From positions 1 to 39,602 of the forward strand of contig JAIXXZ010000058.1 in the NCBI GenBank assembly GCA_027490465.1: a DNA stretch of 39,602 nucleotides. Direction: 5' to 3'. The notes under the pieces are model-generated. The model saw nothing but the letters and a program-made list of their open reading frames with translations. It had not been told where the DNA came from and did not search any database. This document shows positions 1-39,602 of this stretch, piece by piece; positions within the stretch are counted from its first letter, which is position 1, and the number at the start of each line of letters is the position of its first letter. Source of the DNA: Oxalobacteraceae bacterium (GTDB lineage: Bacteria > Pseudomonadota > Gammaproteobacteria > Burkholderiales > Burkholderiaceae_D). The position numbers and the translations under genes are program-made.

Positions 1-1263
1 CAGGTGCGTGATGGTTTTTTGCTGGCTGCGCTGACCTGGGCGGTGGCACCGGCCTTTGCAAGCCTGCCTTTGCTGTTTCAGATTCCGGGTTTGTCGATTA
101 CGGATGCGTATTTTGAATCGGTGTCGGGCTTGACGACCTGTGGTGCAACGGTATTGAGTGATCTGGACAAGCTGCCGCTGTCGATCAATTTCTGGCGCTG
201 CTTCATGAACTGGGTCGGCGGCATGGGTGTGGTGGTGTTGTCGGTGGCCATTCTGCCGCTCCTGGGTGTGGGTGGCAGTCAGGCCTTCAAGGCTGAGACA
301 CCGGGACCCATGAAAGATGACAAGCTCACGCCACGTATCGCCCAGACGGCGAAAGGCTTGTGGGGTGTGTATGGTTTGATTACGACCGCAAATATCCTTG
401 CGTTCTGGTGGGGCGGCATGAGCTTTGCTGATGCAGTGATGCACGCGTTTGCCACGATGGGGCTTGGTGGATTTTCTTCGCATGACGCGAGCTTTGGGCA
501 TTTTAATTCGCCGCTGCTGGAAGCGATTGCCGTGTTTTTCATGCTGCTGGCAGGGATAAATTTTTCCACGCATTTTCTGGCACTGACGCGTCGTACGATC
601 AACCCGTATCGCATTGATCGCGAGGCGCATGCGTTCTGGCTGCTGATGATAGGGAGCGTGCTGCTGGTTGCGTACTACCTGTGGCGTGAAAACACGTACA
701 GCGATTTTCTGACAGCGCTGCGTTTTGCGAGTTTCAATGTGGTATCCATTGCGACCACCACCGGATTTGCGACGACAGACTACAACTTGTGGCCCGTGTT
801 CGCGCCGGTCTTCATGCTGTTTCTATGTTGTTTTGCGACGGCTGCGGGTTCCACCGGTGGTGGCATCAAGATGGTGCGTGCGCAGCTGTTGCTGAAACAA
901 AGTTATGGTGAATTACGGCGACTGATACACCCGCGTCTGCAGGTGGTGATCAAGCTCAATGGCCGCACCTTCGGCACGTCGGTGCTGTATTCGATTTTGG
1001 CGTTCGTGTTTTTGTATGGCGCGACCATCATTGTTTGCACGATGATGATGCTGTTCAGCGGTGCCGATGTGGTCACCGGCTTTACGGCGATTATTGCGTG
1101 CATCAACAGTACGGGGCCGGGCTTGAATCTGGTGGGGCCGGCAACCACCTTCGCGGTGCTGAATGATTTTCAGACCTGGGTGTGCTCGGTGGCGATGCTG
1201 CTGGGTCGTTTGGAACTGTTCACGCTGATTGTGGTGTTCAGCCCTGATTTCTGGCGCCGTTAA
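1..1263 (+). CDS. trkH: TrkH-family potassium uptake protein, 5' end cut off by the window
   Basis: This is the pore-forming inner-membrane subunit of the Trk K+ uptake system, which normally works with the NAD-binding TrkA protein. The frame is open from base 1. About 420 residues are visible against roughly 480 in complete TrkH, so the first one or two membrane segments lie outside the window, and the GTG at base 4 is probably internal. Pore-loop motifs are visible in order: TTCGATV near residue 41, MGLGGFS near 150, TTTGFATTD near 252 and INSTGPGLN near 370. The glycines lining the TrkH/KtrB selectivity filter are therefore present. Hydrophobic segments alternate throughout and the protein ends in FSPDFWRR, usual for TrkH. 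A repeat array follows immediately. Family assignment is secure; operon context to the left cannot be seen. Confidence 0.93.
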   Translation, partial: QVRDGFLLAALTWAVAPAFASLPLLFQIPGLSITDAYFESVSGLTTCGATVLSDLDKLPLSINFWRCFMNWVGGMGVVVLSVAILPLLGVGGSQAFKAETPGPMKDDKLTPRIAQTAKGLWGVYGLITTANILAFWWGGMSFADAVMHAFATMGLGGFSSHDASFGHFNSPLLEAIAVFFMLLAGINFSTHFLALTRRTINPYRIDREAHAFWLLMIGSVLLVAYYLWRENTYSDFLTALRFASFNVVSIATTTGFATTDYNLWPVFAPVFMLFLCCFATAAGSTGGGIKMVRAQLLLKQSYGELRRLIHPRLQVVIKLNGRTFGTSVLYSILAFVFLYGATIIVCTMMMLFSGADVVTGFTAIIACINSTGPGLNLVGPATTFAVLNDFQTWVCSVAMLLGRLELFTLIVVFSPDFWRR

Positions 1264-1267
1264 CCCT

Positions 1268-1580
1268 CAGAGCCTGTCTCCTTAGGCCGCTGGCGGCGTT
1301 GCACCTCCTAGCCGTACGAGCTGTACTGTCTTCGTCGGTGCGCCTTGCCATCGACCTAAGGAAACAGGCTCTGAGAGGCTCTGAAAAAAACCCGCTAGCG
1401 TTGTTGCACCGCCTTGTCGTATCACCGTACTGTCTTCATCGGTGCGCCTTGCCATCGACCTAAGGAAACAGGCTCTGAGAGGCTCTAACAAAAACCCGCT
1501 AGTGTTGTTGCACCGCCTTGTCGTACCACCGTACTGTCTGCGGCGGTGCGCCTAGCGAGCAGCTTTTTGTCAGAGCCTCC
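1268..1580. repeat. Tandem array of a ~104-bp palindromic repeat, about three copies
   Basis: This 387-bp intergenic stretch holds no gene. The phrase GTACTGTC followed by a GGTGCGCC-type segment recurs at 1323, 1427 and 1531, a period of exactly 104 bp. The first copy is bounded by 19-nt inverted arms at 1268-1286 and 1355-1373 with one mismatch. The last copy is another long imperfect palindrome, with arms at about 1479-1495 and 1563-1580. The core GCACCGCC ... GGCGGTGC could form a stem around a short loop. The middle copy looks like a hybrid of the two end types. A single relative lies at 18751-18843. This looks like a dispersed, non-autonomous hairpin element; no transposase is nearby. 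Confidence 0.8.
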
Positions 1581-1650
1581 AAGGCTGCGTGTTAAGCTTG
1601 AACGAAAAAGGCGCTGTGGGCGCCTTTTGATTCGATAGGAGACTGAATTC

Positions 1651-2502
1651 ATGAATTTTCGCTACAGCCTGTTGGCTTTGATGTTGTCTTGCGCTTCGGT
1701 GCAGGCGGCGTGTCCTGATGACGCTGCGGTCGCTGCCTATGTCGATGATTTCAACAAACGCAAAATCAGCAAGGGCTTTGGTAATGATCTCAGTCTTGCG
1801 GATGCCGAATGCGCCAAACGCAAGCTGGGTGAGAAACTGAAGGTGGCACTGGGCGAACTGGTCGGCTATAAAGCGGCCTTTACCAACCCGGCGCTGCAAG
1901 AGCGTTTTGGTGTGAGCGGACCCAAGTGGGGCTATATGTACGACCGCAATATGGTTGACATCGTTGCGATACTGCCCGCAGATTTTGGTGCACGTCCTTT
2001 GTATGAGGCGGACTTTATCGTCGAAGTCAACGATCCGCGATTGGCTGACGCAGCAACACCGCTGGAGGCGCTGTCGTATCTGGAAGGCATTGTGCCTTTC
2101 ATTGAACTGCCGGATCTCATGCTCGAAGGACAATTTAGTGGCACAGCGATGATTGCGACCAATGTCGCTTTCCGTGGTGGTGTGCTGGGTATGGAAATCC
2201 CTGTCGTGAAAAGTCAGGCCTTTCTCGATGCATTGGCGAACATGACAGTGATATTGACCGATGAAAATGCAGGTGGCAAAGAGCTCGGACGCGCACAGGG
2301 TAGCGCCTTGATGGGTAATCCGATCAACGCTGCCATGTGGCTGGCACGTGAATTGAAAAAAGACGGCATCACGCTCAAGAAAGGTGACTTGCTCAGCCTC
2401 GGTGGTTTCATTCCGCCGCAGCCCACCAAGCCGGGCATGAAGGTTAAGCTGCAGTATGTGGGTTTGCCTGGGAATCCTGCGGTGGATGTGGAATTTAATT
2501 GA
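1651..2502 (+). CDS. Exported 2-keto-4-pentenoate hydratase / fumarylacetoacetase-fold protein
   Basis: The ATG at 1651 is preceded by TAGGAG. Residues 1-20 form a clear Sec signal peptide (MNFRYSLLALMLSCASVQA, cleavage before ACPDD). The rest resembles the MhpD/FAH superfamily: a KAAFTNPALQERFG segment near residue 73, then YEADFIVEVND near 118, a central LEGIVPFIELPD near 144, and a GNPINAAMWLARE helix near 225. The C-terminal LLSLGGFIPPQPTKPG resembles the usual LSGSLTGM.P..PG closure of hydratases. Cytoplasmic relatives hydrate 2-hydroxy-dienoates in aromatic meta-cleavage. Here the signal peptide places the protein in the periplasm, and no aromatic-catabolic gene is nearby, so the substrate is unknown. 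It may be a binding protein that reuses the fold. Length (283 aa including the signal) fits the family. Confidence 0.8.
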   Translation: MNFRYSLLALMLSCASVQAACPDDAAVAAYVDDFNKRKISKGFGNDLSLADAECAKRKLGEKLKVALGELVGYKAAFTNPALQERFGVSGPKWGYMYDRNMVDIVAILPADFGARPLYEADFIVEVNDPRLADAATPLEALSYLEGIVPFIELPDLMLEGQFSGTAMIATNVAFRGGVLGMEIPVVKSQAFLDALANMTVILTDENAGGKELGRAQGSALMGNPINAAMWLARELKKDGITLKKGDLLSLGGFIPPQPTKPGMKVKLQYVGLPGNPAVDVEFN

Positions 2503-2560
2503 TGCGGCGGGTTCGGCGTTTTTGGGACTGAGCTGATTTGGATTTGTTGTTGATTGCGTT

Positions 2561-2611
2561 AACGACTACAAAGGCAACGACTACAAAGGCAACGACTACA
2601 AAGGCAACGAC
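2561..2611 (+). repeat. 15-bp tandem repeat, 3.4 copies
   Basis: The unit AACGACTACAAAGGC occurs perfectly at 2561-2575, 2576-2590 and 2591-2605, and AACGAC begins a fourth copy. A further CAACGACTA occurs at 2662. The array lies between the exported hydratase-fold gene and a REP-like pair, in the 338-bp gene-free stretch 2503-2840. The period is a multiple of three, but no supported gene covers it. Confidence 0.9.
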
Positions 2612-2612
2612 G

Positions 2613-2748
2613 CTGGATCCCGGCTTTCGCCGGGATGACGGTGGGAGTTCTACGGAAGCCTCAACGACTACCGTCATCGCATGCAGGTGATGACCATTTT
2701 GAGGCCAACAGCTGTTCAAACGTCATCCCGGCGAAAGCCGGGATCCAG
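2613..2748. repeat. Inverted pair of REP-like palindromes
   Basis: The 28-nt segment 2613-2640 and the segment 2721-2748 are exact reverse complements. Each contains its own hairpin, CCCGGC-TTTC-GCCGGG in one and CCCGGC-GAAA-GCCGGG in the other, flanked by CTGGAT and ATGACG. About 80 bp of unique sequence separates them. This arrangement is typical of bacterial REP/BIME-type intergenic elements. A diverged single copy is at 33977-34005. The remainder of 2503-2840 shows no gene. Confidence 0.85.
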
Positions 2749-2840
2749 TGTCTTTCGTCGCATACCTAAAAATTTTTTTTCAGGCGACACCCGCCCGCGA
2801 AACGAGCATTGCGGTCAAACCTCAGTTCTCACCCCTCAAT

Positions 2841-3362
2841 TCACTGAATCACCCCACAAGCCATACGCGCCCCACCACCCCCCAGCGGGGCCGGATGATC
2901 TGCATGATTGTCCCCACCCGCATGAATCATCAGCGAGCGGCCCTTCAGGTCGGCCAGCTTGAGTCGGGGAGCCAGCACGGGGTTCACCGCATTGCCATTG
3001 GCGGACACGGCTAGCGCGGGCAGGTCGCCCAGATGGCCGTCACCCCAGGGCGTGCCATGTTTCTTGCTGCCGGTCGGGTCGTAGTGAGGGCCGGCGCCCA
3101 GCGCCGGTACCATCTTGCCGTCTTTTTCAGCGGGGGTACACGAGGGCTTCTCGTGCACATGGAATCCATAGACACCGGGTTGCAGGCCCGTTAGCTCTGG
3201 CGTGAACACGACGCCATAGCGCGATTCGGTGATGACGATGCTGCCGATGGTGCGACCTGCACCTTGTTCATCGGCCAATTGCATCGTTACGGTATGATCG
3301 GCACGTGCGGGCGCGGTGAAGAGGCCGGCGGCCAGTGGCAGTACCAGAAAAAATCGTTTCAT
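2841..3362 (-). CDS. sodC: Periplasmic Cu/Zn superoxide dismutase
   Basis: SodC converts superoxide to hydrogen peroxide and oxygen in the periplasm. The ATG at 3362 was chosen over longer in-frame starts because CGAGGAGATGAC gives a good ribosome site and [21 protein letters not shown] follows as a signal peptide. At 173 residues it matches the usual bacterial SodC length. Metal ligands and disulfide cysteines are visible: [10 protein letters not shown] (His68, His70, Cys75), GPHYDP (His93), [12 protein letters not shown] (His102, His110, Asp113), DNHADH (copper His near 144-147) and RMACG (Cys169). The gene stands alone, divergent from the FMN protein at 3521. The product should be enzymatically competent. 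Confidence 0.95.
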
Positions 3363-3520
3363 GTCATCTCCTCGTATGGAGGTGTGATTGGTTCCAAGCG
3401 TCTCTATCAAAGTCAGCGTCGCGGTCGCGGGCAAGCTGATCTCAGCGCTGTCAGCAGCATTTTGATGGAGACTCCAGGGAATTCATCAAAATTAAAACAT
3501 AAAAGTTCAGGAGACAACGC

Positions 3521-5116
3521 ATGTCTGAACATTCTCGCTTTTTGCCTTGGGTGCTATCGGGCTTCGGAATCATTGTATTCCTGCCGTTCTCATGGCTCTT
3601 GTCGGCGATTTGTCTTGGCCTATTCATTCTGGGCTGGTTTGACTATCGACAGGATCGCCACGCCATTCTGCGCAATTATCCGGTATCTGGTCATTTGCGC
3701 TTCATGCTCGAATATATACGTCCCGAGATTCGGCAATATTTTCTGGAGAGTGACGAAGAAAAACTGCCTTTCTCGCGCAATCAGCGTGCGATGGTGTATT
3801 CGCGTGCGAAAAAAGTTAATGACAAGCGTGGTTTCGGCACCATCAAGGCGGTGTATGAACCCAGCAGCGAGTGGATAGGACACTCTTCCGTGCCTCGTCA
3901 TGCGGATCCGAAAACCTTTCGCGTGCGTATCGGTGGTCCGCAATGCACGCAGGCGTATGAGGCATCGATATTCAATATTTCTGCCATGAGTTTTGGTTCG
4001 CTCTCACCCAATGCGATTCGTGCGCTGAATCGCGGTGCGAAGATGGGCGGTTTTGCGCATGACACGGGCGAGGGCTCAATATCTGCGTATCACCGTGAAC
4101 ATGGCGGTGATCTGATCTGGGAGATTGGTTCAGGTTATTTTGGCTGCCGCACGTCGACCGGACGCTTTGATGCCGACAAATTTGCCGAGCAAGCGCAATC
4201 GCCTCAGGTGAAGATGATTGAGATCAAACTGTCTCAGGGAGCCAAGCCCGGTCATGGTGGTGTGCTGCCCGCTGCGAAAGTGACGCCTGAAATTGCGGCG
4301 ACACGTGGTGTGCCGCTGGGGCAGGATTGCGTGTCACCCGCAGCGCACAGTGAGTTTTCCACGCCGCTGGAGCTGATGGGTTTCATACAGCATCTGCGCG
4401 AACGTTCAGGCGGTAAACCCGTCGGCTTCAAGTTGTGTATTGGTCAGCCCTGGGAGTGGTTTGCGATGGCCAAGGCCATGCTGGAGACCGATGTCTATCC
4501 TGATTTCATTGTGGTCGATGGCAGCGAGGGCGGCACGGGCGCTGCGCCGGTGGAGTTTTCCGATCATGTGGGTATGCCCATGCGTGAAGGCCTGCGACTG
4601 GTGCACAACACCCTGGTGGGTATAGGCAAGCGCGACCGCGTGCGTATTGGTGTGTCGGGCAAAATCATTTCTGCATTTGATATCGCACGCGCGTTGGCGC
4701 TGGGCGCTGACTGGTGCAATTCAGCGCGAGGGTTCATGTTTGCACTGGGTTGCATACAGTCGCGCAGCTGTCACACGGATCACTGTCCGACCGGTGTGGC
4801 CACGCAAGATCCGAATCGTCAGCGCGCGCTGGTCGTAACTGACAAAGCAGAGCGCGTGAAAAATTTCCATGCGCTGACGGTAGAGGCATTGGCCGAACTG
4901 GTGGGTGCCGCGGGTCTGGAGCGGCCGGGCGAGATCACGGCAGATCACCTCATGGTGCGTAATGCTTCGGGCGTGGCAGTGCCGCTGTCTTCGGTGCTGC
5001 CTACGGTGCCTGAGGGGGCTTTGATGGATGAGGCGCAGCTGGCGTCGTTGCCGGAGCCGTTTTGCAGTCATTGGAAGTTTGCTGCTGCGGCGAGTTTTGA
5101 GCGACGCGCTGCTTGA
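3521..5116 (+). CDS. Membrane-anchored FMN-binding glutamate-synthase-domain protein
   Basis: The ATG at 3521 follows a good TTCAGGAGACAACGC ribosome site. Two hydrophobic helices at residues 8-45 anchor the N-terminus in the membrane. The rest is the central/FMN portion of the large glutamate synthase subunit (GltB/GlxD-like). FNISAMSFGSLSPNAIRALN lies near residue 147, DTGEGSIS near 182, and KPGHGGVLPAAKVT near 241. The FMN/phosphate segment VVDGSEGGTGAAPVEF lies near 330. Cys411, Cys417 and Cys422 (GCIQSRSCHTDHCPTG) match the [3Fe-4S] ligands of glutamate synthase. The N-terminal glutaminase domain and C-terminal beta-helix of true GltB are absent, so ammonia must come from elsewhere or the activity differs. 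Such stand-alone proteins are common and largely uncharacterised. It is convergent with the cyclase gene, 14 bp away. Confidence 0.88.
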   Translation: MSEHSRFLPWVLSGFGIIVFLPFSWLLSAICLGLFILGWFDYRQDRHAILRNYPVSGHLRFMLEYIRPEIRQYFLESDEEKLPFSRNQRAMVYSRAKKVNDKRGFGTIKAVYEPSSEWIGHSSVPRHADPKTFRVRIGGPQCTQAYEASIFNISAMSFGSLSPNAIRALNRGAKMGGFAHDTGEGSISAYHREHGGDLIWEIGSGYFGCRTSTGRFDADKFAEQAQSPQVKMIEIKLSQGAKPGHGGVLPAAKVTPEIAATRGVPLGQDCVSPAAHSEFSTPLELMGFIQHLRERSGGKPVGFKLCIGQPWEWFAMAKAMLETDVYPDFIVVDGSEGGTGAAPVEFSDHVGMPMREGLRLVHNTLVGIGKRDRVRIGVSGKIISAFDIARALALGADWCNSARGFMFALGCIQSRSCHTDHCPTGVATQDPNRQRALVVTDKAERVKNFHALTVEALAELVGAAGLERPGEITADHLMVRNASGVAVPLSSVLPTVPEGALMDEAQLASLPEPFCSHWKFAAAASFERRAA

Positions 5117-5130
5117 GCTGATTATCACGA

Positions 5131-6183
5131 TTATTGTCGGCGTAGTGCCTCCGCCAGCGTCGTCAGTTTTTCCGATAACTGTGCCCGCTCATCAGCATCC
5201 AGCGTCGTGGGATCGATATCAATCGATACACCCGCCGGGTGGTCATACGAAAATACCAGTGCTTCACCTGCCGCCTTCCGACCTTTGACCGCATAGGTTC
5301 TGACATCGCGTGCGATGCCTTTCATCTGAATCGCACCTCGCTCTTCGACATCGACCATGTCCTGCACATGGGCCCAGGTTTCGTAGCTCATGAGAATGCC
5401 GCCGGGATCGGCGTGTGATTCAAGGCGCTGGGCAAGATTTACTTCGCCACCGATGATGGTGTACGACAGTCGTTGTTCACTGCCAAAGTTACCCACGTTG
5501 CAAAAGCCGGTGTTGATGCCGATACGAACTTCGAAGGGCTGATCAAAGCCGCTGGCGCGCCAGCGTTTGTGCAGAATCTTGAGTTTTTCATGCATCTGCA
5601 GCGCCATCTCCAGACAAGCGCGCGCATCATCACGCACGCCGCGTGTTTCGGGATCACCGAAAAAAACCATCATTGCATCACCCATGTATTTGTCGATGGT
5701 GGCGCCGTGATCGATTGCGATTTGCGTCATCTCCGAAAAATATTCATTCAGGTATTCGGTCAGCGCTTCAGGCTGCAGGCTCTCCGAGGTCTGGGTGAAA
5801 CCCTTGATGTCGCTGAAAAAAACGGTGAGTTTTTTACGCTGTGTAGCGATACGGGTGTCATGCTTGCCCTCGAACAGGGCTTCGTGAATTTGCGGCGGCA
5901 GGTATTTGGATAACTGCCGGGACAAGGCCTCGAGTGCGGTCTTGCGTTCGTCGAGTTCGCGTGTCTGGGTTTTCAGGTTCTGGTTGAGTTTGACCAGTCG
6001 TTGTTCCTGACGGTCGGAATGACGCGTGAGATCTTCGTTTTCTCTGACAACTTTGGCAAAGCGTTCAAACAGCCTATGCGCAAACGCGCGTACGGCTTCA
6101 TCATCGCCGGATGCCAGCAATTCCGGCCCCTCGGCCAGTAACCGCTTTTCGCGGTCATAAAGGTCAAACAGAGGATCTTCCAT
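5131..6183 (-). CDS. Class III adenylate/guanylate cyclase, soluble
   Basis: This 350-residue cytoplasmic protein has a helical, coiled-coil-like N-terminus (residues about 40-90) and a class III cyclase catalytic domain (about 115-300). Metal-binding aspartates are present in FFSDIKGFT (Asp125) and DKYMGDAMM (Asp169). Lys165 and Thr252 (SYTIIG) occupy the purine-recognition positions in the pattern of bacterial adenylate cyclases. Asn259 and Arg263 (VNLAQR) fit the transition-state residues. All catalytic positions seem intact, so cAMP is the likelier product, though cGMP is not excluded. The ATG at 6183 is used; a TTG directly before it is possible, and the ribosome site is weak. It lies downstream of siaB-siaC-like genes with a 150-bp gap filled by a miniature element, and is probably co-transcribed with them. 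No transmembrane or HAMP segment is seen, so regulation presumably comes through a protein partner. Confidence 0.9.
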   Translation of the reverse strand: MEDPLFDLYDREKRLLAEGPELLASGDDEAVRAFAHRLFERFAKVVRENEDLTRHSDRQEQRLVKLNQNLKTQTRELDERKTALEALSRQLSKYLPPQIHEALFEGKHDTRIATQRKKLTVFFSDIKGFTQTSESLQPEALTEYLNEYFSEMTQIAIDHGATIDKYMGDAMMVFFGDPETRGVRDDARACLEMALQMHEKLKILHKRWRASGFDQPFEVRIGINTGFCNVGNFGSEQRLSYTIIGGEVNLAQRLESHADPGGILMSYETWAHVQDMVDVEERGAIQMKGIARDVRTYAVKGRKAAGEALVFSYDHPAGVSIDIDPTTLDADERAQLSEKLTTLAEALRRQ

Positions 6184-6204
6184 CAAAGAGGCCGGCGCTT
6201 AGGA

Positions 6205-6329
6205 ACGCATTGATTAAATAAACCCAGTAACTTTTGCGGCAAGCTCAATGGCACCAAGCCCCTGATTTTGCTGGTCCACGCGTCGCACAGCTGCGCTGGC
6301 TCGCCACAAAATGTGGAGTTAATCAGCGT
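6205..6329. mobile_element. Putative miniature inverted-repeat element inside the siaC-cyclase gap
   Basis: The ends read ACGCATTGATTAA (left, 6205-6217) and TTAATCAGCGT (right, 6319-6329), which are imperfect inverted repeats sharing TGATTAA and ACGC. Inside are a perfect short hairpin at 6304-6316 (CCACA...TGTGG) and a CAGCTG-centred palindrome near 6285-6297. It fills almost all of the space between the siaC-like stop (6334) and the cyclase start (6183) and has no coding capacity of its own. It is called an element because of its terminal repeats and position; no second copy occurs in this window, so the call is tentative. Confidence 0.45.
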
Positions 6330-6333
6330 CTCC

Positions 6334-6711
6334 CTAGCTTGCCTGTACGTCGATGGGCAGATCGGGGAAGCGATCTTTGAAGTCTTCACCCAGCTCTTGC
6401 ATGATGTCGTCATCATCCTGAAAGTGCCAGGTGATGCTGAGTGGATGGCCGTGCTTGCGCACGTTTTCCAGCCCTTCAAAAATTCTGAACATGGCCTTGA
6501 TGCTCGAACTGTTGATGTAGACCATAGCGACATCGACCTTGAGCGGACCTTGAATGCTGCTGGCCATGGCGTCGATGGCCATGATGACTTGTCCGTAAAA
6601 CGCAGCGACATCTTCAGGAAATGATTCGCCGCGCATGCTGAAAATGCCCTGAGAGGCAGAAAGCTGTATCTCTGGCGTGCGATCGGTTGCCGCGATATGT
6701 AGATCACTCAT
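6334..6711 (-). CDS. siaC: SiaC-family regulatory phosphoprotein (DUF1987)
   Basis: A 125-residue cytoplasmic protein. The motif VYINSSSIKAMFRIFEGLE (residues 64-82) matches the DUF1987/SiaC signature, in which a Ser/Thr in the N-[ST]-S-S turn is the phosphoacceptor. Ser68 here aligns by position with the phosphorylated threonine of Pseudomonas SiaC. In the established SiaABCD system SiaB phosphorylates SiaC, the PP2C protein SiaA dephosphorylates it, and unphosphorylated SiaC binds and stimulates the diguanylate cyclase SiaD. Here the next gene is a class III cyclase instead, which suggests that cyclase is the output. A strong AAGGAGGAGC ribosome site precedes the ATG, and the siaB-like stop is only 12 bp upstream. 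Confidence 0.88.
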   Translation of the reverse strand: MSDLHIAATDRTPEIQLSASQGIFSMRGESFPEDVAAFYGQVIMAIDAMASSIQGPLKVDVAMVYINSSSIKAMFRIFEGLENVRKHGHPLSITWHFQDDDDIMQELGEDFKDRFPDLPIDVQAS

Positions 6712-6723
6712 TGCTGCTCCTCC

Positions 6724-7245
6724 TTAAATCCGCGCGGCCAGAAAAAAATCAACATGCAGCTCGTCAATATCCATGAAAGCAAATGAAATCGGATGTGACG
6801 CGCGGCGTGCAATTTCGAGCAGTCCCAGACCGGCGCCTGGACCTTCGTGCTCATTGGAGCGGGACATACCTTCGCGGTAGAGCTGACGTATGGTGTCCTT
6901 GTCGGCGGCCTGCAGCTGTTCGAGGGTCTCCTTGAGCTTTACCGAGTCTGACCGATTGATGCGATTGCCGCAGACGATGGTGATCTCGCCATCTTGCTGG
7001 GAGATGCACACCATGCCGCTCGCGTTCTGGTTGGTGCGACCGTGCCAGATGAGATTTTGCATGCCCTCCATGAATACGGAGAAGACCGTGCGGGAGCGTT
7101 TTGCGTCATCGAGTCCTTCCATGCGGGACTTGAGGATGTCGGCCAGTGTGACCATGAGATCGTCGGACACCGAGCCGTTGTAGGCCATGATGACACCGGA
7201 CGTCTGCATCACGCTGCGGATGTCGATGGCTGTTGATATTTCCAT
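6724..7245 (-). CDS. siaB: SiaB-family protein kinase (HATPase fold)
   Basis: A 173-residue cytoplasmic protein of the SiaB/DUF6272 type, related to anti-sigma-factor kinases. An N-box-like helix FMEGMQNLIWHG (Glu60, Asn64) and a glycine-rich ATP-lid segment EGPGAGLGLLEIARRAS (about 134-150) are visible, as expected for a GHKL ATPase. The predicted role is ATP-dependent phosphorylation of the SiaC-like protein encoded 12 bp downstream. It is the first gene of the minus-strand operon siaB-siaC-cyclase. The ATG at 7245 follows a modest AGGGGAATCAC site. No transmembrane segment is seen; the signal probably enters through the partner phosphatase or through this kinase's own fold. Confidence 0.87.
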   Translation of the reverse strand: MEISTAIDIRSVMQTSGVIMAYNGSVSDDLMVTLADILKSRMEGLDDAKRSRTVFSVFMEGMQNLIWHGRTNQNASGMVCISQQDGEITIVCGNRINRSDSVKLKETLEQLQAADKDTIRQLYREGMSRSNEHEGPGAGLGLLEIARRASHPISFAFMDIDELHVDFFLAARI

Positions 7246-7345
7246 GTGATTCCCCTGGTAGTTTTATTTTGGGTGGAAATCGTGTGGCTGTTGTGAATGG
7301 GCGCGCCCCGCAGCTGTTTGGCAGGGCGCCGTTTAGGCAATGCGT

Positions 7346-7374
7346 ATCTTATTACAGCTTGCTGCTGAAGTTAA
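7346..7374 (-). promoter_or_regulatory. Possible sigma-70 promoter for the siaB-siaC-cyclase operon
   Basis: On the minus strand TTAACT (7369-7374) and TAAGAT (7346-7351) are separated by 17 bp. Each matches four of six consensus bases. Transcription would start near 7339, giving a leader of roughly 95 nt. This is the best pair seen upstream of the siaB-like gene but it is weak evidence. Confidence 0.35.
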
Positions 7375-7446
7375 TAAGCGCGTTGCAAAGCGCATTGACG
7401 ATGTTTTCAATTTAAAAACAATTCGAGTATTCAGGCAGGCTGATCG

Positions 7447-7476
7447 CTGACAAGCAGACTAGCCAGATCCTATAAT
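7447..7476 (+). promoter_or_regulatory. Sigma-70-type promoter for the cyclic-nucleotide-binding pair
   Basis: CTGACA (7447-7452) is followed after 18 bp by a perfect TATAAT (7471-7476). The predicted start near 7483 gives a short leader of about 37 nt before the ATG at 7520. It lies in the 274-bp divergent region between the siaB-like operon and the reader genes. No convincing TGTGA-N6-TCACA Crp site was seen there. Confidence 0.7.
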
Positions 7477-7519
7477 GTGGATGGTTTTATCCGAATAATA
7501 AAAACAGGATCACACTGCC

Positions 7520-8023
7520 ATGAGCACCAATTCGCAGGGAGAGACCTTTCGCTTCGCGCTGGATGTGCAGCGCTTCAAGGCACTGGGAATTACCGATCCC
7601 AAATCACGCGAGGCGCATGACGCCTATGATCATCATGAATTCTCCAGCGCAGAGCGCTTGTTTTTCAAGCTCTGGGGAAGCGATTTGCTGAACTCCGGTT
7701 TATTTAACCCCGGTCAGAAGATTGCCCAGCGTGGCGAGCATCCGGTGTTTGCGCATGTGATCATTTCCGGCGAGGTGGTGGCTACCACCGAGAAGGGCAG
7801 CCATCTGTTTGGTCCGGGCAGTGTGTTTGGTCTGGCGGAGGGACTGATCGACGGTGTTTATCAGTGGGATGCTGTGGCGAAAACGGTGGTGACCACCAAG
7901 GTGATTCCGGTCGATCGTGCGTTGCGCGAGGTACGGCGTCTGAACGCCGGTCTCAAGGGTATTTGCCGCTTCACGACCATGCGCATTCTCGATCTCTCAT
8001 CGCCACCGGAGACTTTGTCATGA
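7520..8023 (+). CDS. Cyclic-nucleotide-binding-domain protein with degenerate binding cassette
   Basis: A 167-residue protein that looks like a Crp-type beta-roll without a DNA-binding domain. The helical N-terminus (1-55) is followed by a cNMP-fold stretch: LFNPGQKIAQRGEHPVFAHV near 61-80, ISGEVVATTEKGSHLFGPGS near 82-101, then FGLAEGLIDGVYQWDAVA at 103-120. Canonical cassettes read FGE-x-ALL...R[ST]A; here the glutamate is displaced and the phosphate-binding arginine is missing, so it may not bind cAMP by itself. It ends with a short helix. The gene overlaps the next one by ATGA, which implies translational coupling. Possible roles are a structural partner of the next protein or a sensor that has lost binding. 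AGGA lies about ten bases before the ATG. Confidence 0.78.
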   Translation: MSTNSQGETFRFALDVQRFKALGITDPKSREAHDAYDHHEFSSAERLFFKLWGSDLLNSGLFNPGQKIAQRGEHPVFAHVIISGEVVATTEKGSHLFGPGSVFGLAEGLIDGVYQWDAVAKTVVTTKVIPVDRALREVRRLNAGLKGICRFTTMRILDLSSPPETLS

Positions 8024-8364
8024 GCGGCTTCAATGCGGTCAATTATGCGGATGGCCAGGTGCTATTCGAGCCCGGTGATGTTGCCAAGAGTTTCTATGTG
8101 ATTCAGTCGGGGCAGGTCGCGATTATTGATCGCAAGCGCAATCATCAGATTGCGCTGCTCTCTGCGGGTGCTTCATTTGGCGAGCAGGCGCTGCTTGCAG
8201 GGGGTGTGCGCAGTGCGGCAGCCCAGGCCATCGGCGCGACGACCTGTATGGAGATTACTGCGCAGGGGCTGCGTGATCTGCTGGCCAAAGAAGGCGGTAT
8301 CGCGACGCCTGTGCTCGAGGCCTTGTTGTTGCAGCTTTATATGCACAACGCTATGAAGGCCTGA
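8020..8364 (+). CDS. Stand-alone cyclic-nucleotide-binding domain protein
   Basis: A 114-residue protein that is almost entirely one cNMP-binding domain. The ATG at 8020 overlaps the preceding stop (ATGA) and was chosen over a longer in-frame start, because the longer version would run through the upstream gene. The phosphate-binding cassette is canonical: SFGEQALLAGGVRSAAAQA (Gly54, Glu55, Arg64, Ser65), preceded by FEPGDVAKSFYVIQSGQVAI. No helix-turn-helix, kinase or channel domain follows; only a C-terminal helix (TPVLEALLLQLYMHNAMKA) is present. It should bind cAMP or cGMP and pass the signal by protein contact, perhaps to its degenerate neighbour or an unlinked target. It is divergent from the cyclase operon and convergent with a putative phosphodiesterase. 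Confidence 0.85.
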   Translation: MSGFNAVNYADGQVLFEPGDVAKSFYVIQSGQVAIIDRKRNHQIALLSAGASFGEQALLAGGVRSAAAQAIGATTCMEITAQGLRDLLAKEGGIATPVLEALLLQLYMHNAMKA

Positions 8365-8377
8365 CTCGGCCGCCGCG

Positions 8378-8517
8378 ACATCGCCGCAGTGATATCGGCG
8401 CAGTGATGTCGCTGCAGTGATATCGCCGCAGTCACATCGCCGTATTGATGCCGCCGCAGTGATGTCGCCGCAGCGATGTCGCCGCAGTGACACCGCGGTA
8501 TTGATGCCGCTGCTGTC
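8378..8517. repeat. Ten-unit 14-bp tandem repeat
   Basis: Ten consecutive 14-bp units run without gaps between the convergent reader and phosphodiesterase genes. The consensus is AT-R-TCGCCGCAGTG, and units at 8406, 8462 and 8476 are close to it. Units 5-6 and 9-10 share the variant CGTATTGATGCCGC / GGTATTGATGCCGC, which suggests a larger duplication inside the array. The period is not a multiple of three, so the array is not a protein repeat. No terminator with a T-run is seen in the gap. Confidence 0.9.
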
Positions 8518-8547
8518 AGATCGAGGCCGCAAGGCCGCAAGGCTACC

Positions 8548-9318
8548 TCAGCCGAACTGATATATCTCGCCGGGATGAGGCAATCGCAGATCCCGGCCTG
8601 TCAGTGCCGCAGATAATTCGGCGGCGATGGCTTCTTCAAATCCGGGTTTGCGGTGAATGACCACGCTGGCTGTGCTGGTCGGCAGTGCGCGTAATCTTTC
8701 CGCCAGTGCACCGGCATGCATGTGCATGGATAAATCCGCCATGCTGGCCATGGTCGATGGATAAGAGCATTCCACGATGACTGCGGTGAGTGTAGGCAGC
8801 GCAAGAACCGCTTCCCAAAAGCCAGCGCAGTCGCTGGTATCACCGGAAAACGCCAGTGTCGCATTGCCCGAGCTGACCTTGTAGCCGCACGCGGGAATGC
8901 CATGCAGCGCAGGCAAGGCCGCGAAGTGCAGCCCGGCGAGGGTCAGGCCGTCGGCAGGTAGAGCGTTGAGTTGCAGGAAGGGGTGCGCGGCATCGGGAAT
9001 GACAGTGAAGTCGGGCCAGATCTGATTATTGAAGATATGTGCGCGCAGAATAGCGATGACTTCAGGCAGCGCCCATACCTGTAATGGCGCTTGACGCATG
9101 GCTGCGACCGAATCCACCAGCAGCGGCAGGCAGGCAATGTGATCAAGATGCGCATGCGTGAGCACGACATGGTCGATGCGTGCCATGGCCTCCAGCGACA
9201 GAGTGCCCAGACCCGTGCCGGCGTCGATCAGCACGGTGTCGTTCAATAGATAGCTGGTGGTCTGGCGTCCGCTGCCGCCGATACCGCCGCTGCAGCCAGC
9301 CAGCTGCAGGCGGATCAT
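8548..9318 (-). CDS. Metallo-beta-lactamase-fold hydrolase, probable class II cyclic-nucleotide phosphodiesterase
   Basis: A 256-residue cytoplasmic metallohydrolase. The zinc motif THAHLDH (His55, His57, Asp59, His60) is followed by His139 (LPALHG), Asp160 (AFSGDTSD) and His222 (VIHRKPG). The segment VIVECSYPSTMASMADLSMHMHAGALAERL (split here as ECSYPS at 183-188 and HMHAGALAERL at 199-209) resembles class II cAMP phosphodiesterases such as yeast PDE1 and bacterial relatives. The predicted reaction is hydrolysis of 3',5'-cAMP or cGMP to the 5'-nucleotide. A good CAGGGAG ribosome site precedes the ATG at 9318. Its location next to a cyclase and two cyclic-nucleotide-binding proteins supports the call. 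A general MBL-fold phosphodiesterase such as RNase Z-like is the alternative. Confidence 0.78.
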   Translation of the reverse strand: MIRLQLAGCSGGIGGSGRQTTSYLLNDTVLIDAGTGLGTLSLEAMARIDHVVLTHAHLDHIACLPLLVDSVAAMRQAPLQVWALPEVIAILRAHIFNNQIWPDFTVIPDAAHPFLQLNALPADGLTLAGLHFAALPALHGIPACGYKVSSGNATLAFSGDTSDCAGFWEAVLALPTLTAVIVECSYPSTMASMADLSMHMHAGALAERLRALPTSTASVVIHRKPGFEEAIAAELSAALTGRDLRLPHPGEIYQFG

Positions 9319-9514
9319 GCGGCGCGCTCCCTGTCAGTCATTGCTGTGCTCCCATTCCCCTTGTCAGGGCGATGATAGCGCAGGCGGGTGCAGCGCACGC
9401 CAGAAGTACCGTCAATGCGCCGTCAATGCGCCGCGACATGGGACCATGGTCAGTTGACAGACTGATAGCTTGGACGCCAGTCATGCACAGGCACTTTCAT
9501 CTGGCGCTTCCGTT

Positions 9515-12500
9515 TTAACTGTCGGCTTTTTCTACGGGTGGCTCGAACCAGCGATAGAGCACCGGCAGCACCACCAGCGTGAGCAGGGTTGAGGTGATCA
9601 GTCCACCGATCACCACGATGGCCAGGGGTCTTTGCACTTCCGAACCCGGACCCGTCGCAAACAGGAAGGGCACAAGACCCAACAGCGCAACAGTGGCCGT
9701 CATCATCACCGGTCGGAAACGCTGTTTGCAACCTTCGAGCACCGCTTCGGCTTGTGCCATGCCCTCTTCGCGCAGCTGTCGTATGAAGTTGACCAGCACG
9801 ACGCCGTTCAAGACCGCAATACCCCAGAGCGCAATGAAACCGACTGAAGCGGGTACCGAGAGGTATTCACCTGTGAGTGCCAGCCCGAAAATCCCGCCGA
9901 TGGAAGCGAAGGGCAGCACCGTGATGATCAGTCCGGCCAGCTTGACTGAATTGAACATCAGGAACAGCAAGAAGTAGATCGCAACGATGGTGAGCGGCAC
10001 GATCACCATCAGCGTGGACATCGCGCGCTGCATGTTCTCGAACTGACCGCCCCATGAAAAATAATAGCCTTCGGGCAGTTTGACCTGCTGTTCGACGCGC
10101 TGCTGTACCTCGGCGACGAAACCACCCAGATCACGGCCCGCAACGTTCGCGCCGACCACGACACGCCGCTTGCCCGATTCCCGATTGACCGTCGGGGGAC
10201 TGTCCACCAGACGAATGGTGGCGACATTGTCGAGCGGGATCATGACATTTTCAGTCGTGCGCAACATGGTTTCGCGGATAACTTCTACGGTATTGCGGTA
10301 AGACTCCGGATAGCGCAGCAGGATGCCGTAGCGACGTTCGCCTTCGTACAACTGGCTGACTTCACTGCCGCCAATCGCGGTTTCGATGATGCTGTGAATA
10401 TCGGCGACATTGATGCCGTAGCGCGCAATGGCGCGACGGTCGATATCAATAGTCAATGTCTGTTGTCCTGACAGGCGATCAACACGGATGTCGCGCGCGC
10501 CGGGGACTTCCTTGACGATGCGCGCGACTTCTTCGGAGACGCGCTTGAGTTCGCCCAGATCGTCACCAAAAATCTTGATCGCCAGCTGAGATCGCACACC
10601 CGTCAGCATTTCATCGACGCGTTGCGAGATAGGCTGATTCATCACGATTTGTACACCCGCCATGCCGGAGAGTGCTTTGCGTATATCTTCTTCAATCTCG
10701 ACCTGAGTGCGGTCAGATTCCGGATCGATGGAGACGATAGGGTCGGATTCGTTCGGGCCGGAAGGGTCGGCGGGTGATTCGCCACGTCCAAGTCGTGACA
10801 GCGCCATACGCACGCCGGGAATTTCGCTGATGATTTTCATCGCCTGCATGTCGATCTTGATCGATTCATCCAGTGAAATACTGGGCATGCGAATAATCGA
10901 GGGCGTGATCGATCCTTCTTTCATGATCGGTATGAAGCTCTTGCCCAACAGCGGCACCAGCATGATGGAACCCACCAGCAGTGCGACGGCGGCAATCACG
11001 GTTGTTTTCTCTCCGCTGAGCGCGAGATTGAGGAGACGCAGGTAGTGACGCTTCATCCATGCAATGGGTGGTGTGTCATGGTCAGAGCCACCGCGCAAAA
11101 TGTAGAAGCACAGCGCCGGCGAGAGCAGCAGGGAAATAGCGAGCGAGACGGCGAGCGCAATCGCAATCGTCAGCGCCAGCGGCCCGAACATTTTGCCTTC
11201 CATGCCGGTCAGCGTCATCAACGGAAGGAACACCAGAATGATGATGGAGATGCCGTAAATCGTAGGTTTGGCGACATCCAGCGTTGCCTCGCGCACGATG
11301 GCGAGGCGCTGCTCGGGTGGGGCGTGGCCCAGTTTGTGAAAAACGTTTTCAACCACCACGACAGTGCCATCGACCATGAGACCAATGGCGATCGCCAGTC
11401 CGCCAAGTGACATGAGATTGGCCGACAAGCCGATCTTGTTCATGATCATGAAGGTGATCAGTGGCGTGAGGATCAGCGTGGCCACTACGACAATGCTCGA
11501 GCGTATGTCGCCGAGGAAGATCAGCAGCACAATCACGACCAGGATTACACCCTCGATCAGTACTTTGCCGACCATCCAGAGCGAGGCATCGACCAGCTCG
11601 GTTCGGTCGTAAAAAGGCACGATCTGGAGACCATTGGGCAGCATGCCCTTGCTGTTGATTTCATTTACACGCGCTTTGATGCGGGTAACGATCTCTTTGG
11701 CATTCCCTGCGCGCAGCATCATCACGATGCCACCCGCTGATTCGGTCACACCATTTTTTATCAGTGCGCCTTGTCGAACTGCGGAACCGATTTTGACTTC
11801 GGCCACATCGCGAACATAAACCGGTATGCCGCGCTCTTCCTGCAGAACGATGTTGCCTATATCCTCGACGGTGCGCGTCAGACCGACACCACGAATCAAA
11901 TACTGTTCAGCACCCTGGGGCAAGATACCGCCGCCGGAGTTGGCATTGTTCTTTGCGATGGCATTGCGTACGTCTTCCAAAGACAGATGATAGTGACGCA
12001 GACGGTCGGGATTGACCAGTACCTGATACTGCCGCTCCAGGCCACCCATCGAGTTGATTTCAGCCACGCCGGGAATCGAGCGCAGCATCGGACGCACAAC
12101 CCAGTCTTGAACCGAGCGACGATCCATCAGTTCGCTGTCAGTCAGCTTGCGGTTACCGTCATTCGGATGATCGATGGTGTACTGGAAGACTTCACCCAGA
12201 CCGGTGGACACCGGACCCAGCACGGGCGTGATGCCATCGGGCAGGCGCGGGTTGACCTCAATCAGGCGTTCCATCACCAGCTGCCGTGCGAAGTAGACGT
12301 CGGTGCTGTCGGTGAACACCAGGGTGATGATGGACAGGCCGCTGCGGTTCAGCGAACGCATGTCGGTCAGGCCGGGCAGGCCGGTCATCCCGATTTCAAG
12401 TGGCACGGTAACGAAGCGTTCGACTTCTTCGGGCGAGCGACCGGGTGCTTCGGTGGCGATTTGCACCTGTACATTGGTCACATCAGGAAAAGCATCCACC

Positions 12501-12604
12501 GAAAGATGCAGGGTCGAGCGCACGCCAAAGCCCACGAGCGCGAGCGCGATCACGACCATGATCAGTCTGGCGCTGAGCGCCTCACGAATCAAACCATTGA
12601 TCAT
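9515..12604 (-). CDS. czcA: Heavy-metal efflux RND pump, CzcA/CusA family
   Basis: A 1029-residue inner-membrane proton-driven pump. The RND plan is visible: an N-terminal helix, a porter loop beginning VDAFPDVTNVQVQIATEAPG near residue 35, a second large loop after residue 540, and twelve predicted helices. TM4 carries GLMVDGTVVVVENVFHKL near 405, in which the Asp and Glu are the proton-relay residues of the HME subgroup. LIFLGDIRSSIVVV near 363 is also usual. It should expel divalent or monovalent heavy metals from the periplasm or cytosol with the adaptor and outer-membrane factor encoded upstream. The metal cannot be fixed from sequence; the family includes Co/Zn/Cd and Cu/Ag pumps. It starts 4 bp after the adaptor stop and is the last gene of the operon. 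Confidence 0.93.
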   Translation of the reverse strand: MINGLIREALSARLIMVVIALALVGFGVRSTLHLSVDAFPDVTNVQVQIATEAPGRSPEEVERFVTVPLEIGMTGLPGLTDMRSLNRSGLSIITLVFTDSTDVYFARQLVMERLIEVNPRLPDGITPVLGPVSTGLGEVFQYTIDHPNDGNRKLTDSELMDRRSVQDWVVRPMLRSIPGVAEINSMGGLERQYQVLVNPDRLRHYHLSLEDVRNAIAKNNANSGGGILPQGAEQYLIRGVGLTRTVEDIGNIVLQEERGIPVYVRDVAEVKIGSAVRQGALIKNGVTESAGGIVMMLRAGNAKEIVTRIKARVNEINSKGMLPNGLQIVPFYDRTELVDASLWMVGKVLIEGVILVVIVLLIFLGDIRSSIVVVATLILTPLITFMIMNKIGLSANLMSLGGLAIAIGLMVDGTVVVVENVFHKLGHAPPEQRLAIVREATLDVAKPTIYGISIIILVFLPLMTLTGMEGKMFGPLALTIAIALAVSLAISLLLSPALCFYILRGGSDHDTPPIAWMKRHYLRLLNLALSGEKTTVIAAVALLVGSIMLVPLLGKSFIPIMKEGSITPSIIRMPSISLDESIKIDMQAMKIISEIPGVRMALSRLGRGESPADPSGPNESDPIVSIDPESDRTQVEIEEDIRKALSGMAGVQIVMNQPISQRVDEMLTGVRSQLAIKIFGDDLGELKRVSEEVARIVKEVPGARDIRVDRLSGQQTLTIDIDRRAIARYGINVADIHSIIETAIGGSEVSQLYEGERRYGILLRYPESYRNTVEVIRETMLRTTENVMIPLDNVATIRLVDSPPTVNRESGKRRVVVGANVAGRDLGGFVAEVQQRVEQQVKLPEGYYFSWGGQFENMQRAMSTLMVIVPLTIVAIYFLLFLMFNSVKLAGLIITVLPFASIGGIFGLALTGEYLSVPASVGFIALWGIAVLNGVVLVNFIRQLREEGMAQAEAVLEGCKQRFRPVMMTATVALLGLVPFLFATGPGSEVQRPLAIVVIGGLITSTLLTLVVLPVLYRWFEPPVEKADS

Positions 12605-12608
12605 GGCC

Positions 12609-13817
12609 TTACTCCAGCTCGGCGCGCTTGCGCTGGCTGTTCAGATGGAAGCTGCCATCCACCACGATGGGCGTGCCGACATCGATTCCCTTGCGCACCG
12701 GTCTGAGTTCACCAGCGAGTGGATCGAGTTGCACTTCGGTCAGACGAAAACGGTTTTCTGCGACCTTGACGAACACATAGTCTTTGTCATTTTCGCGCAC
12801 GACGGCCGCTGCCGGTACCGCAAGCTGCTCGACGAACAGGCCATTGAGGCGCAACGTTGCCAGCATTTGGGGTTTGAGCTCGAATTTCGGGTTGTCGACT
12901 TCGGTACGGATGGGTACGGTGCGCGTGTCCGTTTGCACGGTATCGCTGATGTAAACGATCTTGCCTTTCAGGACTTGCTGTCCAAGTGCAGGCACTTCAA
13001 CTTCGACGCGTTGATCCAGCTTGACCGAGTTGGCGTCTTGTTCAGGCAGTGCACCGACCACCCATACATTTGACAGATCTGCCACGGTGAACAGGGGATC
13101 GCCCGGTTGCGCCACCTGGCCCTGACTGACTTTTCTTTCAATCACAATACCGGTGCGTGTTGATGTGATGGGTACTTCAGCGGCCAGTGCGCCGGTTTCA
13201 CGGAGTTTGTCGATCGCTGCCGGTGACATGCCAATCAGGCGCAACTGATCGCTGGCTGCACGTAGCTCAGCGCGCGCGACCGAAAGCTCGACTTCGCGAC
13301 GCTGCAATTCGGCATTGCCGATCACATCGGCGAGTACCAGCTGCTGCGCCCGTTCTACCGAACGCTCGGCTAGCTTGGTGCTGGAGACCGCGCGGAGGTA
13401 GGCGAGCTGAGCATTGGTCAGTTCAGGGCTGGCGAGGCGGGCCAGTGGCTGGCCGGCTTTCACACGGTCGCCGACTTCAGCCATTACCTGAATCACCCGA
13501 CCCGAGACCGAAGCGCCGATACGCGTTGTGCGGTGCTCATTGGCTTCGATGCGGCCCGCCACTTTTTGCGAGATTGCGATGCTGGCCATCTGAGCCGCCT
13601 CGACGCGGAACTGTTTGTTCATCTCCGCAGTGAGCTCGACTTCCATCGGATCCGATTTTTTCGGAGCACCGGGGGCGGCTGGCGCGCTAGACCCGGTAGA
13701 CGCAGAAGGCGCAGCAGGGGGCTTCTTGGCCGCATCGTCCTTGCCGCAGCCGGCCAGCGTTAGGGCGAAACAGCATACCGCGAGCGACGCAACGCGGCGA
13801 AGATGGGTTTCGGTCAT
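12609..13817 (-). CDS. czcB: RND efflux periplasmic adaptor, lipoprotein
   Basis: A 402-residue membrane-fusion protein joining the pump to its outer-membrane channel. The N-terminus has a lipobox (ALTLAGC, lipid Cys near residue 24), followed by a Ala/Pro/Ser-rich linker with AKKPPAAPSAS. The beta-barrel, lipoyl and hairpin order is recognisable. GRIEANEHRTTRIGASVSGR near 90 opens the first lipoyl half, and the hairpin helices run about 130-195. The second half begins ITSTRTGIVIERKVSQGQ near 215. The C-terminal part contains VPAAAVVRENDKDYVFV near 335. There is no obvious histidine-rich metal-binding N-domain. It lies 4 bp upstream of the pump and 37 bp downstream of the outer-membrane gene. 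No clear ribosome site was seen before the ATG at 13817. Confidence 0.92.
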   Translation of the reverse strand: MTETHLRRVASLAVCCFALTLAGCGKDDAAKKPPAAPSASTGSSAPAAPGAPKKSDPMEVELTAEMNKQFRVEAAQMASIAISQKVAGRIEANEHRTTRIGASVSGRVIQVMAEVGDRVKAGQPLARLASPELTNAQLAYLRAVSSTKLAERSVERAQQLVLADVIGNAELQRREVELSVARAELRAASDQLRLIGMSPAAIDKLRETGALAAEVPITSTRTGIVIERKVSQGQVAQPGDPLFTVADLSNVWVVGALPEQDANSVKLDQRVEVEVPALGQQVLKGKIVYISDTVQTDTRTVPIRTEVDNPKFELKPQMLATLRLNGLFVEQLAVPAAAVVRENDKDYVFVKVAENRFRLTEVQLDPLAGELRPVRKGIDVGTPIVVDGSFHLNSQRKRAELE

Positions 13818-13854
13818 GATGGTATGGTTGAAATTAAATTTGGTTCAGTACTGG

Positions 13855-15177
13855 CTAGTTCATGCTGGCGTAGCGGCCGGCAAGTGTGTCCAGCTCGATC
13901 AAAGAAGCCTGCAGCTGATACCGCGCCAGTAGCAGGTCTTGTCGTACCGCACGCAACACGCGCTGTGCATCCAGCACTTCCAGAATGCCGCGCTCGCCAA
14001 AGCGGTATGCGGCCTGCGCAACGCGCAGCGCTGCTTCGGCATCGCGCATGGCGCCTTCTGACAGCGCCTTGATACGCACCTGAGCGATCTCAACGGATTT
14101 CCATGAGAGCTCAAGCTGCTGAACCAGCTCGGCGCGCCGACCTTCCAGTCTCGATGTGGTTCGTTCGCGCTCTGCGATGGCTTCAGCGCGCGGACCACGG
14201 CGCTGGTCGAACAAGGGTACTTGAATGACGACACCGAGCATGTCCTGTCTCACATCAGGCTCCCGAATTTGCGACAGCCGCAATTCAAGGCCGGGCAAAC
14301 GACTGGCTGTGGCCTCGGCAATACGTGATTGATTTCGCTCGAATTCTGATTCAAGCACGCGCAGCTCGGGGTTGTACTGGAGCGCAGACTTTTTGAGCGT
14401 TTCCAGCTCCGGCATGGCGGTCACTTCATTGAGCTGCGCATTGAGGTCCCATACCGGGGGAAGCTGACCCGCGGCGAGGCGGTTAAGCGATATGGCTGCC
14501 TGCTGGATTTGGAGCCGTGCGGCTTGCTCGCGCTGTTGCGCATTGATGATCTCGGCGTCCGACTTGATCAATTCATATTTACCCGCCTCGCCCGTGCCCA
14601 CGCGAACTTGTACACGTTCCCGGATTTGCAGCAGGAGGGCAAGGGCATCTGCGGCAGCCAGCGCTTCTTCCTTGCGCAGCAGGTACTCATAGGCACGCAA
14701 CTTGACTTGGCTTACCAGTTCATTACGGATTTGCGATAGTGATTGCACGCTGGTTTGCTCGGCGTACAGTGCTGTGTTGATGCGTGCGGTTCGCAGGTTC
14801 GGATTCTCGATGAACTGCGACACACCGATACCGACCACATTACCCGACTGCGCAGAGGCGCTTGGCGTGCCATTGCGTCCTGTGTTGACCTCGATGCGCG
14901 GATTGGGAATCGCGCCTGCGGTGGTCACGCCTGCTGTGGCGATGTCCACTGTACGCTGACCAGACCGAAGTCCCGGATTATGCTGCAACACCAGCATGAC
15001 CAGCTCGTCGATGCTGATCATGCGGGGCGCTGGTTTTGCGGGCTCCGCTGCGTGAGCCGCAGGCAAGGTCAGGCAGGCCAGCAAGAAAAAAGCCCGCAGG
15101 CCAGAGAGGCCGCGAACCGGGATCGATACGGTGGGACGGGAAAACGGACCCGTCCGGGTCTTCGTGCTACTCGACAT
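13855..15177 (-). CDS. czcC: TolC-family outer-membrane efflux protein, CzcC type
   Basis: First gene of the efflux operon, encoding the outer-membrane channel. The start at 15177 (ATG, GAGAG about ten bases before) is preferred over a GTG 51 bp upstream. The N-terminus has a positively charged stretch followed by LRAFFLLACLTLPAAHA, a signal peptide. The mature 400-residue part has two OEP repeats rich in long amphipathic helices: SIDELVMLVLQHNPGLRSGQ near 55, LRAYEYLLRKEEALAAADAL near 150, and the second repeat LKKSALQYNPELRVLESEFE near 270. The C-terminal YRFGERGILEVLDAQRVL is typical of CzcC/TolC. It completes the tripartite Czc-like system with the two genes downstream. Confidence 0.92.
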   Translation of the reverse strand: MSSSTKTRTGPFSRPTVSIPVRGLSGLRAFFLLACLTLPAAHAAEPAKPAPRMISIDELVMLVLQHNPGLRSGQRTVDIATAGVTTAGAIPNPRIEVNTGRNGTPSASAQSGNVVGIGVSQFIENPNLRTARINTALYAEQTSVQSLSQIRNELVSQVKLRAYEYLLRKEEALAAADALALLLQIRERVQVRVGTGEAGKYELIKSDAEIINAQQREQAARLQIQQAAISLNRLAAGQLPPVWDLNAQLNEVTAMPELETLKKSALQYNPELRVLESEFERNQSRIAEATASRLPGLELRLSQIREPDVRQDMLGVVIQVPLFDQRRGPRAEAIAERERTTSRLEGRRAELVQQLELSWKSVEIAQVRIKALSEGAMRDAEAALRVAQAAYRFGERGILEVLDAQRVLRAVRQDLLLARYQLQASLIELDTLAGRYASMN

Positions 15178-15271
15178 AGATGTACTCTCAGTCAAATTGA
15201 GGGAGATCCTGAAAAAATCGGTGTTCACCGGCTAGCCCGCTTGGTTGCGCGTAAGCTTGGCCTTAAAACCC

Positions 15272-15543
15272 ATCTCGTCAGAGCGCTTGCGGGCCTGGCG
15301 TCCCCAGCAGGGCCATCCATGCTTTTACCCCGCTACCGTTTTTCGGGGGGGGCAGCAAAGCTGACGAACTCCGCGCGCCACGCTTGCCATCACCCTGACG
15401 AGATAGATCTTTAAAATCAATGACTTGCATTTATTTTTTCGACAAAAAACCTTTCCTCAATGATCGCCTTAGCACCCACAACTGGCCGCAAATTGCTTGA
15501 AAAATTTCGATACTCGCAATGTTCGTCAGCTTTTTGTCAGCTT
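15272..15543. promoter_or_regulatory. Candidate regulatory repeats upstream of the metal-efflux operon
   Basis: The 506-bp stretch 15178-15683 contains no gene apart from the terminator noted separately. A perfect 10-bp inverted repeat is formed by ATCTCGTCAG (15272-15281) and CTGACGAGAT (15395-15404). GTCAGCTT occurs twice at 15525 and 15536, an 11-bp spacing like that of OmpR-family response-regulator sites. The region between is AT-rich around 15412-15480 and could hold the promoter. No metal-responsive regulator gene is in the window, so the assignment is a suggestion. Confidence 0.3.
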
Positions 15544-15613
15544 GCGGCCCGGATTATGTCAGGAAAATGAAAAGCTTTCAGGTATTGATTATTTCGCCAT
15601 TAGCAGATTAGGG

Positions 15614-15650
15614 CAATAAAAAAACCCGGCAAGCTTTCGCTGCCGGGTTT
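15614..15650 (-). terminator. Rho-independent terminator of the outer-membrane barrel gene
   Basis: On the minus strand a perfect 10-bp stem AAACCCGGCA / TGCCGGGTTT with a 9-nt loop is followed by a run of T residues. It lies about 35 bp after the stop codon at 15684. The stem, loop and T-run are all clear. Confidence 0.92.
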
Positions 15651-15683
15651 CTGCGCTGCGCCTGGGCGCAGAAGTGCGAGATA

Positions 15684-16265
15684 TCAGTAGTTGCGCTGAT
15701 AGTGAACGCGCCAGCTCTTGCGCTCTTCGTAGTCGGAGACATCAGAGTAGCTGCGCGCGTAACGGAGGCCGACGGTGTTGTGCTGATCGACATCGTAGAG
15801 GAACATCGCATGGTAGCGCGTGCTTCTGTAACTCTCGGCTGAATCAAAGGAATTGCGGTAGCGGGCACCAATATCGAGCGACAGGCCATTCGACAGGGGC
15901 ATTTTTGCGCCCGCATCAAAAGCGTAGTGGGTAAAGTGGGTAGTGTTGTAGTTCAGCTTCTCGCCAACACGGACCGCAACATAGGGCATGAAGAACATGC
16001 CCACATCGAATGATTTTTTGACTTTGAACTCTAGGTTGTTGCTGATGGTGTCGCTGCTGCTGGTGCTCTTCGCGCTGGTGCCGGCCTTCACCGAATATTC
16101 AAACTTGTCAGCTGTCTTGACACCGATCGTGACGTTGGCACCGATGTATTCGCTGGCGAGCGAATCTTTTTCAGTGCTCGAGTCCAGCATGACGAACGGC
16201 TTGTTATCGCCAGCCAGCGCGGCCCCCGACAATAGCAGCAGGCCCCCCATGATGATTTTTTTCAT
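15684..16265 (-). CDS. Small outer-membrane beta-barrel protein of unknown role
   Basis: A 193-residue exported protein. Residues 1-18 (MKKIIMGGLLLLSGAALA) are a signal peptide, and the start is supported by CTGGAGATAGC. The mature part is a series of alternating polar/hydrophobic strands rich in Tyr, Ser and Asp: YIGANVTIGVKTADKFEYSV near 40, FFMPYVAVRVGEKLNY near 91, and HYAFDAGAKMPL near 112. The final strands LDIGARYRNSF, RYHAMFLYDVD and HNTVGLRYARSY complete a small barrel of about eight strands that ends in an aromatic residue (RNY). The family was not recognised beyond this. It is monocistronic, with its own terminator, downstream of the PP2C gene on the same strand but 242 bp away. 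Confidence 0.8.
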   Translation of the reverse strand: MKKIIMGGLLLLSGAALAGDNKPFVMLDSSTEKDSLASEYIGANVTIGVKTADKFEYSVKAGTSAKSTSSSDTISNNLEFKVKKSFDVGMFFMPYVAVRVGEKLNYNTTHFTHYAFDAGAKMPLSNGLSLDIGARYRNSFDSAESYRSTRYHAMFLYDVDQHNTVGLRYARSYSDVSDYEERKSWRVHYQRNY

Positions 16266-16507
16266 TTTTGCTATCTCCAGAGATGATCGTTACGCGCCCC
16301 GAGTATAAACAAAGTACGGCCTCTGATTTACTCACTGACGGTAATCTGGGGTGTCGGCAGCAGAACTGGAAACTTTAGCGCAGCGCTGAAAAAAATCCTC
16401 TGCTCAGCCAATCGCGTTGTGCTGCGTAAGGAGAAGATGCCATAAATTAGGGACTTGAGCAGCTTTTCCGCTGCGGTACCTTACCCTGCTTGTTTGTCTG
16501 ATCTACG

Positions 16508-18700
16508 TCAGGCGGGCTTGAAGATCACGGCCGTGACATCATCGCGCCGCATTTGCTCACCTTGCCATTGTTGCAAGTCTTCGCGCATTGCCTGCGCAAT
16601 GTCGGCAGCGCTCTGGTGGTGCAGGCGTGCGACGAGCTCGTGCAGTCGCCGGTAACCATAAGCGCGCGGTGGTCCACCATCGCGCGTACCGATCTGGTCG
16701 GTCAGACCATCCGAGACAATCACGAAGGTGTCTTCTTGCGTGTAAGGCAGTTGATGCAGCTGCGGCACCTCATGGGGCGGGTCGCGGTAACCGAGCGACA
16801 AGCGTGAGGGTTGAATCCGCTCCAGTGAACCATCGGCGCGTACATGCAGCAAGCCCAGCTTTGCGCCGGCGAATTCGATCAGCCGTCGTGCCGGATCGAT
16901 TCGGACTATCGCCGCATCGCAGCCGTCATCGCTCTCGGCATCATCGCTGTCCTGATTGAGACCGGAACGCAATGCGGCATCGAGCGACATGAGCGCCCGC
17001 GACGGGTCGAGAGCCGGGTCGCTGGCAAACATGCGTTCCAGCGATGTGCTGATCAGTACGGAGAGCATGGCACCCGGCACGCCGTGGCCGGTGCTGTCGG
17101 CGACAGCGACGACGATACGACCTTCATGATCCGGCAGCGATGCCCACCAGACGTCGCCACCAATGGTATCGCGTGGCTCCCAGATGGCATGAAACGAAGA
17201 AAAATGTTTTTCTATGCGTTGCATGCGCGGCAGCTGGGCGCGCTGTAGTCGGCTGGCATACCTGATGGAATCGACCACGACCTCATGCTGTTTTTCGAGC
17301 TCGGCTTTGCTTTCCACCAGCTCGTGCGTTCGCTGGGCAACGGTCGATTCAAGTAAATGGTTTTGATTTTCAACCAGTTCTTTTTGTGCTTGAATTTTCT
17401 GATTCAATTCCTGTTGCAGCCAGCGTGTCTTGCTAATAACGGCCATTGCCATGATGATCGCTTCGGCGCACACACCCATGGCTTGTGCGGTGTTCGAGTT
17501 TTGCAGGAACAGGCCTATGCCGGACTTGTCGAGATAGCTGAAAGGCGAGGGTATCTTGAGAATGCCGAGGAAAAAAATCACGCGGAAAAAGAAGTAGGGC
17601 ACCATCGCGAACATGAAGAATTTTGCGATTTGCAAGCCCTGACGGTAGCGAATAAAGGCGCAGCTGAAAATTGTCAGCAAAACCAGCAAGAATGTGATGA
17701 ACAGCGGCGACCAGAGCCATATCTGCGGGATGGAGTGCGGAACAAAGGCGACCACATACAAATGGGCCAGTGTAAGCACGAGGTATATATTGGTCGCCAT
17801 ATGCACGCGTGGCATATGGGTTTTCAGCTCGAGGAAATTGCGCGCGAAGATCACGTAGCACATCGCCTGGAAATAGGCGAGGATGTTCATGATGACCGCC
17901 GCCGTCATCACATGGCCACTGCGCCGACCTTCGATATCAACATAAAACTCGAACAAGCGGCTACCGTCATGCACGCGCAAGGAAGTCGCTGACAGCAGCG
18001 CAAACATGATCCAGATGCCATACGCGAGACTGGTACGATCGCGGTTCTGAAACACGGAGAACCAGCCAAAGATACCCAGTGCCAGTAGTATTCCCGCTTG
18101 CATGCCTTCGATATGCAGTCCGAACCGTCGCAGCTCCAGCATGCGCGCGTGTTCGGAGAATGAGGGGACGAAACTGTTGGGGATGAAATTGGCACTCGCA
18201 CGCACCCGAGTGATCACCGTGACCGATTCGCCGCGGCGCAGTGTGAATACTGCAAACTGGCTGGGTGCGGTATCTATCCCCATGACGTAGGGATTGGCAT
18301 CGCCAAGCTTGCCGTAGTTACCCCAGAAATTGCCAGAGGACTGCAGCTGCTGCATTCTCCCATCTTCAAAAATCACCCAGGGATGCATGGCCTCCCACAT
18401 CGGCATATCGATGCGAATTTCTTTGTCAGTGTCGAGACGGCTTTGCAGGTGACTGACGACCCAGTAGTACTGACGGGGTTGAATGCTGCCGACCGATTCG
18501 GGCGGTTTGAAATCATCGAGACGTTCGCGGACTTGTTCCGGACTCAGCGCTCGGTCGATCTCTGCCAGTACTCGGGTTCCGGCGGCATCACTGAATACCA
18601 GCGGGACGTCCTTGCTAACCTCGAAGACGGCCTGCGATTGCGCGGTTGGCGCCTGCAACAAGATCAGGCACAACCAAAGGAATAAACCTCGTTTCATCAT
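16508..18700 (-). CDS. 7TM-sensor PP2C (SpoIIE-type) protein phosphatase
   Basis: A 730-residue membrane phosphatase starting at one of two adjacent ATGs (18700 or 18697). A signal peptide (LFLWLCLILLQAPTAQSQ) is followed by a periplasmic beta-rich sensor of the 7TMR-DISM extracellular type (about 25-195), containing YYWVVSHLQSR and WEAMHPWVIFEDG. Seven hydrophobic segments follow (about 200-415), then a coiled coil (about 420-480) and the SpoIIE/PP2C domain. Catalytic metal motifs are intact: DTIGGDVWW, VADSTGHGVPGAMLS, VSDGLTDQ and RRDDVTAVIF. The linker DSIRYASRLQRAQLP is typical of PP2C enzymes that act in SiaA/RsbU-like switches. It may dephosphorylate the SiaC-like protein encoded about 10 kb away, but the sensor differs from that of SiaA, and this pairing is inferred only. 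Confidence 0.88.
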   Translation of the reverse strand: MMKRGLFLWLCLILLQAPTAQSQAVFEVSKDVPLVFSDAAGTRVLAEIDRALSPEQVRERLDDFKPPESVGSIQPRQYYWVVSHLQSRLDTDKEIRIDMPMWEAMHPWVIFEDGRMQQLQSSGNFWGNYGKLGDANPYVMGIDTAPSQFAVFTLRRGESVTVITRVRASANFIPNSFVPSFSEHARMLELRRFGLHIEGMQAGILLALGIFGWFSVFQNRDRTSLAYGIWIMFALLSATSLRVHDGSRLFEFYVDIEGRRSGHVMTAAVIMNILAYFQAMCYVIFARNFLELKTHMPRVHMATNIYLVLTLAHLYVVAFVPHSIPQIWLWSPLFITFLLVLLTIFSCAFIRYRQGLQIAKFFMFAMVPYFFFRVIFFLGILKIPSPFSYLDKSGIGLFLQNSNTAQAMGVCAEAIIMAMAVISKTRWLQQELNQKIQAQKELVENQNHLLESTVAQRTHELVESKAELEKQHEVVVDSIRYASRLQRAQLPRMQRIEKHFSSFHAIWEPRDTIGGDVWWASLPDHEGRIVVAVADSTGHGVPGAMLSVLISTSLERMFASDPALDPSRALMSLDAALRSGLNQDSDDAESDDGCDAAIVRIDPARRLIEFAGAKLGLLHVRADGSLERIQPSRLSLGYRDPPHEVPQLHQLPYTQEDTFVIVSDGLTDQIGTRDGGPPRAYGYRRLHELVARLHHQSAADIAQAMREDLQQWQGEQMRRDDVTAVIFKPA

Positions 18701-18750
18701 GCCACCGTCGTGAGCGAGTGAATTTGATGTGCCGACGCCGATTGTCGACT

Positions 18751-18843
18751 GAGCGGCTCTACCAAAAAGCTGCTGGCGTTGTTGCACCGACTTGTCGTAC
18801 GACCGTACTGTCTGTGGCGGTACGCCTAGCCTGCCGCTTTATG
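18751..18843. repeat. Solo copy of the ~104-bp palindromic repeat
   Basis: The segment from GAGCGGCTCTACCAAAAAGC through GTTGTTGCACCGACTTGTCG to GTACGCCTAGC closely follows the last copy of the array at 1479-1580, in the same orientation. It lies between the unknown 387-residue gene and the PP2C gene. Its core stem is slightly degenerate compared with the array. Confidence 0.75.
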
Positions 18844-18932
18844 TTCGGGCCTTTTACTTTCTTTTCGGAAATTATCTTAATGTAGCATCAATCGCAGCAC
18901 GCTCGGTTCACGGCGCGTAGACAGGTCAGAAC

Positions 18933-20096
18933 CTATGTACGGCCCCAGTAGACCTGATTGAATGCGAGTACCTCGGCCGTGGTCACGGTGCGGGTAGGGG
19001 GAAGGAGGTTTTTGGTGACGCGGTCTTGTGCCTGCGGAGCGAGTACGGTTTTGGTCACTGGGTTCGGTGTGCCATATGTCCGTATTTTGCTGGCGTTGGT
19101 GGGCATGAAGAGCCGGGCAAAATTGTCTTGACCACTGGTGACGGGTGCTGGTTGCGGCAGATCGAATGGCTGCGGCGTGGTTTTAACCAGCGCCAGTGCG
19201 TCGGTGGCCCTGGGCTCTTTACCCTTGAGTGCGCTCATCCCCTTGAATGGCTCAAGACTCTGGTAACCGATCATGCCCAGGTGGCGCGCCGCGCCGGCTT
19301 GTTCGGAAACTGTGCGGAATTTCGCGACCAAGGCGGTACGCTGTGCGGTGTCCGAGGGTAGCGGGACCAGCTGATTGATGGTTTTGGGCAGATTGATTGT
19401 GATCGCCAGCTTGTCAAGAGCGGACTGATCAGGATCGGCAAAAATAGTGTCATCCGCGCCCATCATCGTCAGCATTTGCTCTGCCTTGGGTGCGAGCATG
19501 TCTCTGGCCTGCACCAACGTGGTCCCGCTGGGGAAATTCCTCAGCGAAGTGATGCCGATGGCTGCGAGGCTTTTAGAGGCCTGTTTGAATTCGAGATATT
19601 TGTCACGCGATACTACGCCGGGATTTTGTGGATCCTCGATGAGTTTGAATGCATCGTAGGCACGGGTAACCGTTGGGAAATCGCGTAAATCATAAAGACC
19701 TGCTTGGGACAAGGCCTTGGCGAGAAAACCGTTCGAGGCTGTGCCATAGAGAGTGTCGATTGCGCCTTGGATTGAGGTGCCGCGGGGGAAGCGCGAGAGG
19801 TCGTTGTAGCCCAGCCTGGCCAGTGTTTTGGTGCCGTTGATCGCACCATTGAGGCGATCAACCAGAATACCGAATTTGGGTTGCGAATCTTGGCTTTCGC
19901 GGTGCCATCCAGTGACCATCTTGTAGGCATCGGTCCAGCTCACTCCGTTGGGAAAGCCCTTGGGCCTGACATCGCTTGCGCTCGCCTCGGGCACGAGTTT
20001 CTGCAGCTCCGGCAGGAGCAGTGCCTTGGCCTCGGCCTGGTTGGGTGACGTACCCCCCGTGATGGGAATAAAGCCCTGTGAGCCGTCGATATGCAT
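18933..20096 (-). CDS. Unrecognised protein with FP-x-G-T repeats, possible N-terminal frameshift
   Basis: This 387-residue product was not recognised. It contains at least four copies of a motif close to FP-x-G-[TV]-x4-A-x3-[LI]: GFPNGVSWTDAYKMV (47-61), RFPRGTSIQGAIDTL (102-116), DFPTVTRAYDAFKLI (139-153) and NFPSGTTLVQARDML (197-211). Most are preceded by a helix ending LG-[YI]-x-[SD]-L. The C-terminal 90 residues are rich in Pro, Thr and Gln. No signal peptide or membrane segment is seen from the ATG at 20096, and no ribosome site precedes it. An in-frame stop lies just upstream, while the neighbouring frame (TAA-bounded, about 20121-20280) reads protein-like, including MFFANTGANFTLQAEANRR. 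The original N-terminus may therefore have been lost by a one-base indel. The product may be active, truncated or a pseudogene. Confidence 0.55.
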   Translation of the reverse strand: MHIDGSQGFIPITGGTSPNQAEAKALLLPELQKLVPEASASDVRPKGFPNGVSWTDAYKMVTGWHRESQDSQPKFGILVDRLNGAINGTKTLARLGYNDLSRFPRGTSIQGAIDTLYGTASNGFLAKALSQAGLYDLRDFPTVTRAYDAFKLIEDPQNPGVVSRDKYLEFKQASKSLAAIGITSLRNFPSGTTLVQARDMLAPKAEQMLTMMGADDTIFADPDQSALDKLAITINLPKTINQLVPLPSDTAQRTALVAKFRTVSEQAGAARHLGMIGYQSLEPFKGMSALKGKEPRATDALALVKTTPQPFDLPQPAPVTSGQDNFARLFMPTNASKIRTYGTPNPVTKTVLAPQAQDRVTKNLLPPTRTVTTAEVLAFNQVYWGRT

Positions 20097-20367
20097 GGTG
20101 TACGGGTCCGCCGCCTATTGGCTTCGGCTTGGAGTGTGAAGTTGGCCCCGGTGTTCGCAAAAAACATGCCACTGCTGTGTTGTGCGCTCAGGCGTAGGTT
20201 CTCGGCATGAGGCCGGCAAATTGCTGCCGCTTCTTGGGGCGAGGTGGCAATTCCTTGCCGTGCGGCGCATCCAGCTGTCGCATATTACGATGCGTGATAG
20301 CATGCGCGCTCAATTTTTTTCAGCCACGAATCGCGTGCTGAAACAATGCCATTGAATGGAGAGTGCC

Positions 20368-20682
20368 ATGCAGGTTTTCGTGATTGATCCCGCAACAAAA
20401 GATATCCGTGAAATGAGTATCACGGATGGCGAGTCCGGTGTGCGTCAGCTGATAGGTTTCGACAGCATTGATTTTGATGAGATAGACGATAACGGCGATC
20501 GTTTGTATTTTGACGAGTCCTGCTTTATCCGGCACGGCGCTGATGTGGGTCGCTTCCGGGTGGATTCTCTTGCGCCGGTGGCCGGCAAGGGCGTAATTAC
20601 CGGCGGTGAGCCGGGTGGTAAAGCCATCGCTGGTGCGCAAATCACGATTGATGCTTTGCGTGCCAGAGTGAAGTTTTTGTAA
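20368..20682 (+). CDS. Small acidic protein of unknown function
   Basis: A 104-residue protein starting at the ATG at 20368, chosen because TGGAGAGTGCC provides a ribosome site; an earlier in-frame ATG four codons upstream lacks one. The sequence begins MQVFVIDPATKDIREMSI, has an acidic middle (FDSIDFDEIDDNGDRLYFDE) and ends in a beta-like ITGGEPGG-containing stretch. It has no signal peptide, membrane helix or cysteine cluster. The shape recalls small plasmid/phage-type DUF3846-like proteins, but that is only a resemblance. It lies in the accessory stretch next to a toxin-antitoxin pair and is followed by a 383-bp gene-poor gap (20683-21065) in which no gene, repeat or clear promoter could be supported. 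Confidence 0.65.
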   Translation: MQVFVIDPATKDIREMSITDGESGVRQLIGFDSIDFDEIDDNGDRLYFDESCFIRHGADVGRFRVDSLAPVAGKGVITGGEPGGKAIAGAQITIDALRARVKFL

Positions 20683-21065
20683 TACTTGGCGAATCGCTTC
20701 GACGATTTAGGTGTGATCCCTGCCCGCCACCTTCACTGGTCCAAGATCGCATTAACGTTTGCGTTGATGTGCCAAAACAGTCATTCCCTCTGACCCAGTT
20801 CACTCGCATCGATATGGCCCGTGCGAGGAATAACCGAGACATATTTCTGCGACGTCATTGCGACTTAGCGTCTCAGCGCGATTTTCGCAGTCATACAAGC
20901 TTCTGGTTTTATTTGATAGGCACTTCTTGAGAACTCGTGTGGGGTTTTTGTGAATGTCGTTGAAATTAAAATTACAATTTAGATAACTCGGCGACTGCTT
21001 TTGCGTAGCAGTAGCGGTTTAGCGCCGGTCTCTGGCAATCTATCGCACTTAGTGGTACATTTTCC

Positions 21066-21452
21066 ATGCGAAGAATCTTTCGAACCCGAACTTTCACCCG
21101 CTGGATGCGCAAGACAGGTCTGACTGATGTGTGTCTGTGTGGTGCTGTATCCGAGATCGCCCAAGGACTCGTTGACGCAGACTTGGGAGGTCACCTGTTG
21201 AAAAAACGCGTCGCTCTGCAGGGGCAGGGGAAGCGCGGCGGCGCCCGAACCATCGTTGCGACCAAGCACGGGCGGCGATGGTTCTTTTTCTACGGTTTTG
21301 AGAAGAGCGAGCGTGCCAATGTCGACCAGGACGAATTGAAGGTGCTCCAAGAGGTGGCGAAGGAGCTTCTGGAGTTTGATGATCGGCAACTAGCGGCTGC
21401 ATTGACAGCCGGTGAGATTGTGGAGGTGAAAAATGACGACGCCAAAGCGTAA
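21066..21452 (+). CDS. Type II toxin, RelE/HigB-like mRNA interferase family
   Basis: A 128-residue basic protein of the RelE/HigB-like group (COG4737 type). The characteristic run is FTRWMRKTGLTDVCLCGAV (residues 10-28), then QGLVDADLGGHLLKKRVA near 33-50, GQGKRGGARTIVAT near 53-66, and RRWFFFYGFEKSERANV near 69-85. That order is typical of ribosome-dependent mRNA interferases of this clade. The C-terminus is helical (LKVLQEVAKELLEFDD). The gene comes before the antitoxin, as in higBA pairs, and overlaps it by 20 bp. The product is expected to inhibit translation when free of its antitoxin. Confidence 0.9.
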   Translation: MRRIFRTRTFTRWMRKTGLTDVCLCGAVSEIAQGLVDADLGGHLLKKRVALQGQGKRGGARTIVATKHGRRWFFFYGFEKSERANVDQDELKVLQEVAKELLEFDDRQLAAALTAGEIVEVKNDDAKA

Positions 21453-21753
21453 AAGCCGGATCCTTGGTGAGATGCATCAGACGGCGACCGGGCTGCACGG
21501 TGCCGGGCTTATCAGCAAACGACGAATGGGTGAGTTTGACGCGTTGTGCAGACTCGACGTGCATGAGATGGCGCCGAAGAAAATCAAGTCGTTACGTGAG
21601 GATTCCCACCTCAGCCAAGCCGTATTCGCCGCCGTCCTGAACACGAGTCTATCGACCGTGCAGAAGTGGGAAGCCGGCGACAAGCGGCCGAGCGGTCCCT
21701 CGCTCAAACTTCTCAACTTGATTGAGCGCAAAGGGTTGGAGGCTGTGTTGTAA
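21433..21753 (+). CDS. HTH antitoxin, HigA/XRE-type
   Basis: A 106-residue antitoxin with a C-terminal Cro/XRE helix-turn-helix: KIKSLREDSHLSQAVFAAVL, then NTSLSTVQKWEAGDKRPSGP and SLKLLNLIERKGLEAVL (about 50-106). The basic N-terminus (MTTPKRKSR) and a short helical segment probably wrap the toxin. GTGGAGGTG provides a ribosome site inside the toxin gene. Like other HigA proteins it should bind its own promoter upstream of 21066 and repress the pair, with the toxin as co-repressor. No palindromic operator was confidently identified in the AT-rich region 20955-20990. Confidence 0.9.
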   Translation: MTTPKRKSRILGEMHQTATGLHGAGLISKRRMGEFDALCRLDVHEMAPKKIKSLREDSHLSQAVFAAVLNTSLSTVQKWEAGDKRPSGPSLKLLNLIERKGLEAVL

Positions 21754-21773
21754 AGATGTTTAAACTTAATTGA

Positions 21774-24386
21774 TCACACGCTCTGATGTTCCGTCACTCG
21801 CATAGCCAGATGCGCCAGTGCTTCTTCGACCTGATCAACCAATACCAAACACTGGTCACCCGGTTTCAGCAGTGACAAGCCGCGGTCAATGGCAATGAAT
21901 TCGCCACGGATTTCTTCTACATGGCTGGCGCGCGTTGCACCTTGAAGACCTTCACGCAAGAGGCCGAGTACTTCACCATCGGCACGACCACGCTGGCAGG
22001 CATCTTCGAAGAGCACGATGTTGTCGAAGGCTTCACCAAGCACACGCGTGAGTTCGCGCAAATCTTCATCACGACGGTCGCCGGCGCCGCTGATGACGAC
22101 GGTGCGTTTCATGCCTTGTTGTGCGGGCAGTGCATCGAAGGCTGCGACCAGCGCGCGCATGGCGTGCGGATTGTGTCCGTAGTCAGCCACCACCGTGGCA
22201 TCGCGGTAGTGCATGAGGTTGAATCGGCCGGGCGCGTTCTTGCTGTCGTTGTGAAAGCTGTTGATGCCACTGACGATATGCGACCAGTCCATGTCGAGGC
22301 CCCAGCAAGCTCCGACGGCAGCCAGCGTGTTCTCGATCTGAAATCCCAACAGTCCGCCTCCCGTGAGTGGCACGTTGGCCAGCGGCATGCGATGCTGCAT
22401 CGCACCCTCGGTAACGACGATATCGCTCCCCTCGACAAACACCACCCGGTTTCCGCGCGCGCGGTGTGTCACTAACACCGGATGATGCCCATTCTGCGCG
22501 AAGAAAATCACCTTGCCGGGACAGTGCGGTGCCATGCCTGCTACCAGAGGATCGGCGGCATTCAGTACTGCGTAGCCATTTGGCGCGACGTTTTGCACAA
22601 TGATTTGCTTCACGCGTGAGACATCTTCAGGCGTGTGTACATGATTCATACCCAGATGGTCACCTTCACCGACATTGGTGACGACGGCGACTGCGCATTT
22701 ATCAAAACCCAGGCCTTCGCGCAGCACACCACCGCGCGCCGTTTCGAGTACGGCTGCCTGCACATGAGGATGCGAGAGCACATTACGTGCGCTCTTGGGG
22801 CCACTGCAGTCACCGCTGTCAGTCTGACGGCCATCGACGAACACGCCATCGGTATTGGTCATGCCCACACACAAACCGCTGGCAGCGAGTACATGCGTGA
22901 TCAATCGGGTGGTCGTCGTTTTGCCATTCACACCGGTGACCGCGACCACTGGGATTCTGCCGTCATCGCCGGGCTCGAACATCAGCTGCATGATGGCTTC
23001 GCCGATGTTGCGGCCTTTGCCATAGGAGGGCGAGAGATGCATGCGCAAGCCGGGTGCCGCATTGACTTCGACAACACCGCCATTCTGTTCTTCGAGAGAA
23101 CGCATGATGCTTTCGCAGACGATATCGACGCCACAGACATGCAGTCCCACCATGGCAGCAGCATCGATGGCGCGAGCGGCGACTTCGGGATGGACGTCAT
23201 CGGTGACATCGGTGGCGGTGCCGCCCGTACTCAGGTTGGCGTTGTTGCGCAGGATGACGCGCCGGCCTTTTTCGGGTACCGAATCCGGATGCAGATCCTG
23301 TGCTGACAGGCAGGCGACGGCGATGTCATCAAAACGTATTTTGGTGAGAGATGTGGCATGACCATCGCTGCGACGCGGATCGGCATTGACGATATCCACC
23401 AGCTGCCTGACCGAGTTCTCGCCATCGCCCGTGACTTGGGGTGGATCGCGCCGCGCTGCTGCGATGAGCTTGTTGCCAACGACCAGCAGGCGGTAGTCAC
23501 TGCCGGGGAAAAATTTTTCAACCAGTACGGGGCTTTTGCCGGTCGCAGCATGGAAGGCTTTTTCGATTTGCTCGCGTGTCTGAATATTGACCGTCACGCC
23601 TTTGCCCTGGCTGCCATTTTGCGGCTTGACCACGACGGGCAAGCCAATGCGCAGCGCGACTTCCCAGGCTTCATCGACGGACTTCACAGGTGCGCCGGTT
23701 GGTACGGGTACGCCTGCTGCGTGCAACAAGTGCTTGGTGAGGTTCTTGTCTTGTGCGATCGCCTCGGCCACCGCGCTGGTGGAATCGACTTCGGCTGCCT
23801 GTATGCGTCGCTGCCGATGGCCCCAGCCTATTTGCACCAGCGAACCACTCGTCATGCGTCTGAAGGGAATGCCGCGTGCGACGGCCGCAGTGACGATCGA
23901 ACCAGTGCTCGGTCCGAGGCGATTGTCTTCATCGAGCTCGCGCAACTCAGCCAGCATCGCCGGTACGTCAGGCGGATTTGAGTTCGCGGCAATCTGCCCG
24001 GTCGACAATTTCAATGCATGTGCGACGATTTGTTGAGACATCGCCAGGGCGAGACGGCCAACGTCTTCTTCGCTGTATTCCACCACGACTTGAAACACAC
24101 CGGTGACCGGTGTCACGGAGGTCAGGCTGAAGCTGACCGGGCAACCCGCTTGTGCCTGCAGGGCCAGCAGGGTGGCTTCCAGTACGTGTGCCAGGGTCAG
24201 CGGTCCGGTGTAGCCTGGCGCGCGCAATTCACCGACACCCGGAAAAAGGCTGCGCAGCGTTTCTTCAAAACCCGCTATTTGTTCGAGGCCCAGCTCGGGT
24301 GCAGCACAGCGCACTTCGATTTCGAGCGCAGTGTAGCGGCTCCACAGATTCGGCCCGCGCAGGGCCCTAGTTTGCAGGATTTCCAT
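21774..24386 (-). CDS. cphA: Cyanophycin synthetase
   Basis: An 870-residue two-step ligase that makes multi-L-arginyl-poly-L-aspartate from Asp, Arg and ATP. Three modules are visible: the N-terminal domain (MEILQTRALRGPNLWSRYTA start), an ATP-grasp domain (about 220-470) with VVKPQNGSQGKGVTV and VVEVNAAPGLRMHL, and a Mur-ligase-like domain with an intact P-loop TGVNGKTTTTRLI (near 483-495). A Mur C-terminal segment includes YGHNPHAMRALV and VISGAGDRRDEDL. All catalytic motifs appear intact and the length fits the CphA1 type. It starts 2 bp after the cphA' stop on the same strand, so the two form an operon. The product is a cytosolic nitrogen reserve granule. Confidence 0.95.
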   Translation of the reverse strand: MEILQTRALRGPNLWSRYTALEIEVRCAAPELGLEQIAGFEETLRSLFPGVGELRAPGYTGPLTLAHVLEATLLALQAQAGCPVSFSLTSVTPVTGVFQVVVEYSEEDVGRLALAMSQQIVAHALKLSTGQIAANSNPPDVPAMLAELRELDEDNRLGPSTGSIVTAAVARGIPFRRMTSGSLVQIGWGHRQRRIQAAEVDSTSAVAEAIAQDKNLTKHLLHAAGVPVPTGAPVKSVDEAWEVALRIGLPVVVKPQNGSQGKGVTVNIQTREQIEKAFHAATGKSPVLVEKFFPGSDYRLLVVGNKLIAAARRDPPQVTGDGENSVRQLVDIVNADPRRSDGHATSLTKIRFDDIAVACLSAQDLHPDSVPEKGRRVILRNNANLSTGGTATDVTDDVHPEVAARAIDAAAMVGLHVCGVDIVCESIMRSLEEQNGGVVEVNAAPGLRMHLSPSYGKGRNIGEAIMQLMFEPGDDGRIPVVAVTGVNGKTTTTRLITHVLAASGLCVGMTNTDGVFVDGRQTDSGDCSGPKSARNVLSHPHVQAAVLETARGGVLREGLGFDKCAVAVVTNVGEGDHLGMNHVHTPEDVSRVKQIIVQNVAPNGYAVLNAADPLVAGMAPHCPGKVIFFAQNGHHPVLVTHRARGNRVVFVEGSDIVVTEGAMQHRMPLANVPLTGGGLLGFQIENTLAAVGACWGLDMDWSHIVSGINSFHNDSKNAPGRFNLMHYRDATVVADYGHNPHAMRALVAAFDALPAQQGMKRTVVISGAGDRRDEDLRELTRVLGEAFDNIVLFEDACQRGRADGEVLGLLREGLQGATRASHVEEIRGEFIAIDRGLSLLKPGDQCLVLVDQVEEALAHLAMRVTEHQSV

Positions 24387-24388
24387 GC

Positions 24389-26602
24389 TCAGGCAATCAC
24401 CAGTTTTTGAGTCTCATCGGTTGCAAAGGTCTCCAGACCTGTGCGTATGGTTGCGTCATTGAGCCCGAGTGCCCAGGCCGCTGCGATGGCAGGCAGCAGA
24501 ACCTCGGCATGCAGCGCGCGCGCGGCAGGGCTGATATTGTCGTTCAGGTCGTAGCGATGTGTGACGGTGCTCCCTGCAGCACATTCGATCTGGCCTTCAC
24601 GAACGAACACGGCGCGCTTGCCAGCCTCGCGGTGAGCCAGCAATGCAGGGTGCTGACCATCAGGCGCATAAAGAATCACCTCACCATCGCAAAGCTCACC
24701 CATGGACAGCACGGTGTCGTCGGTGGCATTGAGCACGGCGACGCCGGTCTCGACCACCACATCGACCTGAGTGCGCAAAATTTTGTAGCGGTGCTCGGGC
24801 TCGGTCATGAGCTGCTCATCCAGCCCGTCCACCGGCTCACTGTCGGTGACCACGCCGACCCAGCAACGGTCATAGGCCAATCCTTCGGTGAGCAGTGTGA
24901 TCGGGTCATGTTCGAATACGGCCGCTTCGACATTGCGATTGATTAGCAGGCGCTGCCCCGATTCCCAGTGGGCGGCATCAAGGTTTTCGAGACGTCTGGG
25001 CCCGACGAACAAACCATCACGACAGGCAAGGCCGACCTGAGCGCCAGAGAGCTGCATGAGCCACGCGACCATGCGAGCTACGGCGGTCGTTACCACGCTG
25101 CCGGAGATACCCACAATCGGTATGCGTCCACGCTGACCCTCGGGAAAGAGGTGACCGACGATGGCATTGCCGACGGGCTGTGGCAGGCCCTCTGCCGGAC
25201 GCAAATGCATGAGCAGGCTGGGACCGGCATTGACTTCGACCACGGCGCCGCCTTGAGAGACCAGCGGCTGGCTGATGTCGGCACACACCAGATCGATGCC
25301 GGCGATGTCGAGCCCGACCACGCGTGCGGCCAGCGTGCAAAGATGGGCGACGTCCGGATGAATGCGATCGGTGCATTCGATCGCATGATTGCCATTGGCG
25401 GCAATCAGCACGCGACGGCCTGCTTCGGGAAGGTCATTGGGTGTGAGTCCCTGACGCTGCAGATTGGCCTGAATCACACTGTTGGTTTTCGGGTGCAGGG
25501 TCTCGAGCGGGTGAATGTCGGCGTTGCCACGACGCGGGTCGCTGTTGATTTGCGCATCGACCAGTTGATCGATCGTGGATCGCCCATCGGCGGTCACCCA
25601 CGCGCTTTCGCCGCGCGCCACGGCCACCACCTGTCCGCCAACGACAAGCACGCGATGCTCATGACCGATGATGTAGCGCTCGACAATGACATCGATGTCT
25701 TCTGCGAGCGCGACTGCGTAGGCGGATTCGATTTCCTCTCGCGTGGATAGATTGAGCATGACACCCCGGCCGCGGTTACCGTCGCGGGGTTTTACGACGA
25801 CGGGCACGCCAATTTCCTGTGCCGCTTCCCAGGCTTCGTCAGCGCTGTGAACGACTTCACCTTCTGGCACAGGGATGCCGCAGCTTTTCAGCAGCGATTT
25901 GGTCATGTGCTTGTTACCGGCGATGCCTTCGGCGATCGCGCTGGTGAGATCGGTCTCTGCGGTCCAGATACGCTTTTGCAGCGCACCGTAGCCGAGCTGA
26001 ACCAGACTACCCTTGTTGAGACGAATATGAGGAATTTTGCGCTGGTTGGCACTGGCCACGATGTGCGCGGTGCTCGGGCCCAGATAGTGCTCGTCAATGG
26101 CTTTGCGAATCTTGGCCAGCTCGGGCTCGATGTCAAAGGGCTGACGATTGATGACGGCATGCAGCAGCGCCAGGCCGGAGTCCAGTGCGGTACGGCCCAC
26201 GGTTTCATCGGGTACGCGAAACACCATGCGGTAGGTGCCGGATTTGGTGGTCTCGCGCGTCTGGCCGAAACCGGCTTCCATGCCCGATAGCTCCAGCAAC
26301 TCGATAATGATGTGCTCCAGGATGTGACCCATCCAGGTACCTTCGCGCAGACGCTGCTCGAAGCCATAGGCGACGCCGGGGCTGCAATGATGGGCTGCGA
26401 CTTGCGGCAGGACGCTCAGAAGACGATCTATGAAGCCGGGCTGCTTGTTGCTGGGCCAGTTTTCCAGTTCGCCGAGATCCAGCCAGGCCTCCAGAACCGA
26501 GCGGTAGGTCCACATATTGGGTCCGCGCAGGTAGGTCACCCGAAGGATGTCGATTTCCAGTGGGCCTTGTGGCATGTCTGAGGCAGGGGTAGATGGGGTC
26601 AT
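24389..26602 (-). CDS. cphA': Second cyanophycin synthetase homologue, CphA' type, with altered Mur P-loop
   Basis: A 737-residue homologue of CphA upstream in the same operon, an arrangement known from betaproteobacteria such as Ralstonia. The N-terminal domain begins ILRVTYLRGPNMWTYRSVLE and contains the GHILEHIIIELLELSGMEAG helix that CphA here lacks in that form. The ATP-grasp domain is intact (VVKPRDGNRGRGVML, VVEVNAGPSLLMHL). In the Mur-like domain the Walker A position reads GISGSVVTTAV (near 497-507) instead of GVNGKTTT, and the domain is about 130 residues shorter than in CphA. It therefore probably keeps only the ATP-grasp ligase, like cyanobacterial CphA2, which polymerises beta-Asp-Arg dipeptides. 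No ribosome site is obvious before the ATG at 26602; MPQGPLEID nine codons in is an alternative start. Confidence 0.9.
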   Translation of the reverse strand: MTPSTPASDMPQGPLEIDILRVTYLRGPNMWTYRSVLEAWLDLGELENWPSNKQPGFIDRLLSVLPQVAAHHCSPGVAYGFEQRLREGTWMGHILEHIIIELLELSGMEAGFGQTRETTKSGTYRMVFRVPDETVGRTALDSGLALLHAVINRQPFDIEPELAKIRKAIDEHYLGPSTAHIVASANQRKIPHIRLNKGSLVQLGYGALQKRIWTAETDLTSAIAEGIAGNKHMTKSLLKSCGIPVPEGEVVHSADEAWEAAQEIGVPVVVKPRDGNRGRGVMLNLSTREEIESAYAVALAEDIDVIVERYIIGHEHRVLVVGGQVVAVARGESAWVTADGRSTIDQLVDAQINSDPRRGNADIHPLETLHPKTNSVIQANLQRQGLTPNDLPEAGRRVLIAANGNHAIECTDRIHPDVAHLCTLAARVVGLDIAGIDLVCADISQPLVSQGGAVVEVNAGPSLLMHLRPAEGLPQPVGNAIVGHLFPEGQRGRIPIVGISGSVVTTAVARMVAWLMQLSGAQVGLACRDGLFVGPRRLENLDAAHWESGQRLLINRNVEAAVFEHDPITLLTEGLAYDRCWVGVVTDSEPVDGLDEQLMTEPEHRYKILRTQVDVVVETGVAVLNATDDTVLSMGELCDGEVILYAPDGQHPALLAHREAGKRAVFVREGQIECAAGSTVTHRYDLNDNISPAARALHAEVLLPAIAAAWALGLNDATIRTGLETFATDETQKLVIA

Positions 26603-26761
26603 GTCAAATTAAAACGGCGTAAAAGGGTAATATGGCGACCACGTTGGACGAGTGCGGCAGATTGCGCGACAATCCGCGCTGATTCCCGCGGGCTCGCGCG
26701 GCATCATCCACAGAGACCCAGACTAAACACAGAACGCATTGCAGACCCGGCCCTCCCATTC

Positions 26762-29065
26762 ATGTCTTCCAGTTTATCGCCACCCAAACTGACCGACGCC
26801 CTGTCTCAGGACAGTCAATCGGTTTCACTGAACAGACCCTTGCCGCCTTTGCATGAAGGAGAGCAGGTGCTGGCCATGATGGAACCCGATCTTGATGCGG
26901 CTTTGCGGTTTTCCGCCAGCAGAGTTCTGCTTACGACGGACAGAATGATAAGCGATTCGGATGGACACGGGTGGGTCAGCTGGCCGCTGACAAACGAATT
27001 GAGCCTGCACCACACGGATCATGCTGGTGTGGCCACACTGGCTTTGCATAATGCTCAGGCCTGCCTTGCTCGCTGGCGCTTCACGCTGGAGCAGGAAGTC
27101 GGCGCCATACGCCTGATGCAGCAGTTCGAGCGCGTGCAGATGACGCGCGCTGGACAGACCTTGACCACCGATGAGGCGGCAGCCCGTTGTCCGAGCTGCC
27201 AGTCTGCGTTGCCCGAGGATAGCGAGGAATGCCCGGTATGCCATCGCGAGCTGCTGCAGCCGGTCTCGACCTGGGTTTTGTTTCGCCTGTGGCGGTTTGC
27301 CAAACCCTATCGCTTGCAGCTGCTGCTGGGGTTTTTCCTGACGCTGGCCGCGACTGCCGCGACACTGGTGCCGCCCTATTTGTCCATGCCGTTGATGGAC
27401 GAGATCCTGATCCCGACGCACACGGGAGCCGAGATCGACACGCATGACGTGATGCTCTACCTCTCCGGACTGCTGATTGCCGCGCTGACTGCGTGGGGCC
27501 TGGGCTGGTGGCGCACCTATTTGCTCGCGCTGGTCTCAGAGCGCATCGGGGCGCATTTGCGTACCGCCACTTTTGATCACCTGATGACGCTCTCGCTCGA
27601 ATACTTCGGTGCCAAGCGAACCGGTGATCTGATCGCGCGTATCGGTAATGAATCCGATCGTATTTGCGTTTTTCTGTCGCTGCATGCGCTTGATTTTGCG
27701 ACGGATGTGCTGCTGCTGGTTATGACGGCGGTGATTCTTTTCACGATCAATCCCTGGCTGACGGTAGTAACGCTGCTGCCACTGCCCCTGATTGTGTGGA
27801 TGATTCACTCGGTGCGGGATCGTTTGCGTACGGGATTTGAAAAGATTGATCGTATCTGGGGCGATGTCACGAACGTGCTGGCCGATACGATTCCCGGGAT
27901 TCGGGTGGTCAAGGCGTTTGCTCAGGAGTCGCGCGAGTCGCAGCGGTTTCGTGACGCGAACATGCACAACTTGTCAGTGAACGACAAACTGAATCGTACC
28001 TGGAGCTTGTTTGCACCCACGGTCACCATGCTGACCGAAGTTGGTTTGCTGGTGGTGTGGGGTTTCGGCATCTGGCTGGTGATGCATCATGGCGTGACGG
28101 TGGGTGTACTGGTCGCTTTTATTGCCTATATCGGACGCTTCTACGGCAGACTGGATTCCATGAGTCGCATCGTGTCGCATACGCAAAAAGCGGCTGCGGG
28201 TGCGAAGCGGATTTTCGATATTCTGGATCACAAATCCAGTGTGCGTGAGCCGACCAATCCCGTGCCCGTGCCGGCCAGGCAGGGCGTGATCTCGTTGCGT
28301 GAAGTGGGCTTCAGGCACGGCAGCCGCCGCATTCTCAAAGGCGTGAACTTCGATATTCGTCCCGGCGAAATGATTGGTCTGGTCGGTCACAGCGGTTCCG
28401 GCAAGAGCACGCTGATGAACCTGATCTGCCGCTTTTATGACGTGTCCGATGGCGCGATCATGATGGATGGAACAGACATCCGGCGCTACTCGGTAGCAGA
28501 TTATCGGCAGCACATTGGTCTGGTGCTGCAGGAGCCTTTCCTGTTTCATGGCACGATTGCAGAGAACATTGCGTATGGCAAGCCAACTGCCACCCGAGCT
28601 GAAATCGTCGCAGCTGCGCGCGCTGCGCACGCACATGAATTCATTCTTCGTTTGCGCCACGGCTATGATTCCATCGTCGGCGAGCGAGGTCAGGGCTTGT
28701 CGGGTGGCGAACGTCAGCGTATTTCCATTGCACGTGCCTTGCTCATCAATCCACGTATTCTGATGCTGGACGAGGCGACCTCCAGCGTGGATACCGAAAC
28801 CGAAAAAGAAATTCAGAAAGCACTTGATAACCTGGTGCAGGGGCGCACGACGATTGCGATCGCGCACCGTCTGTCTACGCTACGCCGTGCCGACCGTTTG
28901 GTCGTGCTGGAGCGTGGTGAAGTGGTCGAGCTTGGCTCGCATGAAGAACTGATGGCCGAGCGCGGCGCCTACTGGCGCCTGTATGAAGCGCAGGCACGCA
29001 ACGTCGATACCGAAGATCAGGATCCGCCACGCGTCCACATTCCGCTGACTCGGGTGGCGTCATGA
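26762..29065 (+). CDS. ABC transporter (fused permease/ATPase) with N-terminal zinc ribbon, cyanophycin-associated
   Basis: A 767-residue half-transporter of the exporter (ABCB-like) type. An N-terminal soluble domain (1-140) of the PH/DUF-like kind is followed by a four-cysteine zinc ribbon (Cys143, Cys146, Cys157, Cys160). The six-helix permease domain (about 175-470) comes next. The ATPase has Walker A GHSGSGKST near 545, signature GLSGGERQRIS near 645, Walker B ILMLDEATSS near 665 and His in IAIAHRLST near 698. It is divergent from cphA' and overlaps the DUF1854 gene by four bases. This pair is a recurrent neighbour of betaproteobacterial cph genes, but what it transports is not established; a cyanophycin-related peptide or an amino acid is plausible. 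No clear ribosome site precedes the ATG at 26762. Confidence 0.9.
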   Translation: MSSSLSPPKLTDALSQDSQSVSLNRPLPPLHEGEQVLAMMEPDLDAALRFSASRVLLTTDRMISDSDGHGWVSWPLTNELSLHHTDHAGVATLALHNAQACLARWRFTLEQEVGAIRLMQQFERVQMTRAGQTLTTDEAAARCPSCQSALPEDSEECPVCHRELLQPVSTWVLFRLWRFAKPYRLQLLLGFFLTLAATAATLVPPYLSMPLMDEILIPTHTGAEIDTHDVMLYLSGLLIAALTAWGLGWWRTYLLALVSERIGAHLRTATFDHLMTLSLEYFGAKRTGDLIARIGNESDRICVFLSLHALDFATDVLLLVMTAVILFTINPWLTVVTLLPLPLIVWMIHSVRDRLRTGFEKIDRIWGDVTNVLADTIPGIRVVKAFAQESRESQRFRDANMHNLSVNDKLNRTWSLFAPTVTMLTEVGLLVVWGFGIWLVMHHGVTVGVLVAFIAYIGRFYGRLDSMSRIVSHTQKAAAGAKRIFDILDHKSSVREPTNPVPVPARQGVISLREVGFRHGSRRILKGVNFDIRPGEMIGLVGHSGSGKSTLMNLICRFYDVSDGAIMMDGTDIRRYSVADYRQHIGLVLQEPFLFHGTIAENIAYGKPTATRAEIVAAARAAHAHEFILRLRHGYDSIVGERGQGLSGGERQRISIARALLINPRILMLDEATSSVDTETEKEIQKALDNLVQGRTTIAIAHRLSTLRRADRLVVLERGEVVELGSHEELMAERGAYWRLYEAQARNVDTEDQDPPRVHIPLTRVAS

Positions 29066-29574
29066 ACGAGGTGAGTGACGTGTCCGAAGAGACCGGCAAA
29101 CAGTTCCAGCCAGGGCGACACCGCCTCTGGCGCGATACCTTCGGACGATTGGTGTTTACCGACGAGCATGGTCAATCGCACGAGGGCATTGTGCCAGCGC
29201 AGCCTTTTCCCATCGAGGCGCCGGGCGAGAACGTTTCGCTGCTCGATAGCGAGGGACACGAACTGACTTTTGTTGCGAGCATCGCGGAACTCGACGCTGA
29301 CAGCCGCAAGCTGCTGATGGATGAAATCGCTCAGCGCGACTTCATTCCGGTGATTGACAGGCTGACGGCCGTATCGACTTTCTCCACTCCCAGCACCTGG
29401 CAGGTGCGTACCGACCGAGGTCTCACCAGTTTTATTCTTAAAGGCGAGGAAGATATTCGTCGCCTGCGTGGCAGTGGATTGCTGATTACGGATAGCCACG
29501 GCGTGACTTATCGCATCGAAGACATGCGCGCCATGGATCGTCATTCGCGCCGGCTGCTCGACCGCTTTCTCTGA
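29062..29574 (+). CDS. DUF1854 protein, cyanophycin-associated
   Basis: A 170-residue soluble protein translated from an ATG overlapping the ABC transporter's stop codon (ATGA), so the two are very likely coupled and functionally linked. It contains RHRLWRDTFGRLVFTDEHGQ near 18-37, then VPAQPFPIEAPGENVSLLDS, and in the second half RDFIPVIDRLTAVSTFSTPS, WQVRTDRGLTSFILKGEEDI and RRLRGSGLLITDSHGVTYRI. The order matches the DUF1854 family found beside cyanophycin genes. It has no signal peptide or membrane helix. The function is unknown; it may be a cytosolic partner of the transporter. Confidence 0.85.
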   Translation: MNEVSDVSEETGKQFQPGRHRLWRDTFGRLVFTDEHGQSHEGIVPAQPFPIEAPGENVSLLDSEGHELTFVASIAELDADSRKLLMDEIAQRDFIPVIDRLTAVSTFSTPSTWQVRTDRGLTSFILKGEEDIRRLRGSGLLITDSHGVTYRIEDMRAMDRHSRRLLDRFL

Positions 29575-29667
29575 TCGGTCTCACAGGCTCGCAGCGTGCG
29601 CAGACTTCATTCCTGTGCAACCAAGGCCAATGGCCTTTGCGCTTTGGTATGGCGGCATTGCTGACGA

Positions 29668-30837
29668 TCAGGCGGGATCAGCTTCCCCGGAGCCGCAAAA
29701 CCGCAGCCACAAAAAGCCCAATGCACCCGCCATCAGCGAGGCGACGAACACAGCCATTTTGGACGCATTGATAAGCTCTGGTTGATCAGAGAAGGCCAGG
29801 TTGGTGATGAAGATCGACATCGTGAAGCCGATGCCGCCCAGCATGCCTGCACCGACGATATGACGCCAGCGCAGATCGGCTGGAAGGCTGCAGATACCCA
29901 GCATGACGGCGATAACCGAGAGCAGCACCACACCGACAGGTTTGCCGATAACCAATCCACTGATGACACCCATGCCATTGGGACCGCTCAGATTCTCCAG
30001 CCAACCAGCACCGATCACGATGCCGGTGTTCGCCAGCGCAAAAATCGGCAGCACCAGAAACGCAACCGGCTTGTGCAATCGGTTTTCAAGGTAGTGAGAC
30101 GACGAGTACTCAGCCTCGCTTCGTTTCCAGAACGGGATGGCGAACGCGAGCATCACCCCAGCGACGGTGGCATGAACACCCGACTTGAGCATCAGTGCCC
30201 ACATCAGCACGCCGCCCGCAACGTACACCGGTATTGAATCGATGCGCCAGAAGCGGTTCAGACTGAGCAGCAATACCCAGACTGCCAGACTCGCAGCCAA
30301 ATAGTGCAATGCCACGGTATCGGTGTAGAGCAAGGCGATCATGACGATGGCGCCCAGATCGTCGATCACGGCAAAAGCCACCACAAACACTTTCAGCGAC
30401 GCGGGAATGCGCGCACCCAGCAGCGCGAGCGCGCCCAGTGCGAAGGCGATGTCGGTCGCCATGGGTATGCCCACACCGGGCTGAGAGGGCAGGCCGGCAT
30501 TGAATCCGTAATGCAGCAGGGCCGGCACGAGCATGCCGCCCAGCGCAGCAAAAATCGGCAAGAGGGCATTGCGCAGGATGGACAACTCACCGACATACAA
30601 CTCGCGCTCAAGCTCAAGACCAATCATCAGGAAAAAGATCGCCATCAGGCCATCATTGATCCAGTGCTCCAGTGTGAGACCGGCAAATTCAGTTTGCCAG
30701 ACGCTGAGGTACTGCGGGCCCAACACGGAATTGGTGAGCGCTACGCTGATGAAGGTCGCGAACAGCAGCAGCAAGCCGCCGGCTCTCTCGGATTCGAAAA
30801 AGCGATTGAATGTGTCGGTGAGCAGACGGGTGGGCAT
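29668..30837 (-). CDS. nhaA: Na+/H+ antiporter NhaA
   Basis: A 389-residue inner-membrane antiporter that exchanges cytosolic Na+ for external H+ and helps with alkaline and salt stress. Family landmarks are FESERAGGLLLLFAT at 14-28, GLMAIFFLMIGLELEREL near 63-80, and PMATDIAFALGALALLGARI with Asp129. FVVAFAVIDDLGAIVMIALL carries the ion-binding pair Asp159-Asp160. The C-terminal part includes GKPVGVVLLS and GIGFTMSIFITNLAF. Length and helix number are normal and no key residue is missing. It begins 8 bp after a 71-residue gene on the same strand, and both are probably transcribed together. The ribosome site is weak, which fits translational coupling. Confidence 0.95.
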   Translation of the reverse strand: MPTRLLTDTFNRFFESERAGGLLLLFATFISVALTNSVLGPQYLSVWQTEFAGLTLEHWINDGLMAIFFLMIGLELERELYVGELSILRNALLPIFAALGGMLVPALLHYGFNAGLPSQPGVGIPMATDIAFALGALALLGARIPASLKVFVVAFAVIDDLGAIVMIALLYTDTVALHYLAASLAVWVLLLSLNRFWRIDSIPVYVAGGVLMWALMLKSGVHATVAGVMLAFAIPFWKRSEAEYSSSHYLENRLHKPVAFLVLPIFALANTGIVIGAGWLENLSGPNGMGVISGLVIGKPVGVVLLSVIAVMLGICSLPADLRWRHIVGAGMLGGIGFTMSIFITNLAFSDQPELINASKMAVFVASLMAGALGFLWLRFCGSGEADPA

Positions 30838-30845
30838 GGGATTTC

Positions 30846-31061
30846 TTAATGCGAATTATCGGAGCCATCGGCGATGGCGTTTTCAGGATTCATGAAGATA
30901 GGACGACCATCGGGCGTGTTGAGCGGGATCAGCACTTCCTTGCCACCTTCATCGCGCAGCAGGGCGCACAAGGTATGACTGGAGCGCAGTTCGCCTTCGA
31001 GCTGAACCTCAAGATCGGCAATCACGAGCTCGACACCGGACAGAATTTGTTTGACTTTCAT
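30846..31061 (-). CDS. Small conserved-looking protein upstream of nhaA, unknown function
   Basis: A 71-residue protein starting at an ATG at 31061 preceded by CCAAGGAGAACCC, an excellent ribosome site. A longer open frame continues upstream but runs antisense through the methyltransferase gene and was discarded. The sequence MKVKQILSGVELVIADLEVQ starts an amphipathic/beta segment, and a KEVLIPLNTPDGRPIF stretch follows. It has no signal peptide or membrane helix. It ends 8 bp before nhaA. It may be a small accessory protein of the antiporter or an unrelated cytosolic protein. Confidence 0.75.
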   Translation of the reverse strand: MKVKQILSGVELVIADLEVQLEGELRSSHTLCALLRDEGGKEVLIPLNTPDGRPIFMNPENAIADGSDNSH

Positions 31062-31140
31062 GGGTTCTCCTTGGAATGACAGCATGAGATAGAAGCGGGA
31101 AGCAGTGTAGTCATTTTCACAGCCGTTTGCATCACCCGAA

Positions 31141-31146
31141 TATAAT
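31141..31146 (+). promoter_or_regulatory. TATAAT -10 box placed for a leaderless or very short-leader transcript
   Basis: A perfect TATAAT lies six bases before the GTG at 31153, so a normal start point would fall at or next to the initiation codon. No good -35 element stands at the usual distance (TTCACA at 31116 is 19 bp away). No ribosome site is present, which fits leaderless initiation. Confidence 0.4.
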
Positions 31147-31152
31147 CCACGC

Positions 31153-31905
31153 GTGCCAAATATTCTGACTTTACTGCTGCGCTGGCCCTTGCCCGCCCTG
31201 ATGGCCTGGGCGGGCAGTTGGCTTGTGTATGGATTTTTGCAGAGGGCCGGTGTCACGCTCTGGCTGGCTTTGAGCGTTGCGACGGTCGCGGGTGCGCTGC
31301 TCAGTGTGCTGGCGGGAACCTTTTGGCGTCGTATCGCGGTGGCAGCAGGTTTTCCGCTGTCGCTGCTCTTGTCGGGCGCGGTCAGCTTGCCGGCCTGGGC
31401 CTGGCTGCTGCCACTGGTCATCGTGGCGCTGGTGTATCCGATGAATACCTGGCGCGATGCACCCTTGTTTCCGACGCCAGCCGAGGCACTGACAGGGATG
31501 GCGACTTCCGCGCCACTGGCACCTGGTGCATCCATTCTCGATGCGGGCTGTGGTCTCGGCCATGGCTTGCGCGCGTTGCGATCTGTCTACCCGCAGGCCG
31601 CGCTGAACGGCATTGAATGGAGCTGGCCATTGCGCGCACTGACGGCATTGCGCTGCCCGTGGGCGAGGATACGACAAGGCGATATGTGGGCCGCAGATTG
31701 GTCGGTGCACGACATGGTGTATCTGTTCCAGCGACCTGAAACCATGCCGCGTGCAGTAGATAAAGCATCAGCCGAGCTGCGCCCCGGCGCATGGCTGGCC
31801 AGTCTCGAATTTCCTGCAGAAGACTTAAAGCCGACTGCCGTGCTGCGCACAGTGGAAGGCAAACCGGTGTGGCTGTATCGCGCGCCGTTGCAGCGAATTC
31901 GCTAA
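31153..31905 (+). CDS. Membrane-anchored SAM-dependent methyltransferase
   Basis: A 250-residue protein with a GTG start. Three to four hydrophobic helices fill residues 3-95 (LLLRWPLPALMAWAGSWLVY, LSVATVAGALLSVLAGTFW, FPLSLLLSGAVSLPAWAWLL). A class I methyltransferase domain follows, with motif I SILDAGCGLGHGLRAL near 127-142, NGIEWSWPLRA as motif II near 153-163 and an acidic GDMWAADW near 177. The domain is shorter than usual. The substrate is unknown; the membrane anchor suggests a lipid, quinone or membrane protein. It is divergent from the nhaA pair and convergent with kup. A weak stem AGTCC/GGACT with CTTTT at 31932-31954 may end the transcript. Confidence 0.82.
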   Translation: MPNILTLLLRWPLPALMAWAGSWLVYGFLQRAGVTLWLALSVATVAGALLSVLAGTFWRRIAVAAGFPLSLLLSGAVSLPAWAWLLPLVIVALVYPMNTWRDAPLFPTPAEALTGMATSAPLAPGASILDAGCGLGHGLRALRSVYPQAALNGIEWSWPLRALTALRCPWARIRQGDMWAADWSVHDMVYLFQRPETMPRAVDKASAELRPGAWLASLEFPAEDLKPTAVLRTVEGKPVWLYRAPLQRIR

Positions 31906-31931
31906 TACAAACAAAACGCGATTCATCCTCC

Positions 31932-31954
31932 AGTCCTGCTCACGGGACTCTTTT
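31932..31954 (+). terminator. Weak stem-loop between the methyltransferase and kup genes
   Basis: AGTCC (31932-31936) pairs with GGACT (31945-31949) and is followed by CTTTT. The stem is only five base pairs and the T-run is short, so termination is possible but uncertain. Confidence 0.3.
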
Positions 31955-33894
31955 CAAATTTCGATTTTGGTGCCCAGCTCTACCACCCGGTTCGGGGGTA
32001 TGCGGAAGAAATCCGATGGCTTGGCAGCGTTTTGCATCATCCACGCAAACAAACGCTCGCGCCACAAGGCCATGCCCGGCAGATTGCTGGGGACGATGGT
32101 GTCGCGCGCCAGAAAGAAAGACGTATCGGATAGCTCTAGTGTGAGGCTGTGCTGCTGTTCGAGCAGGTTCAGCACATTGTTGATGTCGGGTGTCTCTTTG
32201 AAACCATGAACCGCACGCACAACATAAATATTGCTACCCAGTTCGCTGACGGTCAGGCGCTCTTCATCACGCACATAAGGTACGTCCCAAATGGAGAGTT
32301 TGAGGAATATGACGCGCTCGTGCAGCACGCGATTGTGCTTGAGGTTGTGCAGCAAGGCGACCGGAACGAAATCAATGTGCGCAGTCAGAAATACAGCGGT
32401 ACCCTCGACGCGATGCGGCGGGTGGGCGAGTAGCGACTCAACAAACTCGGGCAGATGAATGGATTCATTCACCACACGTTCGCGCAGCAGTCTGCGACCT
32501 TTGTACCAAGTGGTGAGCATCACGAAGCAGAAAGCGCCCAGCATCAGCGGATACCAGCCACCATCCTTGACCTTGATGAGGTTCGCAGTCCAGAAAGAGA
32601 AGTCGACGATAAAAAATACCGTAGCCAAGGCAATCACCAATACGGGATGAATTTTCCATTCCCTGTACATCACCACGGCCAGAAGACTCGTGGTGATGAG
32701 CATGGTGGTCGTGACCGAAATGCCGTAGGCCGCTGCCAGATTGCCGGACTCGCGAAACTGAATCACGGTGAAAATCACCAGTACCAGCAGCAGCCAGTTC
32801 ACCATCGGCATATAGATTTGCCCACGTTCCGTGTCAGACGTGTGGAGAATTTGCATGCGCGGCAGGAAGCCCAGCAGAATGCCCTGATTTGCGAGTGAAA
32901 ACGCGCCTGAAATAACCGCTTGCGAAGCGATCACGGTCGCGATGGTCGCCAACCCGATCATGGGCCACAGCGCCCAGGAGGGAAGCATCAGGAAAAAAGG
33001 ATTGCTCGCTGCATCCGGCCGAGTGAGCAGGAGTGCGCCTTGGCCGAAGTAATTAATCAGTAGAGCAGGTAGCGCGACCAGTAGCCAGGCAAGACGCACA
33101 GGCTTGCGACCAAAGTGCCCCATGTCCAGATAGAGTGCCTCGACACCGGTCACGACCAGCACGACGGATCCCATCACGATGTAGGCTTGCAGCGTATGCT
33201 CGCTGATGAAGTCGGCTGCATACATGGGATTGACGGCGTTCAGTATGCCGGGATTGTCGAGAATGCTGATCACGCCAAAACCAGCCAGCGTCGCGAACCA
33301 GATCAGCATGATGGGACCAAAGAATCGACCCACAGCCGCCGTTCCGTAGCGTTGTATCAGGAACAAGCCAATCACGATCAGCAAGGTAATCGGAATCACG
33401 AAGCGCTTCATGTCAGGATGAACGACCTCCAGACCTTCCACCGCAGACAACACGGAGATGGCAGGTGTGATCACCGACTCGCCCAGCAGCATGCAGGCAC
33501 CGAGAGCGCCCAACATCAGTAATAGTGTGTAGGACTTGCGGTCGGCACGCGCCGAGCGCAGCGCCAGTGCCATGAGCGAGAGCACGCCGCCTTCGCCCTG
33601 ATTATCGGCGCGTAAAACAAAGGTGACATATTTAAGCGTGACCACCAGCAACAGCGCCCAGAAAATCATCGAGATGATGCCCAGTACAGCGCTCTCGGAA
33701 AACGGTATGCCGTGTTCAGGGCTGAAGCACTCTTTTAATGCGTACAGAGGACTGGTGCCGATGTCACCGAAGACGACACCGATCGCGGCGATGACAAGGA
33801 CAGGCAAGGGCGCATGATGGTGATTGTCGCCGCCCGAGATACTGACGGGCCGCATGACGGAGGACTGGGAAAACTCGGGGTTACTGATTGACAA
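31954..33894 (-). CDS. kup: Kup-type potassium uptake protein
   Basis: A 646-residue K+/H+ symporter of the KUP/HAK/KT family. The start is a TTG at 33894, with CAGGA about ten bases upstream; an ATG 13 codons inside (MRPVSISGG) lacks a ribosome site. The N-terminus has the hallmark [20 protein letters not shown] near 36-55, followed by [15 protein letters not shown] near 97, [20 protein letters not shown] near 134, and twelve predicted helices to about residue 450. The cytosolic C-terminal region includes [14 protein letters not shown] and ends GTKIEI. With TrkH at the left edge, the organism encodes at least two K+ uptake systems. Confidence 0.95.
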
Positions 33895-33976
33895 GATACA
33901 TTCCTGATGGTGTTAAGTAGAAACTCATGAAGCGCGGTTTTGTCATTGTCGCTGGATAAAAACCGAAAAACGATGA

Positions 33977-34005
33977 ATCTCGGTTTTTACCGAGATCCAG
34001 TGTCT
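33977..34005. repeat. Diverged REP-like hairpin
   Basis: ATCTCGGT (33977-33984) and ACCGAGAT (33989-33996) form a perfect 8-bp stem with a TTTT loop. The following GATCCAGTGTCTT is identical to the sequence next to the right REP at 2742-2754. It is therefore a distant copy of that family, placed between kup and the DUF3365 gene. Confidence 0.7.
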
Positions 34006-34021
34006 TGACTCTCTGAGGTTT

Positions 34022-34636
34022 TTACGGGAGCGGGCGCGTGATGACAACGGCACCGCGCAGCTGCCCCACGCTGTAGCCCGTCGCCTGATCATTCGGATAT
34101 TCGATACGAAGTTTTTCGGCGAGTGGCGCAGCAATATCCTGTGCAGGTCCGTGGCAGCTCAGACATTGCGGTTGTACCGCAATCGCTTTTGCATAGCGCA
34201 GTTCATTTTTGCCGTGGCCATTGTCGGCGACTTGCCAATATTCGATATCGGTGGCTTTCTCGCCTTGCGACAGACGTGTTTCGAATTGCGTCAGCGCTTC
34301 TTTTTGCCACGCATTGGGTATGCCCATCTTTTGATTGCGCACGCGCGTGCCCACTCGGGTGACTTTGGCATCGTTCGCGTTGGAGAGCTGGTGCGCAATC
34401 GCGGGCGCTGCTTCTTTGCAGACGCTGACTGCGGCGACCGGGCCCTCGGTAGACATCGCCGCTTTCAGTTTCTGCCCGAGCTGGCCCAGCAGTTCGCCGG
34501 CAATGCCACGCGTGGATTGCACCATGGCGGCATCAATCGTCGCGGGTGGTGTGCTTTGGGCTACGGCCAGGCCGCTGACGGTGAACAAGAGGACGCCGAG
34601 GATGCGGCTATCGATAAACTTTTGAAAAACATTCAT
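34022..34636 (-). CDS. Periplasmic c-type haem protein of the DUF3365 (Tll0287-like) family
   Basis: A 204-residue exported protein. The signal peptide covers roughly residues 1-26 (ILGVLLFTVSGLAVAQ), and CTGGAGAACCCT gives a good ribosome site. One haem-c motif is present, CLSCH at 158-162. The family pattern is visible: AVSVCKEAAPAIA near 69-81 (Cys73), GTRVRNQKMGIPNAWQKEAL near 96-115, EYWQVADN and the C-terminal GQLRGAVVITRPLP. Tll0287-type proteins are proposed redox sensors with a PAS-like fold; their partners are generally unknown. No kinase or diguanylate cyclase is fused or adjacent here. It stands alone downstream of kup on the same strand. Confidence 0.88.
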   Translation of the reverse strand: MNVFQKFIDSRILGVLLFTVSGLAVAQSTPPATIDAAMVQSTRGIAGELLGQLGQKLKAAMSTEGPVAAVSVCKEAAPAIAHQLSNANDAKVTRVGTRVRNQKMGIPNAWQKEALTQFETRLSQGEKATDIEYWQVADNGHGKNELRYAKAIAVQPQCLSCHGPAQDIAAPLAEKLRIEYPNDQATGYSVGQLRGAVVITRPLP

Positions 34637-34820
34637 AGGGTTCTCCAGTCAAGCCTGTGATTATAGTCCTCCTCGCGACCCCAGCCTGTGCGAAAACCGG
34701 GGCGTTTGCCTGCGGTCGAGCTGTCGACGGCGTGTAATTCATCCTTCAGCAAATTCAAATTGTCCGGTGACTGAGCCTGTTGGACAATGGCGCATTACCG
34801 GTTTTTGACAGGCGCCAGTC

Positions 34821-35681
34821 ATGTCCAGCAATGCTCCCGATATCGAACACCTTGGCCAGTGGATTGGTCGCGCTGAAACGCGGACGGATCGCATTGACCT
34901 GGCCAAGGCGAGTGCCTTGGCAGCGACGCTCGATTTGCCGTCCGCGCCGGTCGAGGGCGATGCATTGCCGCCCTTGTGGCACTGGATGTATTTCTGGTCC
35001 GTGAGCCCGGCGTCAGTGATCGGGCCGGATGGTCATCCGCAGCGCGGGGGCTTTCTGCCACCGGTGACGCTGCCCCGCCGAATGTGGGCCGGCAGTCGGG
35101 TAATTTTTCGTGGTGCATTGCCGGTGGGTGCGGTGGCCGAGCGAACTTCGCTGATCAAGTCGGTGAACGTCAAACAGGGCAAGTCGGGCCCGCTGGTCTT
35201 TGTCACGGTGGCGCATGAGATCGCTGTCAACGGCGAGCCGGTTATTCTGGAAGAGCACGATATTGTGTATCGCGACCCGCCGCAAGCCAGTGATGCACCT
35301 GCAATACCCAAGGCCGCTCCGACCAACGCGCAATGGTCACAAGCGATCGTGCCAGATCCGGTGCTGCTGTTTCGTTATTCTGCGCTGACCTTCAATGGTC
35401 ATCGGATTCATTACGACCGCAGTTATGTGACTGAGGTGGAAGGCTATCCCGGATTGATCGTGCACGGGCCTTTGGTTGCCACTTTGCTGATCGGGCTAAT
35501 AGCGCGTGAGTTGCCCGGACGCGAAATCAGCTCGTTTGCGTTTCGTGCAGTGAGCCCTTTGTTTGATATCGAGCCGTTCAGCGTGCATGGGCGTCTGGAA
35601 GAGGATGGTCACAGTGTGATGCTGTGGGCGGCCAATGCGCGCGGTGAGCTCGCCTTGCAGGCCGAGGCGAGTCTGGCATGA
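34821..35681 (+). CDS. MaoC-like hydratase, itaconyl-CoA / mesaconyl-C4-CoA hydratase family
   Basis: A 286-residue cytosolic protein with two hotdog halves. The N-terminal half (1-150) is FAS1-type dehydratase-like: PLWHWMYFWSVSPASVIGPD near 51, GGFLPPVTLPRRMWAGSRV near 73. The C-terminal MaoC half contains FRYSALTFNGHRIHYDRSY near 189-207, where Asn-Gly-His-Arg-Ile-His is the hydratase signature, and YPGLIVHGPLVATLLIGL. This matches itaconyl-CoA hydratase (Ich) and mesaconyl-C4-CoA hydratase. Beside a CoA-transferase and a CitE-like lyase, the likely reaction is hydration of itaconyl-CoA (through mesaconyl-C4-CoA) to citramalyl-CoA. The three functions together match the Pseudomonas itaconate pathway (Ict, Ich, Ccl). 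The ribosome site is weak. Confidence 0.85.
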   Translation: MSSNAPDIEHLGQWIGRAETRTDRIDLAKASALAATLDLPSAPVEGDALPPLWHWMYFWSVSPASVIGPDGHPQRGGFLPPVTLPRRMWAGSRVIFRGALPVGAVAERTSLIKSVNVKQGKSGPLVFVTVAHEIAVNGEPVILEEHDIVYRDPPQASDAPAIPKAAPTNAQWSQAIVPDPVLLFRYSALTFNGHRIHYDRSYVTEVEGYPGLIVHGPLVATLLIGLIARELPGREISSFAFRAVSPLFDIEPFSVHGRLEEDGHSVMLWAANARGELALQAEASLA

Positions 35682-35797
35682 TGCGCGTTTGGCCACGGTC
35701 CGAGGGTGATTTGCAACGCTTCGCCTTGCCCTGGCCTTCGTCTGAAGACCGACGAAACATGATTTAAATAACAACGAATACCCGCAAAGGAGAGACT

Positions 35798-36976
35798 ATG
35801 CGCCCCTTGGACGGAATCACCGTCGTCACACTGGAACACGCGATTGCCGCGCCGTTTTGCACGCGCCAGTTGGCCGACCTTGGCGCTCGCGTGATCAAGA
35901 TCGAGCGTCCTGGTGTGGGCGATTTTGCGCGCGCTTACGACGATCGCGTTAAAGGCATGTCATCGCATTTCGTGTGGGTGAACCGCTCCAAAGAGAGCCT
36001 GTCCCTGGATGTGAAGCATCCCGAGGCAAACGTCATTCTTGATCGCCTGCTGGCCAAGGCGGATGTGCTGGTGCAGAACCTGGCGCCGGGCGCGGCTGCG
36101 CGTTTGGGTTTGTCATTCGAGGCGCTCTCGTACCGTTTTCCTGGCCTGATCGTTTGCGATATTTCTGGTTATGGTGCTGATGGCCCTTATCGCGACAAAA
36201 AAGCTTACGACTTGCTGATTCAGAGTGAATCAGGTTTTCTGTCCGTTACCGGTACTGAAGATACGCCCGCCAAAGCGGGTGCATCGATTGCGGATATTGC
36301 CGCTGGGATGTATGCGTATACGAATATTCTCGCAGCGCTGATTCAGCGTGGTCGCACCGGTAAAGGCTGCCGCATTGATGTCTCCATGCTGGAGAGCATG
36401 ACCGAGTGGATGAGCTTCCCGCTGTACTACGCCTATGAAGGTGCACCGCCACCGGTGCGGGCAGGTGCCGCTCATGCGACGATCTATCCTTACGGGCCTT
36501 TCCCCGCAGGCGACGGCAAGATCGTCATGCTGGGCTTGCAGAATGAGCGCGAGTGGGTGCTGTTTTGCGAGAAGGTTCTGCTGCAGCCGGCGCTGGCGAC
36601 CGATACGCGCTTTGATTCGAGCAGCAAGCGAAGCGCTGCGCGCAAAGCGCTCTACGACATTATTTGCAGCAGTTTCTCTTCACTCACAGCCGAGCAGATC
36701 ATCGAGCGTCTGGATGCTGCGCCTATCGCTTGCGCGCGTCTCAACGACATGCACGAGCTCTGGGATCATGCACAGCTGCGCGCTCGCGATCGCTGGGCCA
36801 GCGTGGCGTCGCCCGTGGGTGAGGTCAGGGCGCCACTGCCGCCGGGTGTCAGCACCGCCTGGGAGGCGCGTATGGATCCCATTCCCGCACTGGGAGAGCA
36901 CACACGCGCGATTCTGACTGAGCTGGGCTATGCGTCCGATGCGGTCGATGCGCTGGCAACCGAGAAGGCGATCTGA
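35798..36976 (+). CDS. Family III CoA-transferase (CaiB/BaiF), probable itaconate or mesaconate CoA-transferase
   Basis: A 392-residue cytosolic enzyme with a strong AAAGGAGAGACT ribosome site. N-terminal landmarks are MRPLDGITVVTLEHAIAAPF and TRQLADLGARVIKIERPGVG. SLSLDVKHPEA follows near 68, and ICDISGYGADGPYRDKKAYD ends with Asp138, the expected catalytic nucleophile. Late motifs include GRTGKGCRIDVSMLESMTEW near 187. It should move CoA from succinyl-CoA or another donor to a C5 dicarboxylic acid. The neighbours make itaconate the best candidate, with mesaconate or citramalate as alternatives. The lyase gene starts directly after its stop codon. Confidence 0.88.
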   Translation: MRPLDGITVVTLEHAIAAPFCTRQLADLGARVIKIERPGVGDFARAYDDRVKGMSSHFVWVNRSKESLSLDVKHPEANVILDRLLAKADVLVQNLAPGAAARLGLSFEALSYRFPGLIVCDISGYGADGPYRDKKAYDLLIQSESGFLSVTGTEDTPAKAGASIADIAAGMYAYTNILAALIQRGRTGKGCRIDVSMLESMTEWMSFPLYYAYEGAPPPVRAGAAHATIYPYGPFPAGDGKIVMLGLQNEREWVLFCEKVLLQPALATDTRFDSSSKRSAARKALYDIICSSFSSLTAEQIIERLDAAPIACARLNDMHELWDHAQLRARDRWASVASPVGEVRAPLPPGVSTAWEARMDPIPALGEHTRAILTELGYASDAVDALATEKAI

Positions 36977-37810
36977 ATGTCTACCTTGCCAAGCATGCCG
37001 ACGATGTCTGCGGTGCCAGTGTCTTACCTGTTTGTTCCCGGCAGTCGCCCCGAGCGCTTCGACAAGGCGATGGCAGCCGGCGCTGATGCGGTGATCATCG
37101 ATCTTGAAGATGCAGTGTCGCCGGTGGACAAAGACAGCGCTCGCGCGTCGGTCGCGGCCTGGCTGTCGGCAGACAAGCCAATCTGCCTGCGTATCAACAC
37201 GTCCGACACCGACTGGTTTGCCTCCGATCTGGCGCTGTGCGCTCATCCCGGCGTGGTGGCAGTCATGTTGCCCAAGGCGGCACAGGTGGCCGACATCGAT
37301 CGTCTGCGCAAGGCAGGCGCCCGACGCGTGCTGCCGCTGATCGAGAGTGCTCAGGGTTTCGCGAATCTCTCCGCGCTGGCGGGGGCAGAAGGGGTGGAGC
37401 GACTGGCTTTCGGCAGCATTGATTTTGCGGTCGACCTTGGCATTGAGGGTGATGATCGTGAGCTGGATTACTTCCGTTCGCAACTGGTACTCGCATCGCG
37501 CCTGGCGGGTATTGCGGCGCCGATTGACGGTGTTACCACCGCGATTGATGACAAGCTTGTTCTGGAATCTGAGACTCTGCGCGGCAAGCGTTTCGGGTTT
37601 GGTGGCAAGCTCTGCATTCATCCGGCCCAGCTAAGTGTGATTCATGCCAGCTATCTTCCTCAGGCTGCCGAAGTGGACTGGGCAGAGCGCGTGATGGTAG
37701 CGGCAGCCGCCAGTCAGGGCGCTGCGGTGGCGGTGGACGGGAAGATGGTCGACCGTCCTGTGATCCTGAAGGCGGAACGGATTTTGGCGCGGGCGGGTCG
37801 AACAGCCTAG
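36977..37810 (+). CDS. CitE-like HpcH/HpaI-family CoA-ester lyase, probable citramalyl-CoA lyase
   Basis: A 277-residue cytosolic lyase. Its ATG follows the CoA-transferase stop by one base; MSAVPVSYLFVPG ten codons in is a possible alternative start. Motifs include SYLFVPGSRPERFDKAMAAG near 16, DAVIIDLEDAVSP near 37-49, and CLRINTSD. RVLPLIESAQGF near 115 carries the catalytic Glu, FGSIDFAVDLGI near 142 holds the metal Asp, and FGGKLCIHPAQL closes the site. The predicted reaction splits (S)-citramalyl-CoA into acetyl-CoA and pyruvate, the last step of itaconate breakdown. Beta-methylmalyl-CoA or malyl-CoA cleavage is possible for relatives. Confidence 0.88.
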   Translation: MSTLPSMPTMSAVPVSYLFVPGSRPERFDKAMAAGADAVIIDLEDAVSPVDKDSARASVAAWLSADKPICLRINTSDTDWFASDLALCAHPGVVAVMLPKAAQVADIDRLRKAGARRVLPLIESAQGFANLSALAGAEGVERLAFGSIDFAVDLGIEGDDRELDYFRSQLVLASRLAGIAAPIDGVTTAIDDKLVLESETLRGKRFGFGGKLCIHPAQLSVIHASYLPQAAEVDWAERVMVAAAASQGAAVAVDGKMVDRPVILKAERILARAGRTA

Positions 37811-37878
37811 TTGTTTTCAGCAGGGCGAGGGCAATACATCGTTGATTTTGCTTGCTTTTGAGCACGTATCGCGATACT

Positions 37879-37900
37879 CTGTATACAGAATACAGTATTC
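37879..37900. promoter_or_regulatory. Two overlapping palindromes, likely GntR operator
   Basis: CTGTATACAG (37879-37888) is a perfect 10-bp palindrome and GAATACAGTATTC (37888-37900) a perfect odd palindrome; they share one base. They lie 13-34 bp before the GntR gene. TGTATAC-type palindromes suit FadR/FCD-subfamily GntR proteins, so autoregulation and control of the downstream dioxygenase are likely. Control of the upstream genes would need another site. Confidence 0.65.
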
Positions 37901-37912
37901 GACAGCCGCTCA

Positions 37913-38695
37913 ATGACCGATATTACCCCGCTTAATGCCGCGCCCGATCTCGCCGAACAGGCCTATCGCGCCATCATCGACGCTATCTGCGATGGTCGTT
38001 ATGTGGCTGGTCAGCGCATCACGCAAGAAGCGCTCGCAGAGAGCCTCGCGGTGTCACGTCAACCCGTACTTCAGGCCATTTTGCTGTTGAAGCGCGACGG
38101 TCTTGTGATTGATGCCGGCGGCCGTGGCGTGATGGTGGCGCCGCTGACGGCCGACCATATCGCCAATCTTTATCAGGTTCGTTCCGTGCTGGATGGCCTC
38201 GCTGCTCGCGAGGCTGCACGACGGCAGGCCAATCTTTCGTTTCGCCTGATTGGTGCCGGTCGGGCCGCCACCCGAGGTCGTGATCTGCGCGCGATGATCG
38301 AGGCCGACATTGCCTTTCATCGCGCGATCTACGAAGCAGCAGGCAATCCTGTGCTGTTGCAGGCCGCCGAGCGCAACTGGAATCACATACGCCGCATTAT
38401 GGGTGTCACCCTAAGCCAGGCGGGTGCGCGCCACGCGGTCTGGGATGAACATGAAAAAATGCTGGAACTGATCGTCTCCGGTCGACCGGACGCAGCCCAG
38501 CAGCAGGCCTTGCTCCATTGCGAAAAAGCTGGTGAATCGCTGGTTGCCCGACTTGGCAGCACTGGCGATGCGAGCCACGGCAAGGCTGCCGATACGCATT
38601 CCGATGCGAATCCCGTCCCTCAGTCGAATACTCAGTCCAATCCTCAGTCGAATTCTCAATCCAATCCCGATAGCCATCAAAGGAGACAGGCATGA
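37913..38695 (+). CDS. GntR-family transcriptional regulator (FCD subfamily) with a QSN-repeat tail
   Basis: A 260-residue regulator. The winged helix (about 10-75) reads AEQAYRAIIDAICDGRYVAG, then RITQEALAESLAVSRQPVLQ and LKRDGLVIDAGGRGVMVAPL. The helical FCD ligand domain (about 80-215) contains LYQVRSVLDGLAAREAARR, AMIEADIAFHRAIYEAAGNP and DEHEKMLELIVSGRPD, whose Asp/His residues usually bind a metal and a carboxylate effector. A dicarboxylate or its CoA ester would fit the neighbouring pathway. The C-terminus has an unusual polar tail with the four-residue unit [PTS]-QSN repeated four times. The next gene's ATG overlaps its stop (ATGA). The palindromes just upstream are probable binding sites. 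Confidence 0.9.
   Translation: MTDITPLNAAPDLAEQAYRAIIDAICDGRYVAGQRITQEALAESLAVSRQPVLQAILLLKRDGLVIDAGGRGVMVAPLTADHIANLYQVRSVLDGLAAREAARRQANLSFRLIGAGRAATRGRDLRAMIEADIAFHRAIYEAAGNPVLLQAAERNWNHIRRIMGVTLSQAGARHAVWDEHEKMLELIVSGRPDAAQQQALLHCEKAGESLVARLGSTGDASHGKAADTHSDANPVPQSNTQSNPQSNSQSNPDSHQRRQA
38618..38665 (+). repeat. Four 12-bp in-frame repeats in the GntR gene
   Basis: Units at 38618, 38630, 38642 and 38654 follow a pattern close to CCTCAGTCGAAT, also visible as two 24-bp copies. Each unit encodes Pro/Thr/Ser-Gln-Ser-Asn. The array extends the C-terminus of the regulator beyond the FCD domain. Confidence 0.9.
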
Positions 38696-39543
38696 AACTC
38701 ACCCAGGAACAACTTGATCAGTTTGACCGTGATGGTTATCTGTTCTTCCCGTCGCACTTCACAGCAGAAGAAATCAAGACACTGACCGACGAAGTGCCGA
38801 ACCTGTATGCCCAGGACCGCGCAGAGAATATTCGCGAGAAGGGCAAGACAGCAGTACGCACCAATTTCGCCGCGCACATGTACAGCGAGCCGTTTGCTCG
38901 CCTGGCGCGTCATCCGCGCATGGTCAAGCCGGTCGAGCAGTTGTTCGACGAGAAGCTCTACATGCATCAGTTCAAGGTCAACGGCAAGATGGCCTTTGAT
39001 GGCGACATCTGGCAGTGGCATCAGGATTACGGCACCTGGCTTAATGATGATCAAATGCCTGAAGCACGCGCGATGAATGTGGCAATCTTCCTCGACGAGG
39101 TGAATGAGTTCAATGGCCCGTTGATGTTTATCCCCGGCAGCCACAAGATGGGTGCACTCGAAGCCGGTCACGATACCTCGACCACCAGCTACCCGTTGTG
39201 GACCATCAGCAATGACAACATCCGCACGCTGGTCGACAAGGGCGGCATCGTGGCACCGAAAGGTCCGGCAGGTTCCATGCTGCTCTTCCACGGCTGTCTG
39301 GTCCATGGCTCTGCGCCTAACCTGTCGCCCTGGAATCGCGTGACGGTGTACCTGAGCTTGTGCGCAGTGTCGAATCACATTCGTCGTTTCAAGCGTCCCG
39401 GTTATATCGCGCATCGCGACTTCACGCCGATCGAGTGCCTGCCCGACGATTGCCTGGTTAAATCCTATCCGGTCGATCTGCCCTGGAAAGACGGCACGCC
39501 AGTCAGCGAGCAGCACGGTATGCCTGACGGCATGGCCGCCTGA
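38692..39543 (+). CDS. PhyH/EctD-like Fe(II)/2-oxoglutarate dioxygenase
   Basis: A 283-residue non-haem iron oxygenase. A strong AAAGGAGACAGGC site precedes the ATG, which overlaps the GntR stop. The iron ligands are visible as His110 and Asp112 (WQWHQDYGTW) and His205 (LVHGSAPN); Arg216 (NRVTVYLS) should hold 2-oxoglutarate. The region MNVAIFLDEVNEFNGPLMFI followed by PGSHK resembles ectoine hydroxylase more than classic phytanoyl-CoA hydroxylase, but no ectoine genes are present. The operon context suggests hydroxylation of a substrate that feeds the CoA-ester pathway upstream, or of an unrelated small acid. The substrate cannot be assigned. Confidence 0.87.
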   Translation: MKLTQEQLDQFDRDGYLFFPSHFTAEEIKTLTDEVPNLYAQDRAENIREKGKTAVRTNFAAHMYSEPFARLARHPRMVKPVEQLFDEKLYMHQFKVNGKMAFDGDIWQWHQDYGTWLNDDQMPEARAMNVAIFLDEVNEFNGPLMFIPGSHKMGALEAGHDTSTTSYPLWTISNDNIRTLVDKGGIVAPKGPAGSMLLFHGCLVHGSAPNLSPWNRVTVYLSLCAVSNHIRRFKRPGYIAHRDFTPIECLPDDCLVKSYPVDLPWKDGTPVSEQHGMPDGMAA

Positions 39544-39557
39544 GTCCGGGGATATCG

Positions 39558-39602
39558 ATGAATCTTTTCGCAAAACTGCAGCAGCGCGCTGCAGACGGTA
39601 AA
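39558..39602 (+). CDS. Start of a probable malonyl-CoA-synthetase-like acyl-CoA ligase, cut by the window edge
   Basis: An ATG at 39558 with a GGGGA ribosome site opens a frame that stays open to the last base (15 codons: MNLFAKLQQRAADGK). The opening resembles the N-terminus of AMP-forming malonyl-CoA synthetases (MatB type), which often begin MNLFA-L. Only 15 residues are visible, so this is a suggestion. It would follow the dioxygenase by 14 bp and belong to the same operon. Confidence 0.45.
   Translation, partial: MNLFAKLQQRAADGK

Follow-up and report, generated by a model that had tools for sequence, protein, structure and literature searches.

Introduction

The described system closest to the locus analysed here is SiaABCD of Pseudomonas aeruginosa, which combines a kinase (SiaB), a STAS-like protein (SiaC), a PP2C phosphatase (SiaA) and a stalk-bearing output enzyme, the GGDEF diguanylate cyclase SiaD. 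Among the literature matches listed, SiaABCD is known as a c-di-GMP switch only. The available text of PMC7647112 reports that SiaC structurally resembles an anti-sigma-factor antagonist and predicts a catalytic Glu in SiaB. According to the accessible part of PMC8457831, the contacts of SiaD to SiaC include R80, S82, D83, R84 and Q86, and DUF1987 proteins are suggested to commonly modulate adjacent proteins. The same source names the HsbA-HsbD and BgrV-BgrR partner switches, in which a STAS-domain partner likewise modulates a nucleotide cyclase; there the STAS proteins are different ones and the cyclases are diguanylate cyclases.

Here we analysed a stretch of 39,602 nucleotides (the window) from an Oxalobacteraceae bacterium (GCA_027490465.1, contig JAIXXZ010000058.1). 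Based on its sequence, the locus is quite likely to be a partner-switch-controlled cAMP circuit, with the switch rewired from c-di-GMP to cAMP. Gene identities, the shared stalk, co-occurrence and linkage were established computationally.

Gene content and layout of the locus

An earlier note on this DNA had listed siaB, siaC, a class III cyclase, two cyclic-nucleotide-binding (CNB) domain genes and a phosphodiesterase-like MBL gene, and all six were recovered as open frames where it had placed them. A SiaA-type phosphatase in the same window is an addition to that note. The features are the following:

5131..6186, minus strand: class III nucleotidyl cyclase, predicted adenylate cyclase, 351 aa (PF00211, E 2.5e-31)
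5932..6168, minus strand: putative stalk for SiaC docking, cyclase residues 7-85 (stalk profile matches and AlphaFold2 model)
6004..6030, minus strand: putative docking core within this stalk, cyclase residues 53-61 (motif match to SiaD V78 to Q86)
6200..6336, unstranded: MITE-like insert between siaC and the cyclase gene (absent in aligned relatives)
6334..6711, minus strand: siaC, STAS-like switch protein of the SiaC family (DUF1987), 125 aa (PF09345, E 3.8e-35)
6724..7245, minus strand: siaB, SiaB-family kinase of SiaC, 173 aa (NCBIfam NF038262 SiaB_fam_kinase, 141.7 bits, cut-off 85; Pfam DUF6272, 4.4e-33)
7246..7519, unstranded: divergent intergenic region siaB/cnb1, presumed from the gene layout to hold both promoters
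7520..8023, plus strand: cnb1, domain-only CNB protein, 167 aa (PF00027, 31 bits, 2.1e-7)
8020..8364, plus strand: cnb2, domain-only CNB protein, 114 aa (PF00027, 68 bits, 9e-19, scanned as the longer frame 7864-8364)
8548..9318, minus strand: MBL-fold putative class-II-like cyclic-nucleotide phosphodiesterase (Lactamase_B_2, 7.5e-16; PF02112 PDEase_II, 9.2e-13)
16508..18787, minus strand: SiaA-type phosphatase of 759 aa with a 7TMR-DISM membrane sensor and a PP2C/SpoIIE domain (domain matches)

The ATG of cnb2 overlaps the stop of cnb1, and the cyclase starts at TTG 6186 or possibly at ATG 6183. The insert that separates siaC from the cyclase gene is about 135 bp long and has imperfect 18-nt terminal inverted repeats; it may uncouple the expression of the two genes in this strain. 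A search of the window for further copies of its end gave matches at chance level only.

As far as contigs reach, the layout recurs in the 7 SiaC-holding genomes among 20 searched in the genus and is thus not a product of chance. Nor is the arrangement restricted to this genome: at eight loci of Burkholderiales type, among them two pairs with identical SiaC, siaC is followed by the cyclase gene, the cnb1-cnb2 pair and a class I PDE-like gene, all on the same strand and overlapping or nearly touching. Compared with SiaABCD, the locus has a class III, probably adenylate, cyclase as output; siaA-type genes are unlinked and multiple in the genome, and readers and a putative eraser are encoded alongside.

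SiaA-, SiaB- and SiaC-type proteins

The siaB product exceeded the family cut-off of NF038262 and aligned with solved SiaB (6kko, 8.5e-15) including the Glu of the 'E..QN' box, the conserved box of SiaB-family kinases; against the SiaB equivalog model NF038264 it stayed under the cut-off (80.7 of 225 bits). The siaC product carries the DUF1987 domain and aligned with solved SiaC (6kko, 2.1e-24), with the phosphorylatable Ser/Thr of the family represented by a Ser at the position of T68; its score against the SiaC equivalog NF038265 was likewise under the cut-off (95.6 of 150 bits). Going by the alignment, Ser68 (T68 in P. aeruginosa) is the expected phosphosite. Ser was the usual residue at this position, Thr being found in 7 of 58 GGDEF-linked SiaC proteins and in no other client group.

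The phosphatase at 16508-18787 scored over the cut-off of PF07228 and aligned with the solved PP2C domain of SiaA (6k4e, 1.7e-33) at the GGD, DG and RDD motifs, so that the acidic active-site motifs of a SiaA-type PP2C are present, in a gene that does not adjoin siaBC. Because its match to NCBIfam SiaA NF038263 (3e-50, 171 bits) lies below the equivalog cut-off of 700, we call it SiaA-type and not a SiaA equivalog. This genome holds three SiaA-type phosphatases, one of them in the window. Within the genus, such a phosphatase was found in 8 of 8 SiaC-positive and 1 of 13 SiaC-negative genomes, and no locus of the genus had a phosphatase gene adjoining siaBC.

A putative SiaC-docking stalk on the cyclase

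In the cyclase, a stalk resembling the SiaC-docking stalk of SiaD precedes the CyaB-type catalytic domain, as would be expected of a client of the SiaABC switch. The AlphaFold2 model of the cyclase, with a pTM of only 0.55, has a helix at residues 11-26 and a single long helix at 29-93, and the NCBIfam SiaD model aligned weakly to residues 31-76 (E 0.0089). Cyclase residues 1-95 served as the single seed of a stalk profile, which was iterated to convergence with no motif required; an earlier motif-based profile was dropped as evidence of conservation, since its seed itself required the Ser/Thr-Asp motif. The profile matched 147 of the 12,104 ORFs of the fetched loci, 146 of them within 1.5 kb of siaC. 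As the two fetched locus sets overlap (12 siaC loci in both, a few others with identical SiaC), clients were counted as distinct proteins: 58 GGDEF proteins, 35 class III cyclases, 24 HD-GYP proteins, 18 histidine kinases and 1 unlabelled protein, 136 in all, labelled with iterated profiles built in this analysis and spot-checked against Pfam.

The window cyclase and SiaD (7e6g) have the motif R-x-S-D-R-x-[QE] in common, by which R80, S82, D83, R84 and Q86 of SiaD correspond to R55, S57, D58, R59 and E61 of the cyclase. All five cyclase residues were invariant in 19 aligned cyclases, some of them near-copies; when the set was widened to 22, S57 and D58 remained invariant, and R55 and R59 were kept in at least 90%. 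Across the 136 distinct clients, Asp occupied the position of D83 in every protein and Ser that of S82 in 129.

These residues correspond to contacts in the complex through which SiaC activates SiaD, and the same stalk occurs on GGDEF enzymes, which need dimerisation. Both points argue against docking with the opposite sign, in which SiaC or phospho-SiaC would keep the cyclase inactive and its release would activate it. In class III cyclases, an N-terminal coiled coil often keeps activity in check, a point counted in favour of this alternative. So was the resemblance of SiaC to an anti-sigma-factor antagonist (available text of PMC7647112), as anti-sigma partner switches hold their targets inactive. 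Overall, we regard inhibition by docking as unlikely and activation by docked SiaC as the preferred reading.

Some features count against a circuit of the proposed kind. The cyclase has one docking motif and its SiaC a Ser phosphosite, whereas SiaD has two motifs and SiaC of P. aeruginosa a Thr; Q86 is replaced by Glu, no phosphatase gene stands beside siaBC, the insert is present, and the MBL gene also occurs in genomes where the window cyclase found no match.

Co-occurrence of stalk and SiaC

In a phylum sample of 398 genomes, SiaC was found in 67; it was present in 59 of 61 stalk-positive genomes, and the stalk was absent from 329 of 331 SiaC-negative ones. Among the 21 genomes of the genus, including that of the window, SiaC and the cyclase (at least 80% identical) were found together in 8, and neither was found in the remaining 13, a concordance of 21/21. 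When cyclase matches listed from 56 relatives were aligned, only 8 began from residue 1-3, all in the 8 SiaC-positive genomes of the genus.

It is conceivable that this is merely a Betaproteobacterial gene cluster, with the cyclase regulated otherwise and SiaBC acting on another client. In the SiaC-positive genomes of the phylum sample, 25 stalk places had no detected siaC within 1.5 kb, and SiaC may therefore have remote clients; this and the insert that splits siaC from the cyclase in this strain favour such a reading. However, the only stalk match in this genome fell on the window cyclase (14 of 17 candidates scored). Linkage and co-occurrence are almost perfect across the genus and are seen again with other catalytic domains, and we consider the cluster-only explanation very improbable next to regulation of the cyclase by SiaC. 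In the two fetched sets, 23 of 91 and 3 of 80 siaC loci had no stalk client within 4 kb, some of these loci being cut by contig ends.

Catalytic domain and probable product

The catalytic domain scored over the PF00211 cut-off and retains the residues of class III cyclases: D126 and D170, which we take to be the metal Asp pair, K166, presumably the substrate Lys, and N250 and R254, presumably the transition-state residues, were invariant in 19 aligned sequences, some of them near-copies. No GGDEF match was obtained in the cyclase; with PF00211 as its catalytic domain it is not a SiaD (NF038266 equivalog), although it may work like SiaD at its input. By sequence and by model, the closest solved structure is P. 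aeruginosa CyaB (3r5g), to which the catalytic domain is 52-54% identical. The membrane sensor that we assume CyaB to carry is not found in the window cyclase, where the putative SiaC-docking stalk stands in its place.

Judging from sequence and model, the product is probably cAMP. The adenylyl cyclase CyaB is the nearest relative in sequence and in fold, and K166 and T243, which we take to be the Lys/Thr pair of adenylyl cyclases, are retained. Against this, the guanylyl cyclase Cya2 (2w01) was also among the close structural matches of the model and the best sequence matches of cnb2 were cGMP-dependent kinases, but cGMP or a mixed product seems distinctly improbable to us beside cAMP. No other class III cyclase was found in the genome. 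A class I adenylate cyclase was considered as an alternative source of cAMP and set aside, none being found; as the genome is 93% complete, this absence is provisional.

Candidate readers and eraser

The phosphate-binding cassette of CNB domains is expected to hold a Glu and an Arg. Both are present in cnb2, which has a canonical cassette (FGEQALLAGGVRSAA) with F53, G54, E55 and R64 unchanged across 7 sequences; its best solved matches were cGMP- and cAMP-dependent kinases. The cnb1 product scored over the PF00027 cut-off and its modelled fold matched CNB folds, but its cassette is degenerate, with no Arg at the cassette position in 10 aligned sequences (alignment read by eye). A domain scan gave no HTH match in either protein, so neither has the CNB-plus-HTH build of CRP, and a role as transcription factors was set aside. 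The true receptor might instead have been a CRP encoded elsewhere in the genome, but none was found: the two other CNB proteins, which bear an HTH, ranked first to Fnr, one over and one below the Fnr cut-off, and this candidate was dropped.

Of the 25 loci in the SiaC clade to which the window belongs, 17 had the cnb1-cnb2 pair next to the module; the pair is divergent in one lineage and lies on the same strand in another. Paired CNB domains are known from the PKA regulatory subunit and other tandem CNB proteins, and one locus (L153) encodes a natural 279-aa protein with both CNB domains beside pieces of the cyclase; in the window, unlike in the PKA regulatory subunit, they are separate domain-only proteins, one with a degenerate cassette.

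All 17 clade loci with the reader pair had a gene from one of two unrelated phosphodiesterase families (MBL in 9, class I PDE-like in 8), as opposed to none of the 8 without it, some contigs in this set being cut; with 8 of 25 loci showing neither readers nor eraser, the full circuit is not obligatory. The MBL protein resembles the class II cyclic-nucleotide phosphodiesterases (PDE1 type), an activity that we consider putative, while sister loci carry the class I PDE-like gene in its stead. Its PF02112 match reached 48.5 bits (cut-off 23.7) but covered only 62 of 340 profile positions, and NF041851 scored far below its cut-off. The best solved match was 3',5'-cyclic-nucleotide phosphodiesterase 1 (4ojv, 5e-9, residues 45-107).

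An RNase Z/PhnP-like hydrolase that is no eraser would fit the top NCBIfam rank of the MBL protein, RNase_Z, with all models far below cut-off. It would also fit the genus genomes: the MBL gene (57-61% identity) was kept in 7 of 13 SiaC-negative ones, in 4 of which the window cyclase had no match. We nevertheless think it rather unlikely, given the phosphodiesterase 1 match, the alternation of MBL and class I PDE-like genes across reader-pair loci, and the position of 13 of 22 MBL copies outside the genus within 1 kb of a class III cyclase, where 0.08 would be expected by random placement. A cyclic-nucleotide phosphodiesterase remains our preferred assignment.

Proposed circuit

The earlier note had proposed a SiaB/SiaC switch that governs cAMP or cGMP synthesis, readers and an eraser being encoded nearby, and this proposal is well supported by the comparison of stalk, recurrence and phosphodiesterase linkage. 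In the circuit that we infer, SiaB would phosphorylate SiaC, most likely on Ser68, and membrane SiaA-type phosphatases would strip the phosphate once their sensors are triggered. Unphosphorylated SiaC would then dock on the N-terminal stalk of the cyclase, as on SiaD, and activate the enzyme by holding the stalk dimeric, so that the two catalytic domains meet and cAMP is made. The cAMP would be read by canonical cnb2 together with its degenerate partner cnb1, the two acting as receptor, and cleaved by the MBL phosphodiesterase.

Only tentatively do we go further and suggest that SiaB/SiaC is a general plug-in input, of which the window lineage would have made a private, CRP-free cAMP circuit with converging phosphatases and a PKA-R-like receptor. 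Its role would be comparable to that of a receiver domain, the stalk of 80 residues serving as a portable SiaC-docking adaptor. Stalk-bearing proteins span four or more unrelated output types: diguanylate cyclases, class III cyclases, HD-GYP phosphodiesterases and histidine kinases. A single SiaC would receive the input of several unlinked membrane phosphatases, and the receptor, made up of one canonical and one pseudo CNB protein, would be non-transcriptional. Among the titles and abstracts of the matches listed, with few subscription papers, no SiaC was described whose client is a class III cyclase, an HD-GYP protein or a histidine kinase.

If the SiaC switch drives cAMP synthesis and the stalk also serves HD-GYP proteins and histidine kinases, many SiaC proteins gain a testable function, and the suggestion on DUF1987 proteins in the accessible part of PMC8457831 would receive a concrete rule, namely to look for the stalk. 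The locus would also represent a compact bacterial cAMP circuit of switch, cyclase, receptor pair and phosphodiesterase; as no CRP was found in its genome, the role of cAMP there is directly testable.

SiaC tree and catalytic subfamilies

In a SiaC tree built by a quick method (130 columns, 155 rows; weakly resolved), the window fell in a set of 23 rows with support 100, comprising 22 with cyclase clients and 1 unlabelled. The cyclase label required 8 changes on rows with known clients and 10 with all rows, 3 being forced by well-supported branches. The cyclase of one locus (L098) was closest to 6fht/2w01 and that of the window to CyaB, which supports the recruitment of more than one catalytic subfamily.

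The module and a SiaA-type phosphatase

Family models bore out the identities that the earlier note had given to six genes: siaB, siaC and then a class III cyclase, all three on the minus strand; cnb1 and cnb2, domain-only cyclic-nucleotide-binding (CNB) proteins encoded divergently from siaB, with the cnb2 start overlapping the cnb1 stop; and an MBL gene convergent to this pair. Its list of parts had, however, overlooked a seventh:

16508-18787, minus strand: membrane protein of the SiaA type, with 7TMR-DISM and PP2C domains

The sole NCBIfam match of this product was SiaA (3e-50, under the equivalog cut-off), and among solved structures the SiaA PP2C domain alone matched at the threshold applied. 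The genome contains three 7TMR-DISM/PP2C proteins, which share 43-49% identity with one another and 42-53% with the full-length phosphatases of related loci. The nearest named loci belong to Oxalobacteraceae and Burkholderiales bins and assemblies, with SiaC identities of 75-94%. Elsewhere in the window, two adjacent genes at 21774-26602 presumably resemble cyanophycin synthetase, judging from a reading of the sequence.

Each of the SiaABC-type proteins fell under its own equivalog cut-off, the NCBIfam threshold for the P. aeruginosa protein proper. Compared with SiaD, the cyclase has a different output domain and is therefore not a SiaD. Nevertheless, the tested features of a SiaABC switch are present in the sequence, and the module appears to work like SiaABCD. 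That PP2C/STAS and c-di-GMP systems merge in SiaABCD has already been remarked (PMC9239204); within the portions of the literature searched, no description of a cAMP version, a multi-output stalk or a reader-eraser set surfaced.

A predicted SiaC-docking stalk shared by different output domains

In P. aeruginosa, two SiaC pairs bind two motifs on the helical SiaD stalk through contacts that include R80, S82, D83, R84 and Q86, and phosphorylation of SiaC at T68 blocks this binding (PMC8457831). The R-x-S-D-R-x-[QE] pattern of SiaD also occurs at residues 53-61 of the window cyclase; motif positions are numbered by the second motif of SiaD, whose sequence was viewed against the P. aeruginosa-like locus L060. 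The predicted cyclase structure has a short helix and one helix, residues 29 to 93, which in the model resemble the short N-terminal part and long stalk described for SiaD (PMC8457831).

A stalk profile, seeded with cyclase residues 1-95 only, was searched against 12,104 ORFs of fetched siaC loci and converged on 147, of which 146 lay within 1.5 kb of siaC. With identical copies counted once, these gave 136 distinct stalk proteins (58 GGDEF, 35 class III cyclase, 24 HD-GYP, 18 histidine kinase, 1 unlabelled). The D83 position was Asp in 136/136, the S82 position Ser in 129 and the R84 position Arg in 121. L060 and the likewise P. aeruginosa-like L064 have two motifs, and the profile matched the first one. 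Pfam analysis of ten siaC neighbours (nine stalk clients and the protein of L129, which is not one) returned HD-GYP-type, histidine-kinase and cyclase domains that matched the labels.

As the fetched loci had been picked for having siaC, a 23-row stalk alignment was searched against the 398 phylum genomes already searched for SiaC; at most 14 candidates were scored per genome, so that some stalks may be missed. The stalk was found in 61 genomes and SiaC in 67, with both in 59 and neither in 329; because 16 of the 59 had supplied alignment rows, 43 are independent of the alignment. Among 89 stalk places, 62 were within 1.5 kb of siaC, and 25 of the other 27 lay in SiaC-positive genomes and are possibly remote SiaC clients. 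The stalks are homologous, linked to siaC and co-occur with SiaC; we strongly infer that SiaC acts on the cyclase, and it is likely that unphosphorylated SiaC activates it, that cAMP is the product and that cnb2 is the receptor.

Clients across siaC loci

In a gene-neighbourhood survey, the siaC-cyclase pairing of the window occurred in 17 of 91 loci (the window among them) and 25 of 80 loci of two overlapping sets. The first set comprised 79 of the 83 SiaC places of the phylum sample (the window's own entered as the window, and three weak or partial ones were dropped), 11 loci from the genus search and the window. Within 4 kb of siaC, the clients were 17 class III cyclases (8 from the genus of the window and 9 from outside it), 24 GGDEF, 23 HD-GYP and 4 histidine-kinase proteins, and no client was found at this distance in 23 loci. 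The second set, of 80 named loci, was biased toward the window's SiaC and shared 12 loci with the first; it gave 25 class III cyclase, 34 GGDEF, 2 HD-GYP, 15 histidine-kinase and 1 unlabelled client, with none found in 3. As cyclase clients recur in both sets, the window is not alone.

HD-GYP (mostly with GAF) or histidine-kinase proteins stood near siaC in L126, L094, L104, L073, L129, L118, L120 and L078, and by the stalk profile all except that of L129 bear the stalk. Such stalk-bearing proteins are probable new SiaC clients.

In L108, a class III cyclase with stalk (6063-7760) carries a C-terminal PilZ domain. PilZ binds c-di-GMP, and the protein possibly provides cross-talk between both messengers. 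In L192, L197, L204 and L207, two of them from Limnohabitans strains, a gene for a PP2C protein (about 500 aa) comes after siaC and the cyclase, and a search of the surroundings found neither readers nor eraser; Pfam, applied to the L204 copy alone, returned just SpoIIE. By eye, a cyclase beside the PP2C gene in L204 begins with a similar stretch. The Limnohabitans strains G3-2 and 15K possess siaB, siaC, cyclase and phosphatase genes in series.

Putative readers and eraser

The comparison covered 25 loci of the window's SiaC clade (the window and L184-L207; SiaC is identical in L195/L196 and in L198/L200), and 17 contain both cnb1 and cnb2. Eight of these 17, from bins under the titles Comamonadaceae, Burkholderiaceae, Burkholderiales or Betaproteobacteria, have siaC, cyclase, cnb1, cnb2 and a PDEase_I-family gene in this order on one strand, with siaB upstream in seven and the phosphatase in six, the remaining contigs starting too late. 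The gene ending this string is represented by:

L193, 2317-3126: class I (PDEase_I family) phosphodiesterase-like gene
L203, 5437-6321: class I (PDEase_I family) phosphodiesterase-like gene

This family is mainly eukaryotic. Pfam on two of the eight genes gave PF00233 (6e-8 and 2e-7), and five aligned copies matched solved cyclic-nucleotide phosphodiesterases (best 6.6e-6); the other three, cut by contig ends, were identified from sequence and position alone. The remaining nine loci with cnb1 and cnb2 have the MBL gene instead; they are the window, L206 and seven loci of the genus, in one of which the gene is cut to 75 aa. An eraser-type gene was therefore present within 6 kb of siaC, as far as contigs extend, in 17/17 clade loci with readers vs 0/8 without; among the latter, the contigs of L191 and L194 end inside the cyclase and that of L205 shortly beyond it, and L207 starts at siaC.

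It is plausible that the MBL protein, a putative phosphodiesterase, is the eraser. Outside the genus, 13 of 22 MBL copies had a class III cyclase no more than 1 kb away, while about 0.08 would be expected at random placement. However, among the 13 SiaC-negative genomes of the genus, 7 also had MBL, and four of these 7 had no hit for the window cyclase. A degenerate 14-bp (28/56-bp) GC-rich repeat array (8369-8510) separates cnb2 from MBL, which converge on it.

One class III cyclase and no class I cyclase were found in the genome, which is 93% complete, together with four CNB domains: cnb1, cnb2 and two HTH proteins that rank first to Fnr, one under the Fnr cut-off. Given this content, cnb2 is the best receptor candidate within the genome at that completeness, searched for class I and III cyclases. 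Seven cnb2 sequences keep both Glu and Arg in the cAMP cassette, whereas cnb1, modelled with a CNB fold, is without Arg at the cassette position in ten. In L153 both domains are fused in one 279-aa protein.

Conservation within the genus

In the window strain, the stop codon of siaC is the site of an insert:

6200-6336: MITE-like element, about 135 bp long and bounded by imperfect 18-nt terminal inverted repeats, parting siaC from the cyclase

By reading, a CTA direct repeat flanks it. Five aligned relative rows have about 12-15 bp there instead (L184 is the same contig as L047). The cyclase frame is open despite the insert, but in this strain the insert may uncouple cyclase expression from that of siaC.

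SiaC was found in 7 of 20 same-genus genomes searched, all with the window's order MBL, cnb, siaB, siaC, cyclase as far as contigs extend; as these genomes are related, counts among them are not independent events. A cyclase at least 80% identical occurred in 8/8 SiaC-positive genomes (window genome included) vs 0/13 SiaC-negative ones, and SiaA-type phosphatases in 8/8 vs 1/13, never beside the module. Each SiaC-positive genome had one to seven phosphatase matches, some partial, which suggests that several sensors converge on one SiaC switch.

The module is bordered by:

3521-5116: glutamate-synthase-like FMN protein, adjoining the cyclase in genus loci whose contigs extend there

In the SiaC-negative genome G406 (L154) this gene adjoins cnb1, at 125 bp, and siaB, siaC and cyclase are missing between them, consistent with gain or loss of the three as one set. 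In G403, in which SiaC was not found, the catalytic part (query residues 78-349, 71% identical) lies inside a 695-aa ORF with a different N-terminus, and input and output modules look separable.
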